A stretch of DNA of 64,000 nucleotides from Mesonia aquimarina (GTDB taxonomy: Bacteria; Bacteroidota; Bacteroidia; Flavobacteriales; Flavobacteriaceae), in assembly GCF_003667275.1 (NCBI RefSeq), contig NZ_RCNV01000009.1, forward strand, positions 62,001 through 126,000, given 5' to 3'. This document shows, piece after piece, positions 1-64,000 of the stretch. How positions within the stretch are numbered: position 1 is the first letter of the stretch; each line of letters opens with the position of its first letter. Position numbers and translations under genes: made by a program. A model generated the notes under the pieces. It saw only the letters and a program-made list of their open reading frames with translations, ran no database searches and was not told the DNA's origin.

Positions 1-1
1 T

Positions 2-214
2 ACAAAAGGAGTCCATAATATTCAAGAGAATTTTTTTAAAGAAGAAGGGAGTAATCAAACGCGTTGGATTTCTCATAGTGAATTCCAATTTAGCAGTTTA
101 GCTTTAAAAGTAATGGGGTTTTTAATGCCGGGCGCTTTTAAAAAACAGTCTTTAAAATATATGAATGATTTTAAGAATTTTGTAGAAAACGGCACTAGTG
201 TAGCCGATAAATAA
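2..214 (+). CDS. SRPBCC family protein, C-terminal part
   Basis: The frame is open from the window edge to a TAA and gives the last 70 residues of a protein whose start lies outside the window. The segment has the features of a polyketide-cyclase/START-like (SRPBCC) C-terminus: a short beta strand (TRWISHSEFQF) followed by a long helix around MPGAFKKQSLKYMNDFKNFV, as in flavobacterial SRPBCC proteins. The substrate is not known. It is followed by a strong terminator. The family call is moderate because only the C-terminus is visible. Confidence 0.55.
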   Translation, partial: TKGVHNIQENFFKEEGSNQTRWISHSEFQFSSLALKVMGFLMPGAFKKQSLKYMNDFKNFVENGTSVADK

Positions 215-232
215 TAAACTGATGATGAAATA

Positions 233-267
233 AAAAAGCCTGTCAAAAAAATTGACAGGCTTTTTTT
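233..267. terminator. Bidirectional intrinsic terminator
   Basis: A perfect stem GCCTGTCAA / TTGACAGGC with a five-base A loop is flanked by an A-run on the left and a T-run on the right, so it can end transcription from both sides. It sits between the convergent SRPBCC gene and the peptidyl-prolyl isomerase gene. Confidence 0.9.
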
Positions 268-286
268 ATAGTTAAAATTCAATTAT

Positions 287-1219
287 CTAATTAACTGAAA
301 CTAATTCTACATCAAAAATCAACGTGGCATTTGGCGGTATTACTCCACCGGCTCCACGTTCTCCATAAGCTAAATGAGAAGGCACTACAAATTTTGCTTT
401 TTCTCCTTCAGCTAACAATAAAATTCCTTCATCCCATCCTGCAATAACATGACCAACACCAACAGGAAACTCAATAGGCTCATTTCTTTTAAAAGAAGAA
501 TCAAAAACGGTTCCGTCTGCAAACATTCCACGGTAATGTACTTTTACCGTTTCGCCCTTATTCGGTTTTTTCCCGTCACTAGTATTAGTAATCTTATAAT
601 GTAAACCGCTTTCTGTTTTATCAAATCCTTCGGTTAACTTATCAATAAGTTCTTCTTGCTTTTTCTTTTCTTCAGCTTCTCGTTTAGCTTTACTTTCATT
701 GAATTCTGCAAAAGCTTTTGGCGCATCAAAATTTTCTGCCGCTGCTCCTACTCGTTCTATTTCTAAACTTTCAATTTTGTCGTTTTGTTCAATCGCATCA
801 ACTACATCTTGCCCTTTTATCACTTCTCCAAAAACGGTATGTTTTCCGTCTAACCAAGGTGTTTCTACGTGAGTTATAAAAAACTGACTCCCATTTGTTC
901 CCGGTCCGGCATTAGCCATTGAAAGAATTCCGGGTTTATGGTGTGTTAATTCCGGATGAATTTCATCATCAAATTGGTAACCAGGTCCACCGGTTCCTTT
1001 TCCTTGAGGATCGCCACCTTGAACCATAAATTCTGGAATTACCCGGTGAAAAATTATTCCGTCATAATAAGGTGCTCCGGCTGGTTTTGCTTCATTTTCT
1101 ATTTTTCCTTCTGCTAAACCTACAAAGTTCCCAACCGTACCTGGAGTTTTATCATAAGTTAATTGAACTAAAATTTCACCTTTTGTGGTGTTGAATTTTG
1201 CGTATAATCCGTTTTCCAT
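287..1219 (-). CDS. Peptidyl-prolyl isomerase, cyclophilin-FKBP fusion
   Basis: This 310-residue protein joins two unrelated prolyl isomerase folds. Residues 1-165 are a cyclophilin, with the hallmark [15 protein letters not shown] and the segment [11 protein letters not shown] charged, helical K/E-rich linker spans about 170-205. Residues 215-310 are an FKBP domain, with [18 protein letters not shown] and the [14 protein letters not shown] ending. No signal peptide is visible, so it is probably a cytosolic folding catalyst. Both active sites look intact. Double-headed isomerases of this kind are known in Bacteroidota. It is transcribed toward the terminator at 233-267, and a promoter-like box lies just upstream of the ATG. 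Confidence 0.93.
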
Positions 1220-1239
1220 GATCTTATTTTTTGAAGCTG

Positions 1240-1247
1240 CAAATATA
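1240..1247 (-). promoter_or_regulatory. Bacteroidota -7 box for the isomerase gene
   Basis: On the minus strand this reads TATATTTG, a full match to the Bacteroidota -7 consensus TAnnTTTG. It lies 21 bases upstream of the isomerase ATG. No clear -33 TTG was found at the expected distance, so this rests on the -7 box alone. Confidence 0.5.
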
Positions 1248-1335
1248 CAGGCTTCTGCTGCTTCTTCCTAATTTGGTTTAAAAGGATTTTTTATTCCGCG
1301 GGAAAGCTGAATAACTTAAAAAATGACTAGACTGG

Positions 1336-3531
1336 TTAGTTAGCAACCTCACTCATAAATTTAATTCGGTAAAGTCTAATTTCTTCATCTTCAAATTCAC
1401 CGTCAAATTCTTCCATAGCCTCATCAATACTATCATTTTCAGCTTCTAAAAAATATTCATGTAAATCTTCTTGCTGGTCTTCATCTAAAATATCGTCTAA
1501 CCAATAGTTGATATCAAGTTTTGTTCCGCTATAAACAATAGCTTCCATTTCTTTAATGAAATCTGTCATTTCCATCCCTTTAGCATTCGCAATATCGGTT
1601 AGCGGTAATTTTCTATCTACATTCTGTATAATATATAGTTTTAAAGCAGAATTTGCTCCGGTAGATTTCACTACTAAATCATCTGGGCGAGTAATATCAT
1701 TATCGGCAACGTAATTCTCTATTAGTTCCAAAAATTCTTTGCCGTATTTTTTAGCTTTTCCTTCGCCTACGCCATGAATATTGCTTAACTCATTACGGGT
1801 TATGGGATATTTTACCGCCATATCTTCGAGTGAAGGATCTTGAAAAACTACAAATGGTGGGACATCTTTTTTCTTGGCAACTTTTTTACGAAGATCTTTA
1901 AGCATTTTCATCAGCTTATCATCAGTAGAGTTACCACCACTTTTTCTAGGAACTACAATATTCTCGGCATCATCAGTTTGATAAACGTGATCTTCGGTCA
2001 TCATAAAGGAAGTCGGATTTTTAAGGTATTCCTCTCCCCGTTTAGTTAATTTTACAACACCGTAAGTTTCGATATCTTTTTTGAGCATTCCACTCACTAA
2101 TACCTGACGAATAAGCGCCATCCAATAATTTGCCTTTCTGGCTTTCCCTTTACCAAAAACTGGATTTTCATCAGTTCTATGTGACTTTATAAGTGCATTA
2201 GACTTTCCGGTTAATGTATTTACAACTTCCTTGCTCTTATATAATTGATTGGTAGCTTTTACTGTTTTTAAAAGCAATTCTACTTCTTCTTTTGCTTCGT
2301 GTCTTTTCTTTGGATTTTGAACATTATCATCCATATTAGCCCCATCACCTGTTTCAGAATCAAAATCTTCACCAAAATAATGAAGAATAAATTTTCTTCT
2401 AGACATAGAGGTTTCGGCATATGCAACCACTTCTTGTAAGAGTGCGTGACCAACTTCTTGTTCGGCAACGGGTTTGCCGCTCATAAACTTCTCCAGCTTT
2501 TCTATGTCTTTATAAGCATAAAAAGCAAGACAATGTCCTTCTCCTCCATCTCTACCGGCTCTTCCTGTCTCTTGATAATAACTTTCTATACTTTTAGGAA
2601 TATCATGGTGTATTACAAATCGCACGTCAGGTTTGTCTATCCCCATCCCAAATGCAATTGTTGCCACTACAACATTCGCGTCTTCCATTAAAAACATGTC
2701 CTGATGTTTCCCTCTGGTTTTTGCATCTAAACCGGCATGGTAAGGTATTGCGGAAACACCGTTAACTTGCAATGTTTGTGCTAATTCTTCTACTTTTTTT
2801 CGACTCAAACAATAAATAATTCCGCTTTTGCCGGAGTTTTGTTTGACAAACCGAATAATATCAGCATCTACATTAGCGGTTTTAGGCCTGATTTCATAAT
2901 ACAAATTTGGCCGATTAAAAGAAGCTTTAAATGTATTTGCATCAGTTACTCCTAAGTTTTTCAGAATATCTTCCTGAACTTTTGGTGTAGCAGTTGCAGT
3001 TAATGCTATGATGGGAATATTATCTCCTATTCTCCCTATAATCCTTCTTAAATTTCGGTATTCAGGTCTAAAATCGTGTCCCCATTCAGAAATACAATGT
3101 GCTTCGTCTATAGCTAAAAAGGAAATCTTCTGACTTTTTAAAAAATCGATATGTTCCTCTTTTGTCAAAGATTCCGGAGCTACATATAGTAATTTTGTAA
3201 TTCCATTTTCTATATCAGACTTCACTTGTTTAACTTCCGTCTTATTTAAAGAAGAATTCAGTACGTGAGCTACGCCGTTTTCGGAAGAAATTCCGCGAAT
3301 AGCATCTACTTGATTTTTCATTAACGCAATAAGCGGAGAAACTACAATTGCAGTACCTTCTTTAATAAGAGCAGGAAGCTGATAACACAGCGATTTACCT
3401 CCTCCTGTAGGCATTATTACAAATGTATTTTCATCTGCTACAATACTTTTAATTACTTCTTCTTGTAATCCTTTAAATTGGCTAAAGCCAAAATATCTCT
3501 TTAATTCGTGGTGTAAATCGATTTCTGCCAA
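1336..3531 (-). CDS. recQ: ATP-dependent DNA helicase RecQ
   Basis: This 731-residue SF2 helicase unwinds DNA 3' to 5' during recombination and fork repair. Visible motifs in order are Walker A TGGGKSLC (about residue 42), the DEAH box with the RecQ-specific aromatic loop (AIDEAHCISEWGHDFR, about 140-155), TATATP, and the motif VI arginines in QETGRAGRDG. A zinc/RQC region follows, then an HRDC domain (about 535-610) and a short acidic tail. The length agrees with flavobacterial RecQ. It is divergent from kdsD; the 91-base gap holds the kdsD promoter. Nothing looks truncated. Confidence 0.97.
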   Translation of the reverse strand: MAEIDLHHELKRYFGFSQFKGLQEEVIKSIVADENTFVIMPTGGGKSLCYQLPALIKEGTAIVVSPLIALMKNQVDAIRGISSENGVAHVLNSSLNKTEVKQVKSDIENGITKLLYVAPESLTKEEHIDFLKSQKISFLAIDEAHCISEWGHDFRPEYRNLRRIIGRIGDNIPIIALTATATPKVQEDILKNLGVTDANTFKASFNRPNLYYEIRPKTANVDADIIRFVKQNSGKSGIIYCLSRKKVEELAQTLQVNGVSAIPYHAGLDAKTRGKHQDMFLMEDANVVVATIAFGMGIDKPDVRFVIHHDIPKSIESYYQETGRAGRDGGEGHCLAFYAYKDIEKLEKFMSGKPVAEQEVGHALLQEVVAYAETSMSRRKFILHYFGEDFDSETGDGANMDDNVQNPKKRHEAKEEVELLLKTVKATNQLYKSKEVVNTLTGKSNALIKSHRTDENPVFGKGKARKANYWMALIRQVLVSGMLKKDIETYGVVKLTKRGEEYLKNPTSFMMTEDHVYQTDDAENIVVPRKSGGNSTDDKLMKMLKDLRKKVAKKKDVPPFVVFQDPSLEDMAVKYPITRNELSNIHGVGEGKAKKYGKEFLELIENYVADNDITRPDDLVVKSTGANSALKLYIIQNVDRKLPLTDIANAKGMEMTDFIKEMEAIVYSGTKLDINYWLDDILDEDQQEDLHEYFLEAENDSIDEAMEEFDGEFEDEEIRLYRIKFMSEVAN

Positions 3532-3558
3532 ACTGATTTTTTATGTTACAATTTTACA

Positions 3559-3566
3559 TACCTTTG
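3559..3566 (+). promoter_or_regulatory. -7 box for the kdsD-tatC-lptB operon
   Basis: TACCTTTG matches the Bacteroidota consensus TAnnTTTG and lies 56 bases upstream of the kdsD ATG, in the recQ/kdsD divergent gap. It is the likely start of the plus-strand run of closely packed genes from kdsD to lptB. Confidence 0.55.
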
Positions 3567-3622
3567 TCATACTAAAGATACATATTTCTTTAGTACTTAC
3601 AAATTCAAATATTACAAAATTA

Positions 3623-4585
3623 ATGCTTCAAAACAACATAATTTCGGTTGCAAAAGAAACAATTTCCAACGAAGCAAAGGCTGTTGAAAACCTAAAAAAT
3701 TTGCTTGACCAAGAATTTTCTGATGCTGTCGAGCATATTTATAACTCAAAAGGTAGGGTAATTATTACAGGAATTGGAAAAAGTGCGGTAATTGCTACAA
3801 AAATTGTTGCCACACTTAATTCTACCGGAACGCCTTCTATCTTTATGCACGCTGCAGATGCCATTCACGGAGATCTTGGTATTATCCAGGAAAATGATGT
3901 GGTAATTTGCATTTCTAAAAGTGGAAATACACCCGAAATAAAAGTATTGGTTCCCTTAATAAAAAATTTCAAGAATAAATTAATTGCTTTAACCGGAAAC
4001 AAAAATTCATTTCTTGGGCAACAAGCAGATTATATCTTAAATGCCTACATTGAAAAAGAAGCTTGCCCTAATAATTTGGCTCCAACAACAAGTACCACAG
4101 CTCAACTTGTTATGGGTGATGCACTTGCGGTCTGCTTACTTCATCTAAAAGGTTTTACCAGTAAAGATTTTGCTAAATATCATCCAGGGGGTGCTTTAGG
4201 AAAAAAATTATATCTAAGAATTAGTGATATTACTGCTGAAAATAAAAAACCAAAAGTTTCTCCGGAAGCCTCTATTAATGAAGTTATCGTAGAAATTTCT
4301 GAAAAAATGTTAGGGGTTACAGCTGTAATTGATCAAGAAAAAATTGTAGGCATTATAACCGATGGTGATTTGCGTAGAATGTTAAGTGAAAATACAGATT
4401 TCTCTTCCTTGAAAGCAAAAAATATTATGGGAGAAAATCCTAAATTAATTAATAACAACGCAATGGCAGTAGATGCTATTGAGCTGCTTGAGACAAATGA
4501 AATTACACAATTAATTGCAGAAGAAAACGGAAAGTACGCCGGTATCGTACATCTCCATAATCTTATAAAAGAAGGAATATTATAA
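3623..4585 (+). CDS. kdsD: D-arabinose 5-phosphate isomerase (KpsF/GutQ family)
   Basis: The enzyme converts D-ribulose 5-phosphate to D-arabinose 5-phosphate, the first step toward KDO for lipopolysaccharide. At 320 residues it matches the family length (about 320-328). Residues about 35-185 form the SIS sugar isomerase domain, with GIGKSAVIATKIVATLNSTG and CISKSGNTPEI. The segment HPGGALGKKL precedes two CBS domains (about 205-320). It opens a plus-strand operon with tatC one base downstream of its stop. The nearby lptB fits a role in the outer membrane. Confidence 0.93.
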   Translation: MLQNNIISVAKETISNEAKAVENLKNLLDQEFSDAVEHIYNSKGRVIITGIGKSAVIATKIVATLNSTGTPSIFMHAADAIHGDLGIIQENDVVICISKSGNTPEIKVLVPLIKNFKNKLIALTGNKNSFLGQQADYILNAYIEKEACPNNLAPTTSTTAQLVMGDALAVCLLHLKGFTSKDFAKYHPGGALGKKLYLRISDITAENKKPKVSPEASINEVIVEISEKMLGVTAVIDQEKIVGIITDGDLRRMLSENTDFSSLKAKNIMGENPKLINNNAMAVDAIELLETNEITQLIAEENGKYAGIVHLHNLIKEGIL

Positions 4586-4586
4586 T

Positions 4587-5435
4587 ATGGCAAAAAAAGT
4601 TACAAAAAGCGCCGACGAAATGTCTTTTTTAGATCACCTTGAAGAATTAAGGTGGCACCTCATAAGAGCAACTGTTGCGGTTTTAATTGCTGCAGGAATA
4701 GCCTTTATGGCAAAAGGTTTTATTTTTGATGTAATTCTTTTTGGTCCTAAAAACGCCGATTTTATCACTTATGATATTTTATGTAAAGCTGCTCAATACC
4801 TTGGATTGAACGAGAGCTTTTGTTTTGATGAAATTCCCTTTAGAATCCAGAGTAGAACCATGGCAGGACAATTTAGCGCTCACATGTGGACCGCTATAAC
4901 TGCCGGTTTTATTATTGCTTTTCCATATATTTTATATGAATTCTGGCGATTTATTTCGCCGGCACTTCACGAAAAAGAGCGCAGTGCTTCTAGAGGATTT
5001 ATTATTATTTCTTCAATTTTATTTTTTATTGGCGTTTTATTTGGCTATTACATTGTCTCGCCTTTATCCATTAACTTTCTAGGAAGCTATCAAGTTAGCG
5101 AAGAGGTTTTTAATGATATTGATTTAAGTAGTTATATGGGGTTAGTCAGAACTTCTGCCCTGGCAAGCGGATTGGTTTTTGAGCTGCCTATTATCATATT
5201 CTTGCTTACCAAACTTGGCTTAGCTACGCCAGAATCCTTAAAGAAATATCGAAAATTTGCTTTGGTTGGTATTTTAATTGTTTCAGCAGTTATTACGCCT
5301 CCAGATATTGCCAGTCAGGTTATAGTTGCCATTCCGGTACTTATTTTATATGAAATAAGTATTTTCATTTCAAGATTAGTCCTAAGAAAACAACTAAAAG
5401 AAGAACGTGAAAATCAATTAACAAAACGTGATTAA
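4587..5435 (+). CDS. tatC: Sec-independent protein translocase TatC
   Basis: TatC is the inner-membrane receptor of the twin-arginine pathway, which exports folded proteins. The 282-residue sequence starts with the conserved MSFLDHLEELRWHL and has six hydrophobic segments, with the conserved loop FISPALHEKER. Compared with proteobacterial TatC (about 255 residues) it has a longer first periplasmic loop (about residues 50-95), which is usual in Bacteroidota. It follows kdsD by one base and is followed at once by an AhpD-like gene. No tatA is in this window. Confidence 0.96.
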   Translation: MAKKVTKSADEMSFLDHLEELRWHLIRATVAVLIAAGIAFMAKGFIFDVILFGPKNADFITYDILCKAAQYLGLNESFCFDEIPFRIQSRTMAGQFSAHMWTAITAGFIIAFPYILYEFWRFISPALHEKERSASRGFIIISSILFFIGVLFGYYIVSPLSINFLGSYQVSEEVFNDIDLSSYMGLVRTSALASGLVFELPIIIFLLTKLGLATPESLKKYRKFALVGILIVSAVITPPDIASQVIVAIPVLILYEISIFISRLVLRKQLKEERENQLTKRD

Positions 5436-5436
5436 G

Positions 5437-5814
5437 ATGATAGATAAAGTAGATGAGTTTAATGCTTATCGCCAAAAAATGAACGATAAAATTTTAGGCG
5501 AAAACAATAAGGTACTCAAACGTATTTTCAACTTAGACACCAATTCTTTTACTGAAGGTGCGCTAGACAAAAAAACAAAAGAGTTATTAGGCTTAATTGC
5601 TTCAGTTGTCTTGCGTTGTGATGATTGCGTCCAATATCACTTAGAATCTAGTCATAAGTCGGGTGTAAGCCGAGAGCAAGTAGTCGAAACACTGAGCATT
5701 GGCACATTAATTGGAGGAACAATAGTGATTCCGCATTTGCGAAGAGCATTTGAATATTGGGAAGTTTTAGAAGCCAAAGCAGAAGGAAAAAAGGAAGTCA
5801 ACAACCAAGCTTAA
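5437..5814 (+). CDS. Carboxymuconolactone decarboxylase (AhpD-like) family protein
   Basis: This all-helical protein of about 125 residues belongs to the AhpD/CMD fold. The redox motif CDDC followed by a histidine (RCDDCVQYHLE, about residue 67) suggests a peroxidase or disulfide-reductase role rather than true decarboxylation; the substrate is not known. I prefer the ATG at 5437, two bases after the tatC stop, over an in-frame GTG at 5428 that overlaps tatC. It lies inside the kdsD-tatC-lptB run. Confidence 0.88.
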   Translation: MIDKVDEFNAYRQKMNDKILGENNKVLKRIFNLDTNSFTEGALDKKTKELLGLIASVVLRCDDCVQYHLESSHKSGVSREQVVETLSIGTLIGGTIVIPHLRRAFEYWEVLEAKAEGKKEVNNQA

Positions 5815-5826
5815 AAGTAAGACGCC

Positions 5827-6567
5827 ATGAAATTAAGAGCCGATAATCTTGTAAAATCTTATAAAGGAAGAAAAGTAGTAAAAGGGATTTCTGTGGAAGT
5901 AAACCAAGGAGAAATCGTAGGACTTTTAGGGCCAAACGGTGCCGGAAAAACTACCTCTTTTTATATGATTGTTGGGCTTATTAAACCAAATTCCGGAAAT
6001 ATTTATCTCGATAAAACCGATATTACTAAATTCCCGATGTACAAACGAGCACAAAACGGCATTGGTTATTTAGCCCAAGAAGCGTCGGTTTTTAGAAAGT
6101 TGAGTATTGAAGATAACATTATGAGCGTATTAGAACTAACCAATCTTTCTAAAAAGGAGCGGGAAGAAAAAATGGAAAGTCTAATTGAAGAGTTTAGCTT
6201 AGGCCATATACGTACAAGTCGAGGTGATTTACTTTCAGGAGGAGAACGCCGTAGAACAGAAATTGCACGAGCTTTAGCAACCGACCCAAAATTTATTTTA
6301 TTAGATGAGCCTTTTGCCGGTGTAGATCCGGTCGCGGTAGAAGATATACAACGAATTGTCGCTCAGCTTAAAAATAAAAATATCGGCATCCTTATTACCG
6401 ACCATAATGTTCAAGAAACCTTAGCAATTACCGATAGGACTTATTTAATGTTCGAAGGAAGTATTTTAAAACACGGTCAACCCGAAGAGTTAGCCGAAGA
6501 CCAAATGGTCAGAAAAGTATATTTAGGGCAGAACTTCGAACTTCGAAAGAAGAAATTATTTCAGTAA
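5827..6567 (+). CDS. lptB: LPS export ABC transporter ATP-binding protein LptB
   Basis: LptB is the cytosolic ATPase that powers LPS extraction from the inner membrane by LptFG. The 246-residue protein has Walker [10 protein letters not shown] (about residues 37-45), a Q-loop ([19 protein letters not shown], the typical LptB sequence), the signature LSGGERRR, and Walker [14 protein letters not shown] with the LptB hallmark AGVDP. The length matches E. coli LptB (241). It is the last gene of the kdsD-tatC operon; linkage of kdsD and lptB is common. Confidence 0.95.
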
Positions 6568-6631
6568 ATAAGTTATATTTTTAGACAACTTTATTTATAT
6601 TCACAAGATGAACCTTTAGATATAAATAAAA

Positions 6632-7081
6632 ATGAAACTAAGTCCGCTAATATTTTTATTTTTTATTGGAATAATCTCAAACGCTCAAAACTACACCCCT
6701 GCTACGACATCTGAAAAACCAATTGTAATAATCAACAATACAGTACTTGCCGATATTAATTTTTTAAACACTTACTCTTCTAAAGATCTTAACAAACTCG
6801 ATGTTGTAAAAGATAAACCTTTAAGTTCTAAATATCTTTTTATTGAAGACCAACATAAAAACAGTCTTATAAAAGCGGAAATTATAGGAGATTTTAAAAC
6901 TAAATCACAAAAAGAATTAAATATTTTCTTTGGCTTAAAAGAAACAAATGATATTTATGTAAATGGTTATTTGCTTGAAGATAAATCTCGACAAATACTA
7001 ACAAAGAGCATTAAGAAAATTGAATTAATTGAAGCTGATAAAGTAAGATTAAAAACTTCAATATTAAATATTACCATCTAA
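6632..7081 (+). CDS. Secreted hypothetical protein
   Basis: This 149-residue protein has a signal peptide (MKLSPLIFLFFIGIISNAQ, cleavage likely before N or Q). The mature part is a charged alpha/beta sequence rich in K, with no cysteines and no recognised motif. Repeated short segments of the type (K)SIKKIELIEADKV suggest a beta-rich domain of the kind found in periplasmic plug-like proteins, but this is weak. It stands alone between lptB and the convergent pssA. I do not recognise the family. Confidence 0.7.
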   Translation: MKLSPLIFLFFIGIISNAQNYTPATTSEKPIVIINNTVLADINFLNTYSSKDLNKLDVVKDKPLSSKYLFIEDQHKNSLIKAEIIGDFKTKSQKELNIFFGLKETNDIYVNGYLLEDKSRQILTKSIKKIELIEADKVRLKTSILNITI

Positions 7082-7309
7082 ATTGAACGAATCCATTTTA
7101 ATCTAGGTAGCAACCAATGCTTTCTTCTTTTGTTATATTCCTAGTTGTATCGCTTTTATCTAAATTTTAGAGATGATTTAAAAGCCGGTATAAAGATATG
7201 TTGGAGCTTTATAGTATTAGCTTTTCACCTATCTGGAACCATTGTATACTTTCTAAACAAAAAATTAAGTTGCAGTATAACTCTTCCAAAAACATGTAAC
7301 ATAATCGAT

Positions 7310-8065
7310 TTAGGAGTCATCATGCTGTTTTCCGGAAAGCACTACCGACAATAAAATGTAGCTCAAGATAATAATAGGTAACGCAATATATTGGAGTAAA
7401 AGCAGCAATACAAAAGCAAAAAATAGAAAAGCGTAACGAAACCAATTATCTTTTAAATTCCAGGTTTTAAATTTTAAGGCAAAAAGCGCCAATTCAGCAT
7501 TTAAAATAAGGGCACTAAATACAGTTAAACCAATTAAAAACCACTCATTTAAAATAATATTAACTACCCATTCTTGTGGTTGAAATGTCAAAATAAGCGG
7601 CAAGCTTAAAATTAAAATCGCATTTGCCGGAGTGGGTAAGCCTATAAAAGAAGTTGTTTGCCGATCGTCTACATTAAATTTTGCTAAACGGTAGCCCGAC
7701 CCTAGCGCTATCAATAACCCAAATAAAGGGAAAACCGGTAAATCAAATGCAAGTGCTTGAGTAGACCAATTTGCAGAAGAAGCTTCAATTGTACTGCCGG
7801 TAGCATCATTTAACAACTGAACCATTACAATTGCAGGTACCAGACCACTGGTTATCATATCGGCTAACGAATCTAATTGTAAGCCAAGCTCACTTTGTAC
7901 GTCTAAACTACGTGCAGCTAATCCATCAAAAAAATCAAAAAATATACCGAGCCCAACAAACAAAGCGGCGGTAATTAAATTATCTTGAACCGCTAAGAGT
8001 ACGCCTATACTTCCGCAAAGAAGATTTAAAAGCGTAATGATATTGGGAATTTGTTTTTTCAGCAT
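7310..8065 (-). CDS. pssA: CDP-diacylglycerol-serine O-phosphatidyltransferase
   Basis: This multi-pass enzyme makes phosphatidylserine from CDP-diacylglycerol and serine, the precursor of phosphatidylethanolamine. The CDP-alcohol phosphatidyltransferase motif DGxxARx(8)Gx(3)Dx(3)D is visible: DFFDGLAARSLDVQSELGLQLDSLADM. (residues about 45-70 from this start). About eight hydrophobic segments follow. I chose the ATG at 8065 (MLKKQIPNIITLLNL), the usual N-terminus of the family; an upstream in-frame ATG at 8107 adds 14 residues that look non-native. Confidence 0.93.
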   Translation of the reverse strand: MLKKQIPNIITLLNLLCGSIGVLLAVQDNLITAALFVGLGIFFDFFDGLAARSLDVQSELGLQLDSLADMITSGLVPAIVMVQLLNDATGSTIEASSANWSTQALAFDLPVFPLFGLLIALGSGYRLAKFNVDDRQTTSFIGLPTPANAILILSLPLILTFQPQEWVVNIILNEWFLIGLTVFSALILNAELALFALKFKTWNLKDNWFRYAFLFFAFVLLLLLQYIALPIIILSYILLSVVLSGKQHDDS

Positions 8066-8195
8066 TCTTATATTGATTTTTTTTAGAGAAGCTAAAATAC
8101 AAAACAAAGCTTAGAATTGACATTTTTGGGCAATATCTCGGTTTAATTAAAGTTATATTGTAAAATAATAAGATATTTGCCAAAAATTTCGGCTA

Positions 8196-9266
8196 GTGAG
8201 AAATGTATTCCTTTTACTTTTTTGTTTGAGTATTTCTGTTGCCTCTTCGCAGAGCGTCAGAAAATATTCCAATGAATTTTTAAACATCGGTGTAGATGCG
8301 GCTTCTTTTGGAATGGCTAATGCGGTATCGGCCACCACTTCAGATGTAAATGCAGGTTATTGGAATCCTTCAGGCTTAACGAAAATTAAAGACAACGAAA
8401 TTGCCTTAATGCACGCCAGTTATTTTGCTAATATTGCAAATTACGATTATCTAGCAGGAGCTATGCCGCTTGATAATAAAAGTGCTGTTGGTTTTAGTGT
8501 TATTCGGTTTGGAGTAGACGATATTTTAAACACCACACAATTAATTGATGAACAAGGAAATATAGATTACAATAGAATCAGTCTTTTCTCCGCTGCAGAT
8601 TATGCTTTTACACTTTCGTACGCTAGAAAACTCCCGTTAGATGGGTTTAGTTATGGAGTAAATGCAAAAGTAATTAGAAGAATTATTGGCGATTTTGCCA
8701 CTTCCTGGGGGTTTGGTTTTGATCTTGGCATCCAGTTTGATGCCGGAAATAACTGGCAGTTTGGGGCGATGGCAAGAGATATCACCACTACGTACAACAC
8801 TTGGACCATTAACGAAGATGAATTTGAAACTATACAAGATGCCGTGCCGGGAGAAAATCAAGAATTACCGGAAACTACCGAAATAACCTTACCCAAATTA
8901 CAAGTCGGTATTGCAAAAACTTTTACGGTACGTTACGATTTTGATTTTAAAACTGAACTGGATTTAAACATGCGTTTTGCCCAAACTAATGATTTGATTT
9001 CAACGAGTGCGGTGAGCATTTCACCGGCTTTCGGATTTGAAGTTGGGTATATAGATTTGGTTTATTTGCGCGGTGGCGTGGGTAATTTTCAAAATGTAGA
9101 GCAATTTAACGGCGACTCTAGAGTTGGTTTTCAACCTGGTTTTGGAGTTGGTTTTAAATACCGTGGAATTCATTTAGACTATGCCTTTACAGATATTGGC
9201 GATCAAAGTGTTGCATTGTACTCTAACGTGTTTTCCTTAAAAATTGATTGGAGTATTTTTAGATAA
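8196..9266 (+). CDS. PorV/PorQ family outer-membrane protein
   Basis: This 356-residue FadL-like beta-barrel belongs to the PorV/PorQ family, which includes accessory proteins of the type IX secretion system. It has a signal peptide ending VASSQ and the family-typical start GVDAASFGMANAVSATTSDVNAGYWNPSGL (given as the region about residues 32-62). The C-terminal strand ends in SIFR. A stop codon lies directly upstream of the GTG at 8196, so GTG must be the start. Its neighbours (pssA, lnt) are envelope genes. Whether it serves T9SS or another role cannot be decided here. Confidence 0.85.
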   Translation: MRNVFLLLFCLSISVASSQSVRKYSNEFLNIGVDAASFGMANAVSATTSDVNAGYWNPSGLTKIKDNEIALMHASYFANIANYDYLAGAMPLDNKSAVGFSVIRFGVDDILNTTQLIDEQGNIDYNRISLFSAADYAFTLSYARKLPLDGFSYGVNAKVIRRIIGDFATSWGFGFDLGIQFDAGNNWQFGAMARDITTTYNTWTINEDEFETIQDAVPGENQELPETTEITLPKLQVGIAKTFTVRYDFDFKTELDLNMRFAQTNDLISTSAVSISPAFGFEVGYIDLVYLRGGVGNFQNVEQFNGDSRVGFQPGFGVGFKYRGIHLDYAFTDIGDQSVALYSNVFSLKIDWSIFR

Positions 9267-9309
9267 ATTCTTGAAATACTGCATTTTTCACATATTTATT
9301 TTTTCTACT

Positions 9310-9338
9310 TGAAAAACGAATAAGCTTTCTTATTTTTG
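9310..9338 (+). promoter_or_regulatory. Promoter of lnt (-33 TTG, -7 TATTTTTG)
   Basis: TTG at 9310-9312 and TATTTTTG at 9331-9338 are separated by 18 bases, which agrees with the Bacteroidota -33/-7 arrangement. The box ends 20 bases before the lnt ATG. Confidence 0.55.
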
Positions 9339-9358
9339 AGTTCAATTCAATTCATCGC

Positions 9359-10945
9359 ATGAAATCACTGCTTCTTGCCTTATTCACCGGAATTTTACTT
9401 GCCTTAGGCTGGCCGACTTACGGGTTTCCGGGACTTTTATTTTTCGCTTTTGTTCCTTTACTTTTGGCTGAATTTTATCTGCGGAGTAAAAAAGAAAAAA
9501 AAACAGGGACCGTTTTTTTACTCAGTTACCTTGCATTTTTTACTTGGAATATCATCAGCACAAATTGGCTCTATTTTTCAACGCCGTTTGGGATGTGGTT
9601 TGCCGTTTTGGCAAATTCGCTACTAATGAGTTTAGTTTTTTTAGGTTATCATTTTATTGCTAAACGTGTTAACTTTATAGCAAGCAGTACATTTTTAATC
9701 ACCTTATGGATTTGCTTTGAAAAACTTCATCTTAACTGGGAGTTTTCTTGGCCATGGCTTAACTTAGGAAACGGTTTTTCTAGTTTTACTTCGTGGATTC
9801 AATGGTACGAATATACCGGAACTTTTGGAGGTACACTTTGGGTACTGTTAGTCAACTTAAGCATCTTTAAATTCACCTTACACTATATTCAACATAAAGA
9901 AAAGGGAATTATTTACCGCGGAATTTTAAAAACATTTTTACTGATTTTTATTCCAATAGGAATTTCATTGATGATTAAGAATGGGTATAAAATTGATACA
10001 AGCGATTCGTTAGAAGCCGTAATTCTTCAACCCAATATAGACCCGTATAATGAAAAATATAATACAAATGATCGAAAAATTGGAGAGCTGTTAGTCGATT
10101 TAGTCGAAAAAAAAGTAAGCAAAAATACCGGAATTGTTGTCGCTCCTGAAACGGTATTCGCTGATGGAACAAGGATTCAGAAATTTAATTCTTCTGATGC
10201 TTCATTCTTCTCAAACAAGTTAACTACAGAATATCCAAATTTAAATTTTTTAGGCGGTATTTCTTTCATTCAATGGATCAAGAACAAAAGTAATATTCAA
10301 CCTCAGACAAATTTTTATAGGGAAGGCTTATGGTTTAATGACTATAATTCTGCTTTTTTAATCAATCAAAAACAGAACCCGCAATTATACCATAAATCTA
10401 AACTTGTGGTCGGGGTAGAAAATTTCCCATATCAATCTACCTTAAAACCACTTCTAGGAGATATTATGATTGATCTCGGCGGAACGGTTGCTATGAAAAC
10501 AACGCAACCGAATCGAGAAGTATTTCAGTTAAATAACTCAAAAAAAGTTGCTCCTATTATTTGTTATGAATCCGTTTATGGAGAATATGTAACCGGTTAT
10601 GTAAAAAATGATGCCCATTTTTTAGCTATAATCACGAATGATGCTTGGTGGGGAGATACACAGGGGCATAAACAACATTTAAGTTATGCTCGACTTCGGG
10701 CTATTGAAACAAGAAGAGATATTGTACGCAGTGCAAATACAGGAATTTCAGCAATAATTAATCAAAAAGGAGATATTGAGCAATCGCTTGGATATGAAAA
10801 AAGAGGAAGCCTAAAAGGAACCATCAATTTAAATAAAAAGCAAACATTTTATGTGCGTTTTGGAGATTATATTGCACGAGTTGCTCAATTTTTGTGTTTG
10901 TTTATTTTCTTGTTTGCCGTTGTAAAAAATAGAAAATCACTTTAG
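9359..10945 (+). CDS. lnt: Apolipoprotein N-acyltransferase
   Basis: Lnt adds the third acyl chain to the N-terminal cysteine of lipoproteins in the inner membrane. The 528-residue sequence has about six N-terminal hydrophobic segments (residues 1-205) followed by a nitrilase-like (CN hydrolase) domain. The catalytic triad is visible as E (about 264, in APETVF), K (about 346, in HKSKLV) and C (about 402, in IICYESVYG). A C-terminal hydrophobic segment returns to the membrane. Many lipoproteins in this window (28135, 41552, 43146) would be its substrates. Confidence 0.96.
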   Translation: MKSLLLALFTGILLALGWPTYGFPGLLFFAFVPLLLAEFYLRSKKEKKTGTVFLLSYLAFFTWNIISTNWLYFSTPFGMWFAVLANSLLMSLVFLGYHFIAKRVNFIASSTFLITLWICFEKLHLNWEFSWPWLNLGNGFSSFTSWIQWYEYTGTFGGTLWVLLVNLSIFKFTLHYIQHKEKGIIYRGILKTFLLIFIPIGISLMIKNGYKIDTSDSLEAVILQPNIDPYNEKYNTNDRKIGELLVDLVEKKVSKNTGIVVAPETVFADGTRIQKFNSSDASFFSNKLTTEYPNLNFLGGISFIQWIKNKSNIQPQTNFYREGLWFNDYNSAFLINQKQNPQLYHKSKLVVGVENFPYQSTLKPLLGDIMIDLGGTVAMKTTQPNREVFQLNNSKKVAPIICYESVYGEYVTGYVKNDAHFLAIITNDAWWGDTQGHKQHLSYARLRAIETRRDIVRSANTGISAIINQKGDIEQSLGYEKRGSLKGTINLNKKQTFYVRFGDYIARVAQFLCLFIFLFAVVKNRKSL

Positions 10946-10946
10946 G

Positions 10947-13706
10947 CTAGAATCCGCTGGATTTAAACTTTTTACGCTCTACTTTTCGATCTTTTACGCG
11001 AAAAATAAAATTAATATTTTCTAAAGTTCCAGAAGTAGCCTTCACTTTTTGTCCTTGTCCGATAACTTCAACTCTGCTGGCACGATTATACATCTCTATG
11101 TTAGCAGTATAATCCCCTTCCGGAACATACACCCTAAAATAGCCGTTAGCATCGGTTTTTGCTTTAAAATGTTCTCCTTTGGCATTAATTAATGTAACGG
11201 TTAAACTACCTAATTCTCTTGGAACATTGTAACTCAATTCAGTGGATTTGTAACTTACCTTCCCTTTTATAGTTACCGTTTTATCCATATTAATCACCAC
11301 TTCAGCATCATCTATTAAATCAATTTCTTGATCAGAAGCATACCAATCTTTTGTATTAAAAACTTTAATATCGTAATGATCTGCCGGTAAACGACGGTAA
11401 CTTACCACCCCTTTTTCATTTGTTCTAAAAGCTTTATTATTAATCAATAATAACTGTCCGACTGCCGGAACTTTTTTCAGACTATCGTTGGTATTACGAT
11501 AAACATATACCTTTAAATTATGACGCTTTTCTGTTACATCAATTTTAGAAAAGCGTTTGATTATACCCACTTGCATCGTAGAGGTATTGTAATAACTGGT
11601 AGAAAAATCACTTAAAAAAGTAGAAAAATAAACATTAAAATTTGCAGGAAGTTGATAATCTATTCGTCCATTTAATTGCAAATATTCATCGGTAAAACTG
11701 CTCTTAGAAAAAGAAACTCCGGTTCTAATTCGTAGTTTTTCATTAAAAAAATCTTTTTCTATGCTGGGTAAAATATTATACACTTCATACGCTCCTGAAG
11801 AAGCAAAACGAATTTTAGAGAATTCTTCCCCTAAAAAAAAGCTATTATATTGGTAATAAGCATTGAGATTGAAAAAACGCCAATTGTAATTTAAGTTCAC
11901 TTTAAAATGTGGCGTTTCTCCTGCTTGAAGATCGGTGTTGTAAACCCCCCCTTCTAAATTTAACGAAACACTTTGCTGACTAATGATGTGATTATAACCC
12001 AAATTAGCAGTTAATCGTTTAGCTCGCATAGTAAATTCTTGCGCCTCTTGCCCAGAAAATAATAAGCTTGTTCTTTTTTCTTTATAATAATTTGGAACCA
12101 AGGAAACCGATAAGTTTTCAAATCGTCTGGAAATCCCGAAATTATACTGAGCGGTAGAAAAATTTTGCTGATTAATATTTTGGGAACTCAATTGTTTGGG
12201 TGCAAAACTTAAATAATTATATAAAACCCAAAAATTATATTTTTCTAAATTATACGATAATCGTTCCGTTAAATTTAACGCTCCTTGCCTGAGACCACTG
12301 TAATAAGCCGAACTATAGTAATTATTACTATTTAATCGAAAACGTCCCTTTTTTGCGAATACCATTAACTCACCGGCTCCGCCATTTTCAGAAGTACTTT
12401 CATCTGTATATAAACTGGTTTTACTTAAGGATGCTCCGGCTTTTACCTTTAAGTTTTCACGATCAATAACATTTGTTCTTCCGGTACCTATATAAGATTT
12501 ATAATCCAAGGCTGGGTCGTCGTGATAGATTACGCTCGCTTCGTATCCATCTCCTAACCACCCCCCATTATGAGAAAAATTAGCCCAGCCGGCATTTCCG
12601 TATTTGTTGTCGGTGGTATTAATTAAAGAATAAGATTTATTCATTCCGCCAACCTCTATTCTATTTTGCTCATCTATATGGTAATAAGACTCTACACCTC
12701 TACCTATTAAATTCACAATATCTGACCTAAAAAGATTTCCGGCTTTTACCCCAAAGCGATTCGTAGTGTATTGAAACCACGTATTTCTAATATAAAGCGC
12801 ATTGCTGGTTTCCCACCAATTAACATCTATATTAGATTGTATACTCCCTTGTTTTAAGTCTATCTGGTTGTTTGCATAAAAATAATATTGATAATTATCT
12901 CTACTTTTTCTTGCACTTAAGCTTACAATATTATCTTGAGTGATACTACTGGGATCATAATTTTTTAAATCTTTTTGAAAACGTCTAGCCTGCTTTACCG
13001 AATTTACTTTAAGTCTACTAGTTCCAAAAATATCCCCATTACTGTACAGTGTTTTTAAAGCTATACTAAAATCGTCTAACTTCATCATTTGCTCATCAAC
13101 AATATACTGCAAAGTAAATGTAGTATCTTGAAAAGCTTCAATCTCCACAAGTTCACTAGAAAGTTCATCTTTTGTGGGGGATTTAGGAAACCTAGATAGA
13201 AGGCGAATGCGTTGCTTTGTATTCCCTAAATTATCTATCGTAACTTCATAAGCCAAGGTATCGCCAATATGCTCAAAGGTGAGGTTTTCTTCACTCATAT
13301 AAAAGCGAACCATTTTTTTCTCGGTAATTGACAGGCTTAATACTTGAGAGCCTAAGGTTTTATTGTTAGAAGAAAATTTTGCAATGATAGCACTGTTTTT
13401 TCCGGCTATTGCTTTTCTATTAATAATCCCTTTTAAGGGGATAAATGTGGTATCATTAGCTGCTAAAGCATACTCAGATTTACCGGAAGCCAGTCGAACA
13501 GCATTTTTATCATATTCAAAATCTACATCAACTACAACTGGTTTGGCCTCATTGTTTATCATTTTTATATAAAAACTGATCACTTCTCCATTAGAAGCTT
13601 CCAACTGGTCTTCAGAAAACTGCACCGTTACATTTTGTGCCATAAAATGAAAAGGAACAAATGCGAAAATTAAAAAAAGTAAGCAAAAGCGGAGTTGCTT
13701 TTTCAT
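10947..13706 (-). CDS. Usher-like outer-membrane barrel protein of a fimbria-like locus
   Basis: This 919-residue protein has a signal peptide (to about residue 23, ending FMAQ). Two Ig-like or PapD-like domains follow (about 25-125 and 130-235). A long region of alternating hydrophobic residues typical of a beta-barrel spans about 250-740. The C-terminus holds two carboxypeptidase-regulatory/CNA-B-like domains, with the segments GVVSYRRLPADHYDIKVFN and DANGYFRVYVPEGDYTANI. The size and the barrel-plus-Ig plan resemble a fimbrial usher. The context (PapD-like chaperone and several pilin-like proteins directly upstream in the same operon) supports this. No canonical FimD/PapC sequence signature was recognised, so the usher role is an inference. 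Confidence 0.6.
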   Translation of the reverse strand: MKKQLRFCLLFLIFAFVPFHFMAQNVTVQFSEDQLEASNGEVISFYIKMINNEAKPVVVDVDFEYDKNAVRLASGKSEYALAANDTTFIPLKGIINRKAIAGKNSAIIAKFSSNNKTLGSQVLSLSITEKKMVRFYMSEENLTFEHIGDTLAYEVTIDNLGNTKQRIRLLSRFPKSPTKDELSSELVEIEAFQDTTFTLQYIVDEQMMKLDDFSIALKTLYSNGDIFGTSRLKVNSVKQARRFQKDLKNYDPSSITQDNIVSLSARKSRDNYQYYFYANNQIDLKQGSIQSNIDVNWWETSNALYIRNTWFQYTTNRFGVKAGNLFRSDIVNLIGRGVESYYHIDEQNRIEVGGMNKSYSLINTTDNKYGNAGWANFSHNGGWLGDGYEASVIYHDDPALDYKSYIGTGRTNVIDRENLKVKAGASLSKTSLYTDESTSENGGAGELMVFAKKGRFRLNSNNYYSSAYYSGLRQGALNLTERLSYNLEKYNFWVLYNYLSFAPKQLSSQNINQQNFSTAQYNFGISRRFENLSVSLVPNYYKEKRTSLLFSGQEAQEFTMRAKRLTANLGYNHIISQQSVSLNLEGGVYNTDLQAGETPHFKVNLNYNWRFFNLNAYYQYNSFFLGEEFSKIRFASSGAYEVYNILPSIEKDFFNEKLRIRTGVSFSKSSFTDEYLQLNGRIDYQLPANFNVYFSTFLSDFSTSYYNTSTMQVGIIKRFSKIDVTEKRHNLKVYVYRNTNDSLKKVPAVGQLLLINNKAFRTNEKGVVSYRRLPADHYDIKVFNTKDWYASDQEIDLIDDAEVVINMDKTVTIKGKVSYKSTELSYNVPRELGSLTVTLINAKGEHFKAKTDANGYFRVYVPEGDYTANIEMYNRASRVEVIGQGQKVKATSGTLENINFIFRVKDRKVERKKFKSSGF

Positions 13707-13724
13707 ACCAACTTATGCATTTAA

Positions 13725-14771
13725 CTAATTAGGTGAAATGGTAAAAAAGACATAGGCCGAAAATGTCCCAGCTTCCTGAACATCGGTTGCTTGTAGCGTA
13801 TTTGGCGGAATAAAAAACTCTAAATCATATACAAGTGTTTGTGGCCAAGTTGCCGTTCGATCAATCAAAACTTGGTCTGTAGTCGACATGCTTAACGGGC
13901 CATGTAACTGTACATTATTTTCCGGTGAACTTAAATTTACATTTACATGTAATTTTGAAACCGGGATGGTGGCCGAACTAGATGAAGAGGTAAAAACACT
14001 ATTGGAAGTTTTTACCAAAACTTGATGATTATTGTAACTGGTTACTTTTAGCCCTTGAGGAATAGCAACCGATTTTCCATTGGTATAATCTGATGAACTT
14101 GAAAATTCAAGATTCACGAGATTCGCAGAGTTTTGTAACTGGATACTTTGCGAACCAAAATTACCTCCATAATTAATCTGAAATCTTGCGGTTTGTGAGG
14201 TGGTAAAACTATCTAGTAAATTATAATTAGCATTGGCTTTCTTTTTACCATAAATTTTAAACTCATAGCTCGCACGATATATATCATTAGGTATCGTTAA
14301 TAAGTGCGTACCTCCTTCAATAAATAAATCAAAACTAAACGTTCGCTGGGTTTGGTTATTTAATGGAATATCGCTTTCTAATAACGTAACCTCATTAAAC
14401 TTGCTGAGAGCCACAGGAACATTAGTAGGATTTATCAGCTGACTATTAGTACTGTTATTGGTCTCATGATTAAAAATTAATTTAGCGAAAGAAGCATCAA
14501 CACTATGCGTACTATTCTGATTGTAAAAATCGTTTGTTAAACGCACGGTAAGCTTCCAAAACTTAACTGTATTAGCTCCATTATATTTTTGAATTCGAGT
14601 TCTAATTTGGTTCGGGTGGCTTTTACCGTTGGTCAATTCATTATTGGTATTAAATTGAACTTGCCCACCATCTTCTGCTTGCAAACTTAGCTGAGTATTT
14701 CCCTGAGCAAAAACTAGGGAAGTACTCAGTAATAGAAAAAATAATGTTATATGAAACCGCTGTTGAATCAT
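13725..14771 (-). CDS. Two-domain pilin-like protein, possible tip adhesin
   Basis: This 348-residue secreted protein has a signal peptide ending in LVFAQ. The N-terminal part (about 25-195) is a beta-rich domain without relatives in the locus. The C-terminal part (about 200-348) is built like the small pilins of this locus, with a conserved middle segment (LEFSSSSDYTNGKS, KVTSYNNHQVLVKTS) and the ending AYVFFTISPN. A receptor-binding domain joined to a pilin domain is the layout of tip adhesins in chaperone-usher systems. It lies 18 bases upstream of the usher-like gene. The binding target is unknown. Confidence 0.5.
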   Translation of the reverse strand: MIQQRFHITLFFLLLSTSLVFAQGNTQLSLQAEDGGQVQFNTNNELTNGKSHPNQIRTRIQKYNGANTVKFWKLTVRLTNDFYNQNSTHSVDASFAKLIFNHETNNSTNSQLINPTNVPVALSKFNEVTLLESDIPLNNQTQRTFSFDLFIEGGTHLLTIPNDIYRASYEFKIYGKKKANANYNLLDSFTTSQTARFQINYGGNFGSQSIQLQNSANLVNLEFSSSSDYTNGKSVAIPQGLKVTSYNNHQVLVKTSNSVFTSSSSSATIPVSKLHVNVNLSSPENNVQLHGPLSMSTTDQVLIDRTATWPQTLVYDLEFFIPPNTLQATDVQEAGTFSAYVFFTISPN

Positions 14772-14778
14772 GTTTTTT

Positions 14779-15579
14779 TTAAAGTGAAAAGTCTAGTTCG
14801 GCGATATTAATTGTATCGCTATCGCCATAGGTTAAGATTGCAGAAACCGTATAATCACCTTTTTCTAAATCATCCGGCAATTGTTGTTTTACAATTCTAA
14901 GGTCATCTGGCAGGGTATAAAACTCTTGCTGATCTAAGGTTTTGGTTTTTCCGGTATTTTTATTGAATACTTCCCAACTTACGTTTCCATTTACCCAAAT
15001 ATCACTCGTGTTTTTTACATTAATCTCAATCATTTTATGATCTTCTTCATCTTTGTAATTTTTAAAATCCACGATCTCTAATTCGCCTGCATTTTGTTTA
15101 GTAAACGAATGGTAAACTTTCACTCCCATTCTAACAGTAACTTGAATAGAAGCCCCTTTTTGATCTCTCGCATTTCCAGGATTTAATTGGGTAAAAAATA
15201 TCATGGAAGTTCTTACAGGGGTTTCTTTTTTGGCGTTCTGAGGAACTTCCATAAGTACCTCCACTTCTTTTGTTTCTCCCGGATCTAACACAAAATAAGT
15301 ATCTGGTAAAACTTGTATCCAATCGGCACAACTGTTGGGTAAAGTACCGGGATCTTGAATGTTATTATTCCCGTTTTCTAAATAATTCCAATCACTAAAA
15401 GAAACGCCAATTTCTAATTCAACATCTGTAGGATTGGTCACCTTTATAGTTTGCGTCCCATCAGTTCCTTCTGCAAGATTATAATAAACTCTACCAGGAG
15501 TTACTGCTATCCCGGCTTGTGCGGTTGCTTCAAGAGATATACCTAAAAGTAATAATGCTAAGAATAAAATATTTTTCAT
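14779..15579 (-). CDS. PapD-like periplasmic chaperone
   Basis: This 266-residue protein has a signal peptide ending ATAQA and two Ig-like domains. The first (about 22-145) has the chaperone layout: GIAVTPGRVYYNLAEG at the start, a segment on proline-rich DPGETKEVEVLMEVP, and a long strand VRTSMIFFTQLNPG. The second (about 150-266) covers DFKNYKDEEDHKMIEINVKNTS and onward. It would hold pilin subunits in the periplasm by donating a strand. It lies between the small pilin genes and the tip-like gene in a minus-strand operon, seven bases from the next gene. Confidence 0.65.
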   Translation of the reverse strand: MKNILFLALLLLGISLEATAQAGIAVTPGRVYYNLAEGTDGTQTIKVTNPTDVELEIGVSFSDWNYLENGNNNIQDPGTLPNSCADWIQVLPDTYFVLDPGETKEVEVLMEVPQNAKKETPVRTSMIFFTQLNPGNARDQKGASIQVTVRMGVKVYHSFTKQNAGELEIVDFKNYKDEEDHKMIEINVKNTSDIWVNGNVSWEVFNKNTGKTKTLDQQEFYTLPDDLRIVKQQLPDDLEKGDYTVSAILTYGDSDTINIAELDFSL

Positions 15580-15640
15580 CGATATAAGTTTTTGTCTAAT
15601 CTAAAAAAACAAAGTTACATTTTTTAGTTGAAGCAGTTTT

Positions 15641-16198
15641 TTATTGGGGGATTATTGTATAAATAACCGTTGTTTTATAATTTCCGGAAGGAAGATCTAA
15701 AAAATTAGCTACGGTATTAGTCGGGATGACATATTTTACATCGAACGCCTGACTAGTCTCCGGGGATACAGAGCTTAATAAATTCACCTTAGATGCATTC
15801 AACGCTACACTCGAATTTACGTTAATATCTCCACCATTTACATTTGGATTTAAATTTCCTACAGAAGCTTCTACCTGAATTGTACTTACGGGAAGTGACG
15901 TACTTAAGCCATTTAAGGTAAAATATTGATTCGTTGTAGAAACTGAAAGTGTATAATTAGATGTAGTGGTAACCCTGACGTGATTACTTTGTGTTCCAGA
16001 ATTATTTCCAAAGCGAAAATGAGAAGGTAAATTCATATTAATCATAACCGAAGATTGCGCTACTTCTACCGACATTAATTCATTTACAATTAAATTTACT
16101 TGAGATTGCGCAGAACCAATTTGTGCTTTTACCAGCATAGGAAAAAACAGCAATAAAAAAAAGCTTATTATGGTTCTGAGTATTTTCAAATAAATCAC
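15641..16198 (-). CDS. Pilin-like secreted protein (third minor subunit candidate)
   Basis: This 185-residue protein has a signal peptide ending LVKAQ. The mature part is a single beta-rich domain with no cysteines. It is clearly related to the product of 16890-17435: both share a central segment of the form MNLPxHFxxGNxSGxQxxHV and the ending TTVxYTIxPQ. The hydrophobic-alternating C-terminal strand next to the stop codon is what a chaperone would cap. It lies 61 bases upstream of the chaperone gene. Function is inferred from context. Confidence 0.55.
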   Translation of the reverse strand: MIYLKILRTIISFFLLLFFPMLVKAQIGSAQSQVNLIVNELMSVEVAQSSVMINMNLPSHFRFGNNSGTQSNHVRVTTTSNYTLSVSTTNQYFTLNGLSTSLPVSTIQVEASVGNLNPNVNGGDINVNSSVALNASKVNLLSSVSPETSQAFDVKYVIPTNTVANFLDLPSGNYKTTVIYTIIPQ

Positions 16199-16239
16199 TT
16201 TTTTTAGGTTGATTTCATTATATAAAAAATAAAACCTGA

Positions 16240-16779
16240 TTAGTTTGCTACGATACTGTAAGTAATTGTTGTACTATACGTATCTGAAGGATGATCTTCT
16301 ATATATTTTAACCAACTTGATATTCTATAAGACACGTCAAAAGATTTAGTAATTGCTCCTCGCGTAGATCTAATAATACTTTGCCCGTTGGTAGATAAAG
16401 AAACCGGAGAAAGGTATATCGTATTTCCTTCGTAATTTCCGATACCATTTCCTAAACTGGGAACAATACTTACCGTATTTACAGGAATGACGGTTTGCCT
16501 CCCTTGTAATTCTGATGATGCGACTACTTCTATTTGATATTCTGAAGTGCTAGTCACTTTTATATGGTTCACTTTCTTTAGCGATTGTCCATTCATCAAT
16601 TCAGATAAATTATCAATAGATAAATTTACATTAAATTGCGATTGATTAATCTGAATGCTCCTTACATCGCCTATATAAGTAGTAATTTCTACTTGATTCT
16701 TTATTCGGTTTTGGCCAAAAGACTGGTAAACCATACAAAGAAACAACACCATATTAATTATGTGACTAACTCTTTTCAA
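16240..16779 (-). CDS. Pilin-like secreted protein (TTG start proposed)
   Basis: This is a pilin-like protein of the same family, ending STTITYSIVAN. The frame is open up to a GTG at 16833, but that start and the ATG at 16821 fall inside the terminator hairpin of the preceding pilin gene. The best signal peptide starts at TTG 16779 (MKRVSHIINMVLFLCMVYQS); the ATG at 16752 would leave no charged n-region. The mature part (about 155 residues) carries the family segment HIKVTSTSEYQIEVVASS. It is placed after the terminator at 16803-16859 and so is probably expressed at a lower level than the upstream pilin. Confidence 0.5.
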   Translation of the reverse strand: MKRVSHIINMVLFLCMVYQSFGQNRIKNQVEITTYIGDVRSIQINQSQFNVNLSIDNLSELMNGQSLKKVNHIKVTSTSEYQIEVVASSELQGRQTVIPVNTVSIVPSLGNGIGNYEGNTIYLSPVSLSTNGQSIIRSTRGAITKSFDVSYRISSWLKYIEDHPSDTYSTTITYSIVAN

Positions 16780-16802
16780 AAGAAGTAGATGTATAAATTT
16801 AG

Positions 16803-16859
16803 ACAAAAAAAGCCTAATCATTTCCCAGTACACTTTTAGGTACTAAGTCGATTAGGCTT
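16803..16859 (-). terminator. Intrinsic terminator inside the pilin operon
   Basis: Stem arms at 16810-16819 and 16850-16859 (AAGCCTAATC / GATTAGGCTT) enclose an inner stem AGTAC / GTACT (16827-16831 and 16840-16844). On the minus strand the hairpin is followed by a run of seven T. It lies 31 bases after the stop of the pilin gene at 16890-17435 and before the rest of the operon, so it probably limits read-through into the minor subunits, chaperone and usher genes. Confidence 0.8.
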
Positions 16860-16889
16860 AGACTTATATTATAAAAACATTATTTCTTC

Positions 16890-17435
16890 TTATTGAGGAA
16901 CAATAGTATAAGTTACTGTAGTTGTGTAAGCCCCATCATCTAAGTTTAAGAAGTTTGCTGCATTAGCTGCAGGAATAGCGTAATTTACATTAAATCCTCT
17001 ATTCAAATCTCCACCGTTAGCTGTAACCACATCTTGATCTGAGTTAGAAAGTGGTAAACCTGAAGCCTGACCAGAAAGTGTTGAAGGAGTTGTCTGATTT
17101 CCAGATAAATCTCCATTATCTGTCAACGTTAATTCTACATTACTTACATCTAGTGTACTTGAACCGTTTGGTCCGTTAAATGTAGTAGCTGAAGCTTTAG
17201 CAGTTACTTTATAAGCGCTACTTGCTACAACTTTAACGTGATCCTGTTGTGCTCCAGATTCATTACCGTTTGTAAAATGCGTCGGTAAATTCATATCTAT
17301 GGCTACTGTAGATTGGCTGATTTCGATATCATAACTACTATCAACATTCACAGTCAAATCTGTATCTTGAGCTAAAGTTGTTCCAAAAGTTAATAATCCA
17401 AGAGTTACAAATAAAGTATTTACTAATTTTTTCAT
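16890..17435 (-). CDS. Pilin-like secreted protein, candidate major subunit
   Basis: This 181-residue protein has a signal peptide ending TTLAQ. The mature domain is beta-rich, acidic, cysteine-free and rich in S/T/N/D, like a structural pilin. It carries the shared segments MNLPTHFTNGNESGAQQDHV and TTTVTYTIVPQ at the C-terminus. It has its own consensus promoter box and is followed directly by a terminator, the usual arrangement of the most abundant fimbrial subunit. The domain resembles DUF4402-type secreted proteins, but I cannot confirm the family without a search. Confidence 0.6.
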   Translation of the reverse strand: MKKLVNTLFVTLGLLTFGTTLAQDTDLTVNVDSSYDIEISQSTVAIDMNLPTHFTNGNESGAQQDHVKVVASSAYKVTAKASATTFNGPNGSSTLDVSNVELTLTDNGDLSGNQTTPSTLSGQASGLPLSNSDQDVVTANGGDLNRGFNVNYAIPAANAANFLNLDDGAYTTTVTYTIVPQ

Positions 17436-17461
17436 CGGTTGTATGAGTTTTAATTACAGTG

Positions 17462-17469
17462 CAAATATA
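17462..17469 (-). promoter_or_regulatory. -7 box of the candidate major pilin gene
   Basis: The minus strand reads TATATTTG, a full match to TAnnTTTG, 27 bases upstream of the pilin ATG. A TTTG lies upstream at 17484-17487 but the spacing (14 bases) is shorter than usual. Confidence 0.5.
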
Positions 17470-17555
17470 AAGGCCATGTAAAGCAAATGAGCAGTAAAAA
17501 TTTTCATTTCTATACTACTTTTTTACAAAACTCTGTAAACCAATCAGTTAAAATA

Positions 17556-18080
17556 TTAATTAGGAACTATACTATAAGAAATAGTAGTTTTATAATTTCC
17601 TTTAGCTTTTTTTAATAACTCTTCTCCTCCTTTAATAAAGTAATCCATATTAAAAGAACGATCTATATCGCCTCCTGAAGAATCTATTATGGTTTGTTGC
17701 TGTGTAGAAAGCGCAACCTTAGAATAATTAATTTGTTTTGAAAATGAATTAATTGAGTTTGATGAAGGTGCTATCTGAATAATACCTACAGGCAATTCCC
17801 CTTGAGATCCAATTAATTGTGTAGATGAGGAAACATTAATTTCATATTGCGATGTACTTGTTACTTGAATATGATCTTGTTGTTGAATTGCTTTTCCTTC
17901 TAATACATCTTTTTTAGAGTTTAGTTCTACTCCAAGCTGACGTTGAGAAGAATTCACTACAATACTTTGAAAATCTGCCAAGTGAACACTAAACTGTACA
18001 TCGGCTTTTTGCTGACAAAAGCTTGTTGCTACTGCAAACAAACTAAACAAAATAATATGAAATACGTTTTTAAATTGCAC
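17556..18080 (-). CDS. Pilin-like secreted protein, first gene of the locus
   Basis: This 174-residue protein has a signal peptide ending ATSFCQQ. The single mature beta-rich domain belongs to the same family as the three genes downstream: HIQVTSTSQYEINVSSS in the middle and KTTISYSIVPN at the end. A cysteine just before the predicted cleavage site (SFCQ) could also be read as a lipobox, but the -3 position is not typical. It is the gene nearest the AraC-type regulator, and its promoter is flanked by an inverted pair of TTAATCGATAA motifs. Confidence 0.55.
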   Translation of the reverse strand: MQFKNVFHIILFSLFAVATSFCQQKADVQFSVHLADFQSIVVNSSQRQLGVELNSKKDVLEGKAIQQQDHIQVTSTSQYEINVSSSTQLIGSQGELPVGIIQIAPSSNSINSFSKQINYSKVALSTQQQTIIDSSGGDIDRSFNMDYFIKGGEELLKKAKGNYKTTISYSIVPN

Positions 18081-18081
18081 T

Positions 18082-18136
18082 TAATCGATAATTATAACTC
18101 TTAACCGATTCAAATATAGTTAAATTTATCGATTAA
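18082..18136 (-). promoter_or_regulatory. Promoter of the pilin locus flanked by paired TTAATCGATAA motifs
   Basis: TTAATCGATAA at 18082-18092 and its exact inverse TTATCGATTAA at 18126-18136 flank a minus-strand -7 box TATATTTG (18112-18119). An ATATCGATTAA copy occurs upstream of the neighbouring AraC-type gene at 19205-19215. Paired sites of this kind are what a dimeric AraC-type regulator would bind. Binding is inferred; the repeat itself is seen directly. Confidence 0.5.
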
Positions 18137-18231
18137 ATGCAATAATATTAGATTAAATACACATTATCAAAACGTAAAATTCACAAAATACTGTTCTTCA
18201 ATGAGTTAAAATATTTTATTTCTAAAACAAA

Positions 18232-18261
18232 AACGCTTTAGCGGAAACCTGCTAAAGCGTT
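18232..18261 (-). terminator. Intrinsic terminator of the AraC-type gene
   Basis: An 11-base perfect stem AACGCTTTAGC / GCTAAAGCGTT with an eight-base loop. On the minus strand it lies 30 bases past the AraC-type stop codon and is followed by TTTGTTTT. It separates the regulator from the pilin operon. Confidence 0.85.
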
Positions 18262-18290
18262 AACTTTTTATTAACAACAACATATACTTC

Positions 18291-19184
18291 TTATTGATAT
18301 TTCTCTCGAAAATTCATTGGACTCATACCGATGTTTGAGGTAAACAATTTAATAAAACTGTTGTATTCGTCATAACCTAAACGATAAGTGATTTCTTTAA
18401 TGCTTAAGTCCGTAAATTTCAATAAGCGTTTGGCTTCTATTAAAACACGATCTATAATCATGCGCTTGGGTGAAGGCTTATTGGTAATTGTACAAGCTGA
18501 AGCTAAACTTCGTGAAGAAGTATTTAATTGCTCGGCATAAAAAGACACCCCCTTTTCTGTGGTATAATTTATAGCTATTAAATTCTGAAATTTCTTAACC
18601 AAAGAATATTCCTTACTATTAGACCGTATTTGATCAGAATTTTGATCACGCTGCACGTTCCATTCAGCAAACAATAACATTCGCTCTACTGTATTATGTG
18701 CTAATTGATAAAGTAGTTGACTAAAATCTTTGTAGTTTATTCCTTTAAAAAAACTTAAAAACCGAACCAAAATTTCTTTATACGGATCTTCTAGGTAAAG
18801 CTTAACAATACCTTCTTCGCTATTAAACAACCTACTTTGTTGTAAAAGTTCGATATCTAATTGCGTTCTCGCATAAAATCCTTCCGTAAAGTCGATGATG
18901 TAAGCATCAAAATGATCATAATTTTTTAATTTAAAGACTTGATTCTTTCCTATAAAAAGACAATGGTCTTTTGTTAAGGAAATAGAATTCATATCCAATT
19001 CTACAGAAACACTACCGCTACATACCCAAATCATTCTATAAAATGTAGTACGGTAAACTTTTGTGATTCTCTCTATATCTTTTTCGTATTCCACTTTACT
19101 TACACGAATTCCATAGGGGTACGTATTATTATCAAATCTAATGTCGTGTATGGGGTTGTTTTGGTTCTCAGTCAAGCAACTCAT
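18291..19184 (-). CDS. AraC-family transcriptional regulator
   Basis: The protein has 297 residues from the ATG at 19184 (a TTG codon lies one codon upstream). The N-terminal half (about 20-170) is a cupin-like sensor domain. The C-terminal 95 residues form the AraC double helix-turn-helix: the first around SFYAEQLNTSSRSLASA, the second around IKEITYRLGYDEYNSFIKLF, ending GMSPMNFREKYQ. It lies directly upstream of and in the same direction as the fimbria-like operon, with its own terminator. The shared ATCGATTAA motif suggests that it controls both itself and the pilin promoter. Confidence 0.88.
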   Translation of the reverse strand: MSCLTENQNNPIHDIRFDNNTYPYGIRVSKVEYEKDIERITKVYRTTFYRMIWVCSGSVSVELDMNSISLTKDHCLFIGKNQVFKLKNYDHFDAYIIDFTEGFYARTQLDIELLQQSRLFNSEEGIVKLYLEDPYKEILVRFLSFFKGINYKDFSQLLYQLAHNTVERMLLFAEWNVQRDQNSDQIRSNSKEYSLVKKFQNLIAINYTTEKGVSFYAEQLNTSSRSLASACTITNKPSPKRMIIDRVLIEAKRLLKFTDLSIKEITYRLGYDEYNSFIKLFTSNIGMSPMNFREKYQ

Positions 19185-19204
19185 CAATTTAAATTTTGTT
19201 AAAA

Positions 19205-19215
19205 ATATCGATTAA
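19205..19215. promoter_or_regulatory. ATATCGATTAA motif upstream of the AraC-type gene
   Basis: This copy matches the paired motif at the pilin promoter in 10 of 11 positions. It lies 21 bases upstream of the AraC-type ATG and is a candidate autoregulatory site. Confidence 0.35.
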
Positions 19216-19494
19216 GATACATCCAAAAAACAGATTTTTAATATGTTATATATTATTATTATCTTTTTTCGTTTAAACACTTAAATATACGATAAAACAG
19301 CTTTTAAGGTTTTACAACTCATAAAAGATATGCTAATATAATATTAGATAATGTAAAGCCAAATCATTATTAATTAATAAATTATGAATTATACCAGAAA
19401 TTAGAGTTTAAATTAAACCAATAAAAAATAGTTTTTTTAAAGTACTTAAATATACTATTTTTAGTCAAAAATAATTTTAGTGCTACCTGCGTCT
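19216..19494. other. AT-rich intergenic region, nothing recognised
   Basis: About 280 bases of very AT-rich sequence between two divergent genes. No open reading frame, terminator or clear TAnnTTTG box was found. It must carry the promoter of the aminotransferase gene. Confidence 0.5.
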
Positions 19495-20640
19495 ATGAAT
19501 ATTGTTCCTTTTAATATTCCTCATACTTCTTCTAATGATTTATTTTATTTAGCAGATCTAATTCATTCTAAAAAGTTTTCAGGAAATGGAAAGTATACCC
19601 AAAAATGCCAAACTTTTTTTGAAGAAAAATATAATTTTAAAAAAAGCTTTTTAACTACTTCTTGCACTGCTGCTTTAGAAATGACAGCTTTACTCTTAGA
19701 TTGTAAAGACGGAGATGAAATTATAATCCCCTCTTATACCTTTGTATCTACTGCATTAGCTTTTGTTAGAGAAGGAGCTAAAGTTATTTTTGCTGATTCT
19801 TGTTTGAACAACCCTAATTTAGATATTGAAAAGTTATCATCTCTGATTACTCCTAAGACTAAAGCAATTGTAATTGTTCATTATGCAGGAATAAGTGTAA
19901 ACATGAATGACTTACTTAAAATCACTAAAAAATTTAATCTCGTTTTAATTGAAGATGCTGCACAGGCAATCCATTCTTTTTACCAAAAAAAACCCTTAGG
20001 AAGTTTCGGGCACTTAGCCACTTTTTCCTTTCACGAAACCAAAAATATTCATGCCGGAGAAGGCGGTTTACTAGTTGTAAATGATAAAAAATATATAAAA
20101 AGAGCTGAAATATTATGGGAGAAAGGAACCAACCGAATGGCCTTTTTTAGAGGTGAAATCCCTAAATATGAATGGATAGATAAAGGCTCATCTTTTTTAC
20201 CTTCGGAAATCACAGCTGCATTTTTATACAGTCAACTTTTAGATATTGAAGATGTAACGCATAAAAGATTGGTAATATGGCAACATTACTATAATAGTTT
20301 ATTGGTACTCAAAAATAAAAATCTCATTGATTTTCTAAATGATAAAAAAATAAATGAACATAATGCTCATATATTTTTTATTTTATGTAATTCAAAAAAA
20401 GAGCGGGACAACTTAATTAGCTATTTGAAAAATAAAGGTATTCAAGCTGTTTTTCATTATCAAGCACTTCACCAAAGTAAGTTTCACCTACAAAACAATT
20501 CCTACAAACCATTACCTAATGCTGAAAAATACTCAGATCGTCTTCTGCGTTTACCTATATTTTATTCACTTTCAATAAATCAACAAAATTATATAATAAC
20601 AGAAATTTACAATTTTTTTAAATTTCCCTGCACCAACTAA
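19495..20640 (+). CDS. rffA: dTDP-4-amino-4,6-dideoxygalactose transaminase (WecE/RffA type)
   Basis: This PLP enzyme of the DegT/DnrJ/EryC1 group has 381 residues, close to E. coli WecE (376). It makes dTDP-Fuc4N-type amino sugars for surface polysaccharide. WecE-specific segments are visible: SGNGKYTQKCQTFFEE, TTSCTAALEMTALLLD, IPSYTFVSTALAF, VHYAGISVNMNDL, EDAAQAIHSFY and the PLP lysine in FSFHETKNIHAGEGG, then EKGTNRMAFFRGE. I chose the ATG at 19495 (MNIVPFNIPH); an in-frame GTG at 19480 adds five unlikely residues. It stands alone, without other sugar genes nearby. Confidence 0.88.
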   Translation: MNIVPFNIPHTSSNDLFYLADLIHSKKFSGNGKYTQKCQTFFEEKYNFKKSFLTTSCTAALEMTALLLDCKDGDEIIIPSYTFVSTALAFVREGAKVIFADSCLNNPNLDIEKLSSLITPKTKAIVIVHYAGISVNMNDLLKITKKFNLVLIEDAAQAIHSFYQKKPLGSFGHLATFSFHETKNIHAGEGGLLVVNDKKYIKRAEILWEKGTNRMAFFRGEIPKYEWIDKGSSFLPSEITAAFLYSQLLDIEDVTHKRLVIWQHYYNSLLVLKNKNLIDFLNDKKINEHNAHIFFILCNSKKERDNLISYLKNKGIQAVFHYQALHQSKFHLQNNSYKPLPNAEKYSDRLLRLPIFYSLSINQQNYIITEIYNFFKFPCTN

Positions 20641-20681
20641 TTTCCTGAGCAATTTATTTTTTACTTTGCAAGAAAAACATC

Positions 20682-22547
20682 TTGAATTACGTTTCAGTAG
20701 AACATATTGCCAAAGCATACGGAGAACGCGTGCTTTTCTCAGATCTTTCCTTCGGAATTAATGAAGGACAAAAAATCGGCTTGATCGCTAAAAACGGAAC
20801 CGGAAAAACTTCGCTTCTCAATATTTTAGCTTTAGATGATGTTCCCGATAGCGGCCAGGTAAATTACCGCAATAATCTAAAAACAGCTTTTTTAGCCCAA
20901 GATCCCAAACTAGATCCCAATTTAACGGTAGAGGAAACTATTTTTGCTTCTGAAAATGAAACCTTACGGATTATCGCTCAATATGAAAAAGCACTAAAAA
21001 ATCCGCATGATACCGAAAACTACCAAAAAGCATTCGATTTGATGGATGCAAAACAAGCTTGGGATTTTGAAACGCAATACAAGCAAATTCTTTCAAAATT
21101 AAAATTAGAACAGCTTGACCAAAAAGTGAACTTACTTTCCGGCGGACAAAAACGTAGGTTGGCGTTAGCCAATACCTTGCTCGACAAACCGGATCTGCTA
21201 ATTTTAGATGAACCCACCAACCACTTAGATTTAGAAATGATTGAGTGGTTGGAAGAATTCTTTAAAAAAGAAAACATCACGCTTTTTATGGTCACACACG
21301 ACCGCTATTTTTTAGAGCGCGTTTGTAACGAAATTATTGAGTTAGATGAAGGAAACCTCTATAGTTACAAAGGCAACTACAGTTATTACTTAGAGAAACG
21401 AGATGCCCGTATAGAAAACGAAAAAACCAATACCGAAAAAGCCAAACAACTCTATAAAAAAGAATTGGATTGGATGCGCCGCCAACCCAAAGCACGTACC
21501 ACAAAATCTAAATCTAGAATTGAAGATTTTTCTGAAATAAAAGCGCGCGCCTCTAAACGCAGAAACGAGCAAAAAGTTCAGTTGGAAATTAATATGGAGC
21601 GACTCGGAAATAAAATAGTCGAACTCCATAATATTTCGAAAGCTTATGATGATAAATTGCTGTTCAAAAGTTTCAGTTATAACTTCCAGCAAGGCGAACG
21701 TTTGGGAATTATCGGAAAAAATGGTACGGGAAAGTCTACTTTTCTAAATACCTTAATCGGAAGTCAAAAACCCGACAACGGAAAAATTGTAATTGGTGAA
21801 ACCATAAAATTCGGCTATTATACGCAAAAAGGAATCGAAGTAAAACCCGGCCAAAAAGTAATCGATGTCATTCGCGAATTTGGTGATTATATTCCGCTAA
21901 AAAAAGGAAGACAAATTTCTGCACAACAACTCTTAGAAAAGTTTTTATTCAGCAGAAAAAAACAATACGATTTTGTTGAAAAATTAAGCGGTGGGGAGCG
22001 AAAGCGCTTATACTTATGTACTGTTCTCATTCAGAATCCAAATTTTTTAATTCTCGATGAACCTACAAACGATTTAGATATAGTTACCTTAAATGTACTT
22101 GAAAATTTCTTGTTAGATTTTCCGGGTTGCTTAATTGTGGTTTCGCACGATCGTTATTTTATGGATAAAATAGTAGATCACTTATTCGTCTTTAAAGGAA
22201 AAGGGGTTATTGAAGATTTTCCCGGAAATTATTCAGATTACCGCGCTTATGAAGCCAGTGCTCCGGCTGTTTCTTCAGAAAAAAAGGAAGAAACACCGGC
22301 TAAAAAAGATTGGAAAACTTCAGATAATGAAAAAAAACTAAGTTATAACGAACAAAAAGAATACAAAAAATTAGAACGGGAAATCGCTAAACTCGAACGC
22401 GAAAAGGAAACTCTTCAGCAGGAATTTTTAAACGATTTAGCCGAGGATGAAATCAATAAAAAATCGCAAGAATTGCAATTAGTTATTGATGAAATTGATA
22501 CAAAAACTGAGCGCTGGTTTGATTTATCGGCAAAAATGGAAAGCTAA
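20682..22547 (+). CDS. ABC-F family ATPase (ribosome-associated)
   Basis: This 621-residue protein has two ATP-binding domains and no membrane segments, the ABC-F plan; such proteins act on stalled or antibiotic-bound ribosomes. Walker A is AKNGTGKTS (about residue 36) and GKNGTGKST (about 345). The signatures are LSGGQKRRL and LSGGERKRL, and the Walker B segments LLILDEPTNHLDLE and FLILDEPTNDLDI. A P-site-type linker (about 240-300) and a C-terminal coiled coil (about 545-615) resemble Uup/YdiF. The only possible start is TTG. The stop overlaps the start of the next gene by one base. Confidence 0.92.
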   Translation: MNYVSVEHIAKAYGERVLFSDLSFGINEGQKIGLIAKNGTGKTSLLNILALDDVPDSGQVNYRNNLKTAFLAQDPKLDPNLTVEETIFASENETLRIIAQYEKALKNPHDTENYQKAFDLMDAKQAWDFETQYKQILSKLKLEQLDQKVNLLSGGQKRRLALANTLLDKPDLLILDEPTNHLDLEMIEWLEEFFKKENITLFMVTHDRYFLERVCNEIIELDEGNLYSYKGNYSYYLEKRDARIENEKTNTEKAKQLYKKELDWMRRQPKARTTKSKSRIEDFSEIKARASKRRNEQKVQLEINMERLGNKIVELHNISKAYDDKLLFKSFSYNFQQGERLGIIGKNGTGKSTFLNTLIGSQKPDNGKIVIGETIKFGYYTQKGIEVKPGQKVIDVIREFGDYIPLKKGRQISAQQLLEKFLFSRKKQYDFVEKLSGGERKRLYLCTVLIQNPNFLILDEPTNDLDIVTLNVLENFLLDFPGCLIVVSHDRYFMDKIVDHLFVFKGKGVIEDFPGNYSDYRAYEASAPAVSSEKKEETPAKKDWKTSDNEKKLSYNEQKEYKKLEREIAKLEREKETLQQEFLNDLAEDEINKKSQELQLVIDEIDTKTERWFDLSAKMES

Positions 22548-23314
22548 TGCGGTGGTATCAACTAAAGTCTTACTTAAACTTTTTAATGAACGCCACCAAT
22601 CAACATGGCGTTCATTCTCCTTTTGTGTATCAATTAGTTACTGAATGTTTTTACAATCGAAAAAACCGCCCCAATTACAAAAAAATAAGTGCTTATAGAA
22701 AAGATCTTTTTCAGCAAAAAGAACAAATCTCTATTCGCCCAAATTGCAGCACTTTTTTTAAAGCAAAAACCTATAGCCTCTCAAAACTGGCAAAAATTCA
22801 TGGTACTTCTTGGAAAAGAAGTAAGTTCTTAAACCGCTTAACAGATTACTTAAACTTTAAAGACATTATTGAAATCGGCACTTTAGTCGGCATTAGAACT
22901 TCTTGTTTTGCAGCGCAAGAAAAATGCAGTATTATTACAATTGACAATTGCAGCGAAACCCAAAAAGTTGCCGAAAAAAACTTACAGAAGCACAATTTCA
23001 AAAATATCAACTTTATTAACGACGATTTTATAAACGGATTTAAAAAATGTGATCTAGAAAAAGTTGACTGTATTTATTTGAGTAATACTCGCCGACAAGA
23101 TCTTACATTACAACTTTTTGAAGAAGTCTTAAAAAAAGTGCATAACAATTCAGTTATTATCATCGAAGACATACACTGGTCTAAAGAAATAAATGCTGCT
23201 TGGGAAAAAATCAAAAAAAATAAACAAGTTAAAGTTACGGTTGATACGTTTTACTTGGGCTTGATTTTCTTTAGAAAAGAACAAGCTAAAGAGCATTTTA
23301 AAATTAGATTTTAA
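22547..23314 (+). CDS. Class I SAM-dependent methyltransferase
   Basis: This 255-residue protein carries the HGVHSPFVYQ segment typical of a flavobacterial methyltransferase family, and a Rossmann fold starting at IIEIGTLVGIRTSCFA (about 112-128, motif I) with DD after strand 4. The ATG overlaps the stop of the ABC-F gene (TAATG), so translation is coupled. The substrate is not known. It could act on rRNA or a translation factor, given the coupling, but this is a guess. Confidence 0.75.
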   Translation: MRWYQLKSYLNFLMNATNQHGVHSPFVYQLVTECFYNRKNRPNYKKISAYRKDLFQQKEQISIRPNCSTFFKAKTYSLSKLAKIHGTSWKRSKFLNRLTDYLNFKDIIEIGTLVGIRTSCFAAQEKCSIITIDNCSETQKVAEKNLQKHNFKNINFINDDFINGFKKCDLEKVDCIYLSNTRRQDLTLQLFEEVLKKVHNNSVIIIEDIHWSKEINAAWEKIKKNKQVKVTVDTFYLGLIFFRKEQAKEHFKIRF

Positions 23315-23613
23315 GCTAAAAAAGACACAAGACCGCTTCGCTATAAAAAACAAGAGTCAAGACTTAACATTGACTATCATAAAAATTCTTAATTTTATTA
23401 AAAAAAAATCGTTTATACCTAGATTTTTTTGGTTCGTTTTTTTATCAATGGAAATCACTGATTCTCGAACACTTTTAAAGTAATAAAGCGAGTGATTAAA
23501 AAATGAACAAGTTAAATATTTAATACAGGATTGTTACTTTATCATTTTTTATAACACATCGTGTAACAACGGCTTATTAAAAACGTCTTACCAATAGAAA
23601 ACTAGCTAGGCTT
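23315..23613. other. Intergenic region with a decayed repeat copy
   Basis: No gene is seen. The part near 23420-23510 (cctagatttttttgg... aacacttttaaagtaataaag) is a degenerate copy of the sequence repeated at 34750-34930 and 35270-35330. The rest is AT-rich without features. Confidence 0.45.
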
Positions 23614-24300
23614 ATGAGCAATGTAATCGATATTCAAAACATCACCAGAGATTTTCAATTAGGACAAGAAACCGTTCATGTATTAAAAGGAATAGATTTA
23701 ATTATAGAAAAAGGAGAATATGTAGCCTTTATGGGTCCCTCCGGCTCCGGAAAATCTACCTTAATGAATCTTTTAGGTTGCTTAGATACACCAACTTCGG
23801 GGACCTATATTTTAAATGACAATGATGTAAGCAAATTAACCGATGATGAATTAGCAGAAATCAGAAATAAAGAAATCGGTTTTGTTTTTCAAACCTTTAA
23901 TTTATTACCCCGCACTACTGCTTTAGATAACGTTGCTTTACCGATGATCTATGCCGGAAAATCTAAACAAGATCGGGAAGAACGCGCCAAAGAAGTATTA
24001 AAAAATGTTGGTTTAGGCGATCGGATGGATCATAAACCTAATCAGCTTTCCGGGGGGCAGCGCCAGCGTGTTGCCGTAGGTCGCGCCCTGGTTAATAAAC
24101 CTTCGATTATTTTAGCCGATGAACCTACCGGAAATTTAGATTCAAAAACTTCGGTCGAAATCATGAAGCTTTTTAATGAAATTCACGCGGCGGGAAATAC
24201 TGTAATTCTAGTTACCCACGAAGAAGAAATTGCCGAACACGCCCATAGAATAATTCGCCTACGCGACGGGATTATAGAAAGTGACGAACGGAATAAATAA
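23614..24300 (+). CDS. ABC transporter ATP-binding protein (MacB/LolD type)
   Basis: This 228-residue ATPase has Walker [10 protein letters not shown] (about residue 41), Q-loop [11 protein letters not shown], signature [15 protein letters not shown] and Walker [16 protein letters not shown]. The [19 protein letters not shown] segment and the length are those of the MacB/LolD group, which drives mechanotransmission or lipoprotein release rather than import. No permease gene is adjacent in the window, so the partner is unknown. A small membrane protein follows six bases later. Confidence 0.9.
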
Positions 24301-24306
24301 TAGTTT

Positions 24307-24495
24307 ATGAATTATTTTGATAACCTCTCCCCTCTCACCCAAATCTTATTGGTATTTGGCGGGTTAGCTTTACTTTTTTTACTTGTTATAGCCAACAATA
24401 AACGGAACAAACAAAAACGTCCCGGAAGCAATACTCAAAGTTTTAAGGAACGTCTCGAAGAACGCAAGAAAGAACGAGAGGAAAAAGACATCTAA
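24307..24495 (+). CDS. Small single-pass membrane protein
   Basis: This 62-residue protein has one membrane segment (about residues 10-28, QILLVFGGLALLFLLVIA) followed by a strongly basic, helical tail rich in K, R and E (ERLEERKKEREEKD). It sits six bases after the ABC ATPase and is probably co-transcribed with it. I do not recognise a family; it may be a membrane anchor or a small regulator. Confidence 0.65.
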   Translation: MNYFDNLSPLTQILLVFGGLALLFLLVIANNKRNKQKRPGSNTQSFKERLEERKKEREEKDI

Positions 24496-24591
24496 TTAAG
24501 CTTTTCAAGCTACGACTACTGCATTTAGAGGGAAACTCATTGTTTATTAACGCTTAAGAATAGGGTATATTCTTTCCTCAAATACTGACTA

Positions 24592-25584
24592 TTATATTAA
24601 GTCACTTCTTTTAGTTAACTGACTAGGCAAATAGCCTAGTTTCTTTTTAAATGCAACCGTAAAATGCTGAGGGTTCTTATAACCTACTTCAAACGAAGCC
24701 TGAGAAATGGTATAGTCGTGTTTTAAAATTAACTGGATAGCTTTTTCAATTCGTAAAGAGGTAATATATTTAAATACAGGCATTCCATAAACCTGTTTAA
24801 AATAACTTTTAAATTTAGAGGTATTAAATCCAGCTAACATCGATAGTTTTTCTATACTTAATTCTTCTTTTAAATGGGTTTTTATATAACTTTCTATTTG
24901 TAACAAATTTTCTCTGTCTGCTTCCTTTAATTTATTAGCGGCAGATGCTGAATAATTAGATGCTAAGGTGATTATTAACAATTCTGTTAATTTCACCTCT
25001 AAATAAGATTGTTTTACAATTCCATCAAAAGAACAATTTAGTAAGTCATTTATAATATCTCTTAGTTTTCTATTTAAGACTAGACCTTTATTAAAAAACG
25101 AAAAAAACTGATTTCCCTTTTTTGCCTGTTGATAGTTTTTCATTTTTTTTATAAAAAACTCCCCAATTTTATCTTCTATAAAAAATTCAGTAAAATAAAT
25201 GTTTAAAATATGTTTCTCATCACTGAAATACGTTTGTGCAGATCCTGAAGCAGGTATATAAAATAAATTATACATGTTTTTATTTAAAACAAATTCTGTA
25301 TAAATATTTCCTTTCGATGCTATTGTCACCTGTCCGTCAATTACAAATTGAAGTAAAAAAACAGGTTGATTTTGACTGACATATAATGTATGGTTTTCTG
25401 AGTTTTTATTGTTTTGCAGAAGTACAAATAAATTGTTTAAGTGAATTTCTTTTACGGTCCCCATCACACTTTCCTTAAAACCTGAGTACTCTTTCTCTAA
25501 TAATACAGACGTCTCAAAGTCTTTATTAAATTCCTTTACCAACACTTCCTCTTTACATGCTGAACTTTCAAATCGAATTTTCAT
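24592..25584 (-). CDS. AraC-family regulator of the iron-uptake locus (PchR-like)
   Basis: This 330-residue protein has an N-terminal sensor region and a C-terminal AraC DNA-binding domain (about 230-325): LSIEKLSMLAGFNTSKFKSYFK is the first helix-turn-helix and TISQASFEVGYKNPQHFTVAFKKKLGYLPSQL the second. The N-terminal layout and the divergent location 100 bases from a TonB receptor gene resemble PchR-type regulators, which sense a siderophore and activate receptor genes. The effector is not known. Confidence 0.87.
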   Translation of the reverse strand: MKIRFESSACKEEVLVKEFNKDFETSVLLEKEYSGFKESVMGTVKEIHLNNLFVLLQNNKNSENHTLYVSQNQPVFLLQFVIDGQVTIASKGNIYTEFVLNKNMYNLFYIPASGSAQTYFSDEKHILNIYFTEFFIEDKIGEFFIKKMKNYQQAKKGNQFFSFFNKGLVLNRKLRDIINDLLNCSFDGIVKQSYLEVKLTELLIITLASNYSASAANKLKEADRENLLQIESYIKTHLKEELSIEKLSMLAGFNTSKFKSYFKQVYGMPVFKYITSLRIEKAIQLILKHDYTISQASFEVGYKNPQHFTVAFKKKLGYLPSQLTKRSDLI

Positions 25585-25644
25585 TTTTTCCTTTTACGTT
25601 ATAATTAGTTCCTTTCGCGTTATTAAGAACCAATCTAAACAAAA

Positions 25645-25652
25645 TACATTTG
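25645..25652 (+). promoter_or_regulatory. -7 box of the TonB receptor operon
   Basis: TACATTTG fully matches TAnnTTTG and lies 32 bases before the receptor start codon, in the divergent gap with the AraC-type gene. No strong -33 element was found, which would fit an activator-dependent promoter. Confidence 0.5.
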
Positions 25653-25684
25653 CAAAAATAATTATTTTTAATAAATCTAAATAA

Positions 25685-28114
25685 GTGCAGTTAAAATTAT
25701 TTATATTATTATTTTTAAGTCTTGCAAATGGATCATTTGCATATTCACAGGGTTACCAAAATACTATCTCAGGAAAAGTATTAGATCATTTGGACCAACC
25801 CATCCTTGGGGCCACTGTTTCCATTGATAATAATTTACAAGCGACACTTACAGACAAAAATGGAATATATATCCTCAAGAACATACCTAAAGGAAAACAT
25901 ATAGTTAAAATTTCCTATATGGGATATGCCACCATCTTTAAAGAAATAAAGTTTACAAAAACAAGAACTAAAAAACTTACCCTAGACATTACTTTAGAAG
26001 AAGACATAAAATCCTTAAGTCAAGTTGTTGTTCAAGGAAAAACAGAAAAAGCAAAAATAGAAACGAGCGGTTTTGCTGTAAATGTTGTAAAAACAAAAGA
26101 AGCTAGCCTCAGAAATATTCAAACTAACGAATTATTAAACACTACGGTTGGCGTAAAGATTCGACAAAATGGTGGTTTAGGTTCTAATGTGGAATATTCT
26201 CTAAATGGCTTATCCGGAAGTGCTGTTCGAATTTTTATAGACGGAATCCCTATCGCTACCTATGGTTCTTCATTTAGCCTAAACAGTATTCCGCCTTCAA
26301 TGATTAAAAATATTGAAGTATACAAAGGAGTGGTTCCCGGGTATTTAACAGATGATGCTTTAGGCGGGGCTATTAATATAGTGCTTCATAAAGGCGCAAA
26401 AAACAATTTAAATGCTTCCGTCTCTTATGGATCTTTCAATACGTTTCAAGCGAGTCTTAACGGTTTATATCGTTTTAAAAAATCAGGTTTTACCGTAAAA
26501 GCTTCTGCATTTCATAATTACTCTGATAATGATTATAAAGTTTCTGGAAGAAGTATTGTAGTTACAGGTTTAGGGGGTGTGCAAACACCTATTACAGCTA
26601 GAAGATTTAATGATGCGTATAGATCTACAGGGGGAATGGCTCAAATTGGCTTTACAAATGTAAAATGGGCAGATCAATTTTTAGTGGGGTTCACAGGATC
26701 TGATGATTATAAAGAAGTTCAACACGGAGCTTTTATGACAATTATGCCTTATAAAGGTCGGTTTTTAGAATCAGATGCTTTATTGGCAAACCTCATTTAT
26801 CAAAAGAAAGATCTTTTTACCGAAGGACTAGATATATCGGTAAATGGCACCTACGGTAAAAGAAACCGCATGGTTAACGATACCGTTGCTTGGGCATACA
26901 GTTGGAATGGAGAGAGAGCAATTGACTTTAGAGGTAATGAATACCAATACACCTGGGGCTCCCAACAAGAAGGAGGGCCAACCTTAGCTAAAATTAAAAG
27001 AAATGTAGCCTCTATTAGAACAGGTGTTTCGTATGCTATCAATAATAATCATAAATTTTTAGTTAATCATGTGTATACTGGCATTGATAGAGAAGATAGT
27101 GATGAATTAAGATCTGTATTAGAAAATACATTTGTAGGAACACGAGATTTACATAAAAATATATACGCCTTAAGTTATGAATTAACTGCTTTTAAAAATA
27201 AATTAAGAGTCAGTTTATTTGGTAAACATTATCAACAAAAAACAATCAATATTGATCCTGTTATAGGAGAAGACTCAAATGGAAATAAGGTTATCGTTGA
27301 TGAAGTGTTGAGTAGTAACAACAATTATGACGGATATGGATTTGCAAGTTCGTATGCTATTACTCCCGAAATCACTTTATTAGCTTCTGCAGAAAAAGCC
27401 ATTCGTTTACCAAACGAAACAGAAGTATTTGGTAATGATGGAGATAATGTAGTAGCCAATCCAAGTATCAAGCCTGAACAAAGCGATAACTACAATCTAG
27501 GTTTTCGGTTTGGAAGGTATACCATACAAAAACACGGCTTTACTGTTTCAACCAATATTTTCACGAGAAATATTAAAGATAAAATTGGTTTACCCATTGA
27601 AACATCGCTAAATATTGATGATGAATTAATAGTATATGTAAATCAGGGAGGAGGAACATCTAAAGGTATCGATGCTCAATTCAATTATACATACAACAAG
27701 AATTTCGGACTCAATTTTAATGTCTCTCGTTTTGAGCTGAAAATTAAAAACAATGGAATAGAAATAGAAGCACCAAACACCCCATTTTTCACAATGAATG
27801 GTAATTTACGCTATTCGTTTAAGGACTTGATTCAGAAAAATTCTCGATTAAACCTATTTTACACCATGTATTTTACCGATGAGTTTTCATACCTCCCTCC
27901 TCAGGGAAAAAACACGGTAGGAGATGAGTTTTTTAAAGTACCTCAACAATTATCGCAAGACATTGGAATTAGCTACGCATTTCCTAATAAAAAGCTTGTG
28001 GCAAGTATTGATATCAAAAACATATTCGATGAACCTATTTACGATAACTTATCTGTACAAAAACCAGGAAGAGCTTTTTACGTAAAACTTAATTATTCAA
28101 TAAATAAATTTTAA
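25685..28114 (+). CDS. TonB-dependent siderophore receptor (XusA-like)
   Basis: This 809-residue outer-membrane receptor has a signal peptide ending FAYSQ, an N-terminal carboxypeptidase-regulatory-like domain (about 28-110, with GKVLDHLDQPILGATVS), a plug (about 125-235, with VYKGVVPGYLTDDALGGAINI) and a 22-strand barrel ending in the aromatic residue F. The start is GTG. At 809 residues it is closer to siderophore or cobalamin receptors than to the SusC class (about 1000). It leads an operon with a DUF4374 lipoprotein and a PepSY reductase, as in the Bacteroides Xus xenosiderophore system. The actual ligand is not known. Confidence 0.88.
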   Translation: MQLKLFILLFLSLANGSFAYSQGYQNTISGKVLDHLDQPILGATVSIDNNLQATLTDKNGIYILKNIPKGKHIVKISYMGYATIFKEIKFTKTRTKKLTLDITLEEDIKSLSQVVVQGKTEKAKIETSGFAVNVVKTKEASLRNIQTNELLNTTVGVKIRQNGGLGSNVEYSLNGLSGSAVRIFIDGIPIATYGSSFSLNSIPPSMIKNIEVYKGVVPGYLTDDALGGAINIVLHKGAKNNLNASVSYGSFNTFQASLNGLYRFKKSGFTVKASAFHNYSDNDYKVSGRSIVVTGLGGVQTPITARRFNDAYRSTGGMAQIGFTNVKWADQFLVGFTGSDDYKEVQHGAFMTIMPYKGRFLESDALLANLIYQKKDLFTEGLDISVNGTYGKRNRMVNDTVAWAYSWNGERAIDFRGNEYQYTWGSQQEGGPTLAKIKRNVASIRTGVSYAINNNHKFLVNHVYTGIDREDSDELRSVLENTFVGTRDLHKNIYALSYELTAFKNKLRVSLFGKHYQQKTINIDPVIGEDSNGNKVIVDEVLSSNNNYDGYGFASSYAITPEITLLASAEKAIRLPNETEVFGNDGDNVVANPSIKPEQSDNYNLGFRFGRYTIQKHGFTVSTNIFTRNIKDKIGLPIETSLNIDDELIVYVNQGGGTSKGIDAQFNYTYNKNFGLNFNVSRFELKIKNNGIEIEAPNTPFFTMNGNLRYSFKDLIQKNSRLNLFYTMYFTDEFSYLPPQGKNTVGDEFFKVPQQLSQDIGISYAFPNKKLVASIDIKNIFDEPIYDNLSVQKPGRAFYVKLNYSINKF

Positions 28115-28134
28115 TCTTTTAAATACAAACTAAC

Positions 28135-29502
28135 ATGAACAGCAAATTACTAAACATCAAAGCAATAACACTACTTGCATTATCCTTGGGACTAATGACA
28201 GCCTGTAGTAATGATGATGACAACGGAGGAAATACTAATCCAGATCCAGAACCAACTACTTCTAGATGGATAACAGTTGCTGCAGCTAAAATGGGAGAAG
28301 ATCCAGGTGATGGAAACGGCGGAACATTACTTTACTCGGTAAGCAGTGAAGATGCTAAAGACCCTAACGTATCTATTGAAGCATTTGACAATGGGTTTAT
28401 TGCGCCTTCAAACAGAACTGCACGATTACAATCTTCTGAAGATGGTAATACCATATTTAACATTAGCTACGCAGGAGATACCGGTGGTAACTATACTAAA
28501 TATACGGTAGAAGGCGGACAAAATTTCACTCCTACAGGATCCCAAGTAAGTATTGCTCCTTACGTAGGGACTGCTCCAAGATGGATTAAATTATTTGATG
28601 GAGACAAAACAGGAGCTGCTGTATATGTATCTACAGAGCACGAAATAGATGATAATGATACGCCAAATGACACATCAGACGATACCTATCTGCGTACAGA
28701 TGCTAAAATGGGTATCGTAACATTAGATTTAGAAAACTCGTTAATAAAAGAATTTCAAGAGCATAATATTATGTTAAGCCCGGAAGAAGAGGCTCAAGGT
28801 TACTATATAGGGAGAATTGACATGCCTGTTTTAAATGCTGCTGGAAACAAACTATATATTGGAGCTGATGTAAGAAAGGTAGATACGGAAACTTTAGAAA
28901 GAGAAAGAGATTACGAAATGCTTGGCTCTAAAACTATTGTATTAGATTATCCTTCTTTAACAAACCCTGAAGTAATTACTTCTACTGTAGGATACGGTAA
29001 GACTAACGGATACCGTAGCATTAATGCTTTTGAATACAATGGAAGTGTATATCAAGCAAATCAAAATGATCCCGAAGGTTCTCACATCTTAAAAATTGAT
29101 GCCGATAATGAATATGATGATGCCTATGATTTCAATTTAGATGAAGCTTTAGGGGTAGAAGGAGCCTACATTCTTGCTTGGAGACCGGCAGCAAACGGAA
29201 AAGCTGTGTTGGCTTACCGTCATGATGGATCTGCAGAAGGGCTAGCTGGCGCTCAAGGATTTTTCGCATTAGTAGACTTGAATGCTAAAACCGCTCAAAA
29301 AATTACTGCTATTCCGTATGATCCAAACTTCTACTTATTCCAATATCAAGGTTTTGTAGTGGATGGAACAGAAATATATGTAACCCAAGCTCCTGTAGGA
29401 CAAAACGGAAACATTTATGTTATCGAAACAGAAACAGGTGAAGTAACGAAAGGAGCTGAATTAATAAATGTACAAGGAAGCCACTTTATTGGTACTTTTT
29501 AA
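28135..29502 (+). CDS. DUF4374 surface lipoprotein (XusB-like)
   Basis: This 455-residue protein has a lipoprotein signal with lipobox LMTAC (cysteine about 24) followed by SNDDDN, a charged tail that resembles the export signal for surface exposure in Bacteroidota. The rest is beta-propeller-like with many Asp-rich loops, as in DUF4374 proteins. In Bacteroides, the DUF4374 lipoprotein XusB holds siderophores at the cell surface for the partner receptor. It lies 20 bases after the receptor gene. The function is inferred from that precedent. Confidence 0.75.
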   Translation: MNSKLLNIKAITLLALSLGLMTACSNDDDNGGNTNPDPEPTTSRWITVAAAKMGEDPGDGNGGTLLYSVSSEDAKDPNVSIEAFDNGFIAPSNRTARLQSSEDGNTIFNISYAGDTGGNYTKYTVEGGQNFTPTGSQVSIAPYVGTAPRWIKLFDGDKTGAAVYVSTEHEIDDNDTPNDTSDDTYLRTDAKMGIVTLDLENSLIKEFQEHNIMLSPEEEAQGYYIGRIDMPVLNAAGNKLYIGADVRKVDTETLERERDYEMLGSKTIVLDYPSLTNPEVITSTVGYGKTNGYRSINAFEYNGSVYQANQNDPEGSHILKIDADNEYDDAYDFNLDEALGVEGAYILAWRPAANGKAVLAYRHDGSAEGLAGAQGFFALVDLNAKTAQKITAIPYDPNFYLFQYQGFVVDGTEIYVTQAPVGQNGNIYVIETETGEVTKGAELINVQGSHFIGTF

Positions 29503-29528
29503 TATAGCAAGAATAAAAATAATTTTAA

Positions 29529-29661
29529 GAGGCTATCTAAAAAGTGTTCAAATTTGTCATTCTGAATTTATTTCAGAATCTCACCCAATTGCTTCATCAA
29601 GCACTATGAGAACCTGAATCGAGTTTATGTTGACGAAAATCATTTTTTAGACAGCCTCTTT
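29529..29661. repeat. Imperfect inverted repeat between operon genes
   Basis: The arms are GAGGCTATCTAAAAA and TTTTTTAGACAGCCTC near the two ends. The interior carries GTCATTCTGAATTTATTTC, itself nearly palindromic. No protein is encoded. It resembles a small non-autonomous palindromic element or an mRNA hairpin, and lies between the DUF4374 gene and the ankyrin gene. Confidence 0.55.
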
Positions 29662-29677
29662 CCTAATAAGAATTGTA

Positions 29678-31168
29678 ATGAAAAAATCACTCATTCTACT
29701 GCTGCTAACTCCAGTTTTTCTTTTTGCTCAAAAACAACAAAATGCTAATCAACTTCACGACAGATCTTTTTGGAAAACCCAACCCGATGTTGCTCTTGTA
29801 AAACAAAAAATAGCAGAGGGCAATGATCCTGTTACACTCAATGCAAGAGCTTTTGATGCGGTTTGTTTTGCTATTATGGCAAAAGCCCCTGTAAAAACAG
29901 TTGAGTACCTATTGTCTTTACCGGGAAACGATATCAATAAATCTACCCATGATGGAAGAAGTTATTTAATGTGGGCAGGTAATGCGGGTGATTTAGAAAT
30001 TATGAAATTATTAATCCGTAAAGGAGCTGATACAAAAGTATTAGACAGCCATGGTTTCAGCTGGTTTACTTTTACGTTAAATGCAGGTCATGACAATACC
30101 GCTATTTATGATTTTATGAAGGAGAATGGCGTAGACTTAAAAGAAACCAACCGAGCTAGCGCTAATGCTATTTTACTATTAGCTCCACACAGTAAAGACG
30201 GAAAAATTATAAGGTATTTTCAGGAAAAAGGACTAGATATCCATGCAACGGATAAGTATGGGAATGATATTTTATTTTACGCTGCCAAAGGAGGTAATAT
30301 CAATTTGATGAAAAAATACATCGCTCAAGGTTTCGATTATAACAAGATGAACACCGAAGGTGAAAATATCGTTCTTTTTGCAAGTCACGGGGGAAGACGC
30401 TACAGCAACCCCTTAGAAGTTTATCAATATTTTGACAGTTTGGATCTAGATATGACTTTAACAAACAACAATGGTGAAAATGCCTTGCATAACATTGCAT
30501 CAACTACCAAAGATATTACTATCGTAGATTTTTTCATTAAAAAAGGAGTTGATATTCATCAAAAAGATAATGAAGGGAACACTGCTTTTTTAAATGCTGC
30601 TAAAGGAAATAATTTTTTAGTGTTAGAAAAATTAATTTCATCAACTAAAAACATCGATCAACAAAACAAAGAAGGCTTTTCTGCGATCACCTATGCTACT
30701 CAACATATAAATATAGATGCTTTTAATTTATTAAAAGAAAAAGGTGCCGATTTACAGGTGAAAGATGCAGATGAAAACAACTTGTTTTACCATTTATTTA
30801 ATGCCTATAGCAAAAGAAATAGCGAACATGTTGATGCTTTTGTAAAGGCCTTAATCACGGCAGATGTTTCCTTTAAAAATGCTTCAAAAAACGAATCTCC
30901 AATACACATTGCTATTGCTAAAGGAGAAATGGAGTTAATTCAAAAAGCTTTAGAATTAGGTGCAGATATCAATCAAAAAAACAGTGATGGATTAACCCCT
31001 TTGCATTTAGCATCTATGAAAGCTACTGATGAAAAAATACTACACTTTTTAATCAATAAAGGAGCAGACAAAAGCATACGTACAGATTTTGATGAAAGTG
31101 CTTATGATTTAGCGCAAGAAAATGAATTATTACAGAATACAGAAATTATTTTTTTAAAACAATCTTAA
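29678..31168 (+). CDS. Secreted ankyrin-repeat protein
   Basis: This 496-residue protein has a signal peptide ending FLFAQ. About ten ankyrin repeats follow from about residue 85 (for example GRSYLMWAGNAGDLEIMKLL, NSDGLTPLHLASMKATDEK). It is probably a periplasmic scaffold. Its position between DUF4374 and DUF2271 genes, in an iron-uptake run, is conserved enough in spacing and direction to suggest a shared role, for example protecting or presenting the reductase. No catalytic motif is seen. Confidence 0.82.
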   Translation: MKKSLILLLLTPVFLFAQKQQNANQLHDRSFWKTQPDVALVKQKIAEGNDPVTLNARAFDAVCFAIMAKAPVKTVEYLLSLPGNDINKSTHDGRSYLMWAGNAGDLEIMKLLIRKGADTKVLDSHGFSWFTFTLNAGHDNTAIYDFMKENGVDLKETNRASANAILLLAPHSKDGKIIRYFQEKGLDIHATDKYGNDILFYAAKGGNINLMKKYIAQGFDYNKMNTEGENIVLFASHGGRRYSNPLEVYQYFDSLDLDMTLTNNNGENALHNIASTTKDITIVDFFIKKGVDIHQKDNEGNTAFLNAAKGNNFLVLEKLISSTKNIDQQNKEGFSAITYATQHINIDAFNLLKEKGADLQVKDADENNLFYHLFNAYSKRNSEHVDAFVKALITADVSFKNASKNESPIHIAIAKGEMELIQKALELGADINQKNSDGLTPLHLASMKATDEKILHFLINKGADKSIRTDFDESAYDLAQENELLQNTEIIFLKQS

Positions 31169-31179
31169 ATTAAATTTAT

Positions 31180-31671
31180 ATGAGGTTCTCTAAATATATT
31201 CTTTTGGTACTATGCCTTTCATTTATGGCGTTTACTACGGTAAAAAATACTGGGTCAACACAAAAGTACAAGTGTATGGTGCAGTTAAAAAATTACGAAG
31301 GTGAAGGAGCTTACGTGGTAGTATCTGTAATCGACAAAGACAATAATTATGTAAAAACTTTGCAGGTTTTAGGAGATGACGAAAAATGGTATCCGGACAT
31401 CACTACCTGGTGGTCGTTTTTCGAGACGGCAAATACCCCTGATGTAAATGCCATTACGGGAGCTACCATTGCTGGAGGAGAACGTTCTATTTTCACTTTT
31501 CAATTAAATGAAAATGATTTACAAGCTGGTCATAAATTAAGGTTTGAAACCGCTGTAGAACAACAAGATTACCATGAAAAAGATTTAGAAACCTTGTTAG
31601 ACAAGAAAAATCTTAAAAATAAATTTGAAGGAACAGGATACATCCGTTACGTTAGAATTCTAGCAAACTAA
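31180..31671 (+). CDS. DUF2271 domain protein
   Basis: This 163-residue protein has a hydrophobic N-terminal export segment and a DUF2271-like domain with YVKTLQVLGDDEKWYPDITTWW and NAITGATIAGGER. DUF2271 proteins usually sit beside PepSY membrane proteins, as here (the next gene starts six bases later). They are thought to bind flavin or act in electron transfer with the PepSY partner. Not characterised to my knowledge. Confidence 0.72.
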   Translation: MRFSKYILLVLCLSFMAFTTVKNTGSTQKYKCMVQLKNYEGEGAYVVVSVIDKDNNYVKTLQVLGDDEKWYPDITTWWSFFETANTPDVNAITGATIAGGERSIFTFQLNENDLQAGHKLRFETAVEQQDYHEKDLETLLDKKNLKNKFEGTGYIRYVRILAN

Positions 31672-31677
31672 TAACAC

Positions 31678-33876
31678 ATGCTTAGTAAAATTTGGAGATA
31701 CAGTCATTTTTACCTGACTGTATCTTCTTTCTTATTTCTTTTTTTAGCCGCTGTATCAGGGGCTTTCTTAGCGTTTAAACCTATTCAAGAAAAAATACAA
31801 ACGCAACATATCGAAAATTCTGAAGACGTTTCGGTAGCTCAACTAATAGATAGCTTAGAAAACAAATATGAAGAGGTGCTCGCTATTGAAGTTGATAAGA
31901 ATCACTTTGTAAGCGCTAGTGTTTTTAGTATGGATGAAGATACTAATGGACAGTTTTATATTAATCCTTTTGACGGAAATAAAATTGGGGACATCCCTCC
32001 TGAAAGTGATTTTTTTAAATTTTTAACCAATTTCCATCGTTCCTTATTTTTGAAAACTCCCGGAAGAATTTTCATGGGTATCATCTGTTTTTTATTATTC
32101 TTAATCGCCATTACAGGCCTATTGTTAGCCATAAAAAGACAAGGGGGATTTTTAAAATTTTGCTCAAAAATTGTTAATGATAAATCTATACAATACAATC
32201 ACGTAGCGCTAGGAAGATTATCCTTAATTCCTATTAGTATTATAGCTTTATCAGGAGTCTACTTGTCTATGGATCGGTTTTCTTTATTACCGGAAACCAA
32301 GGCTAGTAGTATTCAACAAAAATCGATTGCTGAGCATACCATCCCTTTTTCAGAATTTCCTATTTTTAAAAACACCACCCTAAAAGATATTCAAAAATTA
32401 GAATTTCCTTTCTCTACAGATGAAGAGGATTTTTTTATCCTGAACTTACACGATAAAGAACTTAAAATTCATCAAAAAACCGGAGAAATTGTAAAAACAA
32501 CTTATTATCCGTTTACAAAAATTTTAGCGGCATTAAGTTTTAACCTACACACAGGAACAGGAAGTATTGTTTGGTCTTTGGTATTATTTTTAAGCTGCCT
32601 CTCAATTTTGTACTTTATGTATTCAGGAAGTATAATCACATTCAAGAGATTGCGTTCTAAAACCAGAAATAACTATAGCGCTAACCAAGCAACTATTATC
32701 ATTTTAATTGGATCAGAAAACGGAAGCACAAAAAGATTAGGAAAAATATTGCAACAAGCACTGTTAAGAGCAAATAAAAAAGTGTTTATAGATGATTTAA
32801 ACAACTATAAGAATTACCCTAACATTGAACAATTAATCATCATCACTTCAACTTACGGACAAGGAGAACCGCCTAGTAATGCTAATTTGTTTTTAGACAA
32901 ATTAAAACAAACTAAAATATCCAAGCCTTTTACTTGTCACGTAATTGGTTTAGGTTCTTTTGCCTATCCAAAATTTTGTGAATTTGCTAAAGAAATTCAC
33001 AGGCAAGTGTTGTTAAAAGATAAAATTAATGTGCTTTCAAAAAGCCCTCTATTAATTCATAACCAAAATTATAAACAGTTTAGAAACTGGGCATTAAATT
33101 GGGCTACTTCCTTAAATTTCAACTTAGAAATTCCAAAAGAATTATCCTCCAGAAAACAAAAAGAAACTGTTTTTAAAGTTATTGAAAAACAGAATATTAC
33201 TGACGAATATGATGAAACCTTCAACCTCATATTAACAGCGCAAAGACGAAAAAAATTTATGCCTGGAGACTTATTGGGAGTTACTCCGCCTAACGAAACT
33301 TCAGAACGCTTATACTCTATTGGTAAAAATACTAGTGGCGATTTATTAATGAGCATAAAAAGACATTCGCATGGGGTTTGCTCAAATTATTTAAACGACT
33401 TAAAACCAAATCAAGAATTAAAAGTAAGCATTAAAAGAAATAAAGAATTTCATTTACCCAAAAAAAAGAAACAAGTAATATTAATAGCTAACGGGACTGG
33501 AATTGCACCATTTTTAGGTATGATTCATCAAAAAAGAAAAACCGCTATAACTTTATATTGGGGAACAAGAACTAAAGCTTCGGAAGAATTATACAAACCT
33601 CAAATTTTAGAAGCTATAGACAAAAAGACCTTACAACAGTATAATGTTGCTTTTTCCAGAGAGGAAAGCTCTTATAATTATGTTCAGGATTTAATTAAAA
33701 GAGATGAAAAAAATATAGCAAAAATACTTGCAAGCGGAGGCACTATAATGATTTGTGGTTCTATTCGCATGCGTGATGATATTTTTATACTCCTAGAGGA
33801 AATTTGTAAGAACAATAAACTTTCTCCTTTTGAAACATACAATACTAAAGGGCAAATTTTAACCGATTGCTATTAG
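31678..33876 (+). CDS. PepSY-flavodoxin-FNR reductase (XusC-like, fused)
   Basis: This 732-residue membrane protein joins three parts. The first (about 1-330) is a PepSY-TM region with four membrane segments, at about 12-32, 130-152, 178-198 and 298-320. The second is a flavodoxin-like domain (about 340-480, with IGSENGSTKRLG and TSTYGQGEPPSNA). The third is a ferredoxin-NADP+ reductase-like domain (about 500-732) with FAD motif RLYSIG, GVCSNYL and NAD(P) motif ANGTGIAPFLGM. The layout is that of sulfite-reductase-type flavoproteins. It would pass electrons from NAD(P)H across the inner membrane to reduce ferric siderophores. It is the last gene of the operon. Confidence 0.85.
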   Translation: MLSKIWRYSHFYLTVSSFLFLFLAAVSGAFLAFKPIQEKIQTQHIENSEDVSVAQLIDSLENKYEEVLAIEVDKNHFVSASVFSMDEDTNGQFYINPFDGNKIGDIPPESDFFKFLTNFHRSLFLKTPGRIFMGIICFLLFLIAITGLLLAIKRQGGFLKFCSKIVNDKSIQYNHVALGRLSLIPISIIALSGVYLSMDRFSLLPETKASSIQQKSIAEHTIPFSEFPIFKNTTLKDIQKLEFPFSTDEEDFFILNLHDKELKIHQKTGEIVKTTYYPFTKILAALSFNLHTGTGSIVWSLVLFLSCLSILYFMYSGSIITFKRLRSKTRNNYSANQATIIILIGSENGSTKRLGKILQQALLRANKKVFIDDLNNYKNYPNIEQLIIITSTYGQGEPPSNANLFLDKLKQTKISKPFTCHVIGLGSFAYPKFCEFAKEIHRQVLLKDKINVLSKSPLLIHNQNYKQFRNWALNWATSLNFNLEIPKELSSRKQKETVFKVIEKQNITDEYDETFNLILTAQRRKKFMPGDLLGVTPPNETSERLYSIGKNTSGDLLMSIKRHSHGVCSNYLNDLKPNQELKVSIKRNKEFHLPKKKKQVILIANGTGIAPFLGMIHQKRKTAITLYWGTRTKASEELYKPQILEAIDKKTLQQYNVAFSREESSYNYVQDLIKRDEKNIAKILASGGTIMICGSIRMRDDIFILLEEICKNNKLSPFETYNTKGQILTDCY

Positions 33877-35809
33877 CTCTTTTTTTGAATATCATATTTT
33901 GACTTATTAGATTAACTTAGATAGTAAGTTGAGTTAAATACTTACTAACCGGAAACTTTATCTTCCCGATAATTCAACATGAATAAAGGACGTGAGTAAA
34001 AAAATAAAAACATGTTTTGCACCTAAGAGTTTGATGAGATCCCGGATCAAGCCCGGGATGACAAATCGTTTTTTTTTTAAAGCTATAAGCCGTTCGCTGT
34101 ATGCTTTATGCTTTATGCTGTATGCTGTAGGCTGTAGGCTGTAGGCTTTAGGCTTTAGGCTTTAGGCTTAAAATTACTAATAATAGTAAACTATAACATT
34201 AAACTTTAAACATTCAACATTGCACATTCAACTTTTAAACCTAGCTCATTGATGAGATCCCACATCAAGTCCGGGATTACAAATCGTTTTTTTTTAAAGC
34301 TATAAGTCGTGCGCAGTATGCTGCAGGCTTTATGCTTTATGCTTTATGCTTTATGCTTAAAGTTACTGAAAACCTAAATACAACATTAAACTTTAAACAG
34401 TCAACATTCCCTCCGGCCTACAGAAAAAAGAATTAAAATCTAGTACTGTCATCCAGAAGCTTTCGGCTTTACTCAAGACAGGCGACGCACAACGGAGTGA
34501 AAGATCTTTCCGTTTTGAAGAGGCAGATACTTCGACTCCACTTCGTTCGCTCAGTATGACACCTTAAATTTTAAAGCTACAGCATTCTTAATTTTACCCC
34601 CGGCCTATCGAAAAAAGAATTGAAAATCAAGGAAGCAGCGAAGCGATGGGATGAAAATCTGTTTGAGACCGACCGAAAGGGAGGTTGAGTTATTTTCATT
34701 CGTGGCGGTGGATTCCGTAAGATTTTCTTATACTTTTTTCGTAAGCCTAGATCTTTTTGTTACTTTTTACAGCAATGGTAAAAAGTAAATAATATTAGTT
34801 TCTTAAGCCTAGATCTTTAGTGCATCCGACGACCAAAAGGAGAGCAATGCATTTTTACAGCAATGGAAATCAACGATTCACGAACACTTATAAAGTAATA
34901 AAGTGGGTGAGTAAAAAAGTAAAAGCAACTCTTGGAAAAAGAATATATCACAAAAATATACTTCGACTCCACTTCGTTCGCTCAGTATGACAAGTTAAAT
35001 TTTAAAGCTCTAGGCTTTATGCGATAAGCTTTAGACTATATGCTTAAAGTTACTGAAAACCTAAATACAACATTAAACTTTAAACATTCAACATTCCAAA
35101 CCCCCGGCCTATCGAAAAAAGAATTTAAAATCAAGGAAGCAGCGAGGCGATGGGATGAAAATCTGTTTGAAACCGACCGGAAGGGAGGTTGAGTTATTTT
35201 CATTCGTGGCGGTGGGTTCCGTAAGATTTTCTTATACTTTTTTCGTAAGCCTAGATCTTTAGTGCATCCGACGACCAACGGGAGAGGAATGCATTTTTAC
35301 AGCAATGGTAAAAAGTAAAAACATGGTTTAAACCTAGCTCATTGATGAGATCCCGCATCAAGTCCGGGATTACAAATCGTTTTTTTAAAGCTATAAGCCG
35401 TGCGCAGTATGCTGTAGGCTTTATGCTTTATGCTTTATGCTTTATGCTTAAAGTTACTAAAACCATCAACATTAAACATTTAACATTTAACAATCAACTA
35501 TTAAACATTCAACTTTAAACCTTAGACCTTCAACTATTAAACATTCAACTTTAAACCTTAGACCTTCAACATTCCCCGGCCTACCGGCAGTTTTTATCCT
35601 AACCGACGACTGGAAGGAGAGGATGACGTGGGCAAAAAAGAACAAACATAATTATTGTTGAATAGGCAATTAGATATTAGGTAATTTGAAATTTGAGATA
35701 TTAGAGCGTGCTTGCACACCCTCCAATATTTTTTTCTTCTAATTTTTTTAAATGAAATTAAAGTAATACTTTTATGATATCAATTTAATATCAACTAATA
35801 ATCAATATT
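33877..35809. repeat. Gene-free island of composite repeats (about 1.9 kb)
   Basis: No gene is credible here. Three repeat types alternate. Type A (34030-34255, 34252-34425, 35344-35585) starts GATGAGATCCC, contains a GCTTTAT/GCTGTAG heptamer array and ends in an AT-rich tail rich in AACATTAAACTTTAAAC. Type B (about 34603-34795 and 35104-35325) is about 190 bases with over 90 percent identity, starts CCGGCCTATCGAAAAAAGAA and ends in the hairpin TTACTTTTTAC / GTAAAAAGTAA. Type C (34532-34562 and 34963-34992) is TTCGACTCCACTTCGTTCG plus flanks. A degenerate type B tail recurs at 23420-23510. Confidence 0.75.
34096..34170. repeat. Heptanucleotide array, ten units
   Basis: Ten head-to-tail units of 7 bases: GCTGTAT, GCTTTAT (twice), GCTGTAT, GCTGTAG (three times), GCTTTAG (three times), then GCTTA. 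Shorter arrays of mainly GCTTTAT occur at about 34312-34357 and 35405-35451, each followed by AAAGTTACT. The run of identical neighbours indicates slippage. Confidence 0.85.
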
Positions 35810-36670
35810 ATGGATAAAGAAAAAGAGATTAAAGGTTCAAACGGTTATATAATGCTGTTTTTATTTCTCATTTTATTCTTCGGAAGTATTTTAGGCTTTG
35901 CATTTTTACATACGCCGTGGTTTATTGCCGGAATAATTATCGCCCTTTTAATATTACCCGGCTTAATCTTAGTAAACCCTAATGAATCACGAGTGCTGTT
36001 ACTGTTCGGAGATTACCGAGGCACGGTAAAACAAAATGGCCTCTTTTGGGTAAATCCTTTTTATGTCAAAAAGAAAATTTCCTTACGAGCTAGAAATTTT
36101 GATAGTGAGCGTTTAAAAGTAAACGATAAACTGGGTAATCCCGTAATGATTAGCACCATACTTGTATGGCGTGTACTCGATACTTACAGAGCTTCTTTTG
36201 ATGTGGATAATTTTCAAAACTTTGTTGTGGTTCAAACTGATGCTGCTGTAAGAAAGCTTGCCAGTATGTACCCGTATGATAATTTTGCTGATGAAGGCCT
36301 GGATGAAGATATTACGTTACGCTCCAGTATGAATGAAGTAAGTGATGCCTTAGAAAAAGAACTGGAAGAACGTCTAAACATTGCAGGTATTGAAGTACTG
36401 GAAGCTAGAATTGGTTATTTAGCCTATGCGAATGAAATTGCCAGTGCAATGCTTAAACGTCAACAAGCCACTGCCATAGTTGCCGCAAGGCATAAAATTG
36501 TAGAAGGTGCCGTAAGCATGGTAGAAATGGCGCTTGAACAATTAAGTGAAAAGAATTTAGTAGACTTAGATACCGAAAGACGTGCAGCCATGGTGAGTAA
36601 TTTAATGGTTATATTATGCGGAGATAAAGACGCTTCACCCGTAGTAAATGCGGGAACCTTAAACCATTAA
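35810..36670 (+). CDS. SPFH/Band 7 membrane protein
   Basis: This 286-residue protein has two hydrophobic segments (about 14-34 and 36-55) and an SPFH domain (about 55-210), with NPNESRVLLLFGDYRGTVKQ and GLFWVNPF. A helical, Ala/Glu-rich C-terminus (about 200-265) includes the conserved ARIGYLAYANEIASAMLKRQQA. It is likely a membrane microdomain (flotillin- or prohibitin-like) organiser. A small ribbon-helix-helix protein follows 35 bases later, a pairing often seen in Bacteroidota. Confidence 0.88.
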   Translation: MDKEKEIKGSNGYIMLFLFLILFFGSILGFAFLHTPWFIAGIIIALLILPGLILVNPNESRVLLLFGDYRGTVKQNGLFWVNPFYVKKKISLRARNFDSERLKVNDKLGNPVMISTILVWRVLDTYRASFDVDNFQNFVVVQTDAAVRKLASMYPYDNFADEGLDEDITLRSSMNEVSDALEKELEERLNIAGIEVLEARIGYLAYANEIASAMLKRQQATAIVAARHKIVEGAVSMVEMALEQLSEKNLVDLDTERRAAMVSNLMVILCGDKDASPVVNAGTLNH

Positions 36671-36705
36671 GAATTAAAATTGAAAAAATTTGGAAACGAT
36701 ATAGG

Positions 36706-36879
36706 ATGAGCAATAAAAAAGCATTCGCCTTAAGAGTTAATGAAGAAATGTTCAAAGCCATTGAAAAATGGGCTGCTGATGAATTCAGAAGTACCAATGG
36801 ACAAATTGAATGGATGCTAAATAAATCATTAAAAGAAGCTAAACGTTACCCAAAAAACAAAAAAAAAGAAGAAGACTAA
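36706..36879 (+). CDS. Arc-like ribbon-helix-helix protein (57 aa)
   Basis: This short gene encodes 57 residues. The start, KKAFALRVNEEMFKAIEKW, is a ribbon strand followed by a helix; FRSTNGQIEWMLNKSLKEA is the second helix of an Arc/MetJ ribbon-helix-helix fold, and a basic tail follows. Arc-type proteins bind DNA as dimers. It lies 35 bases after the SPFH gene in the same direction, so it is probably co-transcribed with it. Target unknown. Confidence 0.75.
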   Translation: MSNKKAFALRVNEEMFKAIEKWAADEFRSTNGQIEWMLNKSLKEAKRYPKNKKKEED

Positions 36880-36946
36880 AGAATCCGCTCCTTCACTAGA
36901 AAACTGTCTAAAAAGGCTCATTACTGTATAAGCAGCTGGTTCTTAA

Positions 36947-37810
36947 TCAATTTTTCTTGAGCAAGTAAAAATTTTCATTTAGAATCAATTCCTTAGCTTG
37001 CTTAACGCTATGCTTATATGTTTTTGAAAGACTAAAATAATCTTGATGATCGATTACTTTATAATTTTTGATCGAATGGTAATAGCTATCCTCCATCGTT
37101 TGGTAATCATCTTCAGTGGTTTTTGATACTTTTTGATTAAAAAATCTCAATAAATTTTGAAAGGCTTGGGTTCCTTTTATGCTATCTTGAAAAGAAGCAC
37201 TCCCAACATAATCCCCATTTTCCTGAATAGAATCAAAAAATTCAAATAAGTGATTGGTTTCTGCTCTCGTTAGAAAAAACAGCACCCCTTCAAGGAGAAT
37301 AAACGTTGATTTATTAGCCTTTATAGACTGAATGCTAGCTAATAATTCTTCCTGATAGTTTTTACTAAAATCAACGCCAATAAAATGAATGTTTCTTTTG
37401 GGAAGTAGCTCTTGGTCTTGCCATTCTTGAATTTGATTCTTTTTATAATCAACGATCTCAGGCTTGTCTATTTCAATATGAACCATTTTTTCATGCAACA
37501 GAAAAGGATACATACTGAACCCGCTTCCAAAATTTATGACCACTTCAATTTCCTGTTGTTCGATTAAGGCTTTTAGGCTTTCTAAAAAATAACGGTTCCT
37601 CAAACAATGGGTAAAGGGTTCTTCAGGGGAAACTAAGGCAAGGTATTCCTTAATCCATTGAGTTGTTTTTGGGTTTTCCCATAGTTTAGCAAAATGATCC
37701 TGACTTAACTGTTCGTCAACTGCTCTAAAGCTTGACGTAACAAATGCCGTTTCGTGTATTTTTATATTTTCTTCTTTTTCATTCATTACTGCTTCTTTAC
37801 TACTCATCAT
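36947..37810 (-). CDS. SAM-dependent methyltransferase (leucine carboxyl methyltransferase-like)
   Basis: This 287-residue protein has the PPM1/PPM2-type arrangement: a helical N-terminus, then VINFGSGFSMYPFLLHE (motif I, normally G-x-G-x-D), HIEIDKPEIVDYKK, and ILLEGVLFFLTRAETNHLF, the family signature. Bacterial members methylate small molecules or polyketides; the substrate here is unknown. The start overlaps the next upstream gene by 11 bases, so the two are an operon with RhuM. Confidence 0.75.
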   Translation of the reverse strand: MMSSKEAVMNEKEENIKIHETAFVTSSFRAVDEQLSQDHFAKLWENPKTTQWIKEYLALVSPEEPFTHCLRNRYFLESLKALIEQQEIEVVINFGSGFSMYPFLLHEKMVHIEIDKPEIVDYKKNQIQEWQDQELLPKRNIHFIGVDFSKNYQEELLASIQSIKANKSTFILLEGVLFFLTRAETNHLFEFFDSIQENGDYVGSASFQDSIKGTQAFQNLLRFFNQKVSKTTEDDYQTMEDSYYHSIKNYKVIDHQDYFSLSKTYKHSVKQAKELILNENFYLLKKN

Positions 37811-38150
37811 CCTGAATATAAAGCGGTTGACTTGTTAAATCGCTAACAATACTAGATTTGTAAAAATCAAACCACTCGTTAAACAACTTCCAGCTGAGTT
37901 TGGGGTAAGTACTTTCATCGATACATTGCCCAAAAAGCTCATTTATAAAAATCGATTTCCAGTATTTTGCTAGTTCTTTTTTAGGATCGTCCAAAAAGAG
38001 TTCGTCTTCCAAAAGGTAGCTGTTATAATCGCTCTCCTCAGAAGCTTGTTGCTTTTCCATATCTGGAAACAAAGCATTGCTCCAATCGTAAAAGGGCTGC
38101 TTAGGTACAATTAATATCAGACTGCGGTTGATGGTTGGAGGGAGTTTCAT
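37800..38150 (-). CDS. Hypothetical protein between RhuM and a methyltransferase
   Basis: This 116-residue protein starts with a hydrophobic strand (RSLILIVPKQPFYDWSNALFP) and is otherwise acidic and aromatic-rich. Flavobacterial relatives of similar length are annotated only as hypothetical. Its ATG overlaps the RhuM stop by four bases (ATGA) and its end overlaps the methyltransferase start, so the three genes are translated as a coupled unit. I do not recognise the family. Confidence 0.65.
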   Translation of the reverse strand: MKLPPTINRSLILIVPKQPFYDWSNALFPDMEKQQASEESDYNSYLLEDELFLDDPKKELAKYWKSIFINELFGQCIDESTYPKLSWKLFNEWFDFYKSSIVSDLTSQPLYIQDDE

Positions 38151-39160
38151 TGTTGTTTGTTTTTTAATTTTCGCTCCAGATCTTTTAATTCTTCCAAGTC
38201 TACACGATCAGCTTCTTTAGCATCAAACTTTTTTCTTTTGTCGTCAAAAGTTGCATAATGTTCACGCACCTTTTTTTCCATTTGCTTATGACTCACCTTT
38301 CCGGGATGATCTAAGACTTCAAAATCATTAAAAGCAATAATTTTATCCAGGTTTTCTTGCCAATAACGCATGGTAAGGTCTTTTTTATTTTTGGCGCGTA
38401 ATTCTGCAGTTTCTAAAAAAATCACTACCAAACGATTAAGACTGTCTATTTCATCTTCGGTTAAGTAATTTTTAGAAATAGTAATGTCTTGCTTACGTAC
38501 AACATTTCCCTTCCAGGTATTAAGCCCCATATTTAGCTTATTGGCATCCGCACGTTTTACAATAAGTTCAGCCGCAGTTTGCTTCGTAGTCGCATACAAC
38601 AGTTTATTTTGAGCTTCAGCAAAAAACATTTGAGTTGCTTTATCGGTTGGATCATAGTCACTACTTAAGCTAAAAAGATCCCGTACCTTTTGATAGAAGC
38701 GTTTTTCACTGGCACGTATATCGCGAATACGATCGAGTAACTCATCAAAATAATCTACACGACCGTCCGGGTTTTTAAGACGATCATCATCCATTATAAA
38801 GCCCTTACGCATATATTCTGCAAGATTTCTGGTAGCCCATTGCCTAAATTGTACACCACGTTTGCTGCGTACTCGATACCCCACAGCAAGAATCATATCT
38901 AAGGAGTAAAAACTAACACTATAATCTTTACCATCAGAAGCAGTTATTAAGTAATCCTTAATAACTGAATTTTCATTTAACTCCTTGTCTTTCAATACAC
39001 TTTTAATGTGCATGCTAATATTGGGTACAGAGGTGGCAAAAAGTTCTGCAAGTTGTTTTTGATTCATCCAGACATTACCATCACGAGCAAATAAAGCTAC
39101 CGAGGCCTTGCCATCTTGTGTGGTGTAAATAATGATGTTATTCTGCTCTTGTTCTCTCAT
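38147..39160 (-). CDS. RhuM family protein, full length
   Basis: This 337-residue protein belongs to the RhuM family first named on a Salmonella pathogenicity island. The N-terminal helix-turn-helix-like part includes VWMNQKQLAELFATSVPNIS, followed by FYSLDMILAVGYRVRSKRGVQFRQWA and a C-terminal helical domain with LNRLVVIFLETAELRA. Its biochemical role is not established. It is the complete copy; truncated relatives lie at 40025-40546 and 44667-44886. It is transcribed away from the gene graveyard toward the methyltransferase. Confidence 0.88.
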   Translation of the reverse strand: MREQEQNNIIIYTTQDGKASVALFARDGNVWMNQKQLAELFATSVPNISMHIKSVLKDKELNENSVIKDYLITASDGKDYSVSFYSLDMILAVGYRVRSKRGVQFRQWATRNLAEYMRKGFIMDDDRLKNPDGRVDYFDELLDRIRDIRASEKRFYQKVRDLFSLSSDYDPTDKATQMFFAEAQNKLLYATTKQTAAELIVKRADANKLNMGLNTWKGNVVRKQDITISKNYLTEDEIDSLNRLVVIFLETAELRAKNKKDLTMRYWQENLDKIIAFNDFEVLDHPGKVSHKQMEKKVREHYATFDDKRKKFDAKEADRVDLEELKDLERKLKNKQQ

Positions 39161-39226
39161 TTTTTATTTTGATCATTTTTAGAAACTTAATTAACTTCAA
39201 GCTTGCTATTTGCGTGCTCCCTAGCC

Positions 39227-39588
39227 CTAAAGGTTGTCATCACGCACTATTGAATTAATTTCAGCTACAACATTTTTATAATCAGTTAATACTTGCTTAT
39301 TCGTAAATCGGGTTTCTACAATTCCCAAATCGCTTAGGTATTTTGTTCTTTCTAAATCTTTTTTCTGCTGTTCCAAAGTTAGGTGATAGCCCCATCAATT
39401 TCAGACATTTTAGCTTATGACAATAAAAATCTAAAATATATCCCCCTATTGGATGCTGCCTTCTAAACTTAAATCCAAAGTTTAATTTCGGGTTCAGTCA
39501 TTTAAGCCCTTAACCTAGCCGCATTTTTAAATACCGAAGGCGTTGCCCCATCGTGCATTCCATTTATTTTTAACTTATCATTCTTCAT
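39227..39588 (-). pseudogene. Broken DUF559 endonuclease-like gene
   Basis: Translating the minus strand in shifting frames recovers a DUF559 (Vsr-like endonuclease fold) protein: MHDGATPSVFKNAARLRA, then an in-frame stop, MTEPEIKLW, a frame change to GFKFRRQHPIGGYILDFYCH, another change near SEIDG, and YHLTLEQQKKDLERTKYLSD to the stop at 39227. At least one nonsense codon and three frame changes show that it is dead. The 5' end overlaps the end of the map fragment. DUF559 proteins are common passengers in mobile or defence regions. Confidence 0.8.
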
Positions 39589-39830
39589 TATTTTAAATAA
39601 AATAATATATCATTTTTTTTGAAAACCCACCCTTTAGGGCCCGGAAAAGCATAGGTTTCAAAAGGAGCCGATTTTGCGCCATAAGACTTTAAAATATCCT
39701 CGCCATATTCATCTAGTTCTTTCGTGGACATCCCTATATGTGCGTATGCTCTCATTAATTTTAGTGTAGTTCCCACCACTTCACTAATTTTTTGCATTCC
39801 TACCAATTCAGCTTCTTTTGTTATCGACAT
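39588..39830 (-). pseudogene. 5' fragment of methionine aminopeptidase (map)
   Basis: The first 62 residues follow type I methionine aminopeptidase (GMQKISEVVGTTLKLMRAYA, SYGAKSAPFETYAFPG). After FPG the sequence changes to an unrelated tail of about 16 residues and a stop. All metal-binding residues of the catalytic domain are missing, so it cannot work. A second, shorter copy lies at 40579-40779. Confidence 0.8.
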
Positions 39831-39864
39831 GGTTTTTCTTTAATTGATCCTATAAAATTTGCCA
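39715..39864. repeat. Direct repeat: 5' end of map plus leader (copy 1)
   Basis: About 150 bases from AGTTCTTTCGTGG to the leader TTGATCCTATAAAATTTG recur at 40662-40815 with about 90 percent identity, spaced by roughly 950 bases. The shared leader shows that coding and upstream sequence were duplicated together. A RhuM fragment lies between the copies. Confidence 0.75.
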
Positions 39865-39874
39865 CTACTCCTAC

Positions 39875-40024
39875 CTACGAAATTACAACTTTTAAATGAT
39901 GCCAGCCCAAGCCAGAATAAAATTCAGCACTTCCATCAACCCTCAACAGTATTCTTTTAACATGTGGATCAGCTTCTATCGGAAAATTCAAGGAAACTGA
40001 TATTCTGTAAAAACCTGTAAAAGT
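39875..40024 (-). pseudogene. Unidentified coding fragment
   Basis: In the same frame as the truncated RhuM and directly after its stop codon, 49 codons stay open and read TFTGFYRISVSLNFPIEADP and onward to LGWHHLKVVIS. Composition is protein-like. I do not recognise it; it is not RhuM. Probably the 3' end of another gene joined by deletion. Confidence 0.35.
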
Positions 40025-40546
40025 TCATATACTTGCGTGGTACTTGCTGGGAACTTGCTCGGTTTTCTTATAAACCTCTTCTGCAGCAGTAAAATTCATT
40101 CGCAAAAAATTATCGGAAGTTTTACCTTGCTTTAAACGTTCATCATCTATGGCAAAACCTTTTATAATATATTCCTTTAAGGTCTTGGTAGCCCAAATAC
40201 GAAACTGTGTGGCTTTGGTAGAATTCACCCGGTAACCTACAGAAATTATGGCATCTAAGTTGTAAAACTCAATGTTTCGTTTTACATCTCTGTCACCCTC
40301 TTTTTTAACTTGTGCATATTTTGCACTAGTTGCTTCTTTTTCTAACTCGCCCTCAGTAAAAATATTCTTAAGGTGCTTGGTAACAACCGATCGATCTACT
40401 CCAAACAACTCGGCAATTTTTTGCTGCGTAAGCCAAACTGTTTCATTTTTAACATAGATTTCAATTTTCACCTCGCCACTTGGGGCTGTGTAGAGAATTA
40501 ACTCACTTAGCTCATCACTGGGTTTTATGTTATTGTTTTTTTTCAT
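40025..40546 (-). pseudogene. RhuM family protein, truncated
   Basis: The 173 residues follow the N-terminal half of RhuM (VWLTQQKIAELFGVDRSVVT, IEFYNLDAIISVGYRVNST, QFRIWATKTLKEYI), then stop at about half the normal length of about 335. It is a different subfamily from the full copy at 38147, so it is not a simple duplication. The C-terminal domain is absent. Confidence 0.75.
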
Positions 40547-40578
40547 AGGCTTGTTATATCTTTAAAAAGGCGACCACC

Positions 40579-40779
40579 TTAGACTTTGTATGCTATGCGG
40601 TTGGTTTCTTTTATCATGCTATTTCTTTCTTTGTGGAGTGTTGTTTCCAATTTAGAAATAAACAGTTCTTTAATGGACATCCCTATTTGTGCGTATGCTC
40701 TCATTAATTTTAGTGTAGTTCCCACAACTTCACTAATTTTTTGCATTCCCTCTAATTCAGCTTCTTTTGTTATCGACAT
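40579..40779 (-). pseudogene. 5' fragment of methionine aminopeptidase (second copy)
   Basis: The first 39 residues match map (MSITKEAELEGMQKISEVVG and onward to GMSIKEL), followed by 27 unrelated residues and a stop. It shares its leader with the copy at 39588-39830. It cannot be active. Confidence 0.75.
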
Positions 40780-40894
40780 GTTTTTTTCTTTAATTGATCC
40801 TATAAAATTTGAAGACCCACTCCTAAAAGTTGAAATAAAGCCCTGTGTTTTATTGGTGATTCGAGTGCTTAAACTTTCACGTTGTATAACCTAT

Positions 40895-41488
40895 TTAATC
40901 AACTCCTAAATCATTTACGAAAGAATGATGTACTTCAATTTCGCTTATCGGAACACCTATTCTATCTTCTGTTATTCCACAAATGATTCGTTCAACCTCA
41001 TATTTACTTGCTATATTTTCAATATCGATTAGTTCATCTCGATTGAGAGATATTGTCCAATCGACTAATTGTCTGATTGTTCCTTTTGAAACTGGAGTTG
41101 TTCGCTTAATGGTTTTAATACCAAAAATTTTTACGTGAGAACCTGCACCCGGATTAAAATCGAGTGTTACCAACTCAGGTAATTCAAGTCCGAGTTCTGT
41201 TTTCAATTGACTCCATTTTTCTTCCAGTTCTGTTTTCGTGAATAATTCCGATATTTTCATATCAGGTCTTATTTCTTTTTCAGTTGAAATCAAAATTCTT
41301 AAGGCTTTTCTAATTCTATAAAACACTATTTGAGTCAGACACTTATCGGTTGGAGTTGAAATAATTTTACGGAAAACAATATCCGCAAATTCCTGAACCG
41401 TACGTATTTTTTCCGCTTCAGAATCCTCAATGCGTATTCCGAATTTTTCCTCAATTGTCATCACTAATTCTACTGAATCTAATCCCAT
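40895..41488 (-). CDS. Acyl-carrier-protein-like protein with a C-terminal extension
   Basis: The protein starts MGLDSVELVMTIEEKFGI, the phosphopantetheine attachment motif (D-S-V/L) of acyl carrier proteins, here at the very N-terminus. An in-frame stop 12 bases upstream shows that helix I is missing. Residues about 1-50 are carrier-like; about 55-197 form an acidic alpha/beta extension of unknown type. At 197 residues it is more than twice a normal ACP. No fatty acid or polyketide genes are near. It may be a specialised carrier or a decayed one. Confidence 0.6.
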   Translation of the reverse strand: MGLDSVELVMTIEEKFGIRIEDSEAEKIRTVQEFADIVFRKIISTPTDKCLTQIVFYRIRKALRILISTEKEIRPDMKISELFTKTELEEKWSQLKTELGLELPELVTLDFNPGAGSHVKIFGIKTIKRTTPVSKGTIRQLVDWTISLNRDELIDIENIASKYEVERIICGITEDRIGVPISEIEVHHSFVNDLGVD

Positions 41489-41551
41489 TATCGATTTGAT
41501 TTAAATGTTATAGGTGAACCGGAATGAACTATATCAGCTCTTGTAGCACCC

Positions 41552-42262
41552 TTAAAATTCCGGACATAAGTTTGTATTGGCAGGAGAATAGAAGCCTTTT
41601 TCAATTGCAATTTTATCATTCCCCATGCTAAAACAACATAAAAAGCCTCCGAGCCTAGCATTCGTTTGCCACGTATTAAATAAACCATAGGAAGCCCCTA
41701 TTCCTTCATAAAAATATTGATCGTTGCTTAATTTGTATTGAGTCAAGTAATTCGTTCCTATTTTTATAGAATCAATTGCGCTTACCGTTGCGTTGTAGGT
41801 ATTCCATTTATAATTTAATGTATCGCCAAGCTGAATATTAAAATCTGCATATACTTCTGCTGTACTTTGATTTGGAGCAATGTAAACCACTACATCAGCA
41901 TTCTGTCGCATTGCCGCCACATAATTTATAGCCTTAAAAGTGGAGTTAAATTGTTGTACCCCACCGGAAATTGGCTGGTGATAGATAGAATCCAATTGTT
42001 TACTATACATTTTTTTGAATTGCAAACCATTAATAAGCGTATCACCTTCAAAATAGTATATTAATTTTCTTCTAATCTCTTTTATTATCCCATTGGCTTC
42101 GTCTAATTCTTCTAAACTTCCATTGATATACCATTGGTTAGCTTCAGCAACCATATCAATTGATTTATTCAAAACTGGCGGACGATCAGGTTCCGAATCA
42201 TCCTTGCTAGAACAACCTATCAATACACATAATAAAAGGAAAACTATATTTCTTCTCATCAT
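41552..42262 (-). CDS. Hypothetical lipoprotein
   Basis: This 236-residue protein has a lipoprotein signal (MMRRNIVFLLLCVLIGC, lipobox LIGC) followed by SSKDDSEPD. The mature part is beta-rich, with a pattern seen in small flavobacterial lipoproteins of unknown role and a cysteine pair (FLCCFS) near the C-terminus. It ends 63 bases before the ACP-like gene. I do not recognise a family. Confidence 0.65.
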   Translation of the reverse strand: MMRRNIVFLLLCVLIGCSSKDDSEPDRPPVLNKSIDMVAEANQWYINGSLEELDEANGIIKEIRRKLIYYFEGDTLINGLQFKKMYSKQLDSIYHQPISGGVQQFNSTFKAINYVAAMRQNADVVVYIAPNQSTAEVYADFNIQLGDTLNYKWNTYNATVSAIDSIKIGTNYLTQYKLSNDQYFYEGIGASYGLFNTWQTNARLGGFLCCFSMGNDKIAIEKGFYSPANTNLCPEF

Positions 42263-42559
42263 ATCTTAGTTTAAATGCTTTTCACATATATAGCGCAACG
42301 CATTTATTCAGTTTAGCGTAAACTACCTCGAGGTATTCCACCCTTTGGCGGTATCAATAAAAAACCTTCACATCAAAAAAAAGAAGCGCTATACGGTGTT
42401 TTAAAGTTAGAGTTCCTCAATACAGTACTCACAAGCCAAGTAAACAAGTACACAGACTTGTAGGATCCTTCATTTTCATGGCCGGATTTATAAAATTACA
42501 CTATTTCAATTAAACTCGCTAGTTGCAATTAGCAATGTTGCTTGCTGAGAAGGTAAGTT
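42263..42559. other. Intergenic region, nothing recognised
   Basis: About 300 bases. The only structure is a short near-palindrome CTACCTCGAGGTATTCC around 42325-42345. No open frame or promoter box of note. Confidence 0.4.
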
Positions 42560-43123
42560 TTAAATTTTTACGACTCCTCGAAAGCCTCTTGAGGCATAAT
42601 ATGATTCTGCCCCGTTATGATAGATAAATACTTGCCCATAGCGGAAATCTCCAAAAATAGCTCCTCCTAATTTTCTAATACGTTCAGGGGTTTCCAGCCA
42701 ACTGGATGTTTTCGTATCAAATTCATTTATCTCCTGTAATTTCCTGTACTGGGCTTCATTCATTAATTCAATTCCCATTTTCGAGGCGAGGTCTTTAACG
42801 CTGTCAGCGGGCTTAAATTTTTTTCGCGATTCTAAAGCTTGTCTGTCGTAACAAAGACTTCTCCTGTTTGTTGGACTTTCTTTAGAAAAATCACAGAAAA
42901 TATATTCCTTATTACTTTTATTAAATTCCAATAAATTTGGCTCTCCCCCGGTCTTTTCCATTTCGTGAAGCGACCATAATTTATCCAACTGCTGCTCTAG
43001 CTTACTTCTTAAAGCTATCCAATTTAAATCCCCTAACCTATCTTGACTATTTTCAATTCTAGATTTTAAAACCTCAATTATTGATTCCGTTTCTTTTTCT
43101 GATAGATTTTTAATTGAAAACAT
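42560..43123 (-). CDS. DUF4256 family protein
   Basis: This 187-residue cytosolic protein matches the DUF4256 pattern: RLGDLNWIALRSKLE near the start, EKTGGEPNLLEF, FCDFSKESPTNRRSLCYDRQ, and the C-terminal FGDFRYGQVFIYHNGAESYY. The family is widespread in Bacteroidota and Firmicutes, with no known activity. It is complete and stands 22 bases after the following minus-strand gene, so both may share an mRNA. Confidence 0.85.
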   Translation of the reverse strand: MFSIKNLSEKETESIIEVLKSRIENSQDRLGDLNWIALRSKLEQQLDKLWSLHEMEKTGGEPNLLEFNKSNKEYIFCDFSKESPTNRRSLCYDRQALESRKKFKPADSVKDLASKMGIELMNEAQYRKLQEINEFDTKTSSWLETPERIRKLGGAIFGDFRYGQVFIYHNGAESYYASRGFRGVVKI

Positions 43124-43145
43124 AGTATATCAATTGTTAGTTTAA

Positions 43146-44462
43146 TTAGTTATTTGCTGTTTTAAAATCAATAAGATAGGCTTGTAACGGAATGTCATTT
43201 TTTGTTCTAAAGTTATTTGAAACCAATAACTGATAACGCTTATTGGGCTCTAAATCTACCGAAATTGTCCAAGCCTTATGGTCTGCTGACCAAAACCTGC
43301 CGTTGATGTCATTTTTTGGAAAAGCCTCGGGGCCTAAATCTCCAAAATCAATGCCTGTATTGTGTCCATTAAGCGGTGCTGAAAACAGGATCGTGATTTG
43401 TTTTGTTGTCGGGTCAACATGCTGACTGTTGTTTTTAAATTCTTTTATTCCAACTACTTGAGGGCGCTTGTTTTCAAAATTTTGATAAAGCTCCTCTAAG
43501 GGAGCTGAAAAAAAGGCTGACTTTGCTACAAATTCTTCAATTTCAGCATCATTTGTAAAATCTAATTCGATCATTTTTGTAAGGGCTTCCTTCTTATTTT
43601 CTTCCTGTTGGTAATAATTTTCAGCCATTTGATAACCTATATAGTAGCCTAAATCTCTTACGCCAAACTCGTTGGGATAATCACTCCAAAACCATTTGGC
43701 TTGATTGTTAGGGTAGAACATTTCCGCCTCAAATTTAGCCCTTACTTTTTCGGCGTTTTCTTTCCCGTAGGTAATGGCAGGGGTTGCAGAAGCTACCTTC
43801 ATGGCTAAGCTTGAAACAAACTCGGCTACACCTTCTCGTATGGCAATGGAAAGTAGGTTGTGCACCTGCGGATTTTGCTGGGTATGCACGTATTCGTGAA
43901 GGTTTAAAAGAACAATATCATCAATCGGGTTGCTGTTAAAATAAGTGCGCCTTCCATTTCTTATGTTTTCCGGAAATTCTTCAGAAATTGTGTTTTTATC
44001 TGCCATGGCTATTTCACTCCCTATAAGTACTAAACTGTCTAAAGTAGTTCCGCCGGTTCGTAAAGCCCCTATGGTAAAATATATTTTGGCGGGTTTGAGC
44101 GTAGGATAAAGTACACGCAATTTTTCAATTCCTGTTTCCAATTCCCTGCTAAATTGATCCGCTTTTAGAGTGTTTTCCTTCACCGAAGACCAAAACTTCG
44201 GATAATTATTGATAGCTGAAATATAATCTTGTGGCGTATAATTTCTCGCTTCTCTAATAGCTGCCAATCCCGGCGTTCCTTTTTGAAAATAAAGACTGTC
44301 CAGGTATTTATATTGTAAAATGGAATCTTGTGTCGAACGTATTTTATCGTAAGCTTTCCAAAAGTTTTGTATATCGGTGGTAACAATAGTTGAATGTTGT
44401 TTTTGGGATTGACAAGCTCCCAAAAGTATTGCAAAAGTCAAGAAGGCTAGAATTCTTTTCAT
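43146..44462 (-). CDS. Putative lipoprotein metallopeptidase with a C-terminal Ig-like domain
   Basis: This 438-residue lipoprotein (lipobox LLGAC) has a helical middle domain with HEYVH at about residue 189, which fits the zinc-peptidase HExxH pattern, followed downstream by EGVAEFVSSL, a possible third ligand (glutamate) about 25 residues later. Residues about 340-435 form a bacterial Ig-like (SbsA-type) domain with ITILFSAPLNG and WTISVDLEPNKRYQLLVSN. It would act at the envelope. The peptidase call rests on the motif alone. Confidence 0.65.
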   Translation of the reverse strand: MKRILAFLTFAILLGACQSQKQHSTIVTTDIQNFWKAYDKIRSTQDSILQYKYLDSLYFQKGTPGLAAIREARNYTPQDYISAINNYPKFWSSVKENTLKADQFSRELETGIEKLRVLYPTLKPAKIYFTIGALRTGGTTLDSLVLIGSEIAMADKNTISEEFPENIRNGRRTYFNSNPIDDIVLLNLHEYVHTQQNPQVHNLLSIAIREGVAEFVSSLAMKVASATPAITYGKENAEKVRAKFEAEMFYPNNQAKWFWSDYPNEFGVRDLGYYIGYQMAENYYQQEENKKEALTKMIELDFTNDAEIEEFVAKSAFFSAPLEELYQNFENKRPQVVGIKEFKNNSQHVDPTTKQITILFSAPLNGHNTGIDFGDLGPEAFPKNDINGRFWSADHKAWTISVDLEPNKRYQLLVSNNFRTKNDIPLQAYLIDFKTANN

Positions 44463-44666
44463 GGCTTGCGATTTTTTTAGATTTATATAACTCCTCTGCC
44501 ATCCCTGCTTCTATTTTCTTGAAGTAAGCTCATCGACGGACTCCCGCTCTCCACATAGAAAATAAAAATCACAGCACCTCAACCCGCATTTGGCATCTCA
44601 AATATACCAAAATTCCGGTTGAGAAAAGAGGGCGGTTTTTATTATCTATGGTATGGAGAGTCCCTT

Positions 44667-44886
44667 TTAATTTTCTTTAAAGAGCGCTTTCAGAAATTCA
44701 ACTCGCTTATCTTCAGTCCAATTATCGGTTAACATTGAAAAGTTATAGGCATAATTGTTTTTTGCTCCATAGAGAAAAATCGTATTCACACGATAACCCA
44801 CAGATAAAATGGTGTCCAGATTATAAACTATACGTTTTCTTTTAACTGATCTTTTTCCTTCTTTTTGAACTGGTAAGCTTTCCTTA
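44667..44886 (-). pseudogene. RhuM remnant
   Basis: The minus strand is open for about 70 codons and includes VYNLDTILSVGYRVNT, the RhuM core motif, then LYGAKNNYAYNFSMLTDNWT and a stop. The N-terminal half is absent and the part after the motif is not RhuM-like, so this is a fused fragment. It is the third RhuM trace within 7 kb. The region 44463-44666 holds nothing else recognisable. Confidence 0.65.
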
Positions 44887-44908
44887 CAAGTTAGAGATAA
44901 ATTTTCTA

Positions 44909-45196
44909 TCAGTGCCTGGGAAAATCCCTGTGTTGCTCTAAAATTCTGACCACGAAAGCTTCATCTTCTGCCAGTGTAAAAAATATAATATGTGACTGAT
45001 ATTTAAAGCGGTATAAATCACGTGTAATGTATCCGGCTTTACGACTTAACTCTGGTCTGCTGGTCAGTACTTCAAGATTTCCCTCAAGTCCTTTAAGGTA
45101 AGTTTGTGCCTGCCTTATACCAAATTGTAATATTCCATACTCATAAATATCAGCAATATCCATTACCGCTTTAGTGGAAAGTTTATAGTTTGCCAT
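44909..45196 (-). CDS. parE: ParE-type toxin (RelE/ParE superfamily)
   Basis: This 95-residue protein has the ParE pattern: YKLSTKAVMDIADIYEYG at the start, a middle LEVLTSRPELSRKAG, then LYRFKYQSHIIFFTLAEDEAFVVRIL ending with a HRDF. ParE toxins poison DNA gyrase. It overlaps the antitoxin gene by a few bases, in the usual antitoxin-first order. It looks complete. Confidence 0.88.
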   Translation of the reverse strand: MANYKLSTKAVMDIADIYEYGILQFGIRQAQTYLKGLEGNLEVLTSRPELSRKAGYITRDLYRFKYQSHIIFFTLAEDEAFVVRILEQHRDFPRH

Positions 45197-45440
45197 TCTG
45201 GCTTAATCTTTTTTCTACACTCTCCATAATATCTGTTACCGATTGTGAGCTAACACCACTTTCAAAGCCTTCATCTATAGCAAGTTTTAATTTTGCAAGT
45301 TTATCATTTCTTCTTTGATCTTGTCTTACTAGATCCCGAATATACTCGCTATCATTGGTAAAATGACCTTCCTCAATCTGGGACTTAATCCATTTCTCTT
45401 GTTGCTCGGTAAAAGTAATTGATTTTCTTACTGTACTCAT
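45183..45440 (-). CDS. parD: ParD-type antitoxin
   Basis: This 85-residue ribbon-helix-helix protein starts STVRKSITFTEQQEKWI, with GHFTNDSEYIRDLVRQDQRR, the ParD/CopG DNA-binding pattern, and a C-terminal toxin-binding helix. I chose the ATG at 45440 over a GTG at 45443. It overlaps parE and would autoregulate the module. Confidence 0.88.
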   Translation of the reverse strand: MSTVRKSITFTEQQEKWIKSQIEEGHFTNDSEYIRDLVRQDQRRNDKLAKLKLAIDEGFESGVSSQSVTDIMESVEKRLSQNGKL

Positions 45441-45562
45441 CACATTTCTATTTACGTAATACTATTGGTGCAATTTACAACTTTTTTGCATCACATCATA
45501 AATTATTTATAGTGCGTTCCAATAAAACGAATGTAGACCTTTTATGTTAGACCTCCCCCAAT

Positions 45563-45778
45563 TTAAACCATTCTACGTTCCAGGATATCTTTCCACTTCT
45601 TCCAATTGGGCATAATCAAAGTTAGTGTATTGTAAAAAGCTTTGTTATGCTTTGGGAATACAAAATGACACATCTTGTGTACCATAACATAGTCAATACA
45701 TTTTGAAGGTGCTTTTATGAGTTCCGGGTTGATCGTTATTATATCAATCGTATTACAACTTCCCCAACACTTGGCCAT
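45563..45778 (-). pseudogene. YgjP-like metallopeptidase fragment with a broken active site
   Basis: The 71 residues match the C-terminus of YgjP/DUF45 (M48-like) peptidases (YVMVHKMCHFVFPKHNKAFY, IMPNWKKWKDILE). In the family the zinc motif is HELCH; here the glutamate is replaced by lysine (HKMCH), so catalysis is lost. The N-terminal two thirds are missing. These genes usually accompany type I restriction genes, several of which lie just to the right. Confidence 0.75.
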
Positions 45779-45831
45779 TCTTCTAATATCTATATGCTAT
45801 TTTTCAATTTCGTGATAATCCAATATTTCTT

Positions 45832-45927
45832 CTATAAAGCAACGTCTTCAATAGTATTGTTACGCCACCAGTAATTTTCAAACTGAAGTCTGTCTTGCAC
45901 CTGTGCCTTAGAAATTTTTTCAACCAT
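45832..45927 (-). pseudogene. N-terminal fragment of an ATPase-like protein
   Basis: 31 codons from ATG to TAG read MVEKISKAQVQDRLQFENYW and continue WRNNTIEDVAL. This resembles the N-terminus of Bacteroidota AAA proteins that start with I-x-x-E-x-V-x-x-x-L-x-F-E-N-x-W-W. No continuation is found in any frame. Weak call. Confidence 0.35.
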
Positions 45928-46184
45928 TTTTAAGCTATTAAATACAAACAAATAGACAAAATTATTGCTCTTATTTTATCATTAAATTGCAATAAGAAAA
46001 ATATCTATTGTTTTTTCTCTTAGCATGGCTTTATTAACATCGGTAGCCTATTTTTGGTAATAGGCGGATACTACCTTTTGCGCATTGTTAACGCGTGAAC
46101 TCAGTGTTTGTATTTTTAACGCTGTATTTGCTTTTAACTTTAAACGATTTCATTTCTGATTGAATTGATGCACTGTCATTTTTC

Positions 46185-46295
46185 TTAATGCAAAATATAG
46201 CTCTTTTTTGCATCAAGAAGTTCACTAATGCAAAATATGGCTGTTTTTTGCACTAAGGCTTTGCTTAATGTAAATTATTACACTTTTTTACACAA
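46185..46295. repeat. Three tandem 40-bp units, each a hairpin
   Basis: Three units start at AATG 46187, 46227 and 46267, exactly 40 bases apart. Each holds an inverted repeat: TGCAAAA / TTTTGCA in units 1 and 2 (46189-46212, 46229-46252) and TGTAAA / TTTACA in unit 3 (46269-46292). In unit 3 both arms change together, so pairing or palindromic symmetry is kept. They lie just downstream of the AbiH operon. Confidence 0.8.
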
Positions 46296-46338
46296 AGCAA
46301 TTAAGCGTTGCCCTAAAGTACTAACGTGCACTTAGCGT

Positions 46339-47019
46339 TTAACCTACTTTATTTTTTACGAAATTAATATGCCAAACTAAACGCTTAAACGAACCATTAT
46401 CTAAAGCCCGTTGCCCTGTAAGCATACTGGTAAAAAAGAACGGATTATTTTTATAAGTATAGGTTCCTAATTCCTCATCCCAAATAAAATCATAGCCAAT
46501 AAAATGAGTAGATTTTTGATCATTTTCCTCCTCGTGATAATCCCCTAAAAGATTTCTTGCTAAGGTATTGGTGACTACAAATATTCTAGGTTTATCCAAA
46601 TCAATAATTTTATCTAATACTTCTTTCGTAATTTGGCATTGTTTGTAAATAAAATCTTTGCCTCTTTCTGTTTTTAATATCTTTTCAACTTTCTTCTGAT
46701 TGGTTTCTCTATTATATAATATATCAATATGCCCCCAATCTAAATTAGTCTTTTTAGATACTTCAAAAAACTTTCTAAAATACCGATATTCCCCATTAGG
46801 GTCATTTGTGAGTGTATGAAACTCGCACTTAATATCATTTCTTTCTATTAATTTTTGTTCTGCTTTTTTATTGAGGGAAGGGTTTATCCCAATAAATAGT
46901 AGACCTTCCTCAGGCACTTGTGCAATGGAATGGGGTGAAAACCTACAAAACTCTTCTCCTTTAAATTCCTTCCATAGGCTATTCACTTTAGCTTCTACTG
47001 TTTCTCGAACATCTATCAT
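46339..47019 (-). CDS. Possible uracil-DNA-glycosylase-fold protein
   Basis: This 226-residue cytosolic protein has the segment GLLFIGINPSLN (about 40-51), which fits motif 1 of the UDG superfamily (GxNPS/G), a middle strand KPRIFVVTNTLARNLLG in the position of the second core strand, and a C-terminal FFFTSMLTGQRALDNGS where motif 3 would lie. The usual catalytic residues cannot be assigned with confidence. It starts one base after the stop of the nuclease-like gene. It is the last gene of an AbiH-led operon. Confidence 0.5.
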   Translation of the reverse strand: MIDVRETVEAKVNSLWKEFKGEEFCRFSPHSIAQVPEEGLLFIGINPSLNKKAEQKLIERNDIKCEFHTLTNDPNGEYRYFRKFFEVSKKTNLDWGHIDILYNRETNQKKVEKILKTERGKDFIYKQCQITKEVLDKIIDLDKPRIFVVTNTLARNLLGDYHEEENDQKSTHFIGYDFIWDEELGTYTYKNNPFFFTSMLTGQRALDNGSFKRLVWHINFVKNKVG

Positions 47020-47020
47020 G

Positions 47021-47926
47021 TTAAATTGCTTGTTTTATCAGGCTTAATATGTATTCTAACTTATCAGTATCCGTAATGATGGTATCGTAATCTCCATTTC
47101 CCCATTTTCCTTTTCCGGTAATATCGCGCATTATATTTTTAGGATCGTCTAATTCTCCTTTAGAGAGGTTTATATATAGTTTCAAGCCTTTTTTTAAGAC
47201 AACTATATCGGTTATATTTTTCTTCTTTTTAAAAGCGATGTATTGTTTTTTGGGTTCTACTTCAATATCATCAGCTAAATTCAAAATAGCCTCTTTAAAC
47301 GTCTCATAAAGTTCAATGATATCATCAGAATGTTTTGCAAGGTGATCTTCTTCCGTATAAACTTTTATTTCTTTATTAACGGCTTTTAATTTTTCATTTT
47401 GCTGAGTAATGGGTTTAATACTTTCGGCAGCTTTTCCTTTTCGAATTTGATTAATTGATAATAAGTTATTTTCGTATCGTTTCACTTCCCATAACTCAAT
47501 AGCTATATCTTTAAAGTTGGTAGCTGTTTTTTGGTTTTCTGTAAAACTTGTAGAAACAAAAACGACTCTGGTTTGACTCCAGTCTACATCGGTACGTTTT
47601 AAATTAGGTTTTAAGGTTTCATTATATTCAATAATAAAATCTGCTTTGTTTTCAAGCATTAAACTTAAATAAGTAAAGCCTTGATCTACTACGCTTATAT
47701 TTTTATTCCGTTTATATTCAATAATGATAAATGCCTTAGAAACAGGATCGTAAGCCAGTGTATCTATCCGCTTATTTTTAATGGAGAATTCAGATTTTAC
47801 CAGTTGCAAGTCCATGATAGTCTCTAAATTAGACTCAAAAACCTCTTGAATTTCTTTCTCTAACTTAAAAGGCTTTTCTTTTATACTAGTCAATACTTGA
47901 GAGGTGGAATTTAAAAATAACTGCAT
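47021..47926 (-). CDS. DUF5655 protein with a PD-(D/E)XK nuclease-like N-terminus
   Basis: The N-terminal half (about 20-140) has the NucS/DUF91-like nuclease pattern: a helix with EIQEVFESNLETIM, then RIDTLAYDPVSKAFIIIEYK, which provides the D and the E-x-K of the active site. The C-terminal 100 residues (IVVLKKGLKLYINLSKGELD, DYDTIITDTDKLEYI) are a DUF5655 domain. It would cut DNA or protect ends. Its ATG follows the AbiH stop without a gap, so the two are translationally linked. Confidence 0.75.
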   Translation of the reverse strand: MQLFLNSTSQVLTSIKEKPFKLEKEIQEVFESNLETIMDLQLVKSEFSIKNKRIDTLAYDPVSKAFIIIEYKRNKNISVVDQGFTYLSLMLENKADFIIEYNETLKPNLKRTDVDWSQTRVVFVSTSFTENQKTATNFKDIAIELWEVKRYENNLLSINQIRKGKAAESIKPITQQNEKLKAVNKEIKVYTEEDHLAKHSDDIIELYETFKEAILNLADDIEVEPKKQYIAFKKKKNITDIVVLKKGLKLYINLSKGELDDPKNIMRDITGKGKWGNGDYDTIITDTDKLEYILSLIKQAI

Positions 47927-49075
47927 TTAGAAATAGTTTTGAGGGATTGGGTGGCATAACTCTTTATTTACAACCTTCCGGCGCATTAAGGCCTTATCTG
48001 AAAAATGTCTTGAAATCTCCATTGTTTTCTCTAAAAAATCGTCTGATCCATCAGGTCTTTTGTAATAAAATACCTTTATAGATTTGCAATTTTTATGTTC
48101 AAAAATTTCTTTCAGCATTGTTCTGTCTGAAACACCACAAGAATGGCCGTAAATAAAGACCTGAAAATTAGCAGAATCAAGGAATTTAATTAAATGCTGG
48201 TAATTTTTAGTTTGAGAATATTTAAACGATTTTATATGTTCAAAAAAAGTATTTTTATTTAGATTTTCTATTCTTTGGTAATCTTTATCACTCTCATCTC
48301 CAAAACCAAATACAATAGGTGCATTTTTATTTCTAATTTGTCCGTGAATGGAATTCCATTGTGGAATGATTTCGCTCAAGTGATTCCAACTTTTTATGTT
48401 ACGAGTTAAATTAAATAAAGACTTAGTGTAATTAAAATTAAGAAAATAAAGAACATCGGGTAATTTACCTTCACTTAACAAACTTTCATCTTCTAATTCA
48501 TCCTTCCCTATTTCTCGGGTAAGTTGACTGCAAACAGTAGCTGCAAATTTCCGTTCTCCCTCTGGTAAATCATCAACTTCATATAGGTATAATTCCAGTT
48601 CCTTCGATAAAAAATCTAATTCATTATTAAGACGGTTTATATCTTCTTGTTTATTATTGATGCAGTTTTTAAGCTCCTGATAAAATAACGACTCGATATC
48701 AACCCAACCTAAATCATCACTATGTTTAATGATTTGATTAAGGAATTTAGATTTAATTTTATATTCGATCCCATATCTTTCCCATAAGTCCTTTATATCT
48801 TTAATTGATTCAATTTTAGATATTTCATTTTCATAAGAAACATTAGAATAATTATGCCGAATTCCTATCTCAAAAGTATCATTGTTAAGGTAACCGCCAT
48901 TGAAGCTTCTTCTGTCACGGGTTACAGCTGCACTATTACTTAAAGTTAGAAAGAAATACTTTTTCAATAGCCAAAGTATAAAATCGTTGTATCCGGTTTT
49001 TAACCCAAGTGCAAGATCAAAACCATTCCCAACTAAAACAAGCCTATTGAATTCTGTTATTGTTTCTTTTTCCAT
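47927..49075 (-). CDS. AbiH family phage abortive-infection protein
   Basis: This 382-residue protein has the AbiH features: LVLVGNGFDLALGLKTGYNDF at the N-terminus, FLNFNYTKSL in the middle, HGQIRNKNAPIVFGFGDES, and the C-terminal IYGHSCGVSDRTMLKEIF. The family was described from a lactococcal plasmid where it gives abortive infection; its target is not established. Here it is the first gene of a three-gene run without gaps, which is unusual since AbiH is mostly described as a single gene. It is 90 bases from hsdR. Confidence 0.88.
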   Translation of the reverse strand: MEKETITEFNRLVLVGNGFDLALGLKTGYNDFILWLLKKYFFLTLSNSAAVTRDRRSFNGGYLNNDTFEIGIRHNYSNVSYENEISKIESIKDIKDLWERYGIEYKIKSKFLNQIIKHSDDLGWVDIESLFYQELKNCINNKQEDINRLNNELDFLSKELELYLYEVDDLPEGERKFAATVCSQLTREIGKDELEDESLLSEGKLPDVLYFLNFNYTKSLFNLTRNIKSWNHLSEIIPQWNSIHGQIRNKNAPIVFGFGDESDKDYQRIENLNKNTFFEHIKSFKYSQTKNYQHLIKFLDSANFQVFIYGHSCGVSDRTMLKEIFEHKNCKSIKVFYYKRPDGSDDFLEKTMEISRHFSDKALMRRKVVNKELCHPIPQNYF

Positions 49076-49164
49076 AAATTAAAAATTCTCAACTATCTCA
49101 ATTTCCTCTTGGTTAAACCGTATAACTCATAAACCATTTTTAGCAAAGTAGTTTATTGATGGAT

Positions 49165-52100
49165 TTATATTTTGCCCCCCACCCCTTTAAACTTTTCTAC
49201 AAAAGCTGATATTTTTTGAAATACAGTTTGCTTTTTGGTTAAATACTGAGGATTTAAAGGACTCATTTTTGGTAAAATAGAATTCAATTCTGTACCGTTT
49301 TCACTGGCGTATTCGCGTTTTAGTGAAGATAGCATATAGCGCTTCGCTGCGTCTTCATTTAAGTTATCGTCCTCTATTAATTCTTCGGCTTCTTTCTTTT
49401 GTTTCTTTTGAGCAAATTCAAAGAAAGCATCTATAATACTAGACTTGTCTTCTATTGCATCCAGGTCGGTAGAATTTATGAAATCTACGACTAAGCTTTC
49501 TTTGGCTCTATTCCCAATACTAGCACGAATTACGCGTCTTATTTCTTCTACTAAGTCTGCTTTACTTTTTGTTTTCTTATTATTCTCAAAAATCAATTCA
49601 AGAATATAGTCTAAGTTGATTTCTTGTGATTTTAATAAGTCTATTTCAAAAACTACATCATCCCAATCGATATTAGATTCTTCAGCCTCCTTACCTTGTT
49701 TTTCTCTTCTTAGCCAATCGCGAATATCGTTATAGGTAGAGCGATAGTCTTGGACGGTTCGTTCTTCCAGCACTTCAAGGCCTTGCATTTTTTCAATATC
49801 TACATCACTTAAGAAATTCTCCTCCTTAAACTCTTCAATTGCTTCTTTATCATCTTTATCTATTTTTTGGAGTTCTTGAAGGTGTGTAAATTCATCATAA
49901 TTTTGCAAAATGTTTTCTACACGCAAGTATTCCCCAAAAAGTTTAGAAAATTCTTTTTTATCTTTTTCTGTTTCTATTTGATCTGGATTTGGGAACTTTT
50001 CATTCAACTCGTTTACAATTTCTATGTAACCGCGTCGCGCTTTGCCTGTGGCTATGTCTTCAAAGCCTTCTAAGTATTCTTTATAGCTTTTTTCTAAAAC
50101 AACATTCTTTGTCTTACTATCACCAAATAGCGTAATCGCATCTACCGTAGCTTTTTCTAAATCTCTAAAGGTGACAATGTTTCCAAACGTTTTCGTGGCG
50201 TCGTAAATACGATTGGTACGTGAAAAGGCTTGCATTAAACCGTGGTAACGCAGGTTTTTATCAACGAATAATGTATTTAAAGTCGGTGCATCAAAACCGG
50301 TTAAGAACATCCCTACGACAATTAAAAAGTCGATATCCTGATTTTTTACTCTTTTGGCTAAATCACGATAATAGTTTTGAAATTCTTTGCTATCTACTCC
50401 AAAACTGGTTTTAAACATTTGGTTATAATCACCAATAGCTTTGGTTAAAAATTCCTTACCACTCATATCCATTGCAGCAGGCTCGAAGGTCTCATCCTGA
50501 ATCTCACCTATTGCATTTTGTTCTTCATTGGCTGCAAAAGAAAAGATGGTTGCTATTTTTAAGGGCTTATCGCTCTCTTTTTGCAACTCATTCATCATTT
50601 CGTAATAGGACTTTGCTGCATCGATACTACTTACTGCAAACATTGCATTAAAACCGGTATTACCTCCTTTGGTTCTATGAGTTTTTTGCCTGAAATTATT
50701 TAAAATATATTGCGATATTTCTTTGATTCTTGTTGGATGTAATAATGCCTTTTTGTTTTCTGCGGCACTTAATTTATCTAAATCTTGTTCTGTTTCTATC
50801 CCTTTAAATTGAGGGCGAACATCGTTATAATCTACCTTGAATTTTAATACTTTTTCATCACGAATGGCATCGGTAATTACGTAGGAATGCAACTCCCTGC
50901 CGAATACGCCTGCCGTTGTATCTGCCCCTAACGCGTTTTCAGGAAAAATTGGTGTGCCGGTAAACCCAAATTGATAGTACTTTTTAAACTTCTTCTGTAA
51001 GTTTTTTTGAGCTTCTCCAAATTGTGATCTATGTGCTTCATCAAAAATAAAAACTACTTGCTTCTGGTATAAGGCTAAATTATTTTCACTTTTAATGAGG
51101 TTATTCAATTTTTGAATAGTAGTAACTATAATCTTATTATCGTCTTTCTCTATATTTCTTTTTAACCCGGCAGTATTTTCTGAACCGTTTACACTATCAG
51201 GAGAAAAACGTTGATACTCCTTCATTGTTTGAAAGTCTAAATCTTTCCGATCTACAACAAAAAATACTTTATCTATAAAATCTAATTCTGTTGCAAGCCG
51301 TGCTGCTTTAAAACTGGTAAGGGTTTTACCGGAGCCTGTTGTATGCCAAACATAACCACCACTTTCTGTAGTAGCCCATTTTTTAGCTTCATAGCTGCTT
51401 TTAATTTTCCATAAAATCCTTTCGGTTGCAGCAATTTGATAAGGACGCATTATCAATAAGGTGTTACTTATATCGAACACCGAATAATTAAGCAAAATAT
51501 TGAGTAAGGTATTTTTCTCAAAAAAAGTAGCAGTAAAATCTTTTAAATCCCTGATGAGTGAATTGTCAGATTTTGCCCAATTCATCGTAAAGTCGAAACT
51601 GTTTTTATTTCGCTCTACGGTATTTGCAAAGTATCGGGTATCTGTACCGTTTGAAATTACAAAAAGCTGTAAATATTTAAACAGTGAATTTGTAGTATTA
51701 AAACTTTCTTTGGTATAGCGGTGTACCTGGTTAAAGGCTTCACGAATGGCAATACCTCTTTTTTTAAGTTCAATTTGTACGAAGGGTAAACCATTGACTA
51801 AAATCGTGACATCATAACGATTGGCGTGTGTGCCTTTTTGCTCAAATTGTGAAATGACTTGCACTTTATTACGCGTCATATTCTGTTTATCTACTAAATA
51901 GATATTTTGGATATGCCCATCGTCAAATACAAAATCATAGATATAGTCGTCGTGTACCTTTCTTGTTTTATCAGTACTATTATCGCTGGGTTTGTCTAGA
52001 TACTCTACTACAAAACGCTGCCACTCTTTATCGGTAAATTGCATATCGTTTAGATTTTGCAATTGTACCCGCACATTGGCCAGCATTGATTGTTGATTAA

Positions 52101-52269
52101 GCTGCGGAAGCACTTCGTAGCCTTGATTTTTTAGATCTTGGATAATCTCTCTCTCTAAATCTGCTTCGGTTTGATAGCTTACAGGGGCTTCATTAACTTC
52201 TGAAAACTTTTTATACTTGTCTAAAACAATAAAGTTTTTTGACTCAGCTATGGGTTTATATTCTTTCAT
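49165..52269 (-). CDS. hsdR: Type I restriction endonuclease subunit R
   Basis: The 1034-residue subunit cuts and translocates DNA. It has a nuclease domain (about 110-220) with the D of [23 protein letters not shown] and its E-x-K, Walker [12 protein letters not shown] (about 305), [10 protein letters not shown], and a C-terminal helicase and HsdM-contact region. The length is typical. Its ATG overlaps the prrC stop by four bases. It is the last gene of the hsdM-hsdS-prrC-hsdR operon. Confidence 0.96.
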
Positions 52270-53468
52270 AAAATTATTTCTTCAGTATCGACATTAAACT
52301 GATATGTTGACGAAATTTCTTTTACAAGTCGTTTAAAAATAAGTTTATCGCCAGTGGTTACAATATTCGCCTCTTCTCCCGAGTGTTTAGAATGACTGGA
52401 TGCGTTAAGTATCCGTTTTACGTAAGGTTCTTTATCTCCTAAATTTGTTTTTGTTATTAGGTTACCCCAATGTTTATGACCAAGAAAAGTAGCTGTTTTC
52501 TCTAGAATATTTCGAAGTAAATTGAAATGAAATTTTTCAATATTATTGGATAAAGCAACATCCTTTAAAATAGACAAAAGATGTGTATGGTAGGAAAATG
52601 GAGAATCGTTTTGATTGTTGGTAAGTTGAAGTGTACCATCATCAAACTTTTCTAATAAATATTTCTCCAGTTTAGGTTTATAGTTATAACGAGCGTCTTT
52701 GTTGTTAAGTTCGTTATATATCACATTATAAAATAACGGATTGTGAGTTGTAATAATAAATTTTATATCAGATTGGCAGGATTTTATTAAGGTTGCAATA
52801 TTTACTGCTAGCTCAATTAAGTGCGTATCGTCTAATGAGCTTACTGGATCATCAATAAATACATATTCTAATTCATCAAACTGATCTGTTTCACGCTCAT
52901 CAGGTTCTGGTGTGTTTAATACCTCAATCACCTGATCTAATAAGCTGTAGAATACACTCCAAATAAAACAACTCTCTTCTCCTTTTGAAATTTTTATATT
53001 TCTTAAACTATCATCATCACCACTTTCTATTGAAAAGGTTACTTCTGAATAGGCTTTTACCGTAACATTTTTATTTTCTCTATTCTTAAAGGTGTACTGT
53101 TCGTTAAAACGTGGGGTAATTTTTTTTGAGGAATAATATTGAAAATTATCGATAACGTCCACTCCTTTACCTTGATCTGCAAGTATCCAATCTGTAAAAC
53201 GATTTGATTGTATTTTTAGCTTTCTGTCTAAATCTCCCTTTAAATCATTATCCCAATAAAATAGATCTTCTGTAAATGCATTATAATACATGATTTTAAC
53301 TTTAGTCTCTTCTTCTTGATTCTCTTGATCTATTTCTTTAGGCGATACTAATTCCTTAAACTCTCGCGACAATCTGGTTTTACCAGTCCCATTAAAAGCA
53401 TACATTAACTGAACCCTTTTTTGAGAATCTACAAGTTTTTGCGCTATTTGTTCTAAAGATTGACTCAT
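52266..53468 (-). CDS. prrC: PrrC anticodon nuclease
   Basis: PrrC cleaves tRNA-Lys in the anticodon loop when a phage disables the partner restriction enzyme. At 400 residues it matches E. coli PrrC (396). Shared segments include [20 protein letters not shown] (Walker A), [37 protein letters not shown] and [20 protein letters not shown]. The nuclease triad appears as R319, E323 (in LLRNILEKT) and H359 (in NASSHS), near R320/E324/H356 of E. coli. It lies between hsdS and hsdR, the same order as the prr locus, which supports latency control by the Hsd complex. Confidence 0.93.
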
Positions 53469-53469
53469 C

Positions 53470-54678
53470 TTATACTTCTATATTTTCTTTTGGAAAGTCT
53501 AACAACATTGAACGATAGTATTCATATTGTTTTTTACGTAATTCTATTTCTTTAGGTAAGCCTTCGCTTATTGAAGTGGTAAGGGTATCAAATTTATCGA
53601 GAATAGAGACGATGCGTTCTTGTTCTTTTGGGGAAGGGATAGGAACTAGAAACTTTTTAAAACCGTTCATATCTACAGACGCGAAACTAGATTTTGTTGT
53701 ATTATTTTTACACCATTCATCTAATAGAAAACTATAATAAAAAAGAAATTTTATATTAAATCTATTTTTATATTTTTTCTTTAGACTCAAATTAGTAAAT
53801 CTTTGATTAGATAAATAAGGAACAGTGATTAAAGCATGTTCTCCAATAGTTGCAGAAGTAGCAATAATAATAGAATTAGCAGGAAACAACTTACCGCCTT
53901 TAACTCCTTTTTCATTAACCCTTTGAATAGAATTATCTAAAACTCTTCCATGTTCTCTAATATCTTCCATACGGAACCAAGGAATAGTACCATTTGTCCA
54001 ATACTCTTTATTCTTTTTAGAAGGTGTATAACCATTTTTAACATTAAAAATATCCTCTAAAGTTTCCCATTCCACTTCCTCCTTATCAAAACTCAATAAC
54101 TGGTCGCGATAATACTCAAACTGCTGTTTACGGGCGGTAAGCTCTGCGGTAAGCTCTGCGGTAAGCTCTGCGGTAAGCTCTGTAAACGTATCGAGAATAT
54201 CAACTATTTTTTGTTGAATTTCTAGGGATTTTTTTGACTTATCGGGACAAGGGATGGGAATTTCCTTATTCGCATAATTACTAATCCATTGTCGTTTATG
54301 ATCACCATCAACTAAACCACTTGGAATTGTGTTTAACCAATAATACAAATACTTTAATAAAGCTTTTGATTCATCTTTAGAGGTAATCATTTTCATTGCA
54401 GATGATTTCACTTTAAAATCAAAGTCTACCCACTTGTTAGCAGTCGTAAAATCATCAAAAATTATCACAGGATTTTCTGATGCCTTGTATATACCGTTGG
54501 TCTCATTAGTATATCCCAATAAAAATGTTTTACCTGCAGTTAATACAGGTGTTTTGTATTCGTCACTATAAAGTTTTGATTTTACGCGATATTTAGTTGG
54601 CTGTTCATAATCGGCATAATCACCCAAAGTTTTCCATTCAACCTCAACCCCATCCAATAATTTTTCTAGATAATTCAT
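53470..54678 (-). CDS. hsdS: Type I restriction specificity subunit with TAEL repeats
   Basis: The 402-residue subunit has two target recognition domains (about 1-150 and 205-350), each followed by a conserved helical region ([14 protein letters not shown] and [14 protein letters not shown]). In the central region the four-residue unit TAEL is repeated; this is the element that sets the spacer length of the DNA target in EcoR124I-type enzymes. The stop lies one base from the prrC ATG, and the start overlaps the hsdM stop. Confidence 0.95.
54136..54183. repeat. Four tandem 12-bp units in hsdS (TAEL repeat)
   Basis: The unit GGTAAGCTCTGC occurs four times (54136, 54148, 54160, 54172; the last ends in T). 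On the coding strand it gives GCAGAGCTTACC, read as AELT. A 12-bp unit keeps the frame whatever the copy number. Confidence 0.95.
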
Positions 54679-56222
54679 CCTTCAATCTCTTTTACGATGT
54701 TATCAATCTCAGCACGAAGAGTATCTATTTTTTTTACAGTTTGCGCAACTTTTTTATTCAGCACCTCGATATCTATTTCCTCTCGGGTGTCTTTTGGTTC
54801 TACATAAGAACTTACGGAAAGGTTATAATCGTTTTCTGCAATCTTTGAATTATCAATAGTCGTAGCTACGTGTGCTTCTTCCTCTTTGCTGTCGAACATC
54901 TCTATAATCCTATCGATATGTTTGTCTAGCAATACATTATTATTCGTTTCTTTTTTAAAGAAATCTTCTCCGCTTACATCTATAAATTGGGTTTTCGTAT
55001 CGGTTTTTCTTTTAGAAAGCACCAAGATATTTACCGCGATAGAAGTCCCAAAAAACAAGTTAGGCGCTAACGAAATGACGGTTTCTACAAAGTTGTTATC
55101 AACCAAGTATTTTCTAATTTTTTGTTCTGACCCGCCACGGTAAAAAATACCCGGAAAACAAACCAAAGCTGCTCTTCCTCGACTGGACAAATAACTTAAA
55201 GCGTGTAGAACAAAAGCAAAATCTGCCTTCGATTTAGGTGCTAAAACACCAGCCGGAGCAAAACGGTCATCGTTAATCATTGTTGGATCGTCCTTACCAA
55301 TCCATTTTACCGAGTATGGCGGATTGGAAACAATGGCATCAAAAGGTTTTTCATCACCCAATTCAGGAGCTACCAGCGTGTCACCGTGTACTAAATGAAA
55401 CTTGTCGTAGTTGATGTTATGTAAAAACATATTCATACGTGCCAAGTTGTAGGTGGTGTAGTTAATTTCTTGTCCGTAGAAACCTTCTTGTATAATATGA
55501 TTTTTAAAATAGGTTTTCGCTTGTAGCAATAACGAACCAGATCCAGCCGCAGGATCATAAATTTTATTTACGGTCTCTTGTCTATGCAATGCTAATTTAG
55601 CGATAAGGTGAGATACATTGGGAGGCGTGAAAAATTCCCCTCCAGATTTACCTGCATTGGCGGCGTAGTTAGAAATCAAAAATTCATAAGCTTCCCCAAA
55701 AAAATCGATTTTATTATCTTCAAAACTACCAAACTTTAAACCGTCAACACCTTTGAGGACTTTAGCCAATCGGCTGTTTTTACTTTCAACCGTACTTCCC
55801 AGTCGGCTGCTCGTGGTATCAAAATCCGCAAACAAGCCTCTGATATCTTCTTCTGAAGGAAAACCGTTGGCAGAACTTTCGATTGCAGAAAATATAGCTG
55901 CTAAATCTGTATTTAAGTTTTCATTAGAATTAGCCTCTTTAACTACATTTATAAAAAGTTGGCTTGGATATATAAAATAACCTTTCGTTTTTACGGCATC
56001 TTCTTTAATCTCCGGCGTAATTACATCATCTGATAAACTAGCATAATCTATACTTTCGTCTCCACCCTCAATGTAAATGGTAAAATTTTCGCTGATGAAT
56101 CGATAGAAAAGCGTTCCTAAAACGAAGTGTTTGAAATCCCACCCATCTACTGAACCTCTAACTTCATTTGCTATTTTCCAGATTTGGCTCTTTAATTCGG
56201 CACTTTGTGCTGTACTTGTCAT
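54675..56222 (-). CDS. hsdM: Type I restriction methyltransferase subunit M
   Basis: This 515-residue N6-adenine methyltransferase has an N-terminal helical domain (about 1-160), the SAM-binding motif [13 protein letters not shown] (about 225) and the catalytic NPPY ([12 protein letters not shown]). It methylates host DNA and, with HsdS and HsdR, restricts foreign DNA. It is the first gene of the operon; its promoter should lie in 56223-56626. Confidence 0.96.
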
Positions 56223-56626
56223 TTATTGATTTTATGTGTTTTGCTCCACGTAACGGAACTATTTTTGAACTGAACATCCTGTAAATCTTTCCTAGCTTAA
56301 AAACTAACCTAGATTTTTTCTTAATAAAAGCCTAAATATAGGAAAAGTATAGGGTTATGCTATGATTTACCATTGGATTTTGTAGAATTATTGAAAAAAT
56401 TTAAGTCAAAAATTATATACTATTTATATTTAATTTTTAAACATAATATTTAGTTTTTTATTGACCCAACCAATATATACTAAAAAGAATGATTTCTTGG
56501 TTACCACAATGTGCGAGATCAAGAACGTGTGGTATGAGGTTATGATTGGAATTGTTGGGTAAATTAATTATTTTGTTTCTAAAGGTGCTAGCTATTGGAG
56601 GTAAACCGATGTTGTGGAATCTTACC
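56223..56626. other. Intergenic region upstream of hsdM
   Basis: About 400 bases, very AT-rich around 56390-56460. No gene or clear TAnnTTTG box was found. It should contain the promoter of the hsd-prrC operon. Confidence 0.4.
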
Positions 56627-56965
56627 CTACTTAATCATTTTCTTATGATGTTCCTCATAACCCGCAATCTTAAATAGTTCCTCAAATCCATCTTTAAAAT
56701 CATCATAATCAAATTCTTTAAAGTCAAATATATTTTGTCCTAAAGAATGGGATTCCCTGTTTATATACCTGTAAAAAGCTTGAAATCTGTTTGAATTAAG
56801 TGGCTCTTGTTTAAAGAAGTTGTTCAAATCTTTCTTCTCAACAAAATTGAAAAAATATTCAATTACATTTCTCATACAATTCGCAATTAAAGCTGGGTGT
56901 TGCTTTTCATCTTTAATTATATACCAATATGCTTGATAATCATTTTGTATTTCTTCATATCTCAT
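56627..56965 (-). pseudogene. Detached anticodon-nuclease domain of an RloC-like protein
   Basis: The 112 residues continue, in the same frame and after 42 further codons, the ATPase gene at 57092-58846. They contain the R-x(3)-E motif of PrrC/RloC anticodon nucleases (R32 and E36, in CMRNVIEYFF) and a histidine at 73 (INRESHS), so the triad is intact. Downstream of the premature stop it can be made only by read-through or by internal initiation at this ATG. Confidence 0.65.
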
Positions 56966-57091
56966 TCTTTGAAAAGAGCTACCATCACCATTCTTTATTA
57001 ATCTAATTAGTTTCTGATTTTCTTTTCGTTCTTGGTGTTTGGTTTCGGTAATCTCGTAGAAAAAATATAAGCTATGAGTTAGAATGAAAAC

Positions 57092-58846
57092 TTACTCATA
57101 ATTGTAATTCCAATTTACAATTCGTTCTCCCGTGTCTGGATTTTTTTTATTTTCTTTTTTTCCAAAAAACTCATTTTTTATTAATCTGCCGATATTAAAA
57201 ACATAAATATGAGAAAGACTGGAAATTGGATCATCAATAACTATAATCTTCTTTTTTCCAGTTTCTGTAACTTCCTGTTTTCCTTTACACATCTCAATAA
57301 AATACAAGAAACTGATAATCATTTTTTCTCCTTCGCTTAAGGAACGGAAAACCTTTTCTTCATTATCTTCTCGGACTATTTTGTATAAATTTTCAGAATG
57401 AGGTTCAATTTTAAAATCATTTATTCCTAAATCAATTAAACCGTCATTTATACTTTTAATTGCTTCTTTAATATTGACAGTTTGTTTTTGTTGTTCTGAA
57501 ATAATATTTCTTTGCTCAGAAATTTTATCATCTAAAGCTTCAATTGAATCGGTTAATTTATCCGATTTAATTTTTGAATTATTTTTTTCTTTATTATAGG
57601 ATTCAATGGTTTGGTCATAATCCCATCTCATATTCTCCCAAAATTGACTTTTTATTTTTGATCTAACTTTTGTTTTCTGGTCAATATTCTTATTATGTTC
57701 TAAAATTGAGGTATTGATTTGATCTACGAGTTCATTAAAATCTTGTGTAGCTTTTACCGAACTATCTAAGGCAATGGCAACACTCGGAGTTTTTATTTTA
57801 GACTCTATTTTCTCTTTATTTGATTCAACTATTTTCGTTAATCTGGCATATATAATTTCAAAGTCTTGTTTAAAGTCTTCGAATTTTGGATTTGTTTCAT
57901 ATATACTTTTATCTGGAATTGTCTTGATAGCATTAGAGTACTCATCTAAATAGGCTTTAAGTGAATTAAGATCAGATTCGTATGATTCATCAAAGTAACC
58001 TTGAATATTCTTTATCAGCTCATTGGTAATGCTTTTTTCTTGACAAAACGGACAATTTTGATTTTCTTCTAAAGGAGGATTGGGTAAGTATTCCAAACCA
58101 TCTTTAACCCAATCAGAATTACCTAGCTTAGTGATTAATTCCGATACGCTACTATTTTCATTACCAACAATTGCCTTGCTAAATAATTCTTTTGATTCAA
58201 TACCAGATGATGAAAAATTTATTTTTGGGACGTGAGTATATTTTTGAGCATTTTCACCAGAAATTGATTGTACTTCATCTTTAAGGTTTTCAATTGTTTT
58301 ACTTGGCTTTGTAGTTGGTTTTGATATGGATTCTATATGACTAAATAACTTATCTTTTGATCCTTTATGTCCTTCTAAGCAAAATTCAAGTACCCGATCA
58401 CCTCCGCTGTAATCAGTCTTAATTTTCCAAACAGTATTTTTTGCGTTATCAAGTTTATTATCTAACGATTTTTTTTCCTTTCCTAAATCTTCAATCTTTT
58501 TTTCTTTTACTTTATCAAGTTCATTAATTTCTTTTTCAGCTTCAGCTATTTTTATTTCGGCCTCCTTATTTTCTTTTGATAAAGTGAAAATACCTTTGAG
58601 ATTTTCAGATTCGAAAAAGCTCTCTTGTATGAAAGTTTGGTTATATACAAGTATTTCGTGATTATCATCTAAACCCTCAACGGAACAATTTTTAAATTTC
58701 TCAAGATCTCTTTTGAGCAGATAATTTGATAATGTGCTTTTACCCGTTCCATTTAAACCGTAAATCAGATTTACCTTCTTATCCGTTTCTAATATCGCTT
58801 GACTTTTATAGCTCGCTACTTTATTTAAATTTATCTTACTTATCAA
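57092..58846 (-). pseudogene. RloC-like ATPase, cut by an in-frame stop codon
   Basis: The 584 residues are the ATPase and coiled-coil part of an RloC/AAA_13-type protein: Walker A YGLNGTGKSTLSNYL (about residue 28), long coiled coils with a zinc-hook CPFC at about 264 (NQNCPFCQEKS), signature LSEGEKM and Walker B IIVIDDPISSLSH. Then TAA replaces a codon, and the frame resumes at once with VFILTHSLYFFYEI, which is the H-loop of the ATPase. The intact protein would have 739 residues. A single base change (CAA to TAA) would explain it. Sequencing error cannot be excluded. Confidence 0.75.
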
Positions 58847-58892
58847 TTCTTCAGTTTTTTATGAAACGATAGTTTTCTGGGGTATGGCGCAC

Positions 58893-59013
58893 ACCGTGTT
58901 TACATATAGTTTATTGCGTGTTTTAAGCACCTAATTTAGCAAATACAAACCAAATAGAAAATCCGCGAGGATTTTCGTAAGTAGGCTTGCACTAGCAATA
59001 AATTATATGCGGT
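58893..59013. repeat. Foldback repeat, copy 1
   Basis: Outer arms ACCG / CGGT and CATATAGTTTATTGC (58903-58917) / GCAATAAATTATATG (58995-59009) pair with one mismatch. The loop contains TAGCAAATACAAACC and a perfect inner hairpin GAAAATCC / GGATTTTC. A related element lies at 59967-60072. Together they frame the PutAbiC gene. Confidence 0.75.
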
Positions 59014-59040
59014 ATTGCAAACTGGCTTTTAATTTATTTC

Positions 59041-59916
59041 TTATCCTAAATTTCCTTTTCGAGATTCCCATTTCCTTTTTTCTTCCTCAAAGTTTTCTTC
59101 CTTAATTCGTAGATTTGAAAATTCTATTACTGGTTTTAAAAAAATTCTTGCTCTACTAAATCTGTAGCTTTGTTCTACACTAAAACCATTTTCAATGTAA
59201 TCTTCAGGCTCCATAAATTCCAATTCATCTTCTTGGATTTTAGAAATTCTTTCAATGACGCCCATTTTTACAAATCCAATATTAACAAAAAATAAATTTT
59301 TTAAGTCGTTTAATTCTTCAATCTCTAAATTTGATTTGAAAATTAACCTTTGTAAAACTTCTACGGTATTATAAATATTTTGTGCAAATTCAGTGATATT
59401 TGATTCGTTAGGATTGTATAATTTTAGTAATTTGATTATAGCAGTTTTCTTTTCTTTTTTAAATTGTTCATCTGATTTATCAATACCTTGATAAACTTCA
59501 TATAAGTTTTTATCAAGAAAAGTAATAGCTTCGTCTCCTTTCAACTTTTCCATATTAGTATCAAAGTTGAAATTCTCAATATATTTTTCAAATCTATTGA
59601 GTTGATTATAAACTAGACTAGTCGTTCTATTCATTAAAAACTCTTTGCGAGTTTCTTTCATTTCGTTTCTTTGTAATTCTAATTCAACTCGTTGATTTTG
59701 TAATTCCTGCTTTTGAATTAAAATTGTGACAATTACTCCAGCTAGAGCAAGACCTGAAAACAAAGCATTAAGTGCTCCATATGTGTCGCCAAAAGTTCCG
59801 CTTTTCGTCCAATCTGAGAAAAAATAATTTACGCCAAAAGGATATCCAATAGATATAATTATTAATAAAATTGCTATTAGAGTAAAATTCTTTAAATGAT
59901 TTTCTTTTTTGCTCAT
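59041..59916 (-). CDS. Putative phage abortive infection protein (PutAbiC-like)
   Basis: This 291-residue protein has two N-terminal membrane segments (about 11-30 and 45-65) around a conserved segment (SDWTKSGTFGDTYGALNALF), then a coiled coil (about 68-95) and a helical cytosolic domain (about 95-290). This is the layout of the PutAbiC family, thought to kill the cell by membrane damage when a phage is sensed. It is complete. Foldback repeats lie on both sides, so it may move as a unit. Confidence 0.75.
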   Translation of the reverse strand: MSKKENHLKNFTLIAILLIIISIGYPFGVNYFFSDWTKSGTFGDTYGALNALFSGLALAGVIVTILIQKQELQNQRVELELQRNEMKETRKEFLMNRTTSLVYNQLNRFEKYIENFNFDTNMEKLKGDEAITFLDKNLYEVYQGIDKSDEQFKKEKKTAIIKLLKLYNPNESNITEFAQNIYNTVEVLQRLIFKSNLEIEELNDLKNLFFVNIGFVKMGVIERISKIQEDELEFMEPEDYIENGFSVEQSYRFSRARIFLKPVIEFSNLRIKEENFEEEKRKWESRKGNLG

Positions 59917-59966
59917 AATTTATATAGAATCCTTACTTTTTTTCAGCCTGTTGGCAATGTCTCCTC

Positions 59967-60072
59967 CGGCTATGAGTAGTTGCGTGGATTAGCACTGAAC
60001 TTTGCAAATACACGCCAAACTGAAAATCCTCAAGTATTTTCTGAAGTAAGCGATATATAGCAATTACTTATA
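59967..60072. repeat. Foldback repeat, copy 2
   Basis: TATGAGTAGTTGC (59971-59983) pairs with GCAATTACTTATA (60060-60072); two G:T pairs replace A:T. The loop has TTTGCAAATACACGCCAAAC and GAAAATCC, like copy 1. It lies between the OLD-like gene and the PutAbiC start. Confidence 0.65.
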
Positions 60073-60083
60073 GTTGTGTCTAG

Positions 60084-62045
60084 TTATTTTATTATATCTT
60101 TTATTTCTTCAATCCAACCTAATGTTTTATTTATATCAGAGTTTTCAGTTATTTCTATATATTTTTCAGCAAAAACTATTTTGTTGTTGCCATAATTTTT
60201 ATTAAAAAAAGCTTTCAAAATATCTTTTTCGGAATCCTTTAAATCTAATGCGTTTTTAGAATAGATAGATTCTTCTCTTATACTTTCAGGTTTAATTAAT
60301 CGTTTTAATTCTTCATTGTCATTTGACAGATGTTTTAAAGCTTCTATGTAATGAGTTGAGTCTAATGAATCTTCTATTGTTGTTTCTGTAGTCAAATCAG
60401 AATTAATTTTGTGTAAAATTGTGTTATCGTTTTTATTAAATACTAACCTTTTAAAATACAGGTTTTTATTGTTAATGACGGTCTCTGCATCAACTCTATT
60501 TGCATCAGTGTCAATTAAACAAATTATTTTTCCTTTTTTGTCATAATCGGTATCTTTAAAAGGTCCCAATAAATAGTTATAAATTTTCATTACTTCTTCG
60601 TAACCTCCAACAGGTAGTATCCTTAGTTTTTGTTCTTGTATCTCTTTTTTAAAGTAATATTCAAAATATATTTTTTCTGATGAACCTTCACATATTATCC
60701 AATTATAAGGTTCTTCTTGAATTAAAGAAATAGTAATAGATTGTATTAAATCATTATAAGATTTAATACGATAATCTATTGATAAAGGTCCTCTAATTTT
60801 AGCTTTTTTATGTCTTTCTTTTTCTTGTTTTATAAATTCTCTAAAATTGCTTAAACTGAAAAAATCTGTTGTGATTTTATTGTCAGAATTTTTATTTATT
60901 GAAGTTGCCGTTCCTTCTGTTACGATTGGTAAAAAACCGTACCAATGAGTTGTAATTAAGATTTGATGATTTTCTCTAGCTATTTCAATTAACTTTTCGA
61001 ATTGTTCGTAACAATTACTAATATGTAATGATGATTCAGGTTCGTCAATTGCTATTATTAGGTTAGAATCTCTATCCAAATTCTTTTTTAAGAAAGAATA
61101 TGCTAAACCTATTAAAGCTTTTCTTTTTTCACCTGAACTTAGTTCATTTACAGATATTGTTTTTGTTGAACCAGGGATTTTTTTGTTAAGTTCTTTAATA
61201 GAAAAATAAGATTCAATTATTTTAGAAACTAAATCTGGCATTGTTAAGTTATTTTTATATTTACCCTTATAAGTATAGGTTTCTAAAACACTTTCAATGT
61301 CTTTTACAAATTTATCTAAATGTCCATTTATTTGATTAATAGTTTTTTGAGTAATTGCTTTTTCAATTTCTGATTGAACATTTTTGTCCATTAATTTTTG
61401 CATATCCTGTGTTTCTAACTTAGTATAAGTTTGAACATCAGTTTCTACAGGTATATATAAATACGAGTAATGTGAAATTATATATTCATAAAACCCATTA
61501 AAATATTCTTGCAATTCTGTTTCTTCATATTCTTTATGAGGTTTATCATTTATAAATGAAAGTTTCTTTTGATATGAACCAAAAAAACAACCACTACTTT
61601 TATATTTTCTTCCTACTAATAATAAAAAGTATTCATCAGGACTAAATTTTTCTTTAATTTTTTTTCTATGTTCATAAAAAGCTTCTAAAGATGCTCCCTT
61701 TGCCTTTTCATTTGTGCTCCATAAAAAATCTGATAAATTTTCAGCTTTTTTATATTGTTCTATATCTGCTTTTAAGGAATTACGTAATTTATTTTTAGGA
61801 ATTAAAAAAATAGGAAGAATATAAGGACTATTATTTCCACTTATACCTTCGGATTTAGCCTCATAATTGATAGACCAATCAGTAAAAGGTCTTTTGTTAA
61901 AAAAACAATCAAAGGACTCTAAAATAGAACTTTTTCCTGCTCCATTTTCACCAAGAATACTTGAGAATTTTGTGCCGTCAGATAATGGTAAATAGTTAAC
62001 TCCTTTATATATCTTATAATGTCTTATTATTAGTGATATTATCAT
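60084..62045 (-). CDS. OLD-like AAA ATPase with a TOPRIM nuclease domain
   Basis: This 653-residue protein starts with an SMC-type ATPase: Walker A LGENGAGKSSILES (about residue 32), signature LSSGEKRKALIGL and Walker B LIIAIDEPESSLH, and the H of ITTHWYGF. The C-terminal part is a TOPRIM domain with IICEGSSEKIYFEYY (catalytic E) and ICLIDTDANRVD (DxD). OLD-family nucleases give phage resistance by nicking DNA. It stands alone, without a helicase partner (as in Gabija). The subclass cannot be decided here. Confidence 0.8.
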   Translation of the reverse strand: MIISLIIRHYKIYKGVNYLPLSDGTKFSSILGENGAGKSSILESFDCFFNKRPFTDWSINYEAKSEGISGNNSPYILPIFLIPKNKLRNSLKADIEQYKKAENLSDFLWSTNEKAKGASLEAFYEHRKKIKEKFSPDEYFLLLVGRKYKSSGCFFGSYQKKLSFINDKPHKEYEETELQEYFNGFYEYIISHYSYLYIPVETDVQTYTKLETQDMQKLMDKNVQSEIEKAITQKTINQINGHLDKFVKDIESVLETYTYKGKYKNNLTMPDLVSKIIESYFSIKELNKKIPGSTKTISVNELSSGEKRKALIGLAYSFLKKNLDRDSNLIIAIDEPESSLHISNCYEQFEKLIEIARENHQILITTHWYGFLPIVTEGTATSINKNSDNKITTDFFSLSNFREFIKQEKERHKKAKIRGPLSIDYRIKSYNDLIQSITISLIQEEPYNWIICEGSSEKIYFEYYFKKEIQEQKLRILPVGGYEEVMKIYNYLLGPFKDTDYDKKGKIICLIDTDANRVDAETVINNKNLYFKRLVFNKNDNTILHKINSDLTTETTIEDSLDSTHYIEALKHLSNDNEELKRLIKPESIREESIYSKNALDLKDSEKDILKAFFNKNYGNNKIVFAEKYIEITENSDINKTLGWIEEIKDIIK

Positions 62046-62202
62046 TTATTATTTCTGTTTCTAATTAGGCACAATAGGTTATATTGTAACAAATATTCCG
62101 TTTTATAATAATTATTCCAAGATGATTTTTTGTTATGGTTGTAGTAAAGAAAGAATGAGTTTCTAAGCCAATTCAAGAATTATAGAAAGTATAATTCTAA
62201 CT

Positions 62203-62421
62203 CTATTTGTTCGGCAACTCAATATCCTTACAAACTTTTTTAAAAAGAAAACCGGGATCCTCATCTACAGCTAACGCAATTAAATATAACTCTCTAACTC
62301 TTAATTGAGTGCTTGGATTATTCGCCAATTCACTCAACCGAGTTTTGCTAATTCCTGTTTTACGAGAAACATCTGATCTATTAATAGATTTTTTAGCAAA
62401 ATAGAGCCCTAGTTCAGTCAT
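62203..62421 (-). CDS. Small Cro/CI-type helix-turn-helix regulator
   Basis: The 72 residues fold as an HTH_3 domain: LYFAKKSINRSDVSRKTGIS contains the recognition helix, with TRLSELANNPSTQLRVREL after it. ATG 62421 is preferred over the ATG one codon upstream. It is divergent from the sigma-factor gene and shares its 200-base upstream region, so it could control that gene. Confidence 0.8.
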   Translation of the reverse strand: MTELGLYFAKKSINRSDVSRKTGISKTRLSELANNPSTQLRVRELYLIALAVDEDPGFLFKKVCKDIELPNK

Positions 62422-62491
62422 CAATTTATCTTCTTTTCAATACATAAAGTTAGGCTTTAAGTTAAAGTTTTCCGATTATCTAAACTTTTAC

Positions 62492-62522
62492 TTGTGATTT
62501 TATCTTTTAATCAATACATTTA
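62492..62522 (+). promoter_or_regulatory. Candidate promoter of the sigma-factor gene
   Basis: TTG at 62492-62494 and TACATTTA at 62515-62522 (one mismatch to TAnnTTTG) are separated by 20 bases. They lie about 105 bases before the sigma-factor start. Low confidence. Confidence 0.3.
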
Positions 62523-62627
62523 TTCCGAATTTAAGAACATATTATCATAATAAATAAAATATTATTTTAACTGATAAACACAATATCCCATTTCACACCC
62601 TCATTTCTGCTTTAAAAAAAGCTAAAA

Positions 62628-63461
62628 ATGCGCGTTAAAGCCCGAAATCTTATGCAAACCCAAGACTTCCAAAACCTAAAACAAGGTAAGCCCATCGCTT
62701 TAGAACACCTCTATCAACAATACAGTCGCATGCTTTTTTGGTTGGGCAAGGAATTGATACGGGATGAGTTCGTGATTGAAACCTTGGTACAAGAAAGTTT
62801 TTTAACCCTATGGAAACATCGGGATACGCTAGAAACCCCACAGCACATCTTCTTTTTCCTGCGCTATGTCATGAAACGGGAATGCACCTATTATTACTGT
62901 CGGCCCAAAAATAAGTTTAACCGTTCCATCAACCGACTCAGTTTTTACGGCAACTATGAAGATTATATGCTAGGGCACGATCCGGTGGCGGAGGAAGATG
63001 AACATTTATTGGAACAAGAAGCTACCCAACGAGCCTTTGAACAGGTTAAAAACGTACTCCCCTACTTGAGTGCCGAGCGAAGTCGGCTGATCGAACTTTG
63101 CATTACCTATGGCTTTCAGTATAAAGCCATTGCCGAGGTGATGGGAAAAGGAATTACCCAAACCGCCAATGAGGTAAAACGTGCCATTGCCGAACTCAAA
63201 AGCATCCTGCGGCAAGACAATGCCCTTGAACCGGAAAAGCCCCAAAAGGCGCTAAAGCTACAAGGCAAAATGACCGAGGAACAAGCCAAGGTGTTTCAAT
63301 TGCGTTGTGAAGAGGCCTATTCCTTTGCCCGTATCGCGGAAGAATTAAACTGCTCTCAAAAAGAAGCGCAACAGGAGTTTATGACCGCCTATAGCTTTAT
63401 GCAGCAACAGCACGAACAACAAACAAACTCCCTCGGGGCAAGCCTCCAAGGCATTCGTTAG
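62628..63461 (+). CDS. ECF-type sigma factor linked to a Cas12f-like gene
   Basis: This 277-residue sigma factor is longer than a usual ECF factor (about 170-200). Region 2 spans about 25-92 (LEHLYQQYSRMLFWLGKELI, ETLVQESFLTLWKHRDTL). A first region-4-like helix-turn-helix lies at about 132-194 (LPYLSAERSRLIELC, GFQYKAIAEVMG) and a second at about 213-262 (MTEEQAKVFQLRCEEAYSF, ARIAEELNCS). No anti-sigma (FecR-type) gene is adjacent. The gene has more G+C than its left neighbours. The next gene, 72 bases downstream, is Cas12f-like, so it is likely a partner in RNA-guided transcription. ATG 62652 is a possible alternative start. Confidence 0.88.
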   Translation: MRVKARNLMQTQDFQNLKQGKPIALEHLYQQYSRMLFWLGKELIRDEFVIETLVQESFLTLWKHRDTLETPQHIFFFLRYVMKRECTYYYCRPKNKFNRSINRLSFYGNYEDYMLGHDPVAEEDEHLLEQEATQRAFEQVKNVLPYLSAERSRLIELCITYGFQYKAIAEVMGKGITQTANEVKRAIAELKSILRQDNALEPEKPQKALKLQGKMTEEQAKVFQLRCEEAYSFARIAEELNCSQKEAQQEFMTAYSFMQQQHEQQTNSLGASLQGIR

Positions 63462-63533
63462 AAACAAATTTTCAATTTCAAGGCAAGCCTCGGGGAGTAA
63501 TCCCGTTGGCGGTGCCAAAAACCGGTATCTAAG
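63462..63533 (+). other. Spacer between sigma and Cas12f-like genes with two small hairpins
   Basis: The 72 bases are G+C-rich in the middle and can form CGGG / CCCG (63491-63505) and TTGGC / GCCAA (63505-63517, a perfect five-base stem with a three-base loop). GGCAAGCCTC occurs here and also in the last codons of the sigma gene. It could be an mRNA structure that controls translation of the second gene, or part of a guide RNA. Not resolved. Confidence 0.35.
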
Positions 63534-64000
63534 ATGAAAAAGAATACGATCAAACTCACCCGAAAAATACAAGTGGTAGTCGATCTCCCCACAGCGGAAG
63601 AACGCAAAGAAGCCATCGGAAAACTATACGACTGGCAAGATCGCGCGTATAGAACAGCAAACCTGATGGCTTCGCACCTCTATGTACAGGAAATGATAAA
63701 AGAATTCTTTTACCTATCGGAAGGGATACAATACAAACTAGTCGATGAACAAAAAGAACCAAACGGCATCTTACAAACCTCCCGGATGAATACCATCTAT
63801 CAGGTCACCTCCAAACGTTTTAAAGGCAAGATGCCCACCAACATTATTTCCTGCTTAAAGGCGACTATGTACAGTAATTTTAAAAAGAACCGTGATGCTT
63901 ATTGGCGGGGCGAAAGTTCCTTGATGAACTTTAAACGGGATATGCCTTTTCCTTTTACCACCGAAGGCATGAGCAAACTGGTCTATGACAACGAAAAGAA
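63534..64000 (+). CDS. Cas12f/TnpB-like protein, N-terminal part (possible nuclease-dead Cas12f)
   Basis: The frame is open from ATG to the window edge and gives the first 155 residues. It starts KNTIKLTRKIQVVVDLP, like the first strand of Cas12f wedge domains. A helical REC-like region follows (EERKEAIGKLYDWQDRAYRT and MNTIYQVTSKRFKGKMPTNI), then SNFKKNRDAYWRGESSLMNF and RDMPFPFT, the return to the wedge seen in Cas12f and TnpB. The RuvC and zinc-finger regions are outside, so activity or loss of it cannot be judged. The sigma-factor neighbour, with no CRISPR array or cas1/cas2 in view, fits a dCas12f used for transcription rather than defence. Confidence 0.75.
   Translation, partial: MKKNTIKLTRKIQVVVDLPTAEERKEAIGKLYDWQDRAYRTANLMASHLYVQEMIKEFFYLSEGIQYKLVDEQKEPNGILQTSRMNTIYQVTSKRFKGKMPTNIISCLKATMYSNFKKNRDAYWRGESSLMNFKRDMPFPFTTEGMSKLVYDNEK

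What the first reader, a model, noticed from the sequence alone, without database searches (positions are those of the whole stretch)
62628..64000. Sigma factor next to a Cas12f-like gene: candidate RNA-guided transcription system
A sigma factor with region 2 and region 4 lies 72 bases upstream of, and in the same direction as, a gene whose N-terminus resembles Cas12f/TnpB. In Bacteroidota such pairs were recently reported as nuclease-dead Cas12f and sigma-E complexes that use a guide RNA to bring RNA polymerase to a target without promoter motifs. The window shows no cas1, cas2 or CRISPR array, and both genes have more G+C than the defence genes to the left. If confirmed, some genes of this genome are activated by a guide RNA and not by a promoter sequence.
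Basis: partly seen in the sequence, partly recalled or inferred. Interest (0 to 1): 0.95.

Follow-up and report, generated by a model that had tools for sequence, protein, structure and literature searches.

The report
RNA-guided sigma factor for nutrient-uptake genes
A gene pair at the edge of this bacterial genome window belongs to a recently described kind of system in which a disabled CRISPR-like protein uses a guide RNA to start transcription, and its guide appears to aim at a conserved RNA switch in front of nutrient-uptake genes.

Summary
Read past the window end, the second gene encodes a 365-aa protein that aligns end to end with PDB 9n9c "Nuclease-deactivated Cas12f" (E 1e-171); the sigma factor matches "RpoE" of 9n9q (E 2e-87). 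The RuvC Asp and Glu are replaced and the C-terminus is missing. It is a new member of a known kind, the dCas12f-sigmaE RNA-guided transcription systems (primary papers not held; known by recall). About 200 bases after dcas12f lies a guide RNA gene with guide GCGTGGGCTCTTTTTT.

In relatives such guides match, after a 5'-G, one strand of a conserved two-fold, terminator-like leader ("SRE") with no Rfam 15 match, upstream of susC and often of the sigma-dcas12f operon itself. In 397 family genomes, SRE occurs in 18 of 19 with dCas12f and 50 of 378 without, so it has a role of its own. This genome has two SREs, one before an intact susC-susD operon, but its guide matches that one at only 13 of 16 positions (9-nt seed), and its own operon has no SRE. 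Escape from the terminator by guided initiation is inferred, not shown.

The parts
62628..63461 (+). ECF-type sigma factor (sigmaE / RpoE of the dCas12f system); likely start 62652
   Evidence: 277-aa ORF; Sigma70_r2/r4; PDB 9n9q_C RpoE E 2e-87, query 12-268 on chain 4-260
63534..64000 (+). N-terminal 155 codons of nuclease-dead Cas12f (dCas12f); the gene ends outside the window at G000:C25:126631 (365 aa). The guide RNA gene lies further on, also outside, at G000:C25:126835-126915
   Evidence: PDB 9n9c_A 1-365 on 1-365, E 1.4e-171; RuvC Asp aligned with Ser228, Glu with Met323, C-terminus absent; guide RNA
63425..63521 (+). about 97-base palindromic interspersed repeat; supplies the sigma C-terminus and the 72-base gap
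   Evidence: 10 other matches in the genome, none in the 32 relatives' loci; read in 8 of the 11 copies; sigma-side frame and dcas12f are 1-2 bases apart in 28 of 29 relatives measured, 20 in the other
62203..62424 (-). divergent 73-aa Cro/C1-type HTH gene; HTH genes stand divergently upstream of SREs in relatives
   Evidence: HTH_26 E 1e-7; nearly the same gene in Salegentibacter sp. R32, upstream DNA 92% identical over 467 bases
62425..62627 (.). intergenic region between HTH gene and sigma; no SRE found here, while 14 of 24 relatives' genomes have one before sigma-dcas12f
   Evidence: R1 search of the own genome gave C24:2007, C25:27623 and one chance-level match on C23 only; 14 counted by reading

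Best explanation
A chromosomal dCas12f-sigmaE RNA-guided transcription system. dCas12f binds the guide RNA made just downstream of its gene. The guide directs the complex to DNA that starts GCGTGGGCT after a G, inside a conserved attenuator-like leader (SRE) upstream of a susC-susD operon. The attached sigma factor recruits RNA polymerase and transcription starts a fixed distance downstream, without a promoter motif. Shown here by sequence: the pair, its homology to the solved complex, loss of catalytic residues, the guide RNA gene, the guide-target correspondence in relatives, the SRE and its place before susC. Inferred: binding, polymerase recruitment and activation in this organism. Further inferred: the new start falls at the start of the terminator's descending arm, so the transcript cannot form the SRE terminator.
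For: Full-length match to PDB 'Nuclease-deactivated Cas12f' and to RpoE of the same entry. RuvC Asp position is Ser or Thr in 17 of 17 homologues aligned; the Glu aligns with Met323, which is M, L, I, R or V in the 17, and the next residue is Asn in 16 and Asp in one. Guide RNA scaffold with paired changes, once in the own genome and in 24 of 24 relatives' genomes, many of which had given sequences to the model. Guide pattern in 7 relatives: 26 matches against 4 for the reversed control; 12 lie in the SRE, 10 are guide RNA genes, 4 are others. SRE in 21 of 24 relatives, or 15 of the 18 that gave no sequence to the model. 24 of 86 guides match a same-genome SRE at 14 or more of 16 positions, preceded by G in 23 of 24, in 16 of the 22 genomes that hold both (counted; the own genome is among the 22, not the 16). 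Same-genome matching beats label shuffles: 816 against mean 791, 5 of 2000 as high. Divergent guides pair with divergent SREs, e.g. G018 GGCGTGTCATCC. SRE in 18 of 19 dCas12f genomes and 50 of 378 others, Fisher 3e-14; two of the 18 are model sources.
Against: In this genome the guide matches the better SRE at 13 of 16 positions (9-nt seed) and the other, before a susC that looks broken, at 12 by eye; a 3-mismatch search of the genome found 37 sites against 30 in the control, so no enrichment. The own operon has no SRE. The own guide RNA does not fold better than shuffles (z -1.45, 20 of 200 as good). 26 of 86 guides in 25 genomes do not begin with the GCGTG/GCGCG seed and so aim elsewhere or are decayed. 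Three dCas12f genomes have guide RNAs but no SRE found. No expression or binding data.
Confidence: 0.85

Rival explanations
1. The copy in this genome is a decaying system: intact proteins, but the guide has drifted to a T-run, its own operon lacks the SRE control seen in relatives, a repeat has split the two genes, and one of the two target operons is broken.
For: 13 of 16 match at best; no SRE before sigma; repeat insertion; susC at C24 has no beta-barrel match and is not followed by susD; only one guide RNA.
Against: Both genes are open over full length with conserved core residues; guide seed and 5'-G are kept at the intact susCD operon.
Confidence: 0.3
2. The guide acts on the SRE transcript and not on DNA: it copies the ascending terminator strand and pairs with the descending strand, acting as an antiterminator in trans.
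For: The guide equals the ascending strand, whose partner is the descending strand.
Against: Identity to the DNA protospacer is 14-16 of 16 in 16 genomes while pairing with the descending strand contains internal loops; a G precedes the site in 23 of 24 good pairs; the solved entry includes RpoE.
Confidence: 0.07
3. dCas12f is a repressor of the TldR kind, blocking the SRE promoter or elongation, and the sigma gene is only a neighbour.
For: Binding inside a transcribed leader could block read-through; TldR precedent (passages of PMC13418256; Wiegand 2024 seen only as a reference entry).
Against: An open frame of 200 or more codons, the sigma gene where I read it, ends 1-20 bases before dcas12f in all 29 relatives measured, and RpoE is a chain of the solved entry.
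Confidence: 0.08
4. An ordinary TnpB or type V-F CRISPR nuclease next to an unrelated sigma factor.
For: Distant TnpB/Cas12f similarity.
Against: RuvC residues and C-terminus lost; no array in the parts searched, no cas1 nearby.
Confidence: 0.01

Closest known systems
dCas12f-sigmaE RNA-guided transcription system (PDB 9n9c, 9n9m, 9n9o, 9n9q; laboratories and year recalled: Sternberg and Chang, 2025)
   Same: Full-length dCas12f homology and same sigma partner; guide RNA at the locus; 5'-G next to the target and targets upstream of susCD (for the known system recalled).
   Different: Here a 97-base repeat separates the two genes; the guide is of a conserved class aimed at the SRE; own guide-target match imperfect. 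The copy most like the PDB protein by eye (Allomuricauda abyssi, G010, L134) has a guide of another kind beside it.
TldR (TnpB-like nuclease-dead repressors)
   Same: RNA-guided, nuclease-dead, regulates transcription (passages).
   Different: TnpB-derived repressors; without sigma factor (recalled).
Transcription attenuators and terminator-type riboswitches
   Same: SRE has a promoter box, two exclusive folds and a terminal hairpin with T-run.
   Different: No Rfam 15 family matched; the site is also a guide RNA target.

Membership tests
dCas12f-sigmaE RNA-guided transcription system | Cas12f homologue with dead RuvC | tested here: met
   Asp aligned with Ser228, Glu with Met323; no acid there in 17 of 17 homologues; C-terminus absent, 365-366 aa in 30 of 32 relatives, the other two cut or broken
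dCas12f-sigmaE RNA-guided transcription system | adjacent codirectional sigmaE gene homologous to the one in the complex | tested here: met
   PDB 9n9q_C RpoE E 2e-87
dCas12f-sigmaE RNA-guided transcription system | guide RNA gene at the locus | tested here: met
   C25:126835-126899, R2 75.6 bits, E 2.6e-15; the own copy is one of the 28 sequences the model was built from, but it was first seen by eye
dCas12f-sigmaE RNA-guided transcription system | guide matches DNA upstream of target genes (susCD) next to 5'-G | tested here: inconclusive
   own genome 13 of 16 with 9-nt seed and G; 14 or more of 16 in 16 of the 22 genomes that hold both, own genome counted among the 22
dCas12f-sigmaE RNA-guided transcription system | guide-dependent transcription start at fixed distance | not testable with these tools
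   needs experiment
IS200/IS605 or IS607 TnpB nuclease | intact RuvC triad and zinc ribbon | tested here: not met
Type V-F CRISPR-Cas12f | CRISPR array and adaptation genes at the locus | tested here: not met
   no array in the parts searched; the two cas1 genes are elsewhere
Known Rfam riboswitch or leader family (for the SRE) | match to an Rfam 15 model | tested here: not met
   11 SRE-bearing loci of relatives searched, no SRE match at E up to 1; the two own SREs were not given to that search

The most novel reading that the evidence does not exclude
RNA-guided attenuator bypass: a two-state leader RNA (SRE), not in Rfam 15 and found in 68 of 397 family genomes, holds back susCD operons, and dCas12f-sigmaE systems evolved a conserved guide that equals the terminator's ascending arm, so that guided initiation starts just past it and escapes termination. 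In 14 of 24 relatives' genomes the sigma-dcas12f operon stands behind its own SRE and so would activate itself.
Probability: 0.4. Interest if true: 0.8.

Novelty: new member of a known kind. Interest (0 to 1): 0.62.

Why it matters
It places a testable RNA-guided sigma system in this genome and names its guide and likely target operon. More widely it ties most guides of this family to one conserved leader element that also exists in genomes without the system, which gives a concrete reason why a bacterium would start transcription inside a leader, and a ready assay: deletion of one small RNA should change the start site of a susCD operon.

Tried and rejected
The 97-base repeat between sigma and dcas12f was first considered as a guide scaffold; it is absent from the relatives' loci and sits at varied places in the genome, so it is an insertion. 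A guide-only search of the own genome gave no excess over the control; the target site was in its list but could not be told from chance until the SRE model pointed to it. Classifying genes after SREs by regular expression was too crude and was replaced by Pfam scans. A structure prediction was not run, since a solved homologue covers the whole protein. Paper searches for the primary reports found none; searches for a described susC leader RNA or attenuator showed nothing on it in the listings. Papers: PMC13418256, PMC11844463, PMC12803034 and PMC9723704 were seen as passages only, all others as search listings.

Rows dropped: 5 weak minus-strand R1 matches inside SRE loci; 5 of the 91 guide RNA matches (two in G013, one in G018, two in G021, all scoring low or not fetched) and one further weak R2 match, leaving 86 guides; 11 of 99 SREs (low scoring or duplicates) before the promoter and pair counts, 88 left, 86 after removing identical sequences; 8 of 88 that my pattern did not fit in the distance count (where the leading G is imposed by the pattern). 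L025's genome was not held and not searched. Of the 50 survey genomes with SRE but no dCas12f, 38 were fetched and looked at (39 SREs). The survey used Infernal's stricter filters, and its 19 dCas12f genomes include one broken copy and one fragment.

Full report
What is there. The window is G000:C25:62001-126000; reading on, the second gene is complete at 365 aa. Its closest solved relative is PDB 9n9c chain A, "Nuclease-deactivated Cas12f", 365 aa, aligned 1-365 to 1-365 with E 1.4e-171; the next best are chains named "Cas12f Effector" and "Cas12f Nuclease" at E 6e-39. The sigma factor matches 9n9q chain C, "RpoE", E 2.1e-87; 9n9q also holds the dCas12f chain. In the alignment with 9nzo the RuvC Asp stands over Ser228 and the Glu over Met323, and the protein stops at the start of the TNB part. 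In 17 homologues aligned, position 228 is Ser in 16 and Thr in one; position 323 is M, L, I, R or V; the next, 324, is Asn in 16 and Asp in one. 30 of the 32 relatives have 365-366 aa; L028 is cut at its contig end and L031 is broken. The 32 relatives come from records titled Salegentibacter, Mesonia, Leeuwenhoekiella, Muricauda and other genera that I know as Flavobacteriaceae, and a few MAGs, one titled Cytophagaceae. I take it as settled that this is a member of the dCas12f-sigmaE group. What I say of that group beyond the PDB names (5'-G next to the target, start site set by distance from the R-loop, about 46 bp downstream) is recalled, since no primary paper was found.

Guide RNA. Downstream of dcas12f most relatives share GAGGGTGCTTGYACACCC...GGTGAGGT...ACACTCACTAAATG...CATATACAAC followed, in most, by GCGTGGGCTCTCTTATTT. 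The scaffold has three helices with paired changes. A covariance model of it (28 sequences, the own one included) finds one copy in the own genome, C25:126835-126899, and copies in 24 of 24 relatives' genomes, 1 to 13 per genome; in a 397-genome sample of the family it is in 22, among them all 19 with dCas12f. The own guide reads GCGTGGGCTCTTTTTTTTG. Alone, the own RNA does not fold better than its shuffles (z -1.45).

Targets. The consensus guide, searched at up to 2 mismatches in 7 relatives, gave 26 matches against 4 for the reversed pattern. Ten are guide RNA genes, twelve lie in one and the same conserved element, four are others. I call the element SRE. A covariance model R1 from those 12 finds it in 21 of 24 relatives (58 matches); leaving out the 6 genomes that gave the model its sequences, in 15 of 18. 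In the own genome it is found twice, C24:2007-2149 and C25:27623-27766. Of the guides extracted (86 in 25 genomes, of 91 matches), 24 match a same-genome SRE at 14 or more of 16 positions, and the base before is G in 23 of these; they lie in 16 of the 22 genomes that hold both (counted). Shuffling guide sets among genomes gave as good a total in 5 of 2000 trials. The best single cases are divergent guides with equally divergent SREs in the same genome, for example G018 GGCGTGTCATCCCACTT with SRE GGCGTGTCATCCGACTTAT, and G013 GCGTGAGCTTGCTTAT with GCGTGAGCTTACTTG. Against: 26 of 86 guides do not start with that seed, among them a second recurring class in Salegentibacter and Leeuwenhoekiella ((C)CTTCCCCTAAAGATTAAA and AAAGCCTTCCCCTATTAACC) whose target I did not look for; three genomes with guide RNA have no SRE at E up to 0.01.

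What the SRE is. It has no match in Rfam 15 at E up to 1 (11 SRE loci of relatives). In 81 of 88 SREs a TAnnTTTG box stands 25-60 bases upstream of the model start, against 5 of 349 background windows of 36 bases; TAnnTTTG is the sigmaA -7 box reported for Flavobacterium psychrophilum (PMC9723704, passage seen). TTTT occurs at the SRE end or in the next 8 bases in 76 of 88. Two folds that exclude each other are both supported by paired changes in 86 sequences: a long nested hairpin (AACAG/CUGUU 97.7% paired against 59.5% in shuffles, with 169 double-change cells against 56; GCAAC/GUUGC 85.1 against 58.8; ACUGGYA/URCCAGU 99.3 against 97.5; GCUCACG/CGUGGGC 99.0 against 97.9) and a terminator (GGCGUGG/CCACGCC 98.2 against 95.8; CUUAUY/RRUAAG 95.9 against 93.5; with UCUCG/CGAGA upstream 96.7 against 93.7). 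Four further helices (AUAAG/CUUAU of the first fold; GCUU/AAGC, GAAAA/UUUUU and GGUA/UACC of the second) hardly vary and say little. The shuffles do not keep relatedness, so AACAG/CUGUU and GCAAC/GUUGC, with their large margins, weigh most; slid controls fall to 22-52% for these two. Single sequences fold into either form, the two own SREs into different ones, with z of -3.1 and -3.3. I read it as a transcription attenuator; the signal that switches it is unknown.

Its place. In 91 of 99 SREs a divergent frame of 60 aa or more starts 40-200 bases upstream (no chance control was run); 61 of the 91 match HTH_3, and others related HTH families. Downstream, of 52 first genes scanned in dCas12f genomes (60 SREs) 25 carry the SusC-type CarbopepD_reg domain and 22 are sigma factors; by reading, 19 of the 60 SREs stand before sigma-dcas12f itself, 98-176 bases away in 18 and 470 in one, in 14 of 24 relatives' genomes. 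Of 38 first genes in genomes without dCas12f, 30 are SusC-type and 2 sigma factors. In the 397-genome sample dCas12f is in 19, SRE in 68; 18 of the 19 have it, and 50 of the other 378 (Fisher 3e-14). SREs in genomes without the system keep the same target: GGCGTGGGCT in 29 of 39, against 41 of 60 in genomes with it. So the element has a role of its own, and the likelier order is that the guide follows it.

How it probably works. The guide equals the ascending arm of the terminator. From the G to the first base of the descending arm is 43-54 bases, median 48, in the 80 of 88 SREs that my pattern fitted. If the recalled start distance of about 46 holds, guided transcription begins at that edge, so the transcript has no ascending arm and cannot form the terminator. 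This step is inference on a recalled number. Where the SRE stands before sigma-dcas12f the system would activate itself.

This genome. The SRE at C25:27623 follows a divergent HTH gene and precedes susC (986 aa), susD (460 aa) and an M16 peptidase; its site GCGTGGGCTGCTTGTT matches the guide in the first 9 bases and 13 of 16. The SRE at C24:2007 has GCGCGGCCTCTCTTAT and precedes a susC without a beta-barrel match and with no susD after it. The own sigma-dcas12f operon has a divergent HTH gene but no SRE, like the closest relative, the C48 copy of Salegentibacter sp. R32. A 3-mismatch genome search with the guide gave 37 sites against 30 for the control. The own copy may therefore be weak or in decay; the two same-genus genomes in the sample have neither dCas12f nor SRE.

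Verdict. Observation confirmed, interpretation supported, kind already described (new member). The SRE link is the part that may be new; I cannot say whether the primary papers report it.

Noticed in passing
window 63425-63521; L002-L008, L009:12918-13016, L010:7615-7684: About 97-base palindromic repeat, 10 other matches in the genome, inserted between sigma and dcas12f; in 3 of 8 copies read (this one, thiM and an 80-aa ORF) it ends about 10-12 bases before an ATG, at thiM shortly after a TPP riboswitch.
   Followed up: partly
downstream of SREs, e.g. L099, L107, L109, L227, L249: A conserved small frame, about 32-49 codons in those listed, ending (F)DILFKKKPKNP(I/V)-stop or alike lies between SRE and susC; 28 of 99 SREs have it, the motif 126-207 bases after the SRE in 27 of 28. 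It looks like a leader peptide. Not seen before the two own susC genes.
   Followed up: partly
L149, L152, L254, L255, L256: Low-scoring SRE-like elements without a divergent frame lie 46-53 bases before a start codon of other genes, as an ordinary cis-regulator would.
   Followed up: no
L187, L188, L189, L190, L173, L168: A second class of guides ((C)CTTCCCCTAAAGATTAAA, AAAGCCTTCCCCTATTAACC) recurs in Salegentibacter and Leeuwenhoekiella; target unknown.
   Followed up: no
L009:6985-11612: Gene-poor stretch after the guide RNA with dispersed repeats of 23-300 bases in up to 9 copies.
   Followed up: no
L012 upstream (444-2983) and window 49165-62045: The unit sits beside defence-like genes in both genomes: patatin-like and nucleotidyltransferase-like genes in Salegentibacter R32, type I restriction and ATPase genes here (by eye).
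   Followed up: no
G000:C6:23174-23869, G000:C25:41652-42344: Two cas1 genes elsewhere in the genome, one on the same contig outside the window.
   Followed up: no
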